Below, piece by piece: positions 1 through 50,703 of a DNA stretch of 50,703 nt (positions are counted from its first letter, which is position 1; every line of letters starts with the position of its first letter). The translations under genes were made by a program, and so were the position numbers. Source of the DNA: Slackia sp. GTDB taxonomy: Bacteria > Actinomycetota > Coriobacteriia > Coriobacteriales > Eggerthellaceae. A model generated the notes under the pieces. That model was not told where the DNA came from. It searched no databases and worked only from the letters and a program-made list of their open reading frames with translations. The stretch is taken from assembly GCA_029266945.1 (NCBI GenBank), contig JARIED010000015.1:1-50703 (forward strand). Direction: 5' to 3'.

Positions 1-486
1 GTGCCGCCGCTGCGCCGCGACATGGTGAACTTCGGCATTCCTCTGTTCGCCAACATCCACCTGTGCGGCTCGGTGCTCACCGAGGTCTTCTTCGTGATGA
101 CCATTTCCCAGATGCTCTACGGCTCAATGCCGAGCTTGGGCACCATGATCTTGTTCTGCCTTCTCCTGGGCGTGTTCGCCATCGGCGCCCCGGGCGTTCC
201 TGGCGGTACGGTCATGGCTTCGCTCGGCCTGATCACAGGCGTGCTCGGTTTCGACGCCACGGGCACCGCGCTCGTGCTCACCATCTTCGCGCTGCAGGAT
301 AGCTTCGGCACCGCCTGCAACGTGACGGGCGACGGCGCGCTGTCGCTGTTCCTGAGCGGCTATGTGCGCAAGAAGGGCATCGAGGAAAGCGACCAGCACG
401 TCGAGCTGTTCAACACCTCCGACGAGACCAAGCTGGGCATCAGCTACGACCAGCGCGAGAAGGCTGCGGAGCTGAGCGCGAAATAG
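1..486 (+). CDS. Dicarboxylate/amino acid:cation symporter (SDF family), C-terminal part
   Basis: This is the last 161 residues of a secondary transporter that imports dicarboxylates or acidic amino acids with Na+ or H+ across the cytoplasmic membrane. The sequence shows hydrophobic helices and the small-residue stretch GAPGVPGGTV near residues 63-72. It also shows the DSFGTACNVTGDGAL segment near residues 100-114, which matches the substrate- and cation-binding TM7-TM8 region of the family (the NxxGD pattern). The family is usually 400-450 residues, so the gene begins upstream of the window and the GTG at base 1 is an internal codon. A hydrophilic tail of about 40 residues follows the last helix. 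An intrinsic terminator lies about 45 bases after the stop. The family is clear; the substrate cannot be read from the fragment. Confidence 0.88.
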   Translation: MPPLRRDMVNFGIPLFANIHLCGSVLTEVFFVMTISQMLYGSMPSLGTMILFCLLLGVFAIGAPGVPGGTVMASLGLITGVLGFDATGTALVLTIFALQDSFGTACNVTGDGALSLFLSGYVRKKGIEESDQHVELFNTSDETKLGISYDQREKAAELSAK

Positions 487-528
487 GCGCCGCCTTCGTC
501 GCGGCGCTCGCATCGATCGTTTAAACGG

Positions 529-562
529 AAGGGCGACCTGGGTTTCGGGTCGTCCTTTCTTG
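529..562 (+). terminator. Intrinsic terminator after the symporter gene
   Basis: GGGCGACC (531-538) pairs with GGTCGTCC (548-555) with one G-U pair, flanked by AA before and TTTCTT after. It ends the transporter transcript. The remaining 487-785 stretch has no supported gene; it holds this terminator, an AT-rich promoter region and an inverted repeat. Confidence 0.75.
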
Positions 563-706
563 TTGTCGAGGGCGGCCGTTCTGCGTTTCGAGGCATGTGG
601 TCCGTCCCCCTCCTGCGGTTGACGCAGGGATTTGTGCGCTCTTCGCCAATAGGATGGATGCCGTTAATAAATTGATAAGATTCAAGTAATAAAACCGAAA
701 TGCAGG

Positions 707-715
707 TGGTATAGA
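707..715 (+). promoter_or_regulatory. Candidate extended -10 promoter of the dmsA-like gene
   Basis: TGGTATAGA (TGn followed by TATAGA) lies downstream of an unusually AT-rich stretch (about 661-700) for this genome. No good -35 hexamer is present at 16-18 bp. A start near 722 would give a 5' leader of about 64 bases that contains the inverted repeat at 743-766. Confidence 0.4.
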
Positions 716-742
716 GGTTCTTTATCCGAGAGCATACACTGC

Positions 743-766
743 CACTGTGCAGCGTTCTGCACAGTG
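743..766. promoter_or_regulatory. Perfect 10-bp inverted repeat upstream of the dmsA-like gene
   Basis: CACTGTGCAG (743-752) is mirrored exactly by CTGCACAGTG (757-766) around a 4-base CGTT loop. It ends 19 bases before the ATG and just before the GGGGG ribosome-binding site. There is no U-tract, so it is not a terminator. It could be an operator, or an RNA hairpin that controls translation initiation. Confidence 0.55.
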
Positions 767-785
767 CAACAATAAAGGGGGAATT

Positions 786-3410
786 ATGCACGATGCACAG
801 GGCATGGGCCTGAGCAGGCGTTCGTTCGTCGCTTGGGCCGGCGTTCTGGGCGCTGGAGCCGCGCTGAGCGGCTGCGCTCCGAAGGTCGCCAAGGATAAGA
901 CCGCCGAGGTCTACGAGGATGTCATCGGCTCTCAGCCGTTCGAATTCGACAAAGAGGTCTGGGGCGGATGCCACGTCAACTGCGGCAGCCGTTGCCCGTT
1001 GAAACTCTATGTCAAGGACGGCACGGTGGTTCGCGTCGGAAACGATAACGAAGGCACCGACGATTTCGGTCCGGGCGAAATCTACCAGATGCGCTCCTGC
1101 GTGCGAGGCCGTACGAACCGTCAGCGTATCTACAACGCCACCCGCATTCAGAAGCCGCTCAAGCGCGTCGAAGGCACGAAGCGCGGCGAAGGCAAGTACG
1201 AGGAAATCTCCTGGGAAGACGCCATTCGCGAAATCGGCGACATCATGAAGGGCATCAAGGACGAATACGGCAACGATGCCTTCTACATTCAGTACGGCAC
1301 CGGCCAGCTGGGCGGCACCGTGGCCAAGTCGTGGCATCCCGATGCCACGATGTTCGCCCGCATGATGAACTGCTGGGGCGGCTACCTGCGTCAGTATTGC
1401 GACTACTCCACCGGTCAGATCGACCGCGAGCTGTCCCTGTTCAACGGCGATTCTTATTCTAACAACGAGGTCACCGACCTGGTGAACTCCAAAAATATCG
1501 TGCTGTTCGGCAACAACCCGGCCAATACCCGCATGTCCGGCTCCGCCATGATGTATTTGATCACCAAGGTTCGCGAGCAGAACCCCGAGGCCAACATCAT
1601 CGTGGTCGACCCGCATCTGTCCGACACCGCCATCGGCGTGGCCACCACGTGGATTCCCATCCGCCCCGGCACCGACGCCGCGCTGGTCGCCGGCATGATT
1701 CACTATCTGTATACCAACGGCAAGCTCGACGAGGGCATGATCCGCGAGAAGTTCGTCGGCTTTTTCTCCGACTCCTTCGCCGCCGATGTCGCGGCGGCCG
1801 AGCCCACCGACCCGTCCATGTTCATGGGCGTCGACCCCAGCGGCTCTCTGACCGTCGATGAAGATATGTCCTACGAGGCTTACCTCAAGGGCACGGGCGC
1901 ATACGCCGGCTCCGGCGAGAAGACCCCTGAGTGGGCGAGCGCCATCACCGGCATTCCGGCCGACAACATCCGCATGCTGGCGGAGGTGTTCGTCAACGGA
2001 CCCACCGCCACCATCCAGGGCTGGGGCCCGCAGCGTCATTCCAACGGCGGCAACTCCGCCCGCGCCATCGGCCTGATCGCCGCGATCACCGGCAACGCCG
2101 GCATCTCCGGCGGCGGCACGGGCGCGCGCGAAGGCGTCGGCGGCGTCGGCTACAAGGTTCCCGGCTCCGTTCCGGTGTTTGCCGATAAGAACACCGTCGA
2201 GCCCGTCATCTCCTTCTTCGAGTGGTTCCGCGCCATCGAGGATTACAAATCCATGACCGACACCACCTGGGGTCTGCGTCGTGTGAACGAGGACGGCGAC
2301 ACCGTGCATGCGGCCGAGCCGGGCGAAATCAGCCTGAAGGCTCCCATCAAGTTCATCTGGAACTACGCCAGCAACGTCATGATGGGTCAGCATGCCGACA
2401 TCAACGACTGCTTGCGCATCTACAACCTGCCCGACGAGAAGGATTCCGGCCTGCGCTGCATCGTCACGTGCGACGTGTACATGACGCCCACCGCCATGAT
2501 TTCGGACTATATCCTTCCCGGCACCACGAGCTTCGAGGAGATCGACGTCACCAAGGGCGGCAGCGCTTGGACCGGCTTCGTGCTCTGCGAAAGCCCGGCG
2601 ATCGATCCGCTGTTCGAGGCCAAGCCGGTCTACGAGATCTGCACCATGCTTTCCGAAGAGCTCGGCATCAAAGACGAGTTCACCGAGGGCAAGACGCAGG
2701 AAGACTGGGTGAAGTGGCTTTACGAGCAGGGCAAGGAGAAGGGCGCGGCTTTGCCCGACACCTTCGAGGAGTTCAAGTCGACCGGCCTGTTCAAGCAGAC
2801 CGACGACCATGAGCCCACCGTGGCCGACACCTCCGAGATCGCCACGCCTTCCGGCAAGTACGAGGTGTTCTCCAAGCAGGTGTACAACATCTCCAGGCAG
2901 TGGGACATCACGGCCGCGGGCTATATTCCCGAGGACGGCCTCGACCAGATCACGCCGTGCCCCGTGTGGTACGAGAGCTTCGAGAGCTTCGGCGATGCCG
3001 AGACCAAGAAGGAATACCCCTTCCAGCTCATCGGCCACCATACTAAGACCCGTACGCATTCGTCCTACGGCAACGTCGACTGGATGAAATCCGTCGCGCC
3101 TCAGCAGTGCTGGATCAACACCAAAGACGCCGCCGAACTGGGCGTCGAAAACGATGACATGGTTATCGTGAGCACCAAGCGCGGCCGCACGCAGATCTCG
3201 GCGAAGGTCACCGACCGCATCATGCCGGGCGTTGTATCCATCCCGCAGGGTGCCTGGTACGATCCCGAGACCCGCGAAGCCGACAAGCTCGGCGATCCGA
3301 GCGTGCTCGATCGCGGCGGCTGCATTTCGGTTCTGACCTCGCAGCGTCCGACCGCCATCTCCAAGGGCAACGGCGTGCATTCCAACCTGTGCAAGATCGA
3401 GAAAGCATAA
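786..3410 (+). CDS. DMSO reductase family molybdopterin oxidoreductase, catalytic subunit (DmsA-like), Tat lipoprotein
   Basis: 874 residues; a bis-MGD molybdenum enzyme that probably reduces a terminal electron acceptor outside the membrane. The N-terminus has a twin-arginine motif (SRRSF, residues 10-14), a hydrophobic stretch and a lipobox LSGC with Cys30, so Tat export followed by lipid anchoring is likely. A [4Fe-4S] site follows: Cys62, Cys66, Cys70 and Cys105. The segment YCDYSTGQ around residues 204-211 offers Ser208 as candidate Mo ligand. The last ~130 residues form the usual dinucleotide-binding domain. The ATG at 786 is chosen because AAAGGGGG sits just upstream; an in-frame GTG at 747 would lie inside the inverted repeat. 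The ferredoxin subunit follows 13 bases later. No DmsC-type membrane anchor is nearby. The substrate (DMSO, TMAO, a catechol or another acceptor) cannot be assigned. Confidence 0.87.
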   Translation: MHDAQGMGLSRRSFVAWAGVLGAGAALSGCAPKVAKDKTAEVYEDVIGSQPFEFDKEVWGGCHVNCGSRCPLKLYVKDGTVVRVGNDNEGTDDFGPGEIYQMRSCVRGRTNRQRIYNATRIQKPLKRVEGTKRGEGKYEEISWEDAIREIGDIMKGIKDEYGNDAFYIQYGTGQLGGTVAKSWHPDATMFARMMNCWGGYLRQYCDYSTGQIDRELSLFNGDSYSNNEVTDLVNSKNIVLFGNNPANTRMSGSAMMYLITKVREQNPEANIIVVDPHLSDTAIGVATTWIPIRPGTDAALVAGMIHYLYTNGKLDEGMIREKFVGFFSDSFAADVAAAEPTDPSMFMGVDPSGSLTVDEDMSYEAYLKGTGAYAGSGEKTPEWASAITGIPADNIRMLAEVFVNGPTATIQGWGPQRHSNGGNSARAIGLIAAITGNAGISGGGTGAREGVGGVGYKVPGSVPVFADKNTVEPVISFFEWFRAIEDYKSMTDTTWGLRRVNEDGDTVHAAEPGEISLKAPIKFIWNYASNVMMGQHADINDCLRIYNLPDEKDSGLRCIVTCDVYMTPTAMISDYILPGTTSFEEIDVTKGGSAWTGFVLCESPAIDPLFEAKPVYEICTMLSEELGIKDEFTEGKTQEDWVKWLYEQGKEKGAALPDTFEEFKSTGLFKQTDDHEPTVADTSEIATPSGKYEVFSKQVYNISRQWDITAAGYIPEDGLDQITPCPVWYESFESFGDAETKKEYPFQLIGHHTKTRTHSSYGNVDWMKSVAPQQCWINTKDAAELGVENDDMVIVSTKRGRTQISAKVTDRIMPGVVSIPQGAWYDPETREADKLGDPSVLDRGGCISVLTSQRPTAISKGNGVHSNLCKIEKA

Positions 3411-3423
3411 GGAGGCATAAGCG

Positions 3424-4038
3424 ATGACTAAATACGGCTTTTTCGTCAACACCGACATCTGCACAGGCTGCAAGGCTTGCATGACCTCGTGCTTCGATCG
3501 CAACGACCTTGAGGTTCCCCAGAAGTTCCGCAAGGTGTACGAATTCGGCGGCGGCGATTGGACCGCCGACGAGTCCGGCGCATTCACCCAGACCGCATTC
3601 GGCTACTACGTCTCTATGACGTGCGGCCAGTGCGAGAAGCCCGCCTGCATGGCATCGTGTCCTACCGGCGCGCTGTCCAAGGATGAGGAGACCGGCATCG
3701 TCAAGGTCGATTACGAGCTGTGCACTGGCTGCATGAGCTGTGAGAAGGCGTGCCCTTACGGCCATCCCACGCAGATGTCCGACGGCTTCGCCCACAAGTG
3801 CGTCATGTGCACCGACCGCACCGAAGACGGCCAGCCCGATCCTGCCTGCGCGAAGGCTTGTCCCGTGCGTGCCATCAAGTTCGGCGACATCGACGAGCTG
3901 CGCGCCGAGTACGGCGACGTGTGCGCCTTGGGCGAGCTGGGTGACAGCACTCAGCCCAATGTGGTGTTCAAGCCGCACCGCGATGCGGAAAAGGGCGGCG
4001 TTCTCAAGAACCCCCTCGAAGTGAGCCACGAGCAGTAG
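3424..4038 (+). CDS. DmsB-like ferredoxin subunit with four [4Fe-4S] sites
   Basis: 204 residues; the electron-transfer partner of the catalytic subunit just upstream, with a GGAGG ribosome-binding site in the 13-base gap. Four cysteine clusters are visible in the DmsB/NrfC order: CTGCKACMTSC near residues 14-24, CGQCEKPACMASCP near 64-77, CTGCMSCEKACP near 100-111, and HKCVMC with CAKACP further on. There is no Tat signal of its own, so it is expected to be co-exported with the catalytic subunit. Length is close to E. coli DmsB (205). A strong terminator follows directly, so dmsA-dmsB form a two-gene unit that lacks a membrane-integral DmsC. Confidence 0.88.
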   Translation: MTKYGFFVNTDICTGCKACMTSCFDRNDLEVPQKFRKVYEFGGGDWTADESGAFTQTAFGYYVSMTCGQCEKPACMASCPTGALSKDEETGIVKVDYELCTGCMSCEKACPYGHPTQMSDGFAHKCVMCTDRTEDGQPDPACAKACPVRAIKFGDIDELRAEYGDVCALGELGDSTQPNVVFKPHRDAEKGGVLKNPLEVSHEQ

Positions 4039-4061
4039 GCTTACCCATATACCCCTCCTGT

Positions 4062-4097
4062 ACGGAGGCGCGCCCTGCGCGCGCCTCCGTATTTTCG
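4062..4097 (+). terminator. Intrinsic terminator after the dmsB-like gene
   Basis: Perfect 12-bp stem: ACGGAGGCGCGC (4062-4073) with GCGCGCCTCCGT (4079-4090), 5-base loop, then ATTTTC. It separates the enzyme genes from the chaperone gene. Confidence 0.85.
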
Positions 4098-4148
4098 ATA
4101 TGATGATTCGCGCCGCCAAGGCGCGTTCTTGCATAGAAGGGACAGCAA

Positions 4149-4817
4149 ATGACAAAGCCCTCTTCGGAAATCTTGATGGCCTGTCAGACCATGTGCGCGT
4201 TCGGCTCTTCGCTGCTTTACGAAGGTCCCGACCGCGAAAAACTCACCGCTCTCGCGCAGGCGTCCGACCTGCTGCGCGAATCGCCGTTCGTCGCACTTGG
4301 AGACGGCGCGGCCCTTCGTATGGCCGACGCCCTTCGCTCCGCCGCATCCGACGAAGCGGCGTTCGATGCGTTCTATCGAGACCTTCGCCAGGATTACGCG
4401 TTTTTGTTCTACATGGTGTCGGTGAGCAAGGCTTCTCCGTTCGAGTCGGTCTATCGCACCGATGACGCCACCATGTTCGGTCCCACCACGCTGGAAGTCC
4501 GTCACGAATACGAGCGCTTCGGCCTGGAACTTTCCGCATCCGATTCGCAGCCCGACGACCATCTGGGCATCGAATTGGCGTTTCTTGCCGAGCTGTTCGC
4601 TCGTGCGCTCGACGGCGATGATGCACAGGCCGCAACGTGCCTCAATGCGGCATGGCGCTTCATGCACGAACACGTGCTTGTGTTTTCGGGGTCCTATCTC
4701 GGTCAGGCGGCCAAGGCGGCGCGCACGGCGTTCTATCGCGATGCGGCATGTTTGATCGACGCGTCGATTCGTGAAACGGCAGACGTGCTCGACGCGTGGC
4801 GCGGCGATAATAAGTAG
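4149..4817 (+). CDS. TorD/DmsD-family redox enzyme maturation chaperone
   Basis: 222 residues, soluble and mostly helical. This family binds the Tat signal of Mo-enzymes and holds the apoenzyme until cofactor insertion. The family hallmark region is present near residues 115-142: EVRHEYERFGL, a short linker with DSQPDDHLGIELAFLAEL, matching the conserved Y-x-x-x-G and PDHIxxEL patterns. A GAAGGGA ribosome-binding site precedes the ATG. It lies 110 bases after the dmsB-like gene but beyond a terminator, so it is either read through or has its own weak promoter. The natural client is the DmsA-like subunit upstream. Confidence 0.82.
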   Translation: MTKPSSEILMACQTMCAFGSSLLYEGPDREKLTALAQASDLLRESPFVALGDGAALRMADALRSAASDEAAFDAFYRDLRQDYAFLFYMVSVSKASPFESVYRTDDATMFGPTTLEVRHEYERFGLELSASDSQPDDHLGIELAFLAELFARALDGDDAQAATCLNAAWRFMHEHVLVFSGSYLGQAAKAARTAFYRDAACLIDASIRETADVLDAWRGDNK

Positions 4818-4848
4818 CGCATACGAAAACGCGGTAGAGGAGGGTTCG

Positions 4849-6597
4849 ATGCGTGAATGGGGTCGTTCGCTCGGCGCCGACGTCGGTTTGAAGACGAAGA
4901 TTCTAGGCTTGCTTTTGGGATCGTCGCTTCTGCTTCTGGGCGCGTTCGCAGTGTGGTCGTACGCCACGCAGCGCCATACCACCGAAACCGAGCTGGTGGA
5001 AACGTCTCGCGTCATGGTGGACGAGATGGATGCTGTTTGGGACTTCATTTCCAAAAACCAAGCGCGCATCGACCATACGAGCGACGGAGCCTACGAATAC
5101 AAGGGGCTGCACTGCGCTATCGTGGGCAAATCCGTTGCGGCGTTGTTCTCGCGCGATTCCGAATACAGCATGCGATTCACTATGACCGACCCTCGCAATA
5201 TCGCCAATGCGCCCGATGCCACCGAAGCAGCGGCGCTTGAGATGTTCAAGGCCGATCCCGAGCTCGACGAATATTACGAGTTCGGTATGCGCGGCGACGA
5301 GCGGGTTTTTCGCTATGTGAGCGCCATGAAGATCACCGAGCAATGCACGGAATGCCATGGCGGGCCCGCGGGCGAAATCGACGTCACGGGCTATCCGAAG
5401 GAAGGCTGGGAGATAGGCGACCTTGCCGGCGCCACCAGCGTCACCATCCCTACCGCTCTCTACGATTCGAACATGTGGGCATCGGTTCGCTACAACGTGC
5501 TGTTTTTCCTGGTCATCGTCGCCTGTATGTCTGCGGGCATCTACGTAGCGCTCGACCGGCTGGTCGTTCGGCCCGTGGCTACGCTTTCGTCGGGTTTGAC
5601 GCGCGTGGGAGAGGCACGCTCTCATCGAGTATCGTTCTTCGATGCGAACGAGGCCTATGCCACATCCGAAATCGTCGAGCTGTTCGCCCGCTTTAACGAG
5701 ATGTCGGAGCGTCTCGAAGTGCTCTATGGCGATCTGGAATCGCAGGTCGAAGAGCGCACGGAGCAGTTGCGCCGCGCGAACGACGAGCTCGAGGCGCAGC
5801 GTGCCCATGTCGAGCGCGTGAACGAAAGGCTCAAGAACGAGAACAAATACAAGTCCGATTTTCTTGCAATCGTCAGTCACGAGCTTCGCACGCCCCTGAC
5901 GTCGGTCATCGTGTTCGCCGAGCTGATGGAGGAAACCGTCGGAACGAACGACGAGCTTGCGCGCGAACAGCTCGAAGAGATACGTAAAAACGGGCGCATC
6001 CTGCTCGAGATGGTCGATAATGTGCTCGAGACGGCGCGAATCCAGGCCGGCTCGGAGCGCCTCAACCTCGAGGTAGTCGATATCGCCGACGTGTTGGGGC
6101 AGGTCGAGTCGTCCACGGCGGCCGTAGCCGTCCAAAAAGGGGTGCGTTTCTCGACGCGCGTCGATGCGGACGTCCCGCTCATCACGAGCGACTGGGAGAA
6201 GATGCGCCGCATCGTGTCGAATCTCGCGAGCAACGCGGTCAAGTTCACCGAGGCGGGCGGTTCGGTCGATGTGCGCGTGTCGCTGGCCTCCGGCGGCAAG
6301 GAGGTGTCCGTCGCCGTGCGTGATACGGGCATCGGGATTCCCGAAGACAAGCACCGGCTGATATTCGAACGCTTCACGCAGGAGAACATGTCCACGGTGA
6401 GGCGCTACGGAGGAAGCGGCCTGGGACTTTCGCTCGTCAGGGATCTGACGAGCATGCTCGGCGGCAGGGTCGAACTGGAAAGCGCGCCGGGGGAGGGTTC
6501 GCTGTTCACGGTGTATTTTCCCGTGGACGAATCATGGCATGAATGCACGGGGCAAGATGAAGGAGGGCGTCATGACCAAAATCATGCTGATCGATGA
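4849..6597 (+). CDS. Membrane sensor histidine kinase with heme-c type Tll0287-like (DUF3365) sensor domain
   Basis: 582 residues. TM1 is at about 17-38 and TM2 at about 214-236. The extracytoplasmic part between them matches the Tll0287-like/DUF3365 fold and holds CTECH (Cys166, Cys169, His170), a covalent heme c attachment motif. A HAMP-like linker (about 236-292), a charged coiled coil (about 292-335), HisKA with VSHELRTP (His344) and HATPase_c (NLASNAVKF, DTGIGIP, GGSGLGLSL) follow. The protein probably senses redox state or a small ligand through heme and phosphorylates the downstream response regulator. The ATG at 4849 follows GAGGAGGG; longer in-frame starts would overlap torD and lack an RBS. 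Its 3' end overlaps the regulator gene by 26 bases, so the two are translated together. Confidence 0.87.
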   Translation: MREWGRSLGADVGLKTKILGLLLGSSLLLLGAFAVWSYATQRHTTETELVETSRVMVDEMDAVWDFISKNQARIDHTSDGAYEYKGLHCAIVGKSVAALFSRDSEYSMRFTMTDPRNIANAPDATEAAALEMFKADPELDEYYEFGMRGDERVFRYVSAMKITEQCTECHGGPAGEIDVTGYPKEGWEIGDLAGATSVTIPTALYDSNMWASVRYNVLFFLVIVACMSAGIYVALDRLVVRPVATLSSGLTRVGEARSHRVSFFDANEAYATSEIVELFARFNEMSERLEVLYGDLESQVEERTEQLRRANDELEAQRAHVERVNERLKNENKYKSDFLAIVSHELRTPLTSVIVFAELMEETVGTNDELAREQLEEIRKNGRILLEMVDNVLETARIQAGSERLNLEVVDIADVLGQVESSTAAVAVQKGVRFSTRVDADVPLITSDWEKMRRIVSNLASNAVKFTEAGGSVDVRVSLASGGKEVSVAVRDTGIGIPEDKHRLIFERFTQENMSTVRRYGGSGLGLSLVRDLTSMLGGRVELESAPGEGSLFTVYFPVDESWHECTGQDEGGRHDQNHADR

Positions 6598-7273
6598 TGA
6601 CGAGAGCATGCAGATGCTCATAGGCCAGGTGGTCGCACGCGTGGGATACGATTTTTGTTGCGCATCGGGCGGATACGAGGGTCTTGATATGCTGAGGCGC
6701 GAGCGCCCCGATTTTTTGGTGCTCGACGTCATGCTGCCTGACATCAACGGTTTCGACATCTGTCGCACCATTCGCGGCGAGGGGCGCAGGGTTCCGATCA
6801 TGTTCCTGTCCGCCAAAGGCGATATCGTCGATAAGAGCGTCGGCTTCAAGGCAGGCGCCGACGATTATCTGGTGAAGCCGTTCCTCCCCGAAGAGCTGCT
6901 GCTGCGGATTGACGCCCACCTTCGCCGCCGATCCGTCGACGATCGCATCCGCAAGCCGAAGGAGGCGGGCGTCTATCGAATCGGCGACCTCGAGATTTTC
7001 TTCGGCAAATACGAGGTGCGTCTGAAGGGCAGGCCCGTCGCGTGCTCGTCGCGAGAATTCGAGGTGCTTTCGCTTCTCGCAGGCGATCCGGGCGCGGTAT
7101 TCACGCGCGACCAGATTCTTTCGGAGTTGTGGGAAGACGACGCGTCGGCCGATCCGAATACGATTACTGTGCTCGTGCGCAAGATCAGGGAGAAGATAGA
7201 GGAGGAGCCTTCGAAGCCGAAATACCTCCTCACGGTTTGGCGCGTCGGGTACAAACTCGCCGATAGGCTGTAA
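6572..7273 (+). CDS. OmpR/PhoB-family response regulator
   Basis: 233 residues. The receiver domain (about 1-118) has the acidic pocket D8-D10, phospho-acceptor Asp52 (VLDVMLPD), Ser80 and Lys102 (VKPF). A winged-helix DNA-binding domain follows (about 135-233), with SREFEVLSLLAGDPGAVFTR and the C-terminal LLTVWRVGYKL wing. The ATG at 6572 is chosen because AAGGAGGG lies 4 bases upstream; two other in-frame starts lie further into the kinase gene. It is the cognate partner of the heme-linked kinase. Targets are unknown; the dms-like operon and uspA on either side are the obvious candidates. Confidence 0.9.
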   Translation: MTKIMLIDDDESMQMLIGQVVARVGYDFCCASGGYEGLDMLRRERPDFLVLDVMLPDINGFDICRTIRGEGRRVPIMFLSAKGDIVDKSVGFKAGADDYLVKPFLPEELLLRIDAHLRRRSVDDRIRKPKEAGVYRIGDLEIFFGKYEVRLKGRPVACSSREFEVLSLLAGDPGAVFTRDQILSELWEDDASADPNTITVLVRKIREKIEEEPSKPKYLLTVWRVGYKLADRL

Positions 7274-7300
7274 TTGGGGTCTTCTGCGTGTGCCTTCGAG

Positions 7301-7329
7301 AGGACAGGCGTTCGGTCCGGTGGTAAAAT
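7301..7329 (+). promoter_or_regulatory. Candidate promoter of uspA
   Basis: AGGACA (7301-7306), 17-bp spacer, TAAAAT (7324-7329) preceded by TGG, an extended -10. The hexamers give 4/6 and 5/6 matches to the vegetative consensus and point at the downstream universal stress gene. Confidence 0.55.
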
Positions 7330-7363
7330 AAGGATGTGAAGAGGTGCTTTGAAAGGAGTTCCC

Positions 7364-7846
7364 ATGAAGTACTCGAACATCCTCGTTCCTTACGATCGTT
7401 CCGAATCTGCGAAGCGCGCCTTGAGCACTGCTCTCGAGATGGCCGCCGATACTGACGGAGCGAAAGTGACCGCATTCTTCGCGTCTCCCGTTCCCGAATT
7501 CGAATCGTCTCAGTTCCTCGCCGCCGAAAACATGGCGGGCGTCGTGCGCGTTCCTCCCGAGGAGCTTGCGGCCATGCAGAAGGAATATCTCGATTACGAG
7601 CGCGGCCTTCTGGTCGACGATTTGAAGGGCTATGTCGGCGAGAGCGTCGTTGCGGCGCGCGATCTGTTTCAGGTTGCTGTGGGGCAGGGCAAGCCCAGCA
7701 AGGCGATTCTCGATTACGCCGCCGATCATCAGTGCGATTTGATCGTCATGGGATGCCGTGGTTTGAACGCCGTGGCCGGCATGCTCGGCTCGGTCAGCTA
7801 TGCCGTGCTGCGCAACGCCGATTGCCCGGTCTTGATCGAGAAGTAA
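7364..7846 (+). CDS. Universal stress protein, UspA family
   Basis: 160 residues, a single Usp domain. It opens with MKYSNILVPYDRSESAKRAL, carrying the early Asp of the nucleotide-binding fold. It ends with DLIVMGCRGLNAVAGMLGSVS then CPVLIEK, which fits the ATP-binding G-2x-G-9x-G(S/T) pattern of the family (here GCRGLNAVAGMLGS). Cytoplasmic stress-response protein, precise role unknown. The ATG is preceded by AAAGGAG at 6 bases; a TTG at 7349 is in frame but has no ribosome-binding site. A terminator follows at 7898. Confidence 0.88.
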   Translation: MKYSNILVPYDRSESAKRALSTALEMAADTDGAKVTAFFASPVPEFESSQFLAAENMAGVVRVPPEELAAMQKEYLDYERGLLVDDLKGYVGESVVAARDLFQVAVGQGKPSKAILDYAADHQCDLIVMGCRGLNAVAGMLGSVSYAVLRNADCPVLIEK

Positions 7847-7897
7847 TCCCGCGTCATGCGCATCCGCCTTTTCGACGGGCGCCGTCAACGGCATTTC

Positions 7898-7930
7898 AAG
7901 GGGCTCCGCATGCTTGCGGGGCCCCTTTTT
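7898..7930 (+). terminator. Intrinsic terminator after uspA
   Basis: AAGGGGCTCCGCA pairs with TGCGGGGCCCCTT (one G-U) around a 4-base loop and is followed by a T-run. Confidence 0.9.
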
Positions 7931-8104
7931 CGCGCTTCAGCGCCCTTCGCCCCGCGTTTTCTACTTATAAGACCCATAACAGCGAAGGGTTTTCAAGTTT
8001 TTTAGCAAAAATGATGAAGCGACGCATGGAATTGTTGGTCTATTAGCCTATTTATCAGGCATTATGTTTAAAATATTTGGTAGATACACCCGGGCGCGTG
8101 GCGT

Positions 8105-8133
8105 TTGACACCCTTGAGTGCGGGTGTTAAAGT
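8105..8133 (+). promoter_or_regulatory. Promoter of the rpsL-rplW ribosomal operon
   Basis: TTGACA (8105-8110), exactly 17 bp, TAAAGT (8128-8133), with TGT just before the -10 (extended -10). The -35 is perfect. Transcription from about 8140 gives a leader of about 150 bases before rpsL. The 7931-8104 stretch upstream is AT-rich for this genome and holds no gene that I can support. Confidence 0.75.
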
Positions 8134-8291
8134 TCCACCTTGCGTCTGCAAAGGCGTTTGTTTTCGAGTGCGTATGCTGCGTGGCCGGAAACAAGGAGAA
8201 GTCCTGCGGAGGGGTTCCAGGGTTGAGCAACGAACCTCGGCGCACGACGGATCCGCCTGTAAGAAATAGGCGAAAGAAGAGGAGAACTACT

Positions 8292-8663
8292 TTGCCTACT
8301 ATCAACCAGCTGGTCCGCAAGGGCCGCGCCAAGTCGGTCGACAAGAAGAAGACCCCGGCGCTCAAGGGTAACCCCCAGAAGCGTGGTGTGTGCACCCGCG
8401 TGTACACCACCACCCCGAAGAAGCCGAACTCCGCACTGCGTAAGGTCGCTCGTGTCCGTCTCGTTAACGGCATGGAAGTCACCGCGTACATCCCCGGTAT
8501 CGGCCACAACCTCCAGGAGCACTCCATGGTGCTCATCCGCGGCGGTCGTGTTAAGGACCTCCCCGGTGTCCGCTACAAGATCATCCGTGCGGCTCTCGAC
8601 TGCGCTGCAGTCAACAACCGCATGCAGGCTCGTAGCCGCTACGGCGCCAAGCGCCCCAAATAA
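8292..8663 (+). CDS. rpsL: 30S ribosomal protein S12
   Basis: 123 residues, full length for S12, the decoding-centre protein. The hallmark [19 protein letters not shown] and [12 protein letters not shown] segments are intact, including the lysines linked to streptomycin response. The start is TTG at 8292, giving (M)[10 protein letters not shown] as in other S12 proteins; GAAGAGGAG lies 6 bases upstream. A longer in-frame reading exists upstream but is not S12-like. First gene of the operon. Confidence 0.97.
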
Positions 8664-8751
8664 GTAGGATTAAGCCGCGCGGGTCGATAAGGAAATCGGC
8701 CTAATGGGCACGAAGCCCCGAAGCGCGCACAGAACATGAAGGAGCATTCAT

Positions 8752-9222
8752 ATGCCGCGTCGTGCAGCAGCAGTCCGTCGTGAAGTTCAGCCGGACGCCG
8801 TGTACAACAACCGTTTGGTCACGCAGCTGATCAACAAGGTCCTCCTCGATGGCAAGAAGTCCATCGCCGAGGGCATCGTCTATGGTGCGTTCGACATCGT
8901 CGCCGCCAAGACCGAGCAGGATCCCCTGTCCGTCTTCAAGAAGGCCATGGACAACGTCCGCCCCACGCTCGAGGTTAAGCCCAAGCGTGTCGGTGGCGCT
9001 ACCTACCAGGTCCCGATGGAAGTCAACCCCCGTCGTGCCACCACGCTCGCCATCCGTTGGATCGTGGACTTCTCCCGCAAGCGCAAGGAGCACACCATGG
9101 CTCAGCGTCTTGCCGCCGAAATCATGGATGCGGCCGAGAACACCGGTTCTTCGGTCAAGAAGCGTGAGGACCTCTACAAGATGGCCGAGTCCAACCGTGC
9201 GTTCTCGCACTATCGTTGGTAG
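8752..9222 (+). CDS. rpsG: 30S ribosomal protein S7
   Basis: 156 residues, typical length. It begins [12 protein letters not shown] and contains the [19 protein letters not shown] segment that is strongly conserved in S7; the C-terminus ends with the [10 protein letters not shown]-like sequence. GAAGGAG precedes the ATG. The 88-base gap after rpsL contains a GGGC/GCCC hairpin and is the position where S7 autoregulates the str operon in enterobacteria; whether it does so here is not shown. Confidence 0.97.
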
Positions 9223-9239
9223 GGAAGGGATTTACTACC

Positions 9240-11345
9240 ATGGCTAAATCCAACGATCTTCAGAATACGCGTAATATCGGTATTATGGCCCACATCGACG
9301 CGGGCAAGACCACCACGACCGAGCGTATTCTTTACTACACGGGCAAGACCCACAAGATCGGCGAGGTTCACGAAGGCGCCGCTACCATGGACTGGATGGT
9401 TCAGGAGCAGGAGCGCGGCGTGACCATTACCTCCGCAGCTACCACCTGCTTCTGGAAGAAGGACGGCACTGAGTACCGCTTCCAGATCATCGACACCCCG
9501 GGCCACGTGGACTTCACGGCCGAGGTCGAGCGCTCCCTGCGCGTTCTCGACGGTGCCGTGGCCGTGTTCGACGCCGTCGCCGGCGTTCAGCCCCAGTCCG
9601 AGACCGTGTGGCGTCAGGCTAGCCGCTACGGTGTTCCCCGTATCGCCTACATCAACAAGTACGACCGCGTCGGTGCCGACTTCTTCCATGCTATCGACAC
9701 CATGAAGGAGCGCCTGGGCGCCCCCGCGATCGCCGCTCAGATGCCGATGGGCGCAGAGGACAACTTCTGGGGCCTCATCGACCTGGTCGACATGACCGCT
9801 TGGGACTTCAAGGCTGACGAGAAGGGTATGACCTACCCCGAGCAGCTCCCCGAGATTCCCGCCGAGTTCGCCGAAGAGGCTGCTCTGCGCCACCAGGAAC
9901 TCCTCGACGCCGCCGCCGACTGCGACGACGACCTGATGGAGAAGGTCCTGATGGACGAGGAAGTCACCGTTGACGAGCTGAAGGCCGCCCTGCGCAAGGG
10001 CACCATCGCCTGCCAGCTGCATCCCGTGTTCGTGGGCTCTTCCTACAAGAACAAGGGCGTGCAGGAGCTTCTCGACGCCGTCGTCGACTACATGCCGGCT
10101 CCGACCGACGTTGCCGCCATCAAGGGCATCAACCCGGATACCGACGCCGAGGAAGAGCGTCCGAGCGATCCCAAGGCTCCGTTCTCCGCTCTCGCCTTCA
10201 AGATCATGACCGACCCGTTTGTCGGTAAGCTGACCTACCTGCGCGTTTACTCGGGCACCTTGGAGTCCGGCTCCTACGTGACCAACGCGTGCAAGGACAA
10301 GAAAGAGCGCATCGGCCGTTTGCTGCAGATGCACTCCAACCAGCGCGTCGACATCGACTCCTGCTCCGCGGGCGACATCGTTGCCGTCGTCGGCCTGAAG
10401 GACACCTCCACGGGCGACACCCTCTGCGACGAGAACGCTCCGGTCATCCTGGAGTCCATGGAGTTCGCCGACCCGGTTATCGACATCGCCGTCGAGCCCA
10501 AGACCAAGGCCGAGCAGGATAAGATGGGCCTCGCCCTTCAGAAGCTCGCCGAGGAGGACCCGACCTTCCGCGTGTCCACCAATCATGAGACCGGCCAGAC
10601 CATCATCGCCGGCATGGGCGAGCTGCACCTCGAGATCATCGTCGACCGCCTGCTTCGCGAATTCAAGGTCGAAGCTAACGTCGGCAAGCCGCAGGTTGCT
10701 TATCGCGAGCGTCCTGGCAAGGAAGTCATGAATGCCGAGGGCAAGTTCGTCCGCCAGTCCGGCGGTCGCGGCCAGTACGGCCATGCGGTCATCAACATGT
10801 ACCCGCAGGAGGCCGGCAAGGGCTACGAGTTCGAGAACAAGATCGTTGGCGGCGTGATTCCGAAGGAGTACATCCCCTCCATCGACAAGGGTATTCAGGA
10901 AGCCCTGAACTCCGGAGTTCTGGCCGGCTACCCGGTCGAGGACGTGCGCGTCGAGCTCGTCGATGGTTCCTACCACGACGTCGACTCCTCCGAGGCGGCA
11001 TTCAAGGTCGCCGGCTCCATGGCCATCAAGGAGGCTCTGCGCAAGTCCAACCCGGTCATTCTCGAGCCCGTCATGGCCGTCGAGGTCGAGACCCCCGAGG
11101 AGTACACCGGCTTCGTCATGGGCGACATCCCGTCCCGCCGCGGGCTCATCCAGGGCCAGGAGCAGCGTGGCAATGCCGTTTCCATCAGCGCGAAGGTTCC
11201 TCTGGGCAACATGTTCGGTTACGCGACCGACCTGCGTAGCGGTACGCAGGGTCGTGCGACCTACACCATGCAGTTCGACTCCTACGAGCCTGTGCCCAAG
11301 GGCGTTCAAGAGGAGATCATCAGCAAGGCCGGCGGCAACGCCTAA
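9240..11345 (+). CDS. fusA: Translation elongation factor G
   Basis: 701 residues. The GTPase domain has AHIDAGKTT, the switch DTPGHVDF and NKYD (a variant of NKMD/NKxD). Domains II-V follow, including GMGELHLEI and the domain [13 protein letters not shown] segment. It drives ribosomal translocation. The ATG at 9240 follows GGGAAGGGA. tuf does not follow; rpsJ does, 31 bases on. Confidence 0.97.
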
Positions 11346-11376
11346 GCCGAGCCTTTAATTCATGGAGGAAATGAAA

Positions 11377-11685
11377 GTGGCTAATCAGAAGATTCGCATC
11401 CGCCTGAAGGGCTACGACCATGAGATCGTGGACCAGTCCACCAAGCTCATCGTCGACACCGCCCAGAAGACCGGTGCTAAGGTTTCCGGACCTATCCCCC
11501 TGCCCACCGAGCGCAACCTGTACTGCGTCGTGCGCGGACCCCACGTGAACAAGGATTCTCGCGAGCAGTTCGAGATGCGTACCCACAAGCGCCTGATCGA
11601 CATCCTGGAGCCGACCCCGAACACGGTTGATTCGCTCATGCGTCTCGACCTCCCCGCGGGCGTCGACATCGAGATCAAGCTGTAA
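11377..11685 (+). CDS. rpsJ: 30S ribosomal protein S10
   Basis: 102 residues, starting (M)[15 protein letters not shown] as expected for S10, and containing GPIPLPT and [10 protein letters not shown] place the start at GTG 11377 because GGAGG (11364-11368) is 8 bases upstream; the ATG at 11371 would be only 2 bases from it and the ATG at 11362 overlaps it. Confidence 0.95.
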
Positions 11686-11697
11686 GGAGTGTGTAGC

Positions 11698-12333
11698 ATG
11701 ATTAACGCGATTTACGGCAAGAAAATCGGCATGACCCAGTTGTTCGACGAGAACGACCGCGTCGTCCCCGTTACTGTCATCGTTGCAGAGCCTAACAAGG
11801 TCTGCCAGGTGAAGACCGCCGCTACCGACGGCTACGAGGCTGTTCAGCTCGGCTTCGGCGCTGTCAAGCAGTACAAGAGCGGCGAGTACAAGATCAACAA
11901 GCCCATGGCGGGTCACTTCGCCAAGCAGGGCACCGAGCCGACTCGCTACCTGCGCGAGGTCCGCGTCGAGAACGCGGGCGAGTACAAGGTCGGCGACCTC
12001 CAGACCGTCGAGGCTTTCGCCGACGTGAAGAAGGTCGACGTCACCGGTACCTCCAAGGGTAAGGGCTTCCAGGGCGTTATCAAGCGCTACGGCTTCGGCG
12101 GCGGCCCGGGCGGCCACGGTGCGCACTTCCACCGCGCTCCCGGCTCCATCGGCCAGTGCGCTACGCCGTCCCGCGTCTTCAAGGGCGTCCGCCTTCCGGG
12201 TCACATGGGCTGCGATACCGTGACCGTCAAGAACCTCGAGGTCGTTCGCATCGACGCCGAGCAGAACCTGATTCTTGTCAAGGGCTCCGTGCCGGGCGGC
12301 AAGAACGGCATCGTCCGCGTTCGCATGGCTTAA
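11698..12333 (+). CDS. rplC: 50S ribosomal protein L3
   Basis: 211 residues. It starts [18 protein letters not shown] and has the family segment [20 protein letters not shown], the loop near the peptidyl transferase centre, then GHMG. AAGGAG precedes the ATG; two upstream residues (MCS) in the same frame overlap the ribosome-binding site and are not used. Confidence 0.97.
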
Positions 12334-12362
12334 GACCTTACCCATAAGAGGAGATCACCATA

Positions 12363-12986
12363 ATGGCAAAGATTGAAATCAAAGATGCCAGCGGCAAGAA
12401 GGTCAAAGAGGCCGACTTGAACGCCGCTGTGTTCGGCATCGAGCCGAACGTGCATGTGATGCACACGGTCGTCCGTGCCTATCGCGCCGCCATGCGTCAG
12501 GGCACCCACGACACCAAGACCCGCGGCGAGGTTCGCGGCGGCGGCAAGAAGCCGTGGCGCCAGAAGGGCACCGGCCGCGCCCGTCAGGGTACGATTCGTG
12601 CTCCCCAGTGGGCCGGCGGCGGCACCGTTTTCGGTCCGCATCCCCGCAGCTACGAGTTCCGCGTCAACCGCAAGGAAGTCAAGCTCGCTATGCGTTCCGC
12701 TCTGTCCGCCAAGCTCGCTGACGAGCAGCTGATCGTGGTCGACGGCTTCAACTTCGAGAAGCCCTCCACCAAGGAAGCCGCCGCTGCGCTGAAGGCTCTG
12801 GGTTGCGACCGTCGCACCACCATCGTCGTGGACGACGAAGACGTCAACACCTACCTGTCTTTCCGCAACATCGAGCGCGTCAACATCATTCCCGTGTCCG
12901 CTGCCAACACCCTTGAGCTCGTGGACAACAAGGCCCTGGTGCTGACCGCTGCCGCTCTGGAACGCCTTGAGGAGGTGCTCGCATAA
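12363..12986 (+). CDS. rplD: 50S ribosomal protein L4
   Basis: 207 residues. The conserved extended loop is present (TKTRGEVRGGGKKPWRQKG then GTGRARQGTIRAPQW). GAGGAGAT precedes the ATG. In enterobacteria L4 autoregulates the S10 operon; no such leader can be claimed here because rpsJ lies downstream of fusA. Its stop overlaps the rplW start by one base. Confidence 0.97.
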   Translation: MAKIEIKDASGKKVKEADLNAAVFGIEPNVHVMHTVVRAYRAAMRQGTHDTKTRGEVRGGGKKPWRQKGTGRARQGTIRAPQWAGGGTVFGPHPRSYEFRVNRKEVKLAMRSALSAKLADEQLIVVDGFNFEKPSTKEAAAALKALGCDRRTTIVVDDEDVNTYLSFRNIERVNIIPVSAANTLELVDNKALVLTAAALERLEEVLA

Positions 12987-13267
12987 TGAAGGATCCCCGC
13001 GAGGTTATCATTCGCCCGGTTATCACCGAGCACAGCTACGACATGATGTCCAAGAACACCTACACTTTCGAGGTTGCCAAGGACGCTAACAAGGTCGAGA
13101 TTCGCCAGGCCATCGAGGCTATCTTCGACGTGAAGGTCGTTCGCGTGAACACCATGAACGTCAAGCCCAAGCCGAAGCGCGTTCGCTACCAGCAGGGTTA
13201 CACCCGCAGCTGGAAGAAGGCCATGGTCACCCTGGCCGAAGGCCAGACCATCGAGCTGTTCGGCTAA
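12986..13267 (+). CDS. rplW: 50S ribosomal protein L23
   Basis: 93 residues. It starts MKDPREVIIRPVITEHS and carries the TFEVAKDANKVEIRQAIEAI core, near the nascent peptide exit. The start codon shares one base with the rplD stop (TAATG), so translation is coupled. Unlike the usual order, rplB does not follow; a strong terminator lies 21 bases downstream. Confidence 0.97.
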   Translation: MKDPREVIIRPVITEHSYDMMSKNTYTFEVAKDANKVEIRQAIEAIFDVKVVRVNTMNVKPKPKRVRYQQGYTRSWKKAMVTLAEGQTIELFG

Positions 13268-13287
13268 GCCGCAATCGCTTGTTTTCG

Positions 13288-13316
13288 AAAGGCCCCCGAT
13301 TCGTCGGGGGCCTTTT
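13288..13316 (+). terminator. Terminator that ends the ribosomal operon after rplW
   Basis: Perfect 9-bp stem GGCCCCCGA (13291-13299) / TCGGGGGCC (13304-13312) with a TTCG loop, AAA before and TTTT after. This is a complete intrinsic terminator at a point where rplB is normally found. Confidence 0.93.
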
Positions 13317-13448
13317 CTATGCCGTTCGTTTGCGTTGAGACGCCGCTTGCCGTAAAAAAGAATCGCTCTTTTACAAATGTTTAACCGAGACGAAACGCGG
13401 CCGCATTTCACGGTAGACTAACCAAGTCTGCTGATAAGCCTATGCGGC

Positions 13449-13491
13449 TGGCATACATGCCGTTCGTCGTGAATGAGCGGCATGTATGCTA
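13449..13491. promoter_or_regulatory. Operator-like inverted repeat upstream of the sialic acid locus
   Basis: GCATACATGCCG (13451-13462) is mirrored perfectly by CGGCATGTATGC (13478-13489), 15 bases apart; two flanking pairs extend it. Each arm contains the near-palindrome GCATnnATGC, so it also reads as two similar 10-bp sites with centres 29 bp apart. A TACAAT -10 hexamer follows at 13511-13516, so the right arm lies next to the -35 region. There is no U-run, so a terminator is unlikely. The rest of 13317-13589 has no supported gene. Confidence 0.55.
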
Positions 13492-13589
13492 GGGATTCGG
13501 GGCATTTCGATACAATCCCGTCCGTAGCATGACGAGGGCCGGCCGCATGCCGGACCGGTTCCCCATCAATATTGTCGAAAGGGAGGACA

Positions 13590-15185
13590 ATGGAAAACAA
13601 GTTCGCTCTCGACCGTCGCACCTTCGTTGCGGGCGGCGCCGTTGCCGCTGCTACGGTCGGTCTGGGTCTGTATGGTTGCGGCGGCGGCGATGACACCTCT
13701 GCGACCACCGACGGCGCCGAAGGCGCTGCCGTCGAAGGCGGCGCTCTGACGGGTGCTTGCGCCTACACCAGCACCAACTGCAATCCTATCGGTAACAGCT
13801 CCGCTCTGATGATTGCCGCCACCTGGCATGTCTTCGAGGGTCTCTACGATCTGGATCTGCACACCTACAAGACCTACAACGCTCTGGCCGCCGACGAGCC
13901 CGTCAAGGTCTCCGATGTCGAGTACGAGGTCGCCCTGCGCGAAGGCGCCAAGTTCTCCGACGGCACCGACGTCACCGCTGCCGACGTCGTGAACGCCTTC
14001 GAGAAGAATATGGCCGACGCCACCTACGGCGCGTTCCTCGAGTTCATCGAGGCTGTCGCCGCTAAGGACGACACTACCGTCACCTTCACGCTGAAGTACC
14101 CCTTCGAGAGCCTGCTCAAGGGCCGTCTGAGCGTCGTCAAGGTGTTCCCGGCCTCCGCGACCGAGGAAGACCTCAAGACCATGCCGATCGGTTCCGGCCC
14201 CTGGAAGTACGTCGCCATCAACGGCGACGACGGCGGCACCATCGAATTCGCCCCGAACGAGAACTACAACGGCCCCATGAAGGCTACCGCCGACACCATG
14301 AGCTGGAACATCCTGCTCGACGACACCGCCCGCACCACGGCTTTGCAGGAGGCTTCCGTCCAGGTCATGGAGAACGTTCCCGATGCCAACGCCGACCAGC
14401 TCTCCGCTGCCGGCGCTACCGTCGAGTACGTCCCCGGCTTCAACCAGGCCTTCCTGATGTTCAACACCAAGAAGGCTCCGTTCAATGACAATCGCGTGCG
14501 TCAGGCGTTCTTCTACGCCATCGACACCGAGAAGCTCATCAGCAACCAGATGGCCGGTCATGCCGACCTGGTCGAGGGCTTCCTGCCGAAGACTCATGCC
14601 AACTTCCACAAGGCTTCCACGGTCTACACCTACGACCCCGAGAAGGCCAAGGCCCTGCTCGCCGAGGCCGGCGTCGAGAACCTCGAGTTCACGATGGTCA
14701 CCAACAACAACTGGGTCAAGGGCCTTGCTGCTCAGATCCAGAACGACCTCGAGGCCGTCGGCATCAAGATGACCAACGCCGAGCAGAAGATCAACTGGTC
14801 CGAGTTCGCCGCTCCCGAAGACGGCGGCACGCTCGAGTACGACGTCATGCTGACCCCGGGCGACCCGACCTGCTTCGGCAACGACCCCGACCTGCTCATG
14901 AGCTGGTGGTACGCCGACAACATCTGGACCCAGGGCCGTTCTTGCTGGAAGGGCACCGAGGAGTGGACCCAGCTGCAGGAGCTCATGCAGGAGGCCCGCG
15001 AGGCCACCGGCGACGAGCAGCAGGAGCTCTGGAACCAGTGCTTCGACATCCTGGCCGACCAGGTTCCGCTGTACCCGCTGTTCCACCGCCAGGTTGCCAC
15101 CGGCTACCAGGCCGCCCAGATCGAGGGCTTTAAGCCGATCGCCACGACCGGTCTCGTCTTCCTCGGCGCAAGCGCCAAGGCGTAA
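13590..15185 (+). CDS. ABC transporter substrate-binding lipoprotein, family 5 (SBP_bac_5)
   Basis: 531 residues. A Tat-like leader DRRTF (Arg9-Arg10), hydrophobic stretch and lipobox with Cys30 (LYGC) give a surface lipoprotein. The body shows the peptide/nickel-binding family 5 pattern: YEVALREGAKFSDGTDVTAADVV near residue 110, PIGSGPWKYV near 200, DNRVRQAFFYAIDTEKL near 303. Such proteins usually bind peptides, but this gene leads a cluster with NanA-, NanK- and NanE-type genes, so sialic acid or a sialylated ligand is the best guess. The ATG at 13590 follows GGGAGGA. A terminator with partial strength follows, so it may be made in excess over the permeases, which is common for binding proteins. 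Confidence 0.85.
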   Translation: MENKFALDRRTFVAGGAVAAATVGLGLYGCGGGDDTSATTDGAEGAAVEGGALTGACAYTSTNCNPIGNSSALMIAATWHVFEGLYDLDLHTYKTYNALAADEPVKVSDVEYEVALREGAKFSDGTDVTAADVVNAFEKNMADATYGAFLEFIEAVAAKDDTTVTFTLKYPFESLLKGRLSVVKVFPASATEEDLKTMPIGSGPWKYVAINGDDGGTIEFAPNENYNGPMKATADTMSWNILLDDTARTTALQEASVQVMENVPDANADQLSAAGATVEYVPGFNQAFLMFNTKKAPFNDNRVRQAFFYAIDTEKLISNQMAGHADLVEGFLPKTHANFHKASTVYTYDPEKAKALLAEAGVENLEFTMVTNNNWVKGLAAQIQNDLEAVGIKMTNAEQKINWSEFAAPEDGGTLEYDVMLTPGDPTCFGNDPDLLMSWWYADNIWTQGRSCWKGTEEWTQLQELMQEAREATGDEQQELWNQCFDILADQVPLYPLFHRQVATGYQAAQIEGFKPIATTGLVFLGASAKA

Positions 15186-15212
15186 GCTTTTCGACGGAAC
15201 CATTCGTCGTGC

Positions 15213-15243
15213 AAGGACCCATCCTTCGGGGTGGGTCCTTTTC
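15213..15243 (+). terminator. Intrinsic terminator after the binding-protein gene
   Basis: AAGGACCCATCC (15213-15224) pairs with GGGTGGGTCCTT (15229-15240) with one G-U and a TTCG loop, followed by TTCT. Confidence 0.88.
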
Positions 15244-15315
15244 TGTCTTTGGCGCCCCGCCGCGTTCCGACGGCGGGGGAGGGGCGCTTCGGCGCTTGCT
15301 TCCGCCGCATGCCGC

Positions 15316-15321
15316 TATAAT
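15316..15321 (+). promoter_or_regulatory. Candidate -10 element of the SGNH hydrolase gene
   Basis: A perfect TATAAT hexamer lies 41 bases before the ATG. The -35 region at 17 bp is poor, so the promoter may depend on an activator. Confidence 0.4.
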
Positions 15322-15362
15322 CCGTCTCGATACTATTCGGGCAAGAAGAAAGGAACCATGCC

Positions 15363-16271
15363 ATGTCCGACTCCGCACGCCGTCCGCTCGTGTCGATCCT
15401 CGGCGATTCGATATCGACCTTCCAGGGATGCAATCCCGAAGGCTTCGACGTTTTCTACGAAGGGGAGGCTTGCGTTCGAACGGGGGTCGAACATGCGAGC
15501 GATACGTGGTGGCGTCTCGCGATCGATGCTATCGGCGGCGACCTGCTCGTGAACGGGTCGTTTTCGGGAAGCATGGTCGAGGGCGCGGGCTTTCCCGCGG
15601 CATCGAGTGAGCGTCGCGTCGCGGCGTTGTCGCGCGACGGCATGGACCCCGATATCGTGATCGCGTTCATCGGAATCAACGACTACGGCTGGGGCGGTCC
15701 CGCCAATCAGGCCGCGGGCCGCGGGCGCGCGGTGCCTGACGACGCTGCCGCATGCGAAGAGCGTATGGCGCGGTTTGCGGCCGACAACGCCGCCGAGGCC
15801 TTCGGCGCCGCCTATGGGACCATGCTCTCCCGCATTCGCGCCGCGTATCCCGAAGCGCAGGTGTGGTGCTGCACGCTGTGCCCGGGCAGGCTCGCGGGCG
15901 TGCAGACGCCCACGTTCATCCGTCGTCTGCGCGGCGTGGACGTGAGCTCCTACGACGACGTCATCCGCCTGCAGGCGTCCGAGCACGGCTGCCGCGTGAT
16001 TGATTTCGCATCGTTCGGGCTCGACTACGAAGCCGCGGACGGAACGCATCCGACGAAGCGGGGCATGCGTCAGCTGGCGTCGATGGCCGTGCGCTCTATG
16101 GCGCGCCAGGGCGTCGCGGCGGATGCCGACAGGGCTTTCGAGCTCGATGCGGCGTTCGAAGGGGTCGACATGCATGCGCAGGATACGTGCGAGCGCGCCG
16201 ATTGCCTGGACTGCCCGTTCGCCCGCGCAACGGGCAATACGTGGTCGCTCGTCTGCGAAAAAGACCTCTGA
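15363..16271 (+). CDS. SGNH/GDSL-family hydrolase with C-terminal cysteine motif
   Basis: 302 residues. Block I is ILGDSIST with nucleophile Ser16, block III GIND around Asn105, block V DGTHPT with Asp225 and His228, so the catalytic residues of an esterase are all present. No signal peptide, so cytoplasmic. A C-terminal knuckle carries Cys276, Cys281, Cys284 and Cys298 (CERADCLDC, then VCEK), possibly a metal site. Between the binding protein and permeases of a sialic acid locus, a sialate O-acetylesterase role is plausible but not shown. RBS AAAGGA precedes the ATG at 15363; the ATG at 15358 is out of frame. Confidence 0.78.
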   Translation: MSDSARRPLVSILGDSISTFQGCNPEGFDVFYEGEACVRTGVEHASDTWWRLAIDAIGGDLLVNGSFSGSMVEGAGFPAASSERRVAALSRDGMDPDIVIAFIGINDYGWGGPANQAAGRGRAVPDDAAACEERMARFAADNAAEAFGAAYGTMLSRIRAAYPEAQVWCCTLCPGRLAGVQTPTFIRRLRGVDVSSYDDVIRLQASEHGCRVIDFASFGLDYEAADGTHPTKRGMRQLASMAVRSMARQGVAADADRAFELDAAFEGVDMHAQDTCERADCLDCPFARATGNTWSLVCEKDL

Positions 16272-16331
16272 CGAGGCTTGTGCGCGAAAGGACCCGCTTT
16301 CATGCTCAAAATAAGTCCTTTCGTCGATTTT

Positions 16332-16359
16332 TTGAACTTCGTGTAAATTCGTATAAAAT
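16332..16359 (+). promoter_or_regulatory. Candidate promoter of the permease operon
   Basis: TTGAAC (16332-16337), 16 bp, TAAAAT (16354-16359) in an AT-rich stretch, upstream of the OppB-type permease gene. The leader to GTG 16456 is about 90 bases. Confidence 0.55.
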
Positions 16360-16455
16360 AAGACGGTTGTTAATTTTCAAAGACGAGCAGGAGTGCGTTT
16401 TGGGCTCGTACGCCCGCTCGCCTTTGGCATGTCCGCTTAACGAAAGGGGGTCGAG

Positions 16456-17412
16456 GTGAGCAATTTGCTGCGTCTGATCGGACGGCGTCTTGTAGCGCTT
16501 CCCATCATGATCATCGGCGTTACCATCCTCGTATTCTTCCTCATGGCGCTTTCTCCCATCGACCAGGCCTATTCAGTCCTGGGCGAAAACGCCTCCGAGG
16601 CCCAAGTCCAGCAGTATCGCGAAGAGCACGGTCTGAACGACCCCGTGCTCGTGCAGTACGGCAACTTCATGGTCGGCCTCGTGCAGGGCGACCTGGGCAC
16701 GTACGGCGCGAACAATGCGTCGGTCGCCGACCGCATCGCCGAAGCGCTGCCCATCACGATGCAGCTCACGTTCATGGGCTTGATCATCGCGGTGTTTTTC
16801 GCCGTTATCCTGGGCGTGATCTCGGCTTTGTACCGCGATCGCTGGCCCGACCAGATCATCCGCGTGTTCTCCATCGCCTTTATCGCCACCCCTTCGTTCT
16901 GGCTGGCGGTTCTGTTGATCCTGCTGTTCTCCTCGATGCTGCACCTGCTGCCCGCATCGGGCCCGCTGCCGTCCTTCACGTCCGATCCGGGCGGATGGAT
17001 CGCGCGTATGGCCATGCCGGCCTTCGCGCTCGCCGTGCCCGTTATCGGCCAGCTGACGCGCGTCATCCGTACCTCCATGGTCGAAGAGCTCGATAAGGAC
17101 TACGTGCGCACCGCCCTGGGCGCAGGCATCCCCAAGGCCGTCGTCGTCGCGCGCAACGTCCTGCGCAACGCGCTCATCACGCCCGTTACGGTTCTCGGTC
17201 TGCGTATCGGCTACCTGATCGGCGGCGCGGTGGTCATCGAGGTCATCTTCAACCTTCCCGGCATGGGCATGGCCATCATCTCGGGCATCCAGTCCAACTA
17301 CACCATGCTCGTCCAGGGCGTGGTTCTGTGCGTGGCCTTCACGTTCATCATTATCAACATCATCGTGGATATGCTTTATATCCTGATCGATCCGCGAATC
17401 AGGACGGTGTAA
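16456..17412 (+). CDS. ABC transporter permease, OppB/DppB type
   Basis: 318 residues with about six transmembrane helices; TM1 is near residues 9-31. The cytoplasmic EAA loop is visible near residues 210-230 (DYVRTALGAGIPKAVVVARNVLRNALITP), which contacts the ATPase subunits. Starts at GTG 16456 after AAAGGGGGT. It forms the membrane pore with the permease half of the next gene, 3 bases downstream. The pairing of this permease with a fused permease-ATPase is typical of some actinobacterial family 5 importers. Confidence 0.9.
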   Translation: MSNLLRLIGRRLVALPIMIIGVTILVFFLMALSPIDQAYSVLGENASEAQVQQYREEHGLNDPVLVQYGNFMVGLVQGDLGTYGANNASVADRIAEALPITMQLTFMGLIIAVFFAVILGVISALYRDRWPDQIIRVFSIAFIATPSFWLAVLLILLFSSMLHLLPASGPLPSFTSDPGGWIARMAMPAFALAVPVIGQLTRVIRTSMVEELDKDYVRTALGAGIPKAVVVARNVLRNALITPVTVLGLRIGYLIGGAVVIEVIFNLPGMGMAIISGIQSNYTMLVQGVVLCVAFTFIIINIIVDMLYILIDPRIRTV

Positions 17413-17415
17413 CGC

Positions 17416-19434
17416 ATGGTTCAGCTTAGGAAAAATCTCACCGAGACTATGGAGTCGAACGCCGGCAAGGTGCACTTCCGTCGTTGGAAGGCCATGAGCA
17501 TCGGCGCTCGCATCTCCCTCATCGTTCTCGTCATCATCGTGCTGATCGCGGCTCTGGCCAACTTCATCGCGCCTCACAATCCGCTCGAGATCTTCACCGC
17601 CCGTCAGGCACCTGACGCGCAGTTCCTCTTCGGCACCGACGACAAGGGCCGCGACGTCTTGTCGCGCATGATGTACGGCGCGCGTTATTCGCTCGTCATC
17701 GGCCTGGGCGCCACCGGCTTCGCGCTCATCTGCGGTTCGATCATCGGCGCTCTCGCCGCTGTTTCGCGCAAGTGGGTCTCCGAAGTGATCATGCGCGTCC
17801 TCGACGTCGTCATGTCCTTCCCGGGCATCGCTCTGGCCGCCACCTTCGTCGTGGTGTTCGGAACGAACCTGCCGTCGCTGATCTTCGCCATCGGCTTCCT
17901 GTACATTCCGCAGATCGCCCGCATCGTGCGCGCGAACATCGTCAGCGAGTACAACCAGGACTACGTGCGTGCCGTCGTGGTTTCCGGCGCCCGCGCCCCG
18001 TGGATTCTGGTGAAGCACGTCGTGCGCAACTGCATCGCGCCCGTCATGGTGTTCACCATCGTGCTCGTGGCCGACGCGATCGTCTTCGAGGCATCTCTGG
18101 CCTTTATCAGCGCAGGCATCCCCGAGCCCACGCCGACGTGGGGCAATATCCTCGCCGACGCGCGCGGAGGCGTTCTGTCCGGCCGTTGGTGGCAGGCGCT
18201 GTTCCCGGGTCTGGCCATCATGATCACGGTTCTGTGCCTGAACATCCTTTCCGAGGGCATGACCGACGCCATGGCGGCCGCTCCCAAGGCGGCCATCAAG
18301 GCGAGCGACTCCAACCTCAATAGCGACCGCGAGGCCGACCGCCTGGTCGCCAACCCCGTGCTCGCTTACGAGGCCCAGGCCGAATCCCTCAAGAAGCGCC
18401 TGGCCGCGTTGAAGAAAATCGAGAACAAGCGCACCGACCGCGCCGAGTCCCATACCGACGACGAGCCCATCCTCGAGGTAAAGAACCTCTGCATCAAGTT
18501 CCCGCGCCACGGCGATGTCAACGTCGTCGACAACGTGAGCTTCAAGGTCCGCCCGCATCAGACCATGGGTCTGGTGGGTGAGTCCGGCTGCGGCAAGTCC
18601 ATCACGTCGCTGACCATCATGGGCCTGATCGATCCCAAGGCCGAAATCTCCGGCGAGGTGCTCTATAAGGGCAAGAACCTTCTGGAAATGTCTCAGAAGG
18701 AGATGAACACCCTGCGCGGTCGCGAAATCGCAATGATCTACCAGGATGCTCTGTCCTCGCTCAACCCGTCCATGCTGATTCGCTCCCAGATGAAGCAGCT
18801 CACCAAGCGTGGCGGCACCCGTACCGCCGAGGAGCTGCTCGAGCTGGTCGGCCTCGACCCGAAGCGTACGCTCGACTCGTATCCGCACGAGCTTTCCGGC
18901 GGCCAGCGTCAGCGCGTCCTGATCGCAATGGCTTTGACCCGCGACCCGAAGGTCATCATTGCCGACGAGCCTACCACGGCTCTCGACGTGACGGTCCAGA
19001 AGCAGGTCGTCGACCTGCTCAACAAGTTGCAGGAAGAACTCGGCTTCGCCATGGTGTTCGTCAGCCATGACCTCGCGCTTGTCGCCGAGGTGGCCAACTC
19101 GATCACCGTCATGTACGCAGGCCAGATCGTGGAGCAGGGCTCGGTGCGCGACATCCTCGCCAACCCGATCCACGAGTACACGCGCGGCCTTCTGGGCTCG
19201 GTGCTTTCCATCGAGGCCGGTTCCGGTCGTCTGCATCAGGTTCCCGGCTCGGTTCCCAGCCCCGCCGACTTCCCGAAGGGCGACCGCTTCACGCCGCGTT
19301 CGAGCCACCCCGACGCCGTTTCCGACGTGCGCCCGGTGCTCAAGCAGGACGGCGACTCGAACCATTGGTACGCCGAGCTGCCTGACGAGGAAATGAAGCG
19401 TCTCGGCCTCAAGCCGTACGGAGGTGTGCAGTAA
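17416..19434 (+). CDS. ABC transporter fused permease (OppC type) and ATPase (OppD type)
   Basis: 672 residues in one uninterrupted frame. Residues about 30-285 are an OppC-like permease with six helices and the EAA-like loop DYVRAVVVSGARAPWILVKH. A charged linker (about 290-350) follows. Residues about 351-672 are an ATPase with Walker A GESGCGKS (388-395), signature LSGGQ (493-497), Walker B VIIADEPT (513-520) and a C-terminal family 5 extension. The OppC-OppD fusion matches, as I recall, sialic acid importers of family 5 in Bifidobacterium (NanBCDF) and Haemophilus ducreyi (SatABCD). It overlaps the next gene by 3 bases. Confidence 0.9.
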   Translation: MVQLRKNLTETMESNAGKVHFRRWKAMSIGARISLIVLVIIVLIAALANFIAPHNPLEIFTARQAPDAQFLFGTDDKGRDVLSRMMYGARYSLVIGLGATGFALICGSIIGALAAVSRKWVSEVIMRVLDVVMSFPGIALAATFVVVFGTNLPSLIFAIGFLYIPQIARIVRANIVSEYNQDYVRAVVVSGARAPWILVKHVVRNCIAPVMVFTIVLVADAIVFEASLAFISAGIPEPTPTWGNILADARGGVLSGRWWQALFPGLAIMITVLCLNILSEGMTDAMAAAPKAAIKASDSNLNSDREADRLVANPVLAYEAQAESLKKRLAALKKIENKRTDRAESHTDDEPILEVKNLCIKFPRHGDVNVVDNVSFKVRPHQTMGLVGESGCGKSITSLTIMGLIDPKAEISGEVLYKGKNLLEMSQKEMNTLRGREIAMIYQDALSSLNPSMLIRSQMKQLTKRGGTRTAEELLELVGLDPKRTLDSYPHELSGGQRQRVLIAMALTRDPKVIIADEPTTALDVTVQKQVVDLLNKLQEELGFAMVFVSHDLALVAEVANSITVMYAGQIVEQGSVRDILANPIHEYTRGLLGSVLSIEAGSGRLHQVPGSVPSPADFPKGDRFTPRSSHPDAVSDVRPVLKQDGDSNHWYAELPDEEMKRLGLKPYGGVQ

Positions 19435-20279
19435 TGACTGAAACCAAGAGCAACGCCGCGGTTGCAGCGGGCGAGCAGACCCCCATCATCTTTCTCGACG
19501 ATATCCATGTCGTGTTCAAGACGCGTACGGGCTCGATCTTGCATCCGAACAAGGTGCACGCGGTTAACGGCCTTACGCTGAAGCTGATGCCCGGCGAGAC
19601 GATCGGCATCGTGGGCGAGTCCGGCTGCGGCAAGTCCACCACCGCCAATGTCATGTGCGGTTTGCAGGCTCCCACGTCCGGCCGCGTGTTCTTCAAGGGC
19701 GTCGACGTGACCAAGCGCACGGCCGACCAGCGCAAGACGATCGGCCGCGTGATTTCGGTGGTCTTCCAAGATCCCGCCACCGCGCTGAACGCCCGCATGT
19801 CGGTTCATGACCAGCTTATGGACCCTATGAACGTCCACAAGGTGGGTACCAAGGACGAGCGCGAGGCCCGCGTGAAGGAGCTGATCGAGATGGTCGGCCT
19901 TCCGAGTTCGGTGCTCGCTGCGCTGCCGGGACAGCTCTCCGGCGGCCAGCGCCAGCGCGTGGCCATCGCCCGCGCGCTTTCGCTCAAGCCCGACGCGATC
20001 ATCGCCGACGAGCCCACGAGCGCTCTCGACGTGTCGGTTCGCGCGCAAATTCTGAATCTGCTCTCCGACCTGAAGAGGGAGCTCGGCCTGTCCATGGTCT
20101 TCATCAGCCATGACATCCAGACGGTCCGCTACATCTCCGACCGCATCATCGTCATGAACGGCGGCCAGGCCGTCGAGCAGGGCAAGGCGTCCGAGGTGTT
20201 CGAGAACCCCAAGGACGACTACACCCGCCTGCTTTTGGGCGCAGCGCCTTCGCTGCTTCATCCCGATCTGGGCGCGTAA
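19434..20279 (+). CDS. ABC transporter ATPase, OppF type
   Basis: 281 residues. Walker A GESGCGKST (61-69), signature LSGGQRQR, Walker B IIADEPTSALD and the H-loop SHDIQ are all present. It is the second ATPase of the importer and pairs with the ATPase half of the preceding fusion. ATG shares bases with the previous stop (TAATG), so expression is coupled. A terminator follows. Confidence 0.92.
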   Translation: MTETKSNAAVAAGEQTPIIFLDDIHVVFKTRTGSILHPNKVHAVNGLTLKLMPGETIGIVGESGCGKSTTANVMCGLQAPTSGRVFFKGVDVTKRTADQRKTIGRVISVVFQDPATALNARMSVHDQLMDPMNVHKVGTKDEREARVKELIEMVGLPSSVLAALPGQLSGGQRQRVAIARALSLKPDAIIADEPTSALDVSVRAQILNLLSDLKRELGLSMVFISHDIQTVRYISDRIIVMNGGQAVEQGKASEVFENPKDDYTRLLLGAAPSLLHPDLGA

Positions 20280-20300
20280 CGTCGCTTCGCAGCTTTCAAG

Positions 20301-20328
20301 AGACCCGGCTTCGGCCGGGTTTCTTCGT
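20301..20328 (+). terminator. Intrinsic terminator after the transporter operon
   Basis: ACCCGGC (20303-20309) / GCCGGGT (20314-20320) with TTCG loop, followed by TTCTTCGTTTT. Confidence 0.85.
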
Positions 20329-20396
20329 TTTCCCGCATGAGAGGCGTTTTTTCGGGCGGTGAAGGACGTGCATTTTATATAGGGTCTTGCGCCTCC

Positions 20397-20425
20397 TTGA
20401 CGCTTTGTGCCTCGGGCCATATAGT
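20397..20425 (+). promoter_or_regulatory. Promoter of the NanA-like gene
   Basis: TTGACG (20397-20402), 17 bp, TATAGT (20420-20425): 5/6 matches in both hexamers at optimal spacing. Leader of about 34 bases to the ATG. Confidence 0.78.
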
Positions 20426-20465
20426 TTCGTTGTTTATGCAAACCGAAGAGTAGAGGTAATCACTC

Positions 20466-21386
20466 ATGACTGACATCCAATTCCACGGTGTTATTCCTCC
20501 GGTCGTCATCCCCCTGACCGAGGAGCGCACGCTCGACCTGGAGGCTCTCGAGCGTTCGATCAACCGCATGATCGACGCCGGCGTCGACGGCCTGTTCTTT
20601 CTGGGTTCCAGCGGCGAGGTCGCCTTCCTCACCGACGCGCAGCGCTACCACGTGCTGCAGGAGGCCGTGGCTATGGTGCATGGTCGCGTGCCCGTTCTCG
20701 CCGGCATCATCGACATGGAGACCCTGCGCGTGGTCGATCAGGCCAAGCGCGCCACGGGCTACGGCGTCGACGGCCTGGTTGCAACCGCGCCCTTCTACGC
20801 CCTCGGCGGCCCGAAGGAGACCGAGCGTCACTTCCGCGCTATCCGCGAGCACACCGACCTTCCTCTGTTCGCGTACGACCTGCCTGCTTGCGTCCACACC
20901 AAGCTCGACCCCACGATGCTCGTTCGTTTGGGCACCGACGGCGTCATCCAGGGCGTCAAGGACTCCTCGGGCGACGACGTCGCGTTCCGTTGGCTTTGCC
21001 TCGAGAACGAAGACGCCGGCCATCCGCTGCAGGTGTTCACCGGCCATGAGGTCGTCGTCGACGGCGCATACATGTCCGGCGCCGACGGCTCCGTTCCGGG
21101 CCTGGCCAATATCGATCCCCATAGTTATGTCGAGCAGTGGCGTGCCGCTCAGGCGGGCGACTGGGACAAGGTCCGCGAGATTCAGGACTACCTTGCGCGC
21201 TTGATGTTCGTGACCCGCGTGGTCAAGGCGACCGTCGGCTTCGGCGCCGGCGTCGGTGCGTTCAAGACCGCTCTGTGGCAGATGGGCGTGTTCAATACGA
21301 ACCAGATGCGCGAGCCCGTCCAGAAGCTCGAAGGCGAAGATGTCGAAGCCATCCGTGCCGTGCTCGATCGCGCGGGCATGCTCTAA
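20466..21386 (+). CDS. DapA/NanA-superfamily aldolase, probable N-acetylneuraminate lyase
   Basis: 306 residues, full-length (beta/alpha)8 class I aldolase. GSSGE (47-51) is the carboxylate-binding loop, Tyr137 (FAYDLP) and Schiff-base Lys165 (GVKDSSGD) are the catalytic pair. Sequence alone fits N-acetylneuraminate lyase, dihydrodipicolinate synthase or a related lyase; GSSGE and YDLP differ from the GTTGE/YNVP typical of DHDPS. The neighbours NanK-like and NanE decide for cleavage of sialic acid to ManNAc and pyruvate. It has its own promoter and a terminator before the next gene, so its dose is set separately. Confidence 0.75.
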   Translation: MTDIQFHGVIPPVVIPLTEERTLDLEALERSINRMIDAGVDGLFFLGSSGEVAFLTDAQRYHVLQEAVAMVHGRVPVLAGIIDMETLRVVDQAKRATGYGVDGLVATAPFYALGGPKETERHFRAIREHTDLPLFAYDLPACVHTKLDPTMLVRLGTDGVIQGVKDSSGDDVAFRWLCLENEDAGHPLQVFTGHEVVVDGAYMSGADGSVPGLANIDPHSYVEQWRAAQAGDWDKVREIQDYLARLMFVTRVVKATVGFGAGVGAFKTALWQMGVFNTNQMREPVQKLEGEDVEAIRAVLDRAGML

Positions 21387-21400
21387 GCCGTTGCATCATC

Positions 21401-21428
21401 GCGCCGTCCTTGCGGGCGGCGCTTTTTG
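21401..21428 (+). terminator. Intrinsic terminator between the NanA-like and ROK kinase genes
   Basis: GCGCCGTCC (21401-21409) pairs with GGGCGGCGC (21414-21422), one G-U, TTGC loop, then TTTTTG. A partial or full end of the nanA-like transcript. Confidence 0.88.
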
Positions 21429-21531
21429 TTTGGGGCGCGTGTCGGAGCGGCCGTACGCCGCCGCGCCGCATCGTGCCCGACGGCCGCGATACCCTGCGGC
21501 CGCGTTTCGAGTCGTCATTCGGGAGGAACCG

Positions 21532-22455
21532 ATGAAATACCCGTTCACCGTGATCGCCGTCGACGTGGGCGGCACGAAGATCGCCTGCGCGGCCGTACGC
21601 TATGAGCGCGAAGGCGAACAGCCCGTCGTGGAAGGCAAGCGCAACGTCGCCACGTGCGCACAGGAAGGCGGCGAGGCGGTGCTCGACCGCATCATGGGCA
21701 TCGTGGCCGACGTGAAGGCCTCCTTGGCCGACGGGGCGCGCCTTGTCGGCATCGGCGTGGGCACGGCGGGCCGCGTGGACGCTCGCGACGGCTCGATCGC
21801 CTATGCGAACGAGATCATGCCCGGTTGGACGGGCCGTCCCGTCGCCGCTCGTCTGAAGGCCGAATTCGACATGCCTGTCGCCGTGCTGGGCGACGTGCAA
21901 TCCCATGCCCTGGGCGAGGCCCGCTGGGGAGCCGCGCGCGGCGCTCAGACTTGCATCGTGATGGCGCCGGGAACGGGCCTTGGCGGCGGCATCATCGCGG
22001 GCGGCCGCATCCTGCGCGGCGCGCACGGGTTCGCGGGCGAAATCGGCGCGACGCCGAATACGCTGTGCGCCGGCGACGGCAATCTCGAATCCGTGGCGGC
22101 GGGAAGCGGCATCGAGGCCCGCTATGAAGCAGCCACGGGCCTGCATCTAAGCGGTGCCGAGATCTCAGCCCATGCCAACGAGGGAGAGCCCGCCGCGCGC
22201 GAGGCCGTCCAAAACGCCGGCCGCGCGCTCGGGATCGCGCTCGCGGGCTGGGCGAACATGCTCGACCCGGAAATGGCCGTGGTGTCGGGCTCGGTCGTCA
22301 AGGCCGGCCCTATCTGGCGCGACGCGCTGCTTGCCGCCTATGTGGAGCATGCTCCCGACGTGCTCGCCGAGCTTCCCGTACTGGATGCGTCGCTCGGCGA
22401 TGTCGCGCCTTTGGTCGGCGCGGCCGAAAACCTGCTGGATTCTTTGGAAGGATAG
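21532..22455 (+). CDS. ROK-family sugar kinase, probable N-acetylmannosamine kinase
   Basis: 307 residues. It opens VIAVDVGGTKIACA (phosphate loop DVGGTK 11-16), followed by GIGVGTAGRVD and VMAPGTGLGGGII, the ROK signature. The zinc-binding region that normally reads GH...CxCGxxGCxE is degenerate: the His after GE(I/F)G is Ala and only one Cys remains (NTLCAGDGNLESV). Zinc-free ROK kinases are known. Placement between NanA-like and NanE genes suggests it makes ManNAc-6-phosphate. The ATG at 21532 follows GGGAGGA; NanE begins 2 bases after its stop. Confidence 0.8.
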   Translation: MKYPFTVIAVDVGGTKIACAAVRYEREGEQPVVEGKRNVATCAQEGGEAVLDRIMGIVADVKASLADGARLVGIGVGTAGRVDARDGSIAYANEIMPGWTGRPVAARLKAEFDMPVAVLGDVQSHALGEARWGAARGAQTCIVMAPGTGLGGGIIAGGRILRGAHGFAGEIGATPNTLCAGDGNLESVAAGSGIEARYEAATGLHLSGAEISAHANEGEPAAREAVQNAGRALGIALAGWANMLDPEMAVVSGSVVKAGPIWRDALLAAYVEHAPDVLAELPVLDASLGDVAPLVGAAENLLDSLEG

Positions 22456-22457
22456 AG

Positions 22458-23126
22458 ATGGATCCCATCATCGAACAGTTGAAGGGCAAGCTCATCGTGA
22501 GCTGCCAGGCTTACATGGGCGAGCCCATGCGCCATCCCGAGACCATGGCCCAGATCGCCCGCGCGGCCGAGTTGGGCGGTGCCGCGGCCATCCGTTGCCA
22601 GGGTCTCTCTGACATCGCCGCCATCAAAGGCCGCGTCGAGGTCCCCGTCATCGGCCTGTGGAAAGAGGGTCACGAAGGCGTTTACATCACGCCGTCCGCC
22701 CGCCATGCGCGCGCCTGCGTCTCCGCTGGCTCCGATATCGTCGCGATCGACGCGACGGGACGCCTGCGTCCCGACGGCACCACGTTCGAAGACACTGTCG
22801 AGGCCGTGCGCGGCGAGACTCTGATCATGGCCGACTGCGCCTGCATGGACGACGTGCGCCGTGCGGTCGCCGTAGGCGTCGACATCGTCTCCACCACGAT
22901 GGCGGGCTATGCTCCCGGCCGTGAGAAGACCGAGGGTCCCGACTTCGACTTCGTGCGCGAGGCCGTCGAGGTCGCGGGCGATACCCCCGTGTTCTGCGAG
23001 GGCCGCGTCCATACGCCCGCGCAGGCGCGCGAGGCGCTTGAGGCGGGCGCGTTCGCCGTGGTCGTCGGCACCGCCATCACGCATCCTACGAGCATCACGG
23101 GTTGGTTCCGCAACGCCATGGCGTAG
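22458..23126 (+). CDS. nanE: N-acetylmannosamine-6-phosphate 2-epimerase
   Basis: 222 residues, TIM barrel. The N-terminus LKGKLIVSCQAYMGEPM, AAAIRCQG, GLWKEGHEGVYITP and the IDATGRLRPDG segment are characteristic of NanE. It converts ManNAc-6-P to GlcNAc-6-P, the last step that is specific to sialic acid. A GGAAGGATAGAG ribosome-binding site lies in the end of the kinase gene. nagA and nagB, needed to complete the pathway, are not in this window. Confidence 0.92.
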   Translation: MDPIIEQLKGKLIVSCQAYMGEPMRHPETMAQIARAAELGGAAAIRCQGLSDIAAIKGRVEVPVIGLWKEGHEGVYITPSARHARACVSAGSDIVAIDATGRLRPDGTTFEDTVEAVRGETLIMADCACMDDVRRAVAVGVDIVSTTMAGYAPGREKTEGPDFDFVREAVEVAGDTPVFCEGRVHTPAQAREALEAGAFAVVVGTAITHPTSITGWFRNAMA

Positions 23127-23162
23127 CTGATCGCACGAAGAGGCTTTTCATATCCGACGCCG

Positions 23163-23207
23163 GACGCGTCGCCGCGAAACGACTCTGCGGCGACGCGTCT
23201 TCCATTT
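23163..23207 (+). terminator. Hairpin terminator after nanE
   Basis: Perfect 13-bp stem GACGCGTCGCCGC (23163-23175) / GCGGCGACGCGTC (23187-23199), 11-base loop, followed by TTCCATTT. The weak T-run lowers confidence, but it ends the sialic acid locus. Confidence 0.7.
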
Positions 23208-23293
23208 GCAGGGAAGGATGCCATCGCTCGGCCCTATGTCGTGGACGTCCGCCGTTCTTCGCGGGACGGCGCCTTGTTGCGGCGACGAGCGGG

Positions 23294-23299
23294 TATACT
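23294..23299 (+). promoter_or_regulatory. -10 element for a probably leaderless fumarase transcript
   Basis: TATACT ends 8 bases before the ATG at 23308, so transcription should begin at or within a base or two of the start codon. No Shine-Dalgarno sequence lies between. The -35 is poor. Confidence 0.5.
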
Positions 23300-23307
23300 G
23301 TTACGTT

Positions 23308-24189
23308 ATGGATACTTTCGAAATCATCACCAAAGAAGACGTCGCCCGTGCCGTGTACGGGGCTATTCCGCGGATAGCCTGCGAGCTGCCGGGCGATGTG
23401 CTTGCGGCGCTCGAAGAGGCCCGTAAGGCCGAGGGCCCGACGCGCGGCGCCTTCGTGCTCGACCAGTTGATCGAAAACGCGCGTATCGCCGCCGCAGACC
23501 GCGTGCCGCTGTGTCAGGACACGGGTACGGTGTGGGTCTGTCTCGAAGCCGGTCCCGACGTGCTCGTGCCAGGCGATGTGTTCGCATTCGTGAACGATGC
23601 CGTGGCGCGCGCCTACGATGAAGCACGTCTGCGCAAAAGCGTCGTGCGCGACGCGCTGTTCGACCGCGCCAACACCGGCGACAATACGCCCACGTTCACC
23701 GACGTGCATTTCGTCGAGCGTCCCGGCGCCCGCGTGCACGTGATGCTCAAGGGCGGCGGCTCCGACAATGCTTCGCGCGTGGTCATGCTCGCTCCCGGCG
23801 CAGGTCGCGAGGGCGTTGTGAACGAAATCATGGATTGCGTGCGCGCGAAGGCCGCCAACGCCTGTCCGCCGCTCGTGGTGGGAATCGGCGTGGGCTCGAC
23901 GTTCGACAAGGTCGCGCATCTTGCGAAGTCGGCGCTGCTGCGTCCCATCGGCCAGCGTTCGTCCGATCCGCGTGCGGCGGCTTTCGAGCAGGAGATGCTC
24001 GATGCGATCAACGCCACGGGCATGGGCCCCGGCGCCCTCGGCGGGTGCACGCTCGCGCTCGACGTGCATGTCGAAACGGCGCCGTGCCACATCGCCGCGC
24101 TGCCGATCGCGATCAATATGGGCTGTTCGGCCATGCGTCGCGCGACGGTCGAGCTTGCGGCCGCATCGAAGGGAGGGGAAGGCCGATGA
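23308..24189 (+). CDS. Class I fumarate hydratase (or tartrate dehydratase), alpha subunit
   Basis: 293 residues of the Fe-S dehydratase N-terminal family. Cys69 (PLCQDTG), the GGCTLALDV cysteine and the INMGCSAMRR cysteine give the three ligands of a [4Fe-4S] cluster. LKGGGSDNAS and VGIGVGSTFDKVA are family landmarks. It interconverts fumarate and malate with the beta subunit. There is no ribosome-binding site; TATACT ends 8 bases upstream, so the mRNA is probably leaderless. Longer in-frame starts upstream are in a hairpin-rich spacer and not supported. Its TGA overlaps the beta ATG (ATGA). Confidence 0.87.
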   Translation: MDTFEIITKEDVARAVYGAIPRIACELPGDVLAALEEARKAEGPTRGAFVLDQLIENARIAAADRVPLCQDTGTVWVCLEAGPDVLVPGDVFAFVNDAVARAYDEARLRKSVVRDALFDRANTGDNTPTFTDVHFVERPGARVHVMLKGGGSDNASRVVMLAPGAGREGVVNEIMDCVRAKAANACPPLVVGIGVGSTFDKVAHLAKSALLRPIGQRSSDPRAAAFEQEMLDAINATGMGPGALGGCTLALDVHVETAPCHIAALPIAINMGCSAMRRATVELAAASKGGEGR

Positions 24190-24719
24190 GCGTGGAACAG
24201 AAGAAAATCTCTCTTCCGCTCGACCGCGCAGCGCTGCGCGAACTGCATGCGGGCGATGCCTGCCTGCTTTCCGGCGAGATGTTCATGTTGCGTGATGCGG
24301 GCCACGTACGCCTGCTCGCCGAGCTCGAGGAGCAGGGGACCCTTCCGTACGGACTCGACGGCGCGACCATTTTCTATGCGGGTCCGTCTCCTGCGGCGGC
24401 GGGGCGTCCGTTCGGAGCGGTCGGCCCGACCACCGCATCGCGCATGGACTTCGCGGCGCCGACGCTTTATCGTGCGGGCGTCGCGGCGACGCTCGGCAAG
24501 GGCGTGCGCGCCGCCGAAGTGGTTGAAGCCTGCAAAGAGGCCGGCTCGCTCTACTTTGTGGCGACGGGCGGTGCGGCCGCGCTTCTGGCCCGATGCGTCG
24601 TGTCGGGCGAAACGCTCGCATATGACGACCTGGGAACTGAAGCTTTACGGCGTATAGAAGTTTCTGACCTGCCTGTTTTCGTTGGAATCGATACCCAGGG
24701 GGAATGCATCTATGACTAG
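24186..24719 (+). CDS. Class I fumarate hydratase (or tartrate dehydratase), beta subunit
   Basis: 177 residues of the Fe-S hydro-lyase C-terminal domain. Key segments are GLDGATIFYAGPSPAAAGRPFGAVGPTTASRMD (in pieces around residues 57-90), KGVRAAEVVEACK and FVATGGAAALLARCV. It completes the active site of the alpha subunit. The start codon overlaps the alpha stop by 4 bases and the tmk start lies within its last 8 bases, so all three are translationally coupled. Fumarase versus tartrate dehydratase cannot be settled from sequence alone; fumarase is favoured in an anaerobe that respires fumarate. Confidence 0.85.
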   Translation: MSVEQKKISLPLDRAALRELHAGDACLLSGEMFMLRDAGHVRLLAELEEQGTLPYGLDGATIFYAGPSPAAAGRPFGAVGPTTASRMDFAAPTLYRAGVAATLGKGVRAAEVVEACKEAGSLYFVATGGAAALLARCVVSGETLAYDDLGTEALRRIEVSDLPVFVGIDTQGECIYD

Positions 24720-25449
24720 TGCGGATTGCTTCGCCGCGTCTGCCGGCACGTCCTCGCGCGGCGTTTTCGTCACCTTCGAAGGGGGCGAAGGCGCGGGCAA
24801 ATCGACCCATGTGGCCGTCTTCGCCGATGCTCTGCGCGCTGCCGGCCGCGAAACGCTGTGCCTGCGCGAGCCCGGCGGCACCGCCATCGGCGAGCAGCTC
24901 CGCTCGGTGGTGCTCGACCCCGCCAACGGCGAGATGGCCGCCATGTGCGAGCTGTTCGTCTACGAGGCCGCCCGCGCCCAGCTGGTGAGCGAGAAGATCG
25001 CGCCCGCCCTCGAGCGCGGCGCCGTCGTGCTGTGCGACCGCTTCTGCGATTCCACGGTGGCCTACCAGGCGTACGGCCGCGGTCTCGACGAGGATGCGGT
25101 GCGGCGCGCCAACGATGCCGCGTGCCAGGGCGTTCGCCCCGATGCGACCGTCGTGCTCGAGGCGCCTTCGGCCGCTTCGGGACTCCGCCGCGCCGAGACG
25201 GTGGCCGAGCCCGATCGCCTCGAGCGCGCGGGCGAGGCGTTCCACGAGCGCGTGAACGAGGCGTTTCGCGCGATCGCGGCGGCCGAGCCCGAGCGTGTGC
25301 GCGTGGTGGCGTCGCAAGACTCCATCGAAGAGACGGCGCGCGCCGTGTTCGAGTGCCTCAAGGACCTCCTTCCCGAGCTTTCGCTCGAAGAGGTCGTGCA
25401 CGCGGCCCGCGAAGCCGCGGCGCGTCGTGCTTCGGAATCGAGGCTCTGA
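24712..25449 (+). CDS. tmk: Thymidylate kinase
   Basis: 245 residues. P-loop GGEGAGKS (24-31), REPGG near 52-56 and DRFCDSTVAYQAYGRG (108-123) identify dTMP kinase. The N-terminus has about 17 extra residues before the core. The family is usually near 210 residues, so the C-terminal tail (about 25 residues, Arg/Ala-rich) is an extension. GGGGGAA precedes the ATG at 24712. Its TGA shares one base with the holB ATG. Confidence 0.92.
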   Translation: MTSADCFAASAGTSSRGVFVTFEGGEGAGKSTHVAVFADALRAAGRETLCLREPGGTAIGEQLRSVVLDPANGEMAAMCELFVYEAARAQLVSEKIAPALERGAVVLCDRFCDSTVAYQAYGRGLDEDAVRRANDAACQGVRPDATVVLEAPSAASGLRRAETVAEPDRLERAGEAFHERVNEAFRAIAAAEPERVRVVASQDSIEETARAVFECLKDLLPELSLEEVVHAAREAAARRASESRL

Positions 25450-26579
25450 TGGCCGATGCATTCGAGGGAATCTTCGGCCAGCCGCGCGTGCGCGAGTTCC
25501 TGCGCGCCTGCGTGTCTTCGGGCAAGGTGAGCCACGCCTATCTGTTCTGCGGCCCTTCCGGGTCGAACAAGACGAAGGCGGCGTTTTCGTTCGCCCAGGC
25601 CATCCTGTGTTCGGGCGATCCGTGCGCCGATTGCGAGGGCTGCGCGTCGGCGTCGTGCGGCCAGATCGCGCGCAAGGCGCATCCCGACGTGCATTATCTT
25701 GCTCCCGAAGGCGCGCAGGGCTACGTGGTCGAGCAGATCCGCGACCTGGTGGCCGATACGTCGCTCGCTCCGATCAAGGCGCGCAAGAAGGTCTACATCG
25801 TCGATCGCGTCGACCTTCTGGGCACGGCGGCAGCCAATGCGTTCCTCAAGACGCTCGAGGAGCCTCCGGCCGACGTGGTGCTGATCCTGCTCGGCCGTAC
25901 GCGCGAAAGCGTTTTGCCGACGATCGTGTCGCGCTGCCAGGTGGTTCCGTTCCGTCACATTCCCGCAAGCGAGGCGGCGGGCATCCTCGTCCAGAACACG
26001 GGCTGCACGCTGCCCGAGGCGTCGATAGCCATCGAGGCCTGCGGCGGGTCGATCACCAAGGCCGCTGAATTCCTGCGTTCGAAAGAGCGCGCCCAGTTCC
26101 GTCGCAAGACGGTCTCGGCGCTCGCCTCGCTGGCGCGGGCCGACGATATCGACGTGCTCGAGTACGCCGCCGACATCGTGCTCGCCTCCAAGGCGTCGCT
26201 CGACGAGGTGCGTCGCGAACAGGAACGCATGATGGAGGAGCGTGCCGAATTCCTGCAGAAGTCCGCGCTCAAGACGCTCGAGACGCGCAACAAGCGCGTC
26301 CTTTCGCAGGCGAGCTTCGAGTTGCTGCATCAGGTGGCAAGCATCACGCGCTCGTGGTTGCGGGATGCGGGAGTGATCTGCTCGGGCGCCGAGGATCTGA
26401 CGGTCAACGTGGATTGCATAGATGCGTTGCGCGACTGCGCCGCCCGCACCGACTTGGCACGGGTTTGCGAAGCTTTGGAACGCGTTTCGGCCGCTGAATC
26501 GGCCATCTCGTATAATGTATCGCCGCAAGTGAGTATCGAAGCCATGCTTTTCGAGATAAGAGAGGTACTGTATGCCTAA
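25449..26579 (+). CDS. holB: DNA polymerase III subunit delta' (clamp loader)
   Basis: 376 residues. The AAA+ region reads FGQPRVREFL, HAYLFCGPSGSNKTKAA (35-44), a four-cysteine zinc module (Cys54/59/62/65/70 region), EQIRDLV, YIVDRVDLL, ANAFLKTLEEPP and the SRC motif TIVSRC. The P-loop lacks the usual Gly before Lys (GSNKT), which fits delta' being a non-hydrolysing subunit. It loads the sliding clamp with gamma/tau and delta. tmk-holB-ricT is a common bacterial order. It overlaps tmk by 1 base and ricT by 8. Confidence 0.93.
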   Translation: MADAFEGIFGQPRVREFLRACVSSGKVSHAYLFCGPSGSNKTKAAFSFAQAILCSGDPCADCEGCASASCGQIARKAHPDVHYLAPEGAQGYVVEQIRDLVADTSLAPIKARKKVYIVDRVDLLGTAAANAFLKTLEEPPADVVLILLGRTRESVLPTIVSRCQVVPFRHIPASEAAGILVQNTGCTLPEASIAIEACGGSITKAAEFLRSKERAQFRRKTVSALASLARADDIDVLEYAADIVLASKASLDEVRREQERMMEERAEFLQKSALKTLETRNKRVLSQASFELLHQVASITRSWLRDAGVICSGAEDLTVNVDCIDALRDCAARTDLARVCEALERVSAAESAISYNVSPQVSIEAMLFEIREVLYA

Positions 26580-27939
26580 CGTCGCCGCCGTCAGGCTGAC
26601 CTATAACCCCAAGGTGCTGTGGTTCGATCCCAACGGGGTCGAATTCGCCGCGGGCGATGCGCTCATCGTGCGCACCGAGCGCGGTCTGGAATACGGCATC
26701 GCCGATGAAGACCTCAAGAAGGTCGAGCAGAAGGCCCTCAACGCGCTGAAGTGCGCGCTCAAGCCGGTCGTGCGCAAAGCGACGCCCGAAGACGAGCAGA
26801 CCTGGAAAGAGATGCAGGACAAGGCCGTCGAGGCGCTGCCGGTGTTCAAGCAGATGGTGGCCGAGCACAAGCTCGACATGCATCCCGTGACCGTCGAGTT
26901 CCTCTTCGACGGCGACAAGGCCGTCTTCTACTTCGAGGCCGAAGACCGCGTCGACTTCCGCGAGCTGGTGCGCTCGCTGGCGGCCCGTTTCCATGTGCGT
27001 ATCGATATGCGTCAGATCGGCGTGCGCGACGAGGCCCGCATCGTGGGCGGCCTCGGCCACTGCGGTCAGGAACTGTGCTGCAAGCGTCTGGGCGGAGAGT
27101 TCAACCCAGTGTCCATTCGCATGGCGAAAGACCAGGATCTCTCGCTCAATCCTCAGAAAATATCGGGCGTGTGCGGCCGTCTGATGTGCTGCCTGCGCTA
27201 CGAGGCCGATACGTATAAAGAGTTCAAGTCCCGTTGTCCGAAGATGAATTCCATGGTGTCCACGCCCGAAGGCGCCGCCAAGGTCATCGATGTCAACGTG
27301 CCGCGCGAGACGGTCACGATCATGGCGGGCGACAAGCGCGTCAAGATTCCCGTGTCCGAGATGGAGACCGATAAGAAGACCGGCAAGCCCGGAATAGTCC
27401 CCGCCGACGTCTACGACGAGTGCGTGAACAAGGGAAACGCCCCCACGATTCCTTCCGAGGTGCTGGTCACCCCTATGTTCACCGGAACCGACAAGCTGGC
27501 CGACAGCACGGCTCGCAACGCCTCGGCGCGTAATCGCGACGAAGAGAAGAAGCGCTCTTCGCGCCGTCGTCGCCGTTCCGGCCGCTCGGGCTCGCAGGCG
27601 TCGTCCTCTTCGCAGGAATCGTCGTCCAAGCAGCAGCGCCAGCAGGGCGACAAGCGCGGCAAACAGTCCCAGCAGGGTGGAAAGTCCCAGCGTCAGCAAG
27701 GCGCGCCGAAGCAGGGCGACAAGCAGCAGGGCCAGGGCAGGCCGCAGTCCGACAAGCCCAGGACCCGCAGGCCGGGCCAGCGCTCGTCGGGTCTTTCCGA
27801 CGCGCGCGCCCAGGACAAGCAGCGCTCGTCGCAGCAGCCGCGTCAAAATCAGTCCCAGTCCCAGGCGTCCTCCGAGCATCGCAAGTCGCGCCGCCGCAGC
27901 CATAAGGCGCAGGGCGCCGATCCGCGGCAGGACCGCTAG
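26572..27939 (+). CDS. ricT: PSP1-domain protein RicT (YaaT) with long disordered tail
   Basis: 455 residues. The PSP1 core (about 1-290) carries the cysteines of the family: Cys164, Cys169, Cys170 (GHCGQELCC) and Cys201, Cys206, Cys207 (VCGRLMCC). In Bacillus, RicT joins RicA and RicF in an Fe-S-bearing complex that promotes mRNA maturation and development. Residues about 315-455 are low complexity, rich in Gln, Ser, Arg and Lys, probably disordered and RNA-binding; the usual protein is near 275 residues. It overlaps holB by 8 bases. A terminator follows. Confidence 0.92.
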   Translation: MPNVAAVRLTYNPKVLWFDPNGVEFAAGDALIVRTERGLEYGIADEDLKKVEQKALNALKCALKPVVRKATPEDEQTWKEMQDKAVEALPVFKQMVAEHKLDMHPVTVEFLFDGDKAVFYFEAEDRVDFRELVRSLAARFHVRIDMRQIGVRDEARIVGGLGHCGQELCCKRLGGEFNPVSIRMAKDQDLSLNPQKISGVCGRLMCCLRYEADTYKEFKSRCPKMNSMVSTPEGAAKVIDVNVPRETVTIMAGDKRVKIPVSEMETDKKTGKPGIVPADVYDECVNKGNAPTIPSEVLVTPMFTGTDKLADSTARNASARNRDEEKKRSSRRRRRSGRSGSQASSSSQESSSKQQRQQGDKRGKQSQQGGKSQRQQGAPKQGDKQQGQGRPQSDKPRTRRPGQRSSGLSDARAQDKQRSSQQPRQNQSQSQASSEHRKSRRRSHKAQGADPRQDR

Positions 27940-27945
27940 AGCCCG

Positions 27946-27976
27946 CCGCCGCATGTCGTCGCATGCGGCGGTTTTG
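27946..27976 (+). terminator. Intrinsic terminator after ricT
   Basis: CCGCCGCATG (27946-27955) / CATGCGGCGG (27962-27971), 6-base loop, then TTTT. Confidence 0.9.
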
Positions 27977-28023
27977 CATAAGGGCGCCCGCGCGCCCGCT
28001 GTCGAGAAGAAAGGAATTCGTCC

Positions 28024-29523
28024 ATGACCGAAACGCCGCTTCGTCACGAAGGCCGCACCACGCTGGCCTACGCGCTTCTGACCGACCTCTATCAGCTCAC
28101 CATGGCCCAAGGCTATTGGGAGAACGGCAAGGCCGACGAGCAGGCGTGCTTCCACATGTTCTTCCGAGACAATCCTTTCAAGGGCGGATTCGCGATCGCA
28201 TGCGGCGCGGCCCAGCTCGCCGAGATGATCGACGGCTTCGCCTTCTCCGACGACGGCATCGCATACCTCGCATCGCTCGGCGCGCCGGGCGGCGGCGCGC
28301 TGTTCGACCGCGATTTCCTCGACTACCTGCGCACGATGCGTCTGGTCGTCCAGGTCGATGCCGTGCGCGAGGGCACCGTGGTCTTTCCGATGGAGCCCAT
28401 CGTGAGGGTGACGGGCCCGATCCTGCAGTGCCAGCTGTTGGAAACCGCCCTTCTGTGCTGCATGAACTTCCAGACGCTGATCGCCACCAAGGCGGCGCGC
28501 GTCTGCCTGGCCGCCGAAGCCCCCGTGGCCGAATTCGGTCTGCGCCGCGCCCAGGGAGCGGGCGGTTCGCTGTGGGCGAGCCGCGCCGCGGTGGTGGGCG
28601 GCTGCGCGTCGACGTCGAACGTGCTTGCCGGCAAGATGTTCGACATTCCCGTGTCGGGCACCCATGCCCACTCGTGGGTCATGGCATTCGACGACGAGCT
28701 CGAGGCGTTTCGCGCCTATGCGAAGAGCTTTCCGACCAACTGCGTGCTTCTCGTGGATACCTACGATGTCAAGCGCGGCATTGACAACGCCATCACGGTC
28801 GGCCTCGAGATGCGCGAGAGGGGAGAGCGCCTTTCGGGCATCCGCATCGATTCGGGCGACCTGGCGTGGCTTGCGCGCTACGCCCGCGAGCGGCTCGACG
28901 ATGCCGGCTTGACCGACTGCGGCATCGTGCTGTCGAACGATCTGGACGAATACACCATCAAATCCATTCGCGACCAGGGCGCCCAGGTCGTGTCGTGGGG
29001 CGTGGGCACCAAGCTCGCCACGGCCTACGACCAGCCTTCTCTGGGCGGCGTGTACAAGCTTTCGGCGACGCGTGCCTCTTCCGACGATGCGTGGTCGGCG
29101 CGTCTCAAGGTGTCCGAGCAGTCTTCCAAGCTCACCCTTCCGGGCGTTTTGGACGTGCGCCGCTATCGTTTCGCGGACGGACGCCTGGCGGGCGATATGG
29201 TGTTCGACGTCAATGAGGCAATCGACGAGAACGGCACGATCATCGACCCGTCCGACCTGCTGCGTTGTAAGGAACTCGGCGGGCTCGAATACGTGACGCT
29301 GCTCGCCCCGCTCGCGCGCGGGGGCGAATCGGTGCTGCCCGATGAGGAGCGCTCCGCCACGGCGGCTCGCGAGCGCACGATCGAGGGCCTTCGCCATCTC
29401 GACGAATCGCAGAAGCGTTTCCTCAACCCCCATTCCTATCCGGTGGGCCTGGAAGCGGGGTTATGGCATCGCCGCGCCGACATGGCGGCGTCTTTGCGCG
29501 CCGCTCGCACGCCGCTGCGCTAA
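28024..29523 (+). CDS. pncB: Nicotinate phosphoribosyltransferase
   Basis: 499 residues, full length for the long bacterial form. LLTDLYQLTMAQGYW near residues 18-32, FRRAQGAG-like LRRAQGAGGS, SGTHAHSWVMAF with the catalytic His, RIDSGDLAWL and GVGTKLATAYDQPSLGGVYKL identify the enzyme. It makes nicotinate mononucleotide in NAD salvage. GAAAGGAA precedes the ATG. The spacer to the next gene (121 bases) contains a small hairpin near 29608 without a T-run. Confidence 0.94.
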   Translation: MTETPLRHEGRTTLAYALLTDLYQLTMAQGYWENGKADEQACFHMFFRDNPFKGGFAIACGAAQLAEMIDGFAFSDDGIAYLASLGAPGGGALFDRDFLDYLRTMRLVVQVDAVREGTVVFPMEPIVRVTGPILQCQLLETALLCCMNFQTLIATKAARVCLAAEAPVAEFGLRRAQGAGGSLWASRAAVVGGCASTSNVLAGKMFDIPVSGTHAHSWVMAFDDELEAFRAYAKSFPTNCVLLVDTYDVKRGIDNAITVGLEMRERGERLSGIRIDSGDLAWLARYARERLDDAGLTDCGIVLSNDLDEYTIKSIRDQGAQVVSWGVGTKLATAYDQPSLGGVYKLSATRASSDDAWSARLKVSEQSSKLTLPGVLDVRRYRFADGRLAGDMVFDVNEAIDENGTIIDPSDLLRCKELGGLEYVTLLAPLARGGESVLPDEERSATAARERTIEGLRHLDESQKRFLNPHSYPVGLEAGLWHRRADMAASLRAARTPLR

Positions 29524-29644
29524 GGCTGCGAACAACGGTTTCGGGGCGCCGTCCGCACGCCTCGGCCGTCTGCCGACCGAACGTTCTCGCGGACACGAAA
29601 GGCCGCGTCGCCTGCGGGCGACGCATCGATGAGGCAGGTGCGCC

Positions 29645-30547
29645 ATGATCAAACTTCTTACCGATTCGGTGGCTTCCATCCCGGCCGCGGATGCCGAAGC
29701 CATGGGAATCGACGTCATTTCCCTCTACGTCTACGAAGGCGATGTCGAGCACGTCGACGCCGAGATGGACCTCGACGCGTTCTACGGCAGGCTCGAGCAG
29801 ATGGCAGACGATGTCCCCACGTCCTCGCAGCCTTCTCAGCAGGCGTTCGAGGATTACTTCGAGAAAGCGGCCGCTCGAGGCGACGAAGTGCTCGGCGTGT
29901 TCATCTCGTCGAAGATGTCCGGCACGTTCGAAGGCGCGTTGCGCGCGGCGCGTGCGGTCCATGCCCGCAATATCGACCTCAACGCGGCTCTCGTCGACAC
30001 GTATTCGACCGGCTGGGACCAGGCGTACTGCGTCCTCGCCGCGCAGCGGGCCATTGCCCAGGGCAGGACGCTCGAGGAATGCGCCCGCGCCGCCGCGGAT
30101 GCGGTCGAGTGCACGCGCTTCCTGTTCTCGCCGACGAATCTGACGTTTTTGCAGAGGGGCGGTCGCATCGGTGCGGCGAAGGCTTTGCTCGGCAATCTGG
30201 TGCGCCTCGTGCCCGTGCTTACCGTGCGCGACGGCATGCCGCTCGATATCGCCAAGGCGCGCACGCAGAAGAAGGCGATCGCCCAGGCGTTCGAGGTCTT
30301 CAAGAAGGATGTCGAGGAGAAGGGTCTCGAGGGTGCCGTGGTACACTATATCGGTTCGCCCGACGACGCCCTAGAATGGGCCCGCACCGTCGTGGAGCCG
30401 TTTTTGGGCCATGCGGTGCGCGTGCTGCCGGTGAGCCCCGTCGTGGGTCTGCACGTCGGTCCCGCCATGGGCATCGCCTACACGTGCGCCCGCCCGCTCG
30501 AGGGCAAGCTCACCGAGAAGGCCGACCTGGTCGCGTTCGTGCGCTAG
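29645..30547 (+). CDS. DegV family protein (fatty acid-binding, FakB-like)
   Basis: 300 residues. Opening IKLLTDSVASIPA, the TSSQPSQQAFEDYF loop (Ser/Thr ligands of the lipid carboxylate), SSKMSGTFEGA and FLQRGGRIGAAKALLGNLVRLVPVL identify a DegV/FakB protein. These bind a fatty acid and present it to a kinase (FakA) for membrane lipid synthesis. No FakA-like gene is in the window. The ATG is preceded by GAGGCAGGT. Confidence 0.9.
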   Translation: MIKLLTDSVASIPAADAEAMGIDVISLYVYEGDVEHVDAEMDLDAFYGRLEQMADDVPTSSQPSQQAFEDYFEKAAARGDEVLGVFISSKMSGTFEGALRAARAVHARNIDLNAALVDTYSTGWDQAYCVLAAQRAIAQGRTLEECARAAADAVECTRFLFSPTNLTFLQRGGRIGAAKALLGNLVRLVPVLTVRDGMPLDIAKARTQKKAIAQAFEVFKKDVEEKGLEGAVVHYIGSPDDALEWARTVVEPFLGHAVRVLPVSPVVGLHVGPAMGIAYTCARPLEGKLTEKADLVAFVR

Positions 30548-30612
30548 GCGCCTTGTCTGGACGATTCCGCTGAACTATCACCTATGAAGGGCTTCGGCCC
30601 GAGAGGAGCCAT

Positions 30613-31539
30613 ATGACCGCTCGATGCAATCTGATCGTCGATTCCTGCTGCGATTTGCCCTTTGACGTGGTCGATCGCGACGGTGTCTACCTGATCGAGT
30701 TCCCGTTTCTGTTCGGAGAGGAAGAACGCCTCGACGATTTGGGTCGCAGCATGTCCGCTCACGAGTTCTTCGAGCGCATGCGCGCGGGCGAGCAGCCTAC
30801 CACCGCTCAGGTCTCCATTCCCGCGTTCATGAAGGCGTTCGAGGCTGCCGCGCAAAGCGGCGTTCCTACGGTGTATTTGAGCTTCTCTTCGGGGCTTTCG
30901 GGCAGCTACGACGTTTCGACGATCGTGCACGACCAGGTCAAGGAGCGTTATCCCGACATGGAGCTGCATATCGTTGATACCAGGCTCGCGTCGGTTTCCG
31001 AGGCGCTTTTGGTCTATGAGGCCATCCGCCAGCGCGAACTGGGGCTGACGGCCGCCGAGCTGGCGGCCTGGGCCGAAGAGGCCCGCTATTTCGTGAACGC
31101 GCTGTTCATGGTCGACGACCTCGAAAGCCTGCGTCGCGGCGGCCGTATTCCCGACTCGGTGGCCTATGCCGGCGCCAAGCTCGATGTGAAGCCCCTGCTC
31201 ACCATCGGAACCGACGGCAAGCTGTCGCTGAAAGGCGTCGCGCGCGGCCGCAAGAAGGCGATCAAACAGCTGGTCGAATACTATTTCGAGCGCCGCGATG
31301 AAAACGACTTCTCCCAGTGCGTGGTCACAGGCCACGCCGACTGCCCGAAGGATATGGAGCGCCTGCACGACGCGGTGACGAAACAGGACGAAAGCGTGCT
31401 GTTCATGGACAGCGCCATCGGCCCGGTGATCGGCAGCCATGTCGGACCCGACATGCTCGCCATCGTGTTCTGGGGTAAAGACCGCCGCGAGGATTTGTCG
31501 GTCGCCGACCGCATCGCCCGCAAGGTCAAGGGGGCGTAG
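30613..31539 (+). CDS. DegV family protein (second copy)
   Basis: 308 residues. NLIVDSCCDLP, TTAQVSIPAFMKAFE, SSGLSGSYD and LRRGGRIPDSVAYAGAKLDVKPLL mirror the first DegV but sequence identity is limited, so the pair is an old divergence or two separate acquisitions rather than a recent duplication. They may bind different acyl chains. It lies 65 bases after the first copy with its own GAGAGGAG ribosome-binding site. Confidence 0.9.
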   Translation: MTARCNLIVDSCCDLPFDVVDRDGVYLIEFPFLFGEEERLDDLGRSMSAHEFFERMRAGEQPTTAQVSIPAFMKAFEAAAQSGVPTVYLSFSSGLSGSYDVSTIVHDQVKERYPDMELHIVDTRLASVSEALLVYEAIRQRELGLTAAELAAWAEEARYFVNALFMVDDLESLRRGGRIPDSVAYAGAKLDVKPLLTIGTDGKLSLKGVARGRKKAIKQLVEYYFERRDENDFSQCVVTGHADCPKDMERLHDAVTKQDESVLFMDSAIGPVIGSHVGPDMLAIVFWGKDRREDLSVADRIARKVKGA

Positions 31540-31602
31540 GGCCGCTTTCGGAGGCGGGCCGTCTCTTTCTTCGTGCCGTGTCGTTATGCGTTGGGAGGAT
31601 GC

Positions 31603-32496
31603 ATGTTCGAAGCATATCTGGAGCATTGCGAGCTGTGCCCGCGCAAATGCGGCGCGAATCGAGCCGCGGGGCGGCGCGGTGTATGCGGCGCGGCCGACGA
31701 GTTGCGCGTCGCACGGGCGGCGCTGCATTTCTGGGAAGAGCCGCCCATTTCGGGAGACGAAGGCAGCGGCACCGTGTTCTTTTCGAACTGCCCGCTGCAT
31801 TGCGTGTATTGCCAGAACGCTTCGATCGCCAACGGCAGATCGGGCGCCGATATTTCGACGGACCGCCTGGCGAAGATATTCCTCGAGCTGCAAGACCGCG
31901 GCGCGCTCAACGTGAACCTGGTTACGGCGACGCATTACGCGCCCCAGGTCGTCGAGGCGCTCGTCCGTGCGCGCGAGGCGGGCCTGCGGCTTCCCGTGGT
32001 TTGGAATACGTCGGGCTATGAAACTCCCGAGATGATCGAATTCGTTGCGCCTTACGTCGACGTGTTCCTGACCGACATGCGCTATGCGCGCCCCGCCACG
32101 GCGAAGGCGTATTCCCACGCGCCCGATTACCCTGCGACGGCCCGCGCCGCGCTTGCGGCCATGGCACGCACCGACGCCGATATCATCGTGCGCATTCTTG
32201 CGCTTCCGGGCCATCTCGACGAGGCGAAGGAAAACGTGCGCTTCATCTTCGAGACGTACGGCGACCGCGTGACGCTGAGCATGATGAGCCAGTACACGCC
32301 GCCTGCGTCGTGTCCCGGCCATCCCGAATTGGCGCGCAGGATATCGGCCGAGGAATACGGGGAGCTTCTCGACTTCGCCGACTCCATCGGATGCGACGAG
32401 TATTTCTGGCAGGACGGCGATGCCGCCGAAGAGAGCTTCATCCCCGATTTCGACAGTCTCGAAGGCGTCGTGGGCGAGGAGCGTTCTTCGCGCTAG
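31603..32496 (+). CDS. Radical SAM protein, PflA-like (COG1313 type)
   Basis: 297 residues. A cysteine-rich lead (Cys9, Cys12, Cys16, Cys28: CELCPRKCGANR) precedes the radical SAM motif CPLHCVYC (Cys63, Cys67, Cys70), followed by NLVTATHYAP and VVWNTSGYE. This resembles the PflX/COG1313 group of putative pyruvate formate-lyase activating enzymes; the target is unknown. No glycyl radical enzyme is adjacent. GGGAGG lies 4 bases upstream of the ATG at 31603. No plus-strand terminator is clear; the convergent minus-strand terminator at 32551-32610 may serve both genes. Confidence 0.84.
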   Translation: MFEAYLEHCELCPRKCGANRAAGRRGVCGAADELRVARAALHFWEEPPISGDEGSGTVFFSNCPLHCVYCQNASIANGRSGADISTDRLAKIFLELQDRGALNVNLVTATHYAPQVVEALVRAREAGLRLPVVWNTSGYETPEMIEFVAPYVDVFLTDMRYARPATAKAYSHAPDYPATARAALAAMARTDADIIVRILALPGHLDEAKENVRFIFETYGDRVTLSMMSQYTPPASCPGHPELARRISAEEYGELLDFADSIGCDEYFWQDGDAAEESFIPDFDSLEGVVGEERSSR

Positions 32497-32550
32497 GCCG
32501 CGGCTCCTTATTTGTATATAACGGGCCCGCTGCCGGTTTCGGCGCGGCAG

Positions 32551-32610
32551 GATAAGAAAACGCCCCCGAACGGCGCCGCGGTTCGATTCCGCAAGTCGTT
32601 CGGGGGCGTT
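32551..32610 (-). terminator. Terminator of the thrC-thrB operon
   Basis: Perfect 13-bp stem AACGCCCCCGAAC (32559-32571) / GTTCGGGGGCGTT (32598-32610) with a 26-base loop. Read on the minus strand it is followed by TTCTTATC, giving a U-rich tail after thrB. Confidence 0.82.
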
Positions 32611-32629
32611 CGTCGTGTGCGGGATGCCG

Positions 32630-33517
32630 CTACTCTGCGTACGAGATCCTGACGCCTTTCGTATCGCATTCGAGCACGTGGACGTCGAATGCGGGGTAGA
32701 GGGCGGCAAGGCGGGCGCGCAGGCTTTCTGCTACCAGCCCGTCGGCCGTCACGGCCATCATGGTCGAACCCGATCCGGAAATCCACATGGTGCAGGCGCC
32801 GCCTTCGAGGCAGATGCGCCTGACCTCGTCGTAGTCGGGGATGAGCGTGCGGCGGTAGGGCTCCTGGAGCTTGTCTTCGCACGCCGCCGCGATAAGGTCG
32901 ACATCGCCGGTCTCGAGTCCGCGGGTCAGTCCCGAGATGCGGCCCATCTGCCAGACCGCGGTGGAAAGAGGCACTTCCGTCGGCACGATCTTGCGCGCGC
33001 TTTCCGTCTTCACCTCGTAGGGAGGGATGACGGTGATGAACTTGAGATGATGGTTCACGTCGTAGCGGATGCAACGCGGCAGCTCGCCTTCGGGTGTGAA
33101 TGAGCAGACGAGCGAGCCCATGATGGCGGGCGCCACGTTGTCGGGGTGGCCTTCCATCTGGGTGGCGATGCTGACCGCTTCGGCACGTCCCACGATGCGG
33201 CCCGTCAGCGCGGCGGCTCCCATGATGCCCGCCACGGTGCAGGTGGAAGACGAGCCGAGTCCGCGCGAAACGGGGATGTCCGTGTCGATGTGGATCGAGA
33301 TGGGGAAGGGCGTTTCGCCCCAATGCTCGAGCGCCATGACGAACGAACGGTACACCAGGTTGTTCTCGTCGCGATATTTCTCCGGGCATCCGGTGATCGT
33401 CAGTTCGTCGGCGCGGTCGAAGGTGAAATGGGAATACAGGCTGACCGCCATACCGAGGCAGTCGTAGCCGATGCCGAGATTCGCCGAGGTGGCGGGGACG
33501 GAAATCTTCACGCTCAC
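32630..33517 (-). CDS. thrB: Homoserine kinase
   Basis: 295 residues, GHMP kinase family. SVKISVPATSANLGIGYDCLG at the N-terminus (in two halves), the phosphate loop PVSRGLGSSSTC near residues 92-103, and WISGSGSTMMA near 250 identify homoserine kinase. It phosphorylates homoserine for threonine synthase. The start is GTG at 33517, overlapping the thrC stop as GTGA, so it is translated by coupling with thrC. Confidence 0.93.
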   Translation of the reverse strand: MSVKISVPATSANLGIGYDCLGMAVSLYSHFTFDRADELTITGCPEKYRDENNLVYRSFVMALEHWGETPFPISIHIDTDIPVSRGLGSSSTCTVAGIMGAAALTGRIVGRAEAVSIATQMEGHPDNVAPAIMGSLVCSFTPEGELPRCIRYDVNHHLKFITVIPPYEVKTESARKIVPTEVPLSTAVWQMGRISGLTRGLETGDVDLIAAACEDKLQEPYRRTLIPDYDEVRRICLEGGACTMWISGSGSTMMAVTADGLVAESLRARLAALYPAFDVHVLECDTKGVRISYAE

Positions 33518-34995
33518 AGCAGCTCACCGCACTTTCCTTCAACGTAGGCGGGCATGTCGGCGGCGTCCATGGCGTCGTCGAAGCGGACGGTCGCGTTTTC
33601 GAGGGACGCGAGGGCGGCTGGAGCCTTCACGCCGCTTTTCTCCTCGAGCGCGCGCATGCAGTCGAAATCGGTGCCGTCGGCGGGAAGGCCGAGCGCAGAG
33701 CAGACGTCGCGGCAGAACTTGTACGGGCTCGCGGTGGAAAGGACCACGCGCGCCACGCCGTCGGCTTTCGGGACGCGTTGCGAAACGCGCCATGCCACGG
33801 CGGTGTGCGGATCGAGGACGTAGCCCGTTTCCTCGAAGCATTCCTTCATGGCGGCACGCGCCTCGTCGTCGTCGGCGAAGCCGCAGGCGAAGGTCTCCTG
33901 GATGCGCTCGAGCATGGCTGCGGGCACTTCGTAGCGGCCCGTTGTCGCCAGGTCGCCCATCAGGCGCGCCACCAGATCGGCGTCGCCGTCGCTCATGTAG
34001 TAAAGGAGACGCTCGAGATTCGACGAGATCAGGATATCCATGCTCGGCGAGATGGTCTTATGGAACGGGCGGTTGCGGTCGTAGACGCCGGCGGTCAGGA
34101 AGTCGGTCAGGATGTTGTTCGCGTTGCTCGCCACGATCAGCTTGCGCACGGGAAGGCCCATGCGCAGGGCGAAGTAGCCGGCCAGCACGTCGCCGAAGTT
34201 GCCGGTGGGAACGCAGAAGTCGACCTTGTCGCCGCGCTCGATCGCGCCCTGGCGCACCAGCTGCGCGTAGGCGTCGAAGTAGTAGACCACCTGGGGCGCG
34301 AGGCGGCCGATGTTGATGGAGTTCGCGCTCGAGAGCACGACGCCCTGCTCATGCAGACGCTCGCGCAGCGTCTCGTCGGAGAAGATGCGCTTTACGGCGC
34401 TTTGCGTGTCGTCGAAATTGCCGTGCACGGCGCCGACGGCCACGTTGTCGCCGTGCTGCGTGACCATCTGGAGGCGCTGGATCTCGGACGTTCCGCCGTG
34501 GGGATAGAACACGGTGATGCCGAGGCCCGGCGTGTCGGCGAAGCCGGCGAGAGCCGCCTTGCCCGTATCGCCGCTCGTGGCGGCAAGGATCATGATGCGC
34601 TCGCTGGTCGATGCGGCGGCGCGGCTCATGAGCTGCGGAAGCATCTGCAGCGCGACGTCTTTGAACGCACTCGTGGGGCCGTGGAAGAGCTCCAGGATGT
34701 GATCGTCGCCTACGTTCACGACGGGGACGGTCTCGGGAGCGGCGAAGGTGTCGCCGTAAGCGGCTTCGACGCATGCGGCGATTTCCTCGTCGGTGTAGTC
34801 GTCGAGCAGGGTTTTCAGGATGAGCGCTGCGTTTTCGGAATACGTCTGCGCGACGATGCGGTCGAGGTCGACGCGCTCGGCTCCGAGGCCGTCGGTGACG
34901 TAAAGACCGCCGTCTGGCGCTAGTCCGTCGAGCACTGCCCGTTTGGCCGAGCACTCCTTCACGCTAGAGCGTGTGCTGTGGTACATTGATGCCAT
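33514..34995 (-). CDS. thrC: Threonine synthase
   Basis: 493 residues of the long PLP form. SSVKECSAKRAVLDGLAPDGGLYV, the PLP lysine in GPTSAFKDVALQML, LAATSGDTGKAAL and VPTGNFGDVLAGYFA are diagnostic. It converts O-phosphohomoserine to threonine. I use the ATG at 34995 because AAGGAGT is 7 bases upstream; a much longer in-frame reading crosses the divergent promoter region. First gene of thrC-thrB, divergent from lysC. Confidence 0.94.
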   Translation of the reverse strand: MASMYHSTRSSVKECSAKRAVLDGLAPDGGLYVTDGLGAERVDLDRIVAQTYSENAALILKTLLDDYTDEEIAACVEAAYGDTFAAPETVPVVNVGDDHILELFHGPTSAFKDVALQMLPQLMSRAAASTSERIMILAATSGDTGKAALAGFADTPGLGITVFYPHGGTSEIQRLQMVTQHGDNVAVGAVHGNFDDTQSAVKRIFSDETLRERLHEQGVVLSSANSINIGRLAPQVVYYFDAYAQLVRQGAIERGDKVDFCVPTGNFGDVLAGYFALRMGLPVRKLIVASNANNILTDFLTAGVYDRNRPFHKTISPSMDILISSNLERLLYYMSDGDADLVARLMGDLATTGRYEVPAAMLERIQETFACGFADDDEARAAMKECFEETGYVLDPHTAVAWRVSQRVPKADGVARVVLSTASPYKFCRDVCSALGLPADGTDFDCMRALEEKSGVKAPAALASLENATVRFDDAMDAADMPAYVEGKCGELL

Positions 34996-35218
34996 TCGAC
35001 TACTCCTTGGCGTTTCGCGGATGGGGATGAGGCCTTGTCGGCCGTGGTTTCGGCTAATACTAGCAAGAAAACGCGCGCCCGGCGCGGCCTGTCGGGGAAA
35101 TGCCCGACCCGTTCCCGCTGCGGTTAACACGAATGTAACGAGCGGCCCGGCTTCGGTCGGGCGGCCGCGTCGTCCGTGCGTCGAAGAGGCCGGCAACCGA
35201 ATCGAAGGTGGGCAGTAT
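34996..35218. promoter_or_regulatory. Divergent regulatory region between thrC and lysC
   Basis: 223 bases without a supported gene. Plus-strand candidate: TTGTCG (35035-35040), 17 bp, TACTAG (35058-35063). Two hairpins lie in the lysC leader: TGTCGGG/CCCGAC near 35090-35106 and a longer GCGGCC/GGCCGC one near 35142-35168. I see no lysine or threonine riboswitch core and no leader peptide rich in Thr or Lys codons. Confidence 0.35.
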
Positions 35219-36598
35219 ATGATCAAGATAACGAAGTTCGGCGGCTCGAGCGTCAGCTCCGCCGAGCAGTTCAAGAAGGTGAAGAAGATCGTCGAGGCCG
35301 ATCCGGCCCGTCGGTTCGTCGTGGTTTCCGCCGCGGGCAAGCGCGATAAGACCGACAGCAAGATCACCGATCTTCTGTATCTGGTCAATGCGCACCTGCA
35401 GTACCACGTGTCCTGCGACGACCTGCTCGGGACCATCGGCCAGCGCTTCTGCGAGATCGCCAAAGAGCTCGACCTGGATTACCCCATCGGCCACGAATTC
35501 GGCGTCTTCCGCGAGCGTGCGAAGCGCGGCGATTTCACGCCCGAATTCATCGTTAGCCGCGGCGAGTATTTCACCGCGCGCATGATGGCCGAATACCTGG
35601 GCTTTCCTTTCGTCGATGCGGCCGACGTGATCGCGTTCAACCAGGACGGCACGCTCGACATGGAGCGCACCGGCGAACAGTTGCGCGCCGCCATCGGCGA
35701 AGAGAAGCATTTTGTGCTGCCCGGCTTCTACGGCGCGACCGCCGACGGCCAGGTGCGCCTGCTCGACCGCGGCGGCGGAGACATCACGGGCGCCATTCTC
35801 GCCCAGTCCCTCGGCGCCGACCTGTACGAGAACTGGACCGACGTCTCGGGCTTCTTGACGGCCGATCCGCGCATCGTCGACAGCCCCAAATCCATTTCGC
35901 GCATCACCTACGCCGAGTTGCGCGAGCTTTCCTACATGGGTGCGAGCGTCCTGCACGAAGAGGCGATTTTCCCCGTCAAGGAGGCGGGCATCCCTCTGGT
36001 CATCAAGAATACCAACCGTCCTGACGATCCTGGCACCGTGATCAGCGAAGAGACCGAGCCCGGCCTGGCCGAGCCCATCATCACGGGCATCGCCGGCAAG
36101 CGCGATTTCGTCGCAGTCCATATCCGCACCAACCATATGTCCAACCAGATCGGCTATCTGCGCAAGGCGCTCGCGATCTTCGAGCGCTACCGCGTGAGCA
36201 TCGAGCACATCCCGTCGGGCATCGACTCGTTCGCCGTGGTGGTCCAGGGCGCGGACGTGAAAGACTGCCTGTACTCGATCGTCGGCGACATCCAGCGCGA
36301 GCTCTGTCCCGACGAAATCAAGGTCGTCGAGCACCTCGCCCTCATATCCACGGTCGGCCGCAACATGTCGAGCCGCCCCGGCATCTCCGGCCGCCTGTTC
36401 GGCGAGTTGGGCAACGCCGGCGTCAACATCCGCATGATCGCCCAGGGTTCCGAGGAGTTCGACATCATCGTCGGCGTCGAGGACGCCGATTTCGAGCGCG
36501 CCATCCGCGTGATCTACGACGCGTTCGTCGATTCCGAAGACAATGTGATCACCGTCGAAGAACTCGAAGAGAAAGGCTCCTTCCATGAGGTCGTATAA
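35219..36598 (+). CDS. lysC: Aspartate kinase
   Basis: 459 residues. KFGGSS (6-11), VVVSAAGKRDKTDSK, SRGEYFTARMMAEYLG and the two ACT domains (about 300-459, with GRNMSSRPGISGRLFGELGNAGVNIRMIAQGS) identify a single-chain aspartokinase of the monofunctional ThrA-like group. The ACT region implies feedback control by lysine or threonine. The start at 35219 follows GAAGGTGGG. Longer in-frame starts would overlap the thrC promoter. It overlaps asd by 14 bases. Confidence 0.92.
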   Translation: MIKITKFGGSSVSSAEQFKKVKKIVEADPARRFVVVSAAGKRDKTDSKITDLLYLVNAHLQYHVSCDDLLGTIGQRFCEIAKELDLDYPIGHEFGVFRERAKRGDFTPEFIVSRGEYFTARMMAEYLGFPFVDAADVIAFNQDGTLDMERTGEQLRAAIGEEKHFVLPGFYGATADGQVRLLDRGGGDITGAILAQSLGADLYENWTDVSGFLTADPRIVDSPKSISRITYAELRELSYMGASVLHEEAIFPVKEAGIPLVIKNTNRPDDPGTVISEETEPGLAEPIITGIAGKRDFVAVHIRTNHMSNQIGYLRKALAIFERYRVSIEHIPSGIDSFAVVVQGADVKDCLYSIVGDIQRELCPDEIKVVEHLALISTVGRNMSSRPGISGRLFGELGNAGVNIRMIAQGSEEFDIIVGVEDADFERAIRVIYDAFVDSEDNVITVEELEEKGSFHEVV

Positions 36599-37598
36599 CG
36601 TCGCCGTTCTGGGCGCCACGGGCGCCGTGGGCCAGCAGATGCTGAAATGCCTGGCCGAGCAGGATTTCCCCGTCGGCAATCTGAAGCTTCTGGCGTCTTC
36701 TCGCAGCGCCGGCAAGATCATGCAGTTCAAGGGTGAAGACGTCGTGATCGAAGAGGCGCGCGACGAGGCCTTCGACGGCATGGACATCGTCCTCGGCGCC
36801 GCCGAGAACAATATCGCGGAGCGTTTCGTGCCGGTGGCGCGCGAAAAGGGCGCCGTGACGGTGGATAATTCGAGCGCGTATCGTCTCGATCCCGATGTGC
36901 CTCTGGTCATTCCCGAGGTCAATCCCGAAGATGTCGCGAAGCACAACGGCATCATCGCGAATCCGAACTGCGCCACGATCATCGGCCTGGTGGCGGTGAA
37001 CCCGCTGCATAAACTGGGCGGCATTAAGCGCATGGTCGTTTCCACCTATCAGGCGGCTTCGGGCGCGGGCGTCGGCGGACTGCGCGAGCTCGAATCGCAG
37101 ATGGCGCGCATCGCCGCGGGCGAGCAGGTCGAAGACCCCAAGGCGTTCGCCTATCAGCTCGCATGCAACCTCATTCCTCAGATCGGCGGCTTCGACGAGG
37201 TCGGCTACACGTCCGAGGAAATGAAGATGCAAAACGAAGGCCGCAAGATCCTGCATGCGGCGGACCTGCGCGTCAACTGCACCTGCGTGCGCGTGCCGGT
37301 GATGCGTTCTCATTCCGAGAGCATCACGCTCGAGTTCGAGCGCGAGGTCGGCGTCGAAGAGGCCCGTGCGGCGCTCGCGGCGGCTCCGGGCGTCAAGCTC
37401 GTCGACGACCCGTCGGCGCTTGCGTATCCCATGCCGCTCGACACCACCGACCAGGATGACATTTTCGTCGGCCGCGTGCGCGAGGACATTTCCGCCGAAC
37501 CTGGTCGACACGGCCTTACGCTGTGGTGCTGCGGCGACCAAATCCGCAAGGGCGCTGCGACCAACGCGGTCCAGATCGCCAAGATGCTTGCCGAATAG
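36585..37598 (+). CDS. asd: Aspartate-semialdehyde dehydrogenase
   Basis: 337 residues. The NADP-binding GATGAVGQQML (10-20), catalytic Cys129 in NPNCATI, the ASGAGVGGLRELE loop and RVPVMRSHSESI identify Asd. It reduces aspartyl phosphate to the semialdehyde, branch point of lysine, threonine and methionine synthesis. The early loop reads GAAENNIAE where many homologues have SAGGS..., a mild variation. The start lies inside the last codons of lysC. Confidence 0.94.
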   Translation: MRSYNVAVLGATGAVGQQMLKCLAEQDFPVGNLKLLASSRSAGKIMQFKGEDVVIEEARDEAFDGMDIVLGAAENNIAERFVPVAREKGAVTVDNSSAYRLDPDVPLVIPEVNPEDVAKHNGIIANPNCATIIGLVAVNPLHKLGGIKRMVVSTYQAASGAGVGGLRELESQMARIAAGEQVEDPKAFAYQLACNLIPQIGGFDEVGYTSEEMKMQNEGRKILHAADLRVNCTCVRVPVMRSHSESITLEFEREVGVEEARAALAAAPGVKLVDDPSALAYPMPLDTTDQDDIFVGRVREDISAEPGRHGLTLWCCGDQIRKGAATNAVQIAKMLAE

Positions 37599-37625
37599 GC
37601 GGATTCTTTCGTTTTCCGCATCGAA

Positions 37626-37658
37626 AAGGCCGCGTCGTCCTCTGGGCGGCGCGGCCTT
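37626..37658 (+). terminator. Intrinsic terminator after asd
   Basis: GGCCGCGTCGTCC pairs with GGGCGGCGCGGCC (two G-U) around TCTG, AA before and TTCGTTC after. Confidence 0.82.
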
Positions 37659-37725
37659 CGTTCGTCCGGGCGTTTTCGAAGAATCCGAATCACGCGCGAA
37701 ACGGCGGGGCGTCGCTTTCGTGTTG

Positions 37726-37734
37726 TGGTAGAAT
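37726..37734 (+). promoter_or_regulatory. Extended -10 promoter of the tRNA-Thr gene
   Basis: TGG followed by TAGAAT (37729-37734) lies 16 bases before the mature tRNA 5' end. The -35 is weak. Confidence 0.5.
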
Positions 37735-37750
37735 ATCTTAGCTTTCATAT

Positions 37751-37825
37751 GCCAGTGTGGCGCAACGGTAGCGCAACTGATTTGTAATCAGTGGGTTGCG
37801 GGTTCGATTCCTGTCACTGGCTCCA
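37751..37825 (+). tRNA. tRNA-Thr (anticodon TGT)
   Basis: 75 bases including an encoded CCA end. Acceptor GCCAGTG (37751-37757) pairs with CACTGGC (37815-37821); discriminator T37822. The anticodon arm ACTGA-TTTGTAA-TCAGT places TGT at the anticodon, reading ACA and related threonine codons. The T-loop GGTTCGATTCC is standard. Confidence 0.96.
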
Positions 37826-37834
37826 GAAACTCGT

Positions 37835-37860
37835 CGGGCCGGATATCATCCGGCCCGTTT
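37835..37860 (+). terminator. First terminator after tRNA-Thr
   Basis: CGGGCCGGAT (37835-37844) / ATCCGGCCCG (37848-37857), 3-base loop, then TTT. It starts 9 bases after the tRNA. Confidence 0.82.
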
Positions 37861-37864
37861 CGTC

Positions 37865-37915
37865 ACGGCCGTCGCCTGCGTTCTCGATGGATGCAGGCGA
37901 CGGCCGTCGTTTTTT
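37865..37915 (+). terminator. Second, tandem terminator after tRNA-Thr
   Basis: Perfect 15-bp stem ACGGCCGTCGCCTGC (37865-37879) / GCAGGCGACGGCCGT (37893-37907), followed by CGTTTTTT. It also shields the convergent small membrane protein gene. Confidence 0.88.
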
Positions 37916-37930
37916 CTCGATTCTCAGCTG

Positions 37931-38290
37931 CTAGCGGCGTTTCTTGGTCTTCGCTTTATCGGTGAGCCGCCAACGGTAGTTGGGGTTCTTCTTGAGAAAC
38001 GACCTTCGGCAGAGCCAGGTGATGCCTAGCAGGACGAGGGTCGTGACCATGCAGGTGATGAAGAAATCGGTCACGAAGGCGTTTCCTTCGAGCCAGGCAT
38101 ACAGCGTGGCGAGGAGGAAGAATGCGGAAAGGCCGGCGTTGAGCACCGTGAATACCTCGATCAGCACCTCTTTGGCGCGTGCCGGGGTGGAACGCCACGA
38201 CACGAAAATATAGATGGCGATGGCGATGATCGCGAGAACCGCGAGAAGCGGGATGATGCGCGAAAGGCGCGCGGCGAGCATTGCTGGCAT
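37931..38290 (-). CDS. Small membrane protein of unknown function
   Basis: 119 residues with three hydrophobic helices at about 9-30, 49-66 and 72-90, and a basic C-terminal tail ending in KAKTKKRR. I do not recognise a family. The ATG at 38290 is chosen because AGGAG lies 7 bases upstream on the minus strand; longer readings lack one. It faces the tRNA-Thr terminators and is divergent from the radical SAM gene. It could be an accessory or stress-related membrane protein; no function is claimed. Confidence 0.68.
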   Translation of the reverse strand: MPAMLAARLSRIIPLLAVLAIIAIAIYIFVSWRSTPARAKEVLIEVFTVLNAGLSAFFLLATLYAWLEGNAFVTDFFITCMVTTLVLLGITWLCRRSFLKKNPNYRWRLTDKAKTKKRR

Positions 38291-38516
38291 GGAAACTCCT
38301 GTCATGCGAATGGCGCGATATCGAATCGGCGCCGCGTACGAATCAATCATAGCGCAAGAGCATCGAGGGCCGCATGGTGCAAGGTTTCGGCATCGTGCCG
38401 GTTTTCGGTCTGCGTCCGACGTGTTCGAGCATGGGTTCGAAATTCGTCTTGCATCGAACATTCATTCGTATTATATTCAAAGCGAATAAATGTTCGATTC
38501 TTGTAAGGCGGCATGC

Positions 38517-39851
38517 ATGGATACGATCGAAAAGCTCGGCATTCTGGCCGATGCTGCGAAATACGATGTGGCCTGCACGTCGAGCGGAGTCGATCGCGGC
38601 GCGGCGGCAGGCAGGCTCGGCAACGCGGTGTCGGCCGGCATCTGTCACAGCTTTTCGGCCGACGGGCGCTGCATCGCGCTGCTCAAGGTGCTTTTCACCA
38701 ATGCTTGCGCCTACGACTGCGCCTATTGCGTGAACCGTCGCGAAAACGACGTGCCGCGCGTCGCTTTCAAGCCGCGCGAGCTGGCCGACCTGACCATTGA
38801 ATTCTATCGACGCAACTATATCGAAGGACTGTTCCTTTCAAGCGGCGTGCTCGGATGCGCCGACCGCACCATGGAGCTGATCATCGAAACCCTGCGCATT
38901 TTGCGCGAAGAATACGGGTTTCGCGGCTATATCCACGCGAAGGCCATCCCCGGGGCTTCGCCGGAGCTTATTGCGCGCCTGGGGCTTCTCGCCGACAGGA
39001 TGAGCGTCAACGTGGAGCTGCCTTCGAAAGAAAGCCTCGCGTTGCTCTGTCCCGAGGAGTCGAAGGATTCGGTCATCGATCCCATGCGCCGGATCAGGGA
39101 GGGCATCGCCGAGGATAGGGAAGTGCGCGCGGCGTTGCGCAGGAAAACGTGCTATTTCTCGGATCGGCGCCCGCGCAAGCCTGCTCGCTCGTTCGTGCCG
39201 GCCGGGCAAAGCACCCAGATGATCGTCGGCGCCACCCCCGAAGACGACCGGCGCATCCTGACGCTTTCGTCGTCGCTGAATCGCTCCGTCGGCCTCAAGC
39301 GCGTTTTCTTCTCGGCCTATCTTCCCGTCAACGAAGACGGCCGCCTTCCTCGCTCCCGCGTCGCAGAGCTTAATCGGGAGCACCGGCTGTATCAGGCGGA
39401 TTGGCTCATGCGCTTCTACGGGTTCGATGTCGAGGAAATCATCGACGAGCGCACGCGGTTTCTCGACGCCGACCTCGACCCGAAGGCGTCATGGGCGCTT
39501 CGCCACCTCGACTTGTTTCCCGTCGAGGTGAACACCGCTCGCTACGAGATGCTCGTGCGCGTGCCCGGCATCGGCGTGCGCGGCGCGCGTTTCATCGTCG
39601 CCGCCCGTCGTGGGACTCGCTTGGGCGAAGTCGAGTTGCGCAAGCTCGGAATCGCATTCACGCGCGCCCGTTTCTTCATCACGTGCAAGGGGGTGTATCA
39701 AGGCAAGGGGGTCGAATACACTCCCGAGGCCCTGCGGGCCCGCCTGGTCGATTCCTCTCGGTCCAAAGGCGCGGGCGGCAGGCGTCGAAACGTCGCGGGC
39801 CAACTTTCGCTCTGGGACGAAGAGGAACAGCAGGGTGCGTGCCGAGAGTAG
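38517..39851 (+). CDS. Radical SAM protein of putative DNA modification/repair (TIGR03916 type)
   Basis: 444 residues. The radical SAM motif is CAYDCAYC (Cys64, Cys68, Cys71) preceded by LLKVLFTNA. GLFLSSGVLG, GYIHAKAIPGAS and MSVNVELPS belong to the same barrel. A helix-hairpin-helix-like segment, MLVRVPGIGVRGARFIVAARR, lies near residues 343-363 and suggests nucleic acid contact. This is the group annotated as linked to uracil-DNA glycosylase-like proteins. The start at 38517 follows AAGGCGG; an in-frame ATG at 38490 has none. The DUF4130 gene follows 38 bases on, as is usual for this pair. The substrate lesion or base is unknown. Confidence 0.85.
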   Translation: MDTIEKLGILADAAKYDVACTSSGVDRGAAAGRLGNAVSAGICHSFSADGRCIALLKVLFTNACAYDCAYCVNRRENDVPRVAFKPRELADLTIEFYRRNYIEGLFLSSGVLGCADRTMELIIETLRILREEYGFRGYIHAKAIPGASPELIARLGLLADRMSVNVELPSKESLALLCPEESKDSVIDPMRRIREGIAEDREVRAALRRKTCYFSDRRPRKPARSFVPAGQSTQMIVGATPEDDRRILTLSSSLNRSVGLKRVFFSAYLPVNEDGRLPRSRVAELNREHRLYQADWLMRFYGFDVEEIIDERTRFLDADLDPKASWALRHLDLFPVEVNTARYEMLVRVPGIGVRGARFIVAARRGTRLGEVELRKLGIAFTRARFFITCKGVYQGKGVEYTPEALRARLVDSSRSKGAGGRRRNVAGQLSLWDEEEQQGACRE

Positions 39852-39889
39852 CTTTCTCCAGAGGCGAAGCGAAAGAAAGGAGAGTCGTC

Positions 39890-40765
39890 GTGTCTATGGC
39901 GTATCTCTACGACGGAATGCTCGAAGGAATGCTTTCGTGCGTTTTCGAGGCGTATGCGTCTCGGGAAGATCCGGTCGATATCGCAGAAGAATCCGTCTTC
40001 ATGCCGAGGCTTGGGCAGCGCGAGAAGGTCATTGCCACTGACCGCGCCCGTGCGCGCAGAGTCGAAAACGGGCTCGTACGCACTTGTGGGCGCGAGGCAT
40101 ACGAGGCCGTCGGTATGGTTCATTGTTCGGACGATCCGGCGAAAGGGCGCGCGATCCTCGAGTTCGTGCGCTATGCGGTGAAGCGCGGTCCCGCCGCCGT
40201 GCGCGATATCGCGCACGAAAAGGTCTGCGCGTTCGCCAAGATGGAACGGTCGGTTCGCAACGAAAAACACCAGTGGCAGCAGTTCCTGCGCTTCGAGCAG
40301 GTCGAAGGCGGGATCTATGTCGCTCGGTGCAATCCCGAAGCGAACGTGGTCGCGCTTCTGATGGATTGGTTCGCAGCTCGCTTCAACACGCAGAGCTTCA
40401 TTATCTACGACGAGGTCAGGCGCATAGCGGGAGTTTCGCGCGGCGGGTCGTGGGCCATGGTCGAGGCCGACGGGTTCGAAGCGCCTGCTGTCACGGGCGA
40501 AGAATGTATCGTGGCGCAGACCTGGAAGCGGTTCTACGATGCGGTCGCGATCGAAGCCCGCATGAACCACGGCCTTCGGAAAAGCCTCATGCCCGAACGC
40601 TTTTGGAAGAACATGACGGAAATGAAAGAAGCCCAGCCTCGCGACGCAATGCGCGAGGCTGGGCTTGGAAGAAGCGGTCGTTTGCGGGGCGGAGGCGCGC
40701 AGGTCGAAGAGCCGGGCGTTATTTCTGGCTCGCCTTGCTCATCTGCTCAACGTCTACCGAAATAG
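39890..40765 (+). CDS. DUF4130/TIGR03915 putative DNA metabolism protein
   Basis: 291 residues. It matches the partner family of the preceding radical SAM gene: YLYDGMLEGMLSCVFEAYASRE, RDIAHEKVCAFAKMERSVRNEKHQWQQFLRFEQVEGGIYVA, ALLMDWFAARFNTQSFIIYD, and RFYDAVAIEARMN...LMPERFWKNM. In many genomes this domain is fused to a uracil-DNA glycosylase domain; here that domain is absent. Start is GTG at 39890 (AAAGGAG, 7 bases); an ATG two codons later is possible. The family normally ends near FWKNM; about 45 further residues run through the terminator stem of the convergent gene and overlap it by 47 bases, so the tail looks like loss of a stop codon. Confidence 0.8.
   Translation: MSMAYLYDGMLEGMLSCVFEAYASREDPVDIAEESVFMPRLGQREKVIATDRARARRVENGLVRTCGREAYEAVGMVHCSDDPAKGRAILEFVRYAVKRGPAAVRDIAHEKVCAFAKMERSVRNEKHQWQQFLRFEQVEGGIYVARCNPEANVVALLMDWFAARFNTQSFIIYDEVRRIAGVSRGGSWAMVEADGFEAPAVTGEECIVAQTWKRFYDAVAIEARMNHGLRKSLMPERFWKNMTEMKEAQPRDAMREAGLGRSGRLRGGGAQVEEPGVISGSPCSSAQRLPK
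40615..40666 (-). terminator. Terminator of the glycosyltransferase gene, inside the convergent reading frame
   Basis: Perfect 15-bp stem AAGCCCAGCCTCGCG (40629-40643) / CGCGAGGCTGGGCTT (40652-40666), 8-base loop. On the minus strand it is followed by CTTTCATTTCC, a U-rich tail; on the plus strand no T-run follows. Confidence 0.82.
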
Positions 40766-42026
40766 TGTGGCTGATCGGCTTCCATTTCGCCTTTTTGACC
40801 AAGGCGATCAAGGCGATCGGGATATAGGTCAGCATGAAGAACGGGAACGTGAACAGGTAGGCGATCTTCTTGCCGGGGGTCGAATGGATGTTGTCCCACT
40901 CGGTGAACGTGGTGAGCGCGCCCAGGATGAACATGAACAGGCAGTAGTTGAACAGGCAGAAGAACATGCAGGACAGGGCGCTGACGACCATCGATCCGGC
41001 GGAGATGTATCCCAGCAGGGCCAGGATGGCGATCGTGCCGTTGAAGCCGATGGTGATGATCGTGAGCAGCATCGCGGGCGCGATGGTCATGAGCATGTCG
41101 TAGCAGGCGAAGCGCGCCCCTTTCTTGTTCGTGAAGATGCCCTTGAGAAGGCCCCATGCATAGTGCGCGAACACTTGGTAGAAGCCCTTTGCCCAACGGA
41201 AGCGCTGATTCCAGGAGTCCTTGAACGTCACGGGCTGCTCGTCGTAGAGCATGGCGGTGGGGCAGTAGCTGATGCGCCCGCCTTCTGTGATCGTCTGTGC
41301 GGAGAATTCGATATCCTCGGTCAGCAGGTGCCATTTCCATCCGCCGTGGCGGGCCAGCACGTCGGCAGCGATATAGAATCCGGTGCCCGAAATGGCGCAG
41401 CTGGTGTTCAGGGTCAAGCGGGCCTGGCTGAGGTATTTCGCTTCGCGCAGGAACCAGACGGCGTATCCCGCCGAAATCCAGTTGCTGCCGTAGTTTTTGG
41501 AGTTGCGATAGCTCGTCGAGGCGATTGCGCCGCCGTCGAAGACTTTGTTCATCTCGCGGAAGTAGTTCACGTCGAGCACGTTGTCGGCGTCGAAGACGAA
41601 ATACGCCTCGTAGCCGTTGTCGGCGTAAAGCTCCTGGATGCGTTTGTATCCGAAATCGAGGGCGTAGCCTTTGCCGATGAGCTCTTTATTGAAGCGCTCG
41701 AATACGTCGGTCGCGCCCGCCTCGCGGGCGACGCGGGCGGTGTCGTCGGTGCAGTTGTCGGCGATGACGAAGATGTCGATCAGTTCCTGGGGGTAGTTCT
41801 GCATGCGGATGCTGTGGATGAGGTCGCCGATGACGGCGCTCTCGTTGCGTGCGGAAATCATCACCGCATAGCGATGATTGCGCTTGGCCTCCTGCTTGGG
41901 GGGCTTTTTCGTCAGAACGGTGAAGATATAGAAGAACTGATATACATAGCAGATCGTGAACGCCAAGAAGACGCCGGTATTGAATATGTCGACGACCGTG
42001 AGCTGCGAGAGAAACTGGTCTAACAC
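40719..42026 (-). CDS. Membrane-bound family 2 glycosyltransferase
   Basis: 435 residues. TM1 at about 13-37, then a cytoplasmic GT-A domain with MISARNES, VIADNCTDDT, DAD (146-148), LTEDIEF (TED 236-238) and QRFRW (274-278), then about four C-terminal helices (about 300-415). The D, DxD, TED and QxxRW motifs are those of processive beta-glycan synthases such as NodC, IcaA and cellulose synthases. It probably polymerises and exports a cell-surface glycan; sugar and linkage unknown. Start is GTG at 42026 with only a weak ribosome-binding site. No partner polysaccharide genes are near. Confidence 0.86.
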   Translation of the reverse strand: MLDQFLSQLTVVDIFNTGVFLAFTICYVYQFFYIFTVLTKKPPKQEAKRNHRYAVMISARNESAVIGDLIHSIRMQNYPQELIDIFVIADNCTDDTARVAREAGATDVFERFNKELIGKGYALDFGYKRIQELYADNGYEAYFVFDADNVLDVNYFREMNKVFDGGAIASTSYRNSKNYGSNWISAGYAVWFLREAKYLSQARLTLNTSCAISGTGFYIAADVLARHGGWKWHLLTEDIEFSAQTITEGGRISYCPTAMLYDEQPVTFKDSWNQRFRWAKGFYQVFAHYAWGLLKGIFTNKKGARFACYDMLMTIAPAMLLTIITIGFNGTIAILALLGYISAGSMVVSALSCMFFCLFNYCLFMFILGALTTFTEWDNIHSTPGKKIAYLFTFPFFMLTYIPIALIALVKKAKWKPISHTISVDVEQMSKASQK

Positions 42027-42068
42027 GAGGTCGCTGCCTTTCGCCCTACTTTGAACAAAACTTTCAAA

Positions 42069-42074
42069 ATTATA
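42069..42074 (-). promoter_or_regulatory. -10 element of the glycosyltransferase gene
   Basis: On the minus strand this is a perfect TATAAT, 43 bases before the GTG. The -35 at 17 bp is poor. The rest of 42027-42245 shows no gene; I see no terminator for the ComF gene there. Confidence 0.45.
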
Positions 42075-42245
42075 GAGTCAATGCCATGTCGCATACTAGC
42101 AATTGATTGCAAGCAGACACAAAATGCATCATCGTGCCGCCTCCCCGCGCTTGCCTCGCCCGTATTGAAGCGTGAGCAGGCGCGCGACGGAAGCATTCGT
42201 TGGGGAATCGTTGACGCTATTCCATAGCAACCGAAATGCGCGGCG

Positions 42246-42935
42246 TCAGACGCGGGCGAACGTGACGAGGCGCGAGTCGCATTGTACGCGGCCGAGCGCG
42301 TTCTGGATGCCCGCGAGGGTGGCGCCCGTGGTGGTGACGTCGTCGACGGCGATGACGCGGGCGAATCCTGCGGCCCGCGGCGCATGGAACCTGCCGGCGA
42401 TGTTCGCGGCACGCTGCCTTCTTCCGAGCGCGCGCTGGTCGGCGGCGCCCGCTTGCTCGACGAGCCCGATGCAAGGCAGGCCGATTTCGCGCGCGAAGGC
42501 TTCGGCGAGGATACGTGCATGGTCGAAGCCTCTGCGTCGCACCGCGTCGGGCGTAGCGGGCACGTAGGTGACGGCCTGGGCCCATGCGACCCAGGAGGGT
42601 TGTACGACGCGTGCCATCATGGCGGCCATCAGAGGACCGATGCGCTGCTCGCCCTTATCTTTATATGCTTTCACGATCGTGGCCGCGTCGGCGTCGTATT
42701 CCAGGCAGCTCGCGCACGGAGCCGCCAGGGGCTTGTGCTTTCTGGCGACGGCGTTGCAGACGTCGCATTGAATGCGCCCCCAGGGCGCTCCGCAGACGGG
42801 GCATGACTGGTAGAAATCGACGTAGCGCAGCTTTTTCAGGCACGATTCGCATAACAGCGCCCCCGCCGCGTCGCAGAGCACGCATCGGGTGGGCCAGAGG
42901 GTTTCGCAAAACGCCTGCGCGAGAAACGACGGCAT
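42246..42935 (-). CDS. ComF family protein (phosphoribosyltransferase fold)
   Basis: 229 residues. The N-terminal zinc module has CVLCDAAGALLCESC, then CPVCGAPWGRIQCDVC and a later CASC; the C-terminal type I PRTase fold carries TPDAVRRRGFDHARILA and the PRPP loop VIAVDDVTTTGAT. In naturally competent bacteria ComF acts in DNA uptake; elsewhere its role is unclear. The ATG at 42935 follows GAAGGAGGAG on the minus strand. No other com genes are in the window. Confidence 0.9.
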   Translation of the reverse strand: MPSFLAQAFCETLWPTRCVLCDAAGALLCESCLKKLRYVDFYQSCPVCGAPWGRIQCDVCNAVARKHKPLAAPCASCLEYDADAATIVKAYKDKGEQRIGPLMAAMMARVVQPSWVAWAQAVTYVPATPDAVRRRGFDHARILAEAFAREIGLPCIGLVEQAGAADQRALGRRQRAANIAGRFHAPRAAGFARVIAVDDVTTTGATLAGIQNALGRVQCDSRLVTFARV

Positions 42936-43125
42936 GGCTCCTCCTTCCGGGCGGTCCGAACCCAGGGTAGCGCCGCGTCCCGGCCGATTTCCCGCCTGCA
43001 TGCGGCCGCGATTCGGCATGCATGCGACAATCCGCTGCAAAGCGTCGATTATCTCGTCTTACGCGCCGGTCATTCCCGGCTTTACGAAGGTCTTCCCCTG
43101 AAGAACGGGGCGTTTCCGGTAAATC

Positions 43126-43134
43126 TGCTAAACT
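43126..43134 (+). promoter_or_regulatory. Candidate extended -10 promoter before the structured leader
   Basis: TGC followed by TAAACT (43129-43134). Transcription would begin near 43141 and give a leader of about 278 bases before the binding-protein gene, or a free RNA. Confidence 0.4.
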
Positions 43135-43400
43135 TACCCCCGAACTTCTTTCGGGTCTGTAGTTGCGGGGGCGTTCGCGCCCCTCAGTCCATGGCAGATG
43201 CGGTCGAAAGGATCCACGTAAGCACGGCTTTGCCGGGTGAGCATGGCGTATCCTAGAAGTAAGACGCACCCTCCGGCGATTCCTTGCGGCATCCTGCCGC
43301 ACCGGGGGAGAGGGCGGAGCGGAATAATCCGCAAACCCCCGGTGCGCGAGTGTGGGGGCAAAGACTAGGTCAGCCGGAAGAAGAAACGAATCGACAATCG
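43135..43400 (+). ncRNA. Structured leader or noncoding RNA candidate, family not recognised
   Basis: An unusually long intergenic stretch dense in hairpins: CCCGAA/TTCGGG (43139-43155), GGGGCG-TTCG-CGCCCC (43168-43183), TGCGGCA/TGCCGCA (43285-43301), ACCGGGGG/CCCCCGGT (43301-43343) enclosing GCGGA-ATAA-TCCGC (43319-43332). CTTACCCCC (43133-43141) can pair with GGGGGCAAAG (43355-43364) with a mismatch, closing the whole element. I tried tmRNA, RNase P, SRP, 6S, cobalamin, c-di-AMP, c-di-GMP, lysine and TPP classes from memory and found no core match. It may be a regulatory leader of the downstream lipoprotein gene. Confidence 0.4.
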
Positions 43401-43418
43401 GAAAAGAGGAACGAAACG

Positions 43419-44504
43419 ATGAAGCATCGCGTGTCACTCGTAGGCGCGTTCGCCTGCGCCGTCTGTCTCGCGCTGGCGCTTGTCGGCTGTTCGCAGACGA
43501 CCGCGTACACCCCCGAAACGCTCGAACCCACGGTATCTTCGCCGACGATCGGCAAAGACGGCACCTTGAGGGTCGGCGTCGGCGGAGGCGCTCCCTTCAT
43601 GGTTTCCGCGTCCGACGGCTCGGCTTCGGGCCTCGACGTCGACATGGCTGCGGCGATTGCCGACCAGCTCGGCCTTAAACTCGAGGTCGTCACGCTTGGC
43701 AGCGCCGGCAGCGAGGTCGACGTTGACTCTGCTCTCAGGAAGGGCGACGTCGACATCGTCATGGGCGCCACGTCTTCCGACGAGAGCGGCAACGTGTGGG
43801 TCTCCAAGCCGTATACGCAGACGGGCGTTGCGCTGTTCGCCGCTCCGGGCTCCAAGGTTCCTTCGCGCGATGCGTCGCCGAAGATCGCCGCTCAGTCTTC
43901 CTCGACGAGCGCCTGGGCCGTCACCAACGCCTTCGGCGACGACGCCCTCGTCGCTAAGGCCGATCTTCTTTCCGCGCTTTCTTCCATCGAGACGGGCGAC
44001 TCCAAATACGTCGCGGCCGACGCGGTCATCGGAACGTATGCCGCTCTGGGTCAGAACGTCGACGTCGAGCCCGTGTGCGTGCTCGGAAGCATCGGCGGCT
44101 ACGGCGTGGCTGCCAGCGCCGATAACGCCGACCTTCAGGAGGCCGTCTCCGGCGCCCTCGAGGCGCTGGCGAACAACGGCGTCGCCGGCGTGGTCTGCTC
44201 GAAGTGGCTCGGCTCCACGCTCGATCTTTCCGCGCTGCCCCTCGTCGAGGTCTCCTCGTCCGCTGCGGCGACTACCAAGACGACGGATGCCGATGCGGCC
44301 GATTCCGGCGCCGATGCAGATGCCGCCGAGGAAGAGTCCGTCGACGGCGAGGCTCTTCCGAAGGCCGAGGCCGGATCGAATGCCGTTCTGCCCGGCGGGA
44401 CCGTCGCAGGCTCGGCGACGGGCACGGCCGCCGGAACCACAACCGGTTCGACGACGGGCGCGGCTGCTGCTACGACCGCGGGAACGGACGCCCAGGCCGC
44501 CTAA
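43419..44504 (+). CDS. Family 3-like solute-binding lipoprotein with Ala/Thr-rich tail
   Basis: 361 residues. Signal peptide with lipobox LVGC (Cys24). Residues about 44-275 resemble extracellular solute-binding protein family 3 (amino acid type): GTLRVGVGGGAPFMV, GLDVDMAAAIADQLGLKLEVV, RKGDVDIVMGA and GYGVAASADNADLQEAVSGALEAL. Residues about 275-361 are low complexity, rich in Ala, Thr, Asp and Gly, probably a disordered surface tether. No permease or ATPase genes accompany it, so it may be an orphan receptor. GAAAAGAGGA precedes the ATG at 43419. A very stable hairpin follows. Confidence 0.8.
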   Translation: MKHRVSLVGAFACAVCLALALVGCSQTTAYTPETLEPTVSSPTIGKDGTLRVGVGGGAPFMVSASDGSASGLDVDMAAAIADQLGLKLEVVTLGSAGSEVDVDSALRKGDVDIVMGATSSDESGNVWVSKPYTQTGVALFAAPGSKVPSRDASPKIAAQSSSTSAWAVTNAFGDDALVAKADLLSALSSIETGDSKYVAADAVIGTYAALGQNVDVEPVCVLGSIGGYGVAASADNADLQEAVSGALEALANNGVAGVVCSKWLGSTLDLSALPLVEVSSSAAATTKTTDADAADSGADADAAEEESVDGEALPKAEAGSNAVLPGGTVAGSATGTAAGTTTGSTTGAAAATTAGTDAQAA

Positions 44505-44532
44505 TCGGTCCGAATGATGAATTTACCGACAC

Positions 44533-44590
44533 AATGCAGGGTTTCCCCGCACGCGGGGAAACCCTGCATTGCATATATGTTATCTTTTAA
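44533..44590 (+). terminator. Long perfect hairpin after the binding-protein gene
   Basis: An 18-bp perfect inverted repeat: AATGCAGGGTTTCCCCGC (44533-44550) and GCGGGGAAACCCTGCATT (44553-44570) with only AC between. TATCTTTT follows 10 bases later. It probably ends the upstream transcript; the long stem with little loop is atypical. Confidence 0.7.
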
Positions 44591-44625
44591 GTAACAATTA
44601 AGTCATACCTAGAGGGGGACCACTC

Positions 44626-45402
44626 ATGCTTGAATTGAAAGACCTTGTATTCGAGGTTCCCGTCGAAGACGGATCCTTCCAGACCAAGCGCATCATCGAC
44701 GGCCTTACGCTGACGGTCGACGACGGCAAATTCACCGTCATCACCGGCCCGAACGGCGGCGGCAAGTCGACGCTCGCCAAGCTCATCATGGGCATCGAGC
44801 AGCCTACGTCTGGCTCGATCATCTTCAACGGCCAGGATGTCACCCATGCCTCCATCACCGAGCGTGCCAAGCTCGGCATCGGCTACGGCTTCCAGCAGCC
44901 CGCCCGTTTCAAGGGCATGAAGGTCAAAAAGCTTCTCGAGCTCGCGGCGGGCAAGCGCCTTCCGGCCCTCGAGTGCAACGAATACCTTGCGAAAGTCGGC
45001 CTGTGCTCGGCCGCGTATCTGACCCGCGAAGTCGACAAGAGCCTCTCGGGCGGCGAGGTCAAGCGCATCGAAATCGCCACCATGCTGGCGCGCGATCCCA
45101 AGATGGCGATCTACGACGAGCCCGAGGCGGGCATCGACCTGTGGAGCTTCGACCGCCTGACCGAGACCTTCCGCGACATCCACGAGACGCGCGACGACCG
45201 AAGCATCGTGATCATTTCCCACCAGGAAAGGATCATCCAGCTCGCCGACGACATCGTCTGCCTACGCAACGGCCGCATCGAGGAGATGGGTCCGAGCGAA
45301 GAGATCCTTCCCAAGCTCGGCCTGGCCGACCGCGGCCAGCACGGCTGCCAGTTGACGCAGCCGACCGAGCTGCACCTGACCGAGATTTCTACGAATTGCT
45401 AA
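44626..45402 (+). CDS. sufC: SufC-type Fe-S cluster assembly ATPase
   Basis: 258 residues. Walker A GPNGGGKST (41-49), YGFQQPARFKGMKVKKLL, signature LSGGEVKRIEIATML, Walker B MAIYDEPEAGIDLWSF. The EPEAGIDLWSF and F-x-x-P-x-x-F features are those of SufC rather than importer ATPases. It pairs with the SufB-like scaffold 11 bases downstream. AGAGGGGGA precedes the ATG. A weak promoter candidate (TTGCAT, 17 bp, TAACAA) lies at 44569-44597. Confidence 0.88.
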   Translation: MLELKDLVFEVPVEDGSFQTKRIIDGLTLTVDDGKFTVITGPNGGGKSTLAKLIMGIEQPTSGSIIFNGQDVTHASITERAKLGIGYGFQQPARFKGMKVKKLLELAAGKRLPALECNEYLAKVGLCSAAYLTREVDKSLSGGEVKRIEIATMLARDPKMAIYDEPEAGIDLWSFDRLTETFRDIHETRDDRSIVIISHQERIIQLADDIVCLRNGRIEEMGPSEEILPKLGLADRGQHGCQLTQPTELHLTEISTNC

Positions 45403-45413
45403 AGGAGCACGCC

Positions 45414-46340
45414 ATGGCGGACCTTTCCACGATTGATGAGAAACTGCTCGAACAGATCGCCGACCTGCACGGCATGCCGCGCGGCGCCTTCAACATCCGC
45501 AAGGACGGCCAGCTGGTCGAGCGCAACTCGAGCGCCAACATCACCATCGAGACCTTCACCGATAAGCAGGGCATCGAGATCACCATCGCTCCCGGCACGA
45601 AGAACGAGACGGTCCACATTCCCGTCATCATGACCAAGGCCGGCATGACCGACGTGGTTTACAACGACTTCCATATCGGCGAAGGCGCCGATGTCACGGT
45701 CATCGCGGGCTGCGGCATCCACAACACCGGCGACGAGAAGACCGAGCACGACGGCATTCACAGCTTCTGGCTGGGCAAGAATTCCCGTGTGCGCTACGTC
45801 GAGAAGCACTACGGCGAAGGCGAGGGTACGGGCGAGCGCGTCTTGAACCCCACGACCAATATCTACATGGCCGAGGGTTCCCATTGTGAAATGGAATCCA
45901 CGCAGCTGCGCGGCGTCACTTCCACGGTGCGCGACACCAACGCCGAGCTCGAGGCGGGCGCGAAGCTCGTCTTGACCGAGAAGCTTCTCACGCACGGCTC
46001 CCAGACGGCCACGTCGAATATGACCGTGCGCCTGAAGGGCGAGGATTCCAGCGTGCAGGTCATTTCCCGAAGCGTCGCCCAGGACGATTCCGTGCAGATC
46101 TTCAACCCGCTGGTCATCGGCGAGGCGGCCTGCCGCGGCCATGTGCAGTGCGATGCCATCATCATGGGCGAGGCGAAGGTGAAGGCCATTCCCGGAATCG
46201 AGGCGGCCAGCGAAGATGCCCAGCTGATCCATGAGGCTGCGATCGGCAAGATCGCGGGCGATCAGATCGTCAAGCTGATGACGCTCGGTCTGACCGAAGA
46301 AGAGGCCGAGGCCGAGATTCTCGACGACTTCCTCTCCTAA
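45414..46340 (+). CDS. SufB/SufD-like Fe-S scaffold, minimal SUF (SMS) type
   Basis: 308 residues, much shorter than E. coli SufB (495). The beta-helix core is present: DVTVIAGCGIHNTG, GTGERVLNPTTNIYMAEGSHCEMES, SRSVAQDDSVQIFNPLVIGEAACRGHVQCDAIIMG, and the C-terminal IPGIEAASEDAQLIHEAAIGKI. With sufC it forms a two-gene minimal SUF-like system, which as I recall is viewed as the ancestral SmsCB. No SufS, SufU or SufD gene is adjacent. AAAGGAG precedes the ATG. Confidence 0.85.
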   Translation: MADLSTIDEKLLEQIADLHGMPRGAFNIRKDGQLVERNSSANITIETFTDKQGIEITIAPGTKNETVHIPVIMTKAGMTDVVYNDFHIGEGADVTVIAGCGIHNTGDEKTEHDGIHSFWLGKNSRVRYVEKHYGEGEGTGERVLNPTTNIYMAEGSHCEMESTQLRGVTSTVRDTNAELEAGAKLVLTEKLLTHGSQTATSNMTVRLKGEDSSVQVISRSVAQDDSVQIFNPLVIGEAACRGHVQCDAIIMGEAKVKAIPGIEAASEDAQLIHEAAIGKIAGDQIVKLMTLGLTEEEAEAEILDDFLS

Positions 46341-46402
46341 AAGCGCCGCTTATTCGCCTGCTTAGGCGAAAAGAAGCGCCGATACGCTATGGATATTCAA
46401 GG

Positions 46403-46430
46403 CAAGGCCCGCATATGAGCGGGCCTTGCT
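46403..46430 (+). terminator. Hairpin terminator after the SufB-like gene
   Basis: CAAGGCCCGC (46403-46412) / GCGGGCCTTG (46419-46428) with a 6-base loop and a short T tail. A smaller TTCGCCT/AGGCGAA hairpin lies just before it (46353-46370). Confidence 0.68.
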
Positions 46431-46432
46431 CG

Positions 46433-46460
46433 TATAATACTCGGAATGCGATCATCGCAT
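46433..46460 (+). promoter_or_regulatory. -10 element with overlapping palindrome
   Basis: A perfect TATAAT (46433-46438) is followed by ATGCGAT-C-ATCGCAT (46446-46460), a 15-base perfect palindrome located at the expected transcription start. This is a classic repressor-site position. Confidence 0.5.
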
Positions 46461-46492
46461 ATATCGATGGATACAGGGAAAGGGGTGCCTTC

Positions 46493-46633
46493 ATGGCGCG
46501 AGACGAACGCTATCGAGAGCAAACCGAAGAGGACCTGAAGAATGTGCCGCCCATGAGCGGCATGCAGAAGGCCATCCTCGCCGCAGCGGCGGTCATCCTC
46601 GCCGCGATCGTGGCGTATATAGCATTCAACTAG
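46493..46633 (+). CDS. 46-residue single-pass membrane protein
   Basis: 46 residues: a charged N-terminal half (MARDERYREQTEEDLKNV) and one hydrophobic helix at about 25-45 rich in Ala, Ile and Val. GGAAAGGGG precedes the ATG at 8 bases and TATAAT lies 55 bases upstream, so expression is credible. No family recognised. It is followed 63 bases on by another single-pass protein. Confidence 0.62.
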   Translation: MARDERYREQTEEDLKNVPPMSGMQKAILAAAAVILAAIVAYIAFN

Positions 46634-46696
46634 TCGATCTGCGGCTTTTCCGAAAGGCTCCGGCTTTTCGGACGGTCGGGAAAGGAAGGCGTATCC

Positions 46697-47635
46697 ATGG
46701 CGAAGCATGCCAAACACGCACGCACCGATAAAGAAGACCAGGCCGTCGGGGTCGAGGACCGCCAGGACGAGTGTTCCGCCGAGGAAGGGGAAGGCGCGCA
46801 GAAGGCCGCTCCTGCGCCGGAGCATCCGGCAACGGCGCACCATAAGGCTTCGAAAAGGATGCGCATCGTCTTGATCGTGGTGTCGGTCGTGCTCGTCCTC
46901 CTGATCGCGGCACTGGGGTATTTCGCCTGGATGCTGGTCGGCGAGGCCCGCGACGTCGCTTACCAGAGCGCCGCCCAGACCGCCAAAGTCGAAAAGGACT
47001 CTTCGCTTCCTGCCTCCGATGCGGGCAAGGGAGCGGGCGCTCGCAAAGAGGCCCCGCAGCTCGTCGAGCTGATCGGCAAGACCCAGGACGAAGCGGTCGC
47101 CGAAATCGGCCGTGGAGCGACCGAGACCAACTCCAAGGACATCACCGAGGAGAAGGGCGAAGGCGACGAGAAGACCACCGAGGTGGTGGGTCGCAGCGTG
47201 ACTTTGGCGCTTACCGACGAGACCACGGACGCGCGCGGCAACATCCCGTCGGTGTATCTGACGCTCGATGCCGACGGCGCGATCGTCGAGGCGGGCTATT
47301 CCGCATCGGTCGGTTCGCTCGGCTACGGCGACGTGAGCTTCATCGACGCGGTTTCGTCCGAGCATATCGTCGAGAATCTCGTCGCAGCGGCGGGCGTCGA
47401 TATCGAGCAGGGCTCGATCGAGATGCCTGCGGTCGAGGATTACCGCACGTATGCCGACGACGGCACGACGATCGCGCAGGAGGTCTACACCTTCAGCGGA
47501 GAAGGCACGGGCTCGGGCGATGCGACCTATTTGTGGTCGTGCAAGCTGAGCTACGATTATTCGGCCGCCAATGTGTCGGGCAATCTCGCCGACACCATCA
47601 GGCAGGTCTATGTCTACATCAATGCTGCCTCGTAA
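46697..47635 (+). CDS. Membrane-anchored extracytoplasmic protein of unknown function
   Basis: 312 residues. A charged cytoplasmic N-terminus (about 1-55, His/Lys/Glu-rich), one transmembrane helix at about 57-80, and an exported domain of about 230 residues. The segment PQLVELIGKTQDEAVAEIG near residue 119 resembles the opening of a PASTA-like or similar repeat, but only once. The rest is beta-rich and unrecognised (EVYTFSGEG, YVYINAAS). AAAGGAAGG precedes the ATG. It may act at the cell wall; no function is claimed. Confidence 0.78.
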   Translation: MAKHAKHARTDKEDQAVGVEDRQDECSAEEGEGAQKAAPAPEHPATAHHKASKRMRIVLIVVSVVLVLLIAALGYFAWMLVGEARDVAYQSAAQTAKVEKDSSLPASDAGKGAGARKEAPQLVELIGKTQDEAVAEIGRGATETNSKDITEEKGEGDEKTTEVVGRSVTLALTDETTDARGNIPSVYLTLDADGAIVEAGYSASVGSLGYGDVSFIDAVSSEHIVENLVAAAGVDIEQGSIEMPAVEDYRTYADDGTTIAQEVYTFSGEGTGSGDATYLWSCKLSYDYSAANVSGNLADTIRQVYVYINAAS

Positions 47636-47654
47636 TCACAGGGGGCGTGTTTCC

Positions 47655-47692
47655 AAGAGGGCCGCGGCGGATGCCGCGGCCCTCTTCGCTTC
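47655..47692 (+). terminator. Intrinsic terminator after the membrane-anchored protein gene
   Basis: Perfect 14-bp stem AAGAGGGCCGCGGC (47655-47668) / GCCGCGGCCCTCTT (47673-47686), 4-base loop GGAT, then CGCTTCT. Confidence 0.85.
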
Positions 47693-47738
47693 TGCCGTAC
47701 GGCGAGGGTCTCTTTCCTCTGGCGCTTTAGCACTCTAT

Positions 47739-47744
47739 TATAAT
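47739..47744 (+). promoter_or_regulatory. -10 element of the broken hisZ gene
   Basis: A perfect TATAAT ends 5 bases before the ATG at 47750, so the RNA would start at the start codon (leaderless) or just after it. In the latter case the GTG/ATG codons further in would be used. Confidence 0.42.
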
Positions 47745-47749
47745 AAAGT

Positions 47750-48139
47750 ATGAATACCGATACGAGGGAGGGGCGCTGCAGTGAAGCCGATATGCCCGCG
47801 AGGGTTCAGGGGGGCATCATGCCCGGAGAGGCACTTCGCCGCGAACGGATCATCCGCACGGTGAGCGACGCGTTCGCACGACGCGGCTATCTGCCCGTCG
47901 AAACCCCGTTTCTCGAAGACAGGCGCTCGATCGAACGCGCGGCCTGCGCCGAAGACGCGGCATTCCAGCTGTTCGACAGCGATGGGGGCCTTCTGATGGC
48001 GAGAAGCGACCTGACCATTCCGATCGCGCGCCTTGTCGCCACGCGTCTCGAGCACGCTTCAGCGTCGTTCCGTCTCCGCTACGCGGCGCCCATCGTGCGC
48101 GACCAGGCACGCTTCATGGATCGTTCGCGCCAGTTCAGG
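47750..48139 (+). pseudogene. hisZ: hisZ fragment (ATP phosphoribosyltransferase regulatory subunit), 3' part missing
   Basis: About 129 residues resemble the N-terminus of HisZ, a catalytically inactive HisRS-like protein that activates HisG: GEALRRERIIRTVSDAFARRGYLPVETPFLED, MARSDLTIPIARLVATRL and FRLRYAAPIVRDQARF. Class II synthetase motif 2 follows in whole proteins, but after RSRQF (about 48136) the sequence becomes the reverse complement of the phosphatase gene. The open frame continues to 48256 only as antisense of that gene. HisZ is normally near 380 residues. hisG does not follow. This is a truncated remnant. Confidence 0.75.
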
Positions 48140-48680
48140 AAGTCGCTCAGCGGCTTGCGCAGGCCGGCCGTCGAAACCTCGACGCGCACGCCTGCGTCGC
48201 GGGCGGCCTGTGCCATCTCGTCCCAGAGCGGCGCGAGGTCGACCGAGGGGGCGTAGCCGCTCTTTTCGAAAAGGCGTACCAGGTCGGGATGGGCCATCGA
48301 ATCGAATCCGACGGGGCAGAAGCATGCCCGGCGCCAGCCTTCGACGTAGCGCCGCCATACTTCGTCGGGTCCCGCCTCGTCCCAGATGCGCATGTCATCG
48401 AGCCAGTCGACGGCGTATTCGCCGAGGTAATGGACCGATTCGATTAGAAACGTCGCGTTTCCGCGCACGGCTTCGATGTCGCGTTCGCACCCCTCGTACC
48501 AGTCGGCTTCGAATCCGAATACGATATCGATTTCGGGGTGTGCTTCGCGGCATCGGGCGATGTCGCGCGACAGGTCGGCGATGCGGCCCTCGTCGTCACG
48601 CCGCGCGCCGCCGCGTTCTGCTCGAGCGTGCTCGTTCCGTCCGAATAGACGGTGTGGGAATGGCGGTCGACCCGTTCCAT
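48140..48680 (-). pseudogene. PHP-family histidinol phosphatase, internally deleted and C-terminally truncated
   Basis: The first 20 residues are those of a PHP phosphatase: MERVDRHSHTVYSDGTSTLE with the metal-binding HxH, preceded by AAGGAAA. Around 48590-48610 the reading shifts frame; the expected region with further metal ligands is missing. The other frame resumes with DEGRIADLSRDIARCREAHPEIDIVFGFEADWYEGCE (in order), LIESVHYLG and CFCPVGFDSMAHPDLVRLF, then ends after VSTAGLRKPL. Whole proteins continue with the GSDAH-type metal motif, lost here. So two separate lesions, a deletion with frameshift and a 3' loss, make it a pseudogene. Confidence 0.78.
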
Positions 48681-48803
48681 CGCGTTTCCTTCGGCCATGA
48701 TAGGCCGGCGCGCGGCTTGCGGGCGCGATGCGCCGGCGCATCGCGATCGGCGGCGCCTTCCGACGTCGCATGAAAACGATTTTCAAGAAATAAGGAGAAT
48801 CGC

Positions 48804-48831
48804 TTGCAAAGCGTTCGTGCTGTGCTATGAT
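48804..48831 (+). promoter_or_regulatory. Promoter of infC-rpmI-rplT
   Basis: TTGCAA (48804-48809), 16 bp, TATGAT (48826-48831) with TGC just before the -10. The leader to infC is about 157 bases and contains an attenuator-like hairpin. Confidence 0.65.
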
Positions 48832-48855
48832 AAGCAAGCTGTTTCAAGAGGGAGC

Positions 48856-48969
48856 ATGAGCTCTCCGCCTAGTTCGGCGCAAGCTGATGGGTCGCAAGAA
48901 TATGTTTTCGCATTTTCGAGCCCTGTCGCTATGCGCAGGGTTTTTTGTTGCAGCAACGAACTCGCATAA
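48856..48969 (+). other. Possible 37-codon leader reading frame spanning the attenuator
   Basis: ATG after AGAGGGAG opens a frame of 37 codons that covers the whole terminator hairpin and stops just before the infC ribosome-binding site. The spacing is tight and no homology is known; it may be chance. Confidence 0.25.
48921..48946 (+). terminator. Attenuator-like terminator in the infC leader
   Basis: CCCTG (48921-48925) and CGC (48927-48929) pair with GCG (48933-48935) and CAGGG (48936-48940), followed directly by TTTTTT. A terminator inside the leader of infC-rpmI-rplT is known in Firmicutes, where L20 binding controls it; here the L20 link is inference. Confidence 0.75.
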
Positions 48970-48994
48970 GCGAGAGAAAGAGGAGGTGAGCGCG

Positions 48995-49543
48995 ATAGCA
49001 GCTCAGGAGCCCAGGCTCAACGACGAAATCCGCACCCGTGAATGCCGCTTGATCGGTTACGACGGATCGCAGATGGGTATCTTCAACACGCGCGAAGCTC
49101 AGCGCATCGCCGACGGTCAGGGTCTCGACCTCGTCGAGATCGCCCCGAATGCAGAACCGCCCGTATGCCGCATCATGGACTACGGTAAGTTCAAATACGA
49201 CCAGGCCATCAAGGCGAAGCAGGCTCGCAAGAACCAGACGAAGATCGAAATCAAGGAAATGAAATTCCGTCCCAAGATCGACGTCGGCGACTACACCACC
49301 AAGAAGAAGCATGTTCTTCGCTTCTTGGAGGGCGGCGCCAAGGTGAAGATCACGATCATGTTCCGCGGTCGCGAGATGGCTCACCCCGAACAAGGCCTTT
49401 CCATTCTCGAGCGTTTGGCCGATGATTTGAAAGACGTCGCCGTCATCGAGAATGCGCCCAAGATGGAAGGTCGCAACATGCACATGCTTATTGCCCCGCT
49501 GCCGGCAAGTGCGAAAAAGGCAGCAGAGAAAGACGCCAAATAA
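48995..49543 (+). CDS. infC: Translation initiation factor IF-3, probable AUA start
   Basis: 182 residues. EPRLNDEIRTRECRLIGYDGSQMGIF, APPVCRIMDYGKFKY-like PNAEPPVCRIMDYGKFKYD, and KIEIKEMKFRPKIDVGDY identify IF3. The start is set by AGGAGG (48981-48986): ATA at 48995 is 8 bases away and gives (M)AAQEPRLNDEI, as in other IF3s. The only nearby canonical start, GTG at 48986, overlaps the ribosome-binding site. Rare AUU/AUA/AUC starts in infC are a known autoregulatory device because IF3 rejects them. First gene of infC-rpmI-rplT. Confidence 0.93.
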   Translation: MAAQEPRLNDEIRTRECRLIGYDGSQMGIFNTREAQRIADGQGLDLVEIAPNAEPPVCRIMDYGKFKYDQAIKAKQARKNQTKIEIKEMKFRPKIDVGDYTTKKKHVLRFLEGGAKVKITIMFRGREMAHPEQGLSILERLADDLKDVAVIENAPKMEGRNMHMLIAPLPASAKKAAEKDAK

Positions 49544-49582
49544 ACCTGCGGCGTCGAATCGGTAGAAGAAAGGACATACGTC

Positions 49583-49780
49583 ATGCCTAAGATGAAGACT
49601 CACAAGGGCACTGCCAAGCGCTTCCGCGTCACCGGCTCTGGCAAGATCATGCGTGCCAAGGCTTTCAAGAGCCACATCAAGACCAAGAAGAGCCCCAAGC
49701 GCATCCGTAATTTCCGTCATGAGACCGAACTCGCCGCAGCTGACCGCAAGGTCGTCGGTAAGAACCTCGGTATTCGATAA
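49583..49780 (+). CDS. rpmI: 50S ribosomal protein L35
   Basis: 65 residues: [21 protein letters not shown] at the N-terminus, typical of L35, with the basic [13 protein letters not shown] centre. GAAAGGA precedes the ATG. It sits in the usual place between infC and rplT. Confidence 0.96.
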
Positions 49781-49797
49781 GCAAGGAGTGATACTCA

Positions 49798-50154
49798 ATG
49801 CCTCGTGTTAAGCGCGCAGTTTCCGCCCATAAAAAGCGTCGTGTCATCCTCGGCCGTGCAAAAGGCTACTATGGCGCGAAGTCTCGTACCTATCGTGCTG
49901 CTAAAGAGCAGGTCCAGCACTCGCTCCAGTACCAGTACCGCGACCGTCGCAACAAGAAGCGCGACATCCGTCGTCTCTGGATCACCCGTATCAACGCTGC
50001 AGCCCGCATCAACGGCCTGTCTTACTCCGTGTTCATGAACGGCCTCAAGAAGGCCGGCGTCGAGCTCGACCGTAAGGTTCTCGCCGACATGGCCGTCTCC
50101 GATCCCGACGCTTTCGCTCAGCTCGTCGAGGTCGCCAAGGCCGCGCTGAAGTAG
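49798..50154 (+). CDS. rplT: 50S ribosomal protein L20
   Basis: 118 residues, standard length. [30 protein letters not shown] at the start (in two parts), [26 protein letters not shown] and [24 protein letters not shown] are diagnostic. L20 represses this operon in Bacillus and E. coli. GCAAGGAG precedes the ATG. Terminator follows. Confidence 0.97.
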
Positions 50155-50173
50155 CATCGCTTCTTTGCAATGG

Positions 50174-50199
50174 AAAGCCCGCATTCGTGCGGGCTTTTT
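50174..50199 (+). terminator. Intrinsic terminator after rplT
   Basis: AAAGCCCGCA (50174-50183) / TGCGGGCTTT (50188-50197), TTCG loop, continuing into TTTTTG. Beyond it, 50200-50595 holds no gene that I can support: frames are open on several strands only because of the GC content. Confidence 0.93.
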
Positions 50200-50595
50200 G
50201 TTTACCCGGGGCTTCGAGGTCGGATGCGGCCAGCGAGGCCGTCTTCTCGGACGGGGCATCGCGGCGTCCGGGCTATGTCCGCATTCGCAGGGCGCTTCAG
50301 AAATCGCTTCGGGGAAGAGGCCGTGCAAGGCGGGTCTCATGCTTTCGAACAGAGCTGCCGCCTTCTCTTGCGGCCTGCGCGGCGAGAATCCTTATCCGCG
50401 GACCCTGTGGAGCCGTGGAACGCCCTTTCTTGCGTCTTCGGTCGGTATTTCGGGTTTCGTGGTCTTTGCTCGTCTTGCGCCGCTGTCGCGGTTCGTGCGC
50501 ATCGCCGTCTATCGTGGTGACTCGCGTGAGGAGGGGGCGAAGCGGGTGAAAAGAACGTGCGAGAACTGTTTCGAAAAAAAAGTTCAAATTCCCGC

Positions 50596-50623
50596 TTGAC
50601 TCTCGTTTTCGAATCCGTATAAT
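50596..50623 (+). promoter_or_regulatory. Strong promoter of the tRNA at the window end
   Basis: TTGACT (50596-50601), 16 bp, perfect TATAAT (50618-50623), preceded by an A-tract (50573-50582) that could act as an UP element. The tRNA 5' end is 54 bases after the -10. Confidence 0.8.
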
Positions 50624-50676
50624 AAATTCTCGCACCGCGCGAAAGGGAAACAGCCCGAAAGCGCGGAACCCAATAC

Positions 50677-50703
50677 GGGGCCTTAGCTCAGCTGGGAGAG
50701 CGC
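50677..50703 (+). tRNA. tRNA, 5' part only, probably tRNA-Ala
   Basis: GGGGCCTTAGCTCAGCTGGG followed by AGAGCGC is the acceptor strand and D-arm of a bacterial tRNA, closest to tRNA-Ala. The gene runs off the window, so the anticodon and the G3-U70 pair cannot be checked. Confidence 0.75.

Follow-up and report, generated by a model that had tools for sequence, protein, structure and literature searches.

Between a membrane-protein gene and infC, a Slackia genome (G000; assembly of 1.52 Mb in 39 contigs, 96% complete) carries pieces of two histidine genes, which raises the question of what this interval once contained, how it was lost, and whether the organism can still make histidine. The window, i.e., the whole 50,703-nt stretch of DNA that was analyzed, is one entire contig (C31) of this genome. 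We consider it highly probable that the feature is the deletion scar of a histidine cluster, including a single ~7.4-kb deletion and a resulting, predicted auxotrophy. The features on which this reading is built are listed in Table 1.

Table 1. Features of the histidine interval and its flanks (window coordinates).
Feature	Position	Strand	Details
Membrane-protein gene bordering the his interval on the left	46697..47635	+	ORF; synteny at congener loci L031, L032, L074, L075, L077, L082
HisR-type operator CACTCTATTATAATAAAGTA	47731..47750	+	Upstream of the hisZ stump
5' remnant of the hisZ-hisG fusion gene	47781..48137	+	~119 of ~543 codons; native GTG start at 47781
2-bp insertion, frameshift just past the hisZ start	47809..47810	+	Pairwise alignments vs. 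G001, G003, G006
Deletion junction	48137..48138	.	~7.4 kb at this point in G001 and G003 (blastn)
PHP histidinol phosphatase (hisJ) remnant	48138..48680	-	Junction cuts off the 3' end with the SDAH motif
Second deletion site in hisJ	48584..48585	-	55 nt, plus 6 + 3 nt close by; CTDH motif lost, frame shifted
infC, intact, right flank of the interval	48887..49543	+	ORF

Nucleotide alignment against intact congener loci showed the hisZ and hisJ stumps joined tail to tail at 48137/48138, with the hisZ alignment running to 48137 in G001, G003, and G006 and the hisJ alignment beginning at 48138/48139 in G001. In blastn comparisons, window position 48137 corresponded to position 709 of the G001 locus (L030) and position 48139 to its position 8133, leaving a gap of ~7.4 kb, while in a second reference (G003, L031) the two points fell at 10371 and 2968 with a nearly equal gap, and G006 was similar. 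As the two junction points sit at opposite ends of one his cluster in congeners, ~7.4 kb are missing from the window at this position; the junction itself is known from the assembled contig of a fragmented genome. The first-pass annotation, made from the sequence alone, had proposed that the hisZ frame ceases to resemble HisZ at about 48136 and continues as the antisense of a PHP histidinol phosphatase ending at the same base. Both observations were borne out, as the TIGR00443 and tRNA-synt_His matches end at residue 129-130 and the tail lies opposite an NF005596 match on the other strand (E 8e-24).

In three congeners (G001, G003, and G006), the space that separates the membrane-protein gene from infC is occupied by a cluster with the order hisZG fusion, hisD, hisC, hisB, hisH, hisA, hisF, hisI, convergent hisJ, infC, and in two others (G008 and G010) hisZG and hisJ were found there. 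The NCBIfam check covered HisB, HisH, HisI, HisJ, and the HisZ-HisG fusion; genome-wide family searches served for HisB and HisA/F, and HisD and HisC were identified in G001 from ORF translations. In the intact congener gene, HisZ and then HisG are encoded in one frame, and such hisZ-hisG fusions were noted previously (PMC9413887). The intact relatives thus have hisZ and hisJ where the endpoints were inferred, separated by ~7.4 kb of his genes. The proposal that a deletion had removed both 3' ends together with the intervening DNA stands, the latter being the rest of the his cluster, and is amended in that the broken gene is a hisZ-hisG fusion.

The matches of the hisZ frame to TIGR00443 (E 4e-21) and Pfam tRNA-synt_His (E 4e-18) were confined to the first ~111 positions of the profile, and with 75 bits against a TIGR00443 cut-off of 271.65 (profile positions 4-111 of 314) the frame is a remnant of HisZ. 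Its descent from the hisZG gene of the same locus is indicated by 89% identity to the G001 fusion over residues 18-129, with the upstream gene and the operator shared. The start had been thought intact, which is refuted by the 2-bp insertion: this puts the native GTG out of frame, and the frame read from it stops after 27 codons. A longer forward frame, open for 168 aa from an ATG at 47750 across the junction (in-frame ATG at 47792, stop at 48256), is an accident of the same insertion. That its portion from ATG 47792 to the stop could encode a small working protein descended from the N-terminus of HisZ seems to us extremely unlikely. The length of the open frame and the conserved operator upstream speak for such a product, but the native start is out of frame, the tail is read from the antisense of hisJ, the frame is absent from the sister genome G007, and 7-8 replacement changes have accumulated in the stump (none on the G001 branch), some of them at positions otherwise invariant among the compared sequences.

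The opposite stump shares 78%, 75%, and 68% identity with the hisJ beside infC in G001, G003, and G006, respectively, which marks it as a descendant of the hisJ that converges on the his operon at this locus. It retains the HSH motif near the N-terminus, whereas CTDH was lost to the 55-nt deletion and SDAH to the junction, so it is no longer an intact HisJ. An internal deletion with a frameshift had been suspected near 48600, and alignment with intact congener hisJ located it: 55 nt are gone after 48584, and together with the adjacent 6 and 3 nt the small lesions amount to 64 nt net, which is not divisible by three. We rejected the idea that a PHP phosphatase paralog at G000:C5:17266-17682 has taken over from HisJ, since related copies of similar identity occur in congeners with and without his genes and the remaining missing enzymes would not be compensated.

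Six-frame family searches of the G000 genome returned no match to PF01634 (HisG), PF00815 (HisD), or PF00475 (HisB), and for HisA/HisF only weak partial PF00977 matches of the kind seen across congeners. Matches to PF13393 (HisS/HisZ) were limited to a full hisS on C37 and the hisZ stump, so that the suggested genome search for hisG, hisD, hisB, and an intact hisZ found none of them; these absences refer to six-frame searches of a 96% complete assembly. The view that the locus records the loss of histidine biosynthesis is thus upheld by the stumps in place, the enzymes absent from the genome, and the cluster intact in congeners. With hisG, hisD, hisB, and hisA/F missing, G000 has the genomic profile of a histidine auxotroph, and the organism is predicted to be unable to make histidine and to need its import. 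A literature search on histidine auxotrophy in Slackia retrieved nothing relevant.

We propose that a complete, probably HisR-regulated cluster (hisZG-D-C-B-H-A-F-I) with a convergent hisJ would originally have filled the interval from the membrane-protein gene to infC, and that one deletion of ~7.4 kb would have extended from hisZ codon ~119 to ~57 codons short of the hisJ end. Small indels and amino-acid changes are present in both stumps besides the large deletion, and histidine would be obtained by import, perhaps via an amino-acid ABC transporter whose HisR operator has been kept. An assembly artefact, in which the contig misjoins the ends of an intact his cluster whose middle was lost from the bin, is very improbable: the assembly is fragmented and the window is a whole contig, but no his gene lies elsewhere in the assembly, a misjoin could not produce the independent indels in both stumps, and the cluster is also missing from sister G007. 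Stepwise loss, with small indels decaying the cluster before one or more deletions removed it, is possible, though we favor it clearly less than the single deletion. At least two further small lesions are present, the interval is fully clean in G007 and G004, so erosion can reach completion, and several smaller deletions could give the same end state; against this, both endpoints lie inside the terminal genes of the cluster and share one clean junction, which makes a single deletion the simplest account. Both the number of events, one, and its timing with respect to the small lesions are inferred. Pooled nonsynonymous to synonymous changes in the stumps were 32:36 on the G000 branch and 12:33 on the G001 branch, and as this weak, outgroup-dependent test gave a Fisher p of 0.03 with G003 as outgroup and of 0.18 under the stricter use of two outgroups, relaxed constraint on the stumps is only suggested.

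Across the genus, HisG, HisB, and HisA/F are present in 9 of 12 members, the exceptions being G000, G007, and G004. A tree of six flanking genes joined G000 and G007 with 100% support and placed G004 elsewhere, although G001, the tree neighbor of G004, contributes little sequence to it. Identity to G000 is higher for the cluster-bearing G003 (86.6%) than for the his-less G004 (84.2%), so the genus has likely lost the locus at least twice, in separate events, and the more distant G004 probably lost its his locus independently. In sister G007, which lacks hisG and hisB, ~130 bp separate the membrane-protein gene from the infC leader, and no his remnant scored above chance when the empty intervals of G007, G004, G005, and G009 were searched. 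As the interval is empty in G005 (C89, L077) and G009 (C21, L082) and their his genes are on other contigs, the cluster also appears to have been relocated within the genus. The his cluster of Slackia exigua (G002, C1:300001-320000, L038) showed only 43% identity in HisG, a short separate frame, and 27-38% in pieces of HisZ to the congeneric HisZ-HisG, and this weak similarity together with the separate frame suggests a foreign replacement.

HisR is a TrpR-family histidine repressor also found in Eggerthellales/Coriobacteriales, with the Gram-positive consensus cacTTTAnnnnnnTAAAgtg (PMC9413887). The predicted site upstream of the hisZ stump, CACTCTATTATAATAAAGTA, differs from it by 1-2 mismatches and is equally placed upstream of hisZ in G001, G003, G006, G008, and G011. 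A hisR-type gene is present in the genome, i.e., a TrpR-family gene at C37:105121-105366 (89.8 bits to YerC/YecD TIGR02531), and a TrpR/YerC-type gene is kept in all of the his-less G000, G007, and G004. The best site in G000 is a perfect palindrome, CACTTTAGCATGCTAAAGTG, at G000:C9:73632-73651 (L206 4633-4652), which precedes an amino-acid ABC transporter operon by ~50 bp, and perfect or near-perfect palindromes occur ~50-70 bp upstream of an ABC-transporter gene in all six genomes examined (G000, G001, G003, G004, G006, and G007). By NCBIfam, the binding protein and the permease fall in the polar amino-acid group, which fixes no single substrate. Most simply, the organism would have given up biosynthesis and kept regulated import, with HisR binding at these sites predicted and histidine the presumed substrate of the transporter. 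We give hardly any credence to the idea that the orphan operator, possibly with a truncated HisZ peptide, is kept by selection, e.g., to tune the level of free HisR and with it the expression of the histidine importer.

With palindromes counted on both strands, HisR-like sites (≤ 1 mismatch) clearly exceeded a reversed-pattern control in most genus members (21 vs. 1 in G008), and for this reason the HisR regulon may reach beyond the histidine genes; G011, without a TrpR-family match, had few such sites. In S. exigua, a HisR-type site CACTCTATTCTAATAAAGTA lies at G002:C2:590016-590035, ~1.8 kb from infC, and was checked as a possible relic of a his locus lost in that species; no hisZ or hisJ sequence surrounds it. 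Elsewhere in the window (43284-44504), a solute-binding-protein-like gene upstream of suf genes has counterparts in the ORF lists of G003 and G006.

The scar shows the bounds within which an actinobacterial lineage with a small genome lost a complete biosynthetic pathway, and as an intermediate it stands between the intact cluster and the remnant-free interval, so that three stages are found within one genus. It predicts histidine auxotrophy with retained HisR-controlled uptake, and it carries a warning for annotation, as neither a working hisZ nor a histidinol phosphatase should be called here.

As in other reductive losses of amino-acid biosynthesis operons in host-associated bacteria, the whole pathway is gone, stumps remain at the original locus, and the flanks are syntenic. 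Compared with the usual operon loss, this case is unusually clean, and since both outer genes survive as joined 5' stumps, tail to tail, the deletion can be delimited with single-base precision. The congener gene resembles known HisZ-HisG fusions of ATP phosphoribosyltransferase, of which the first ~119 HisZ codons alone remain here. Likewise, the remnant and its intact relatives match the HisJ family (TIGR01856 / NF005596), the remnant being without CTDH and the C-terminal SDAH. The likeness to the described HisR regulon (PMC9413887) lies in the 20-bp operator before hisZ and the amino-acid ABC transporter and in a hisR-type gene that is not clustered with his; the difference is that the hisZ operator is orphaned here, whereas the one before the transporter is perfectly palindromic. 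The pathway loss is ordinary and of a known kind, and its scar is unusually legible.
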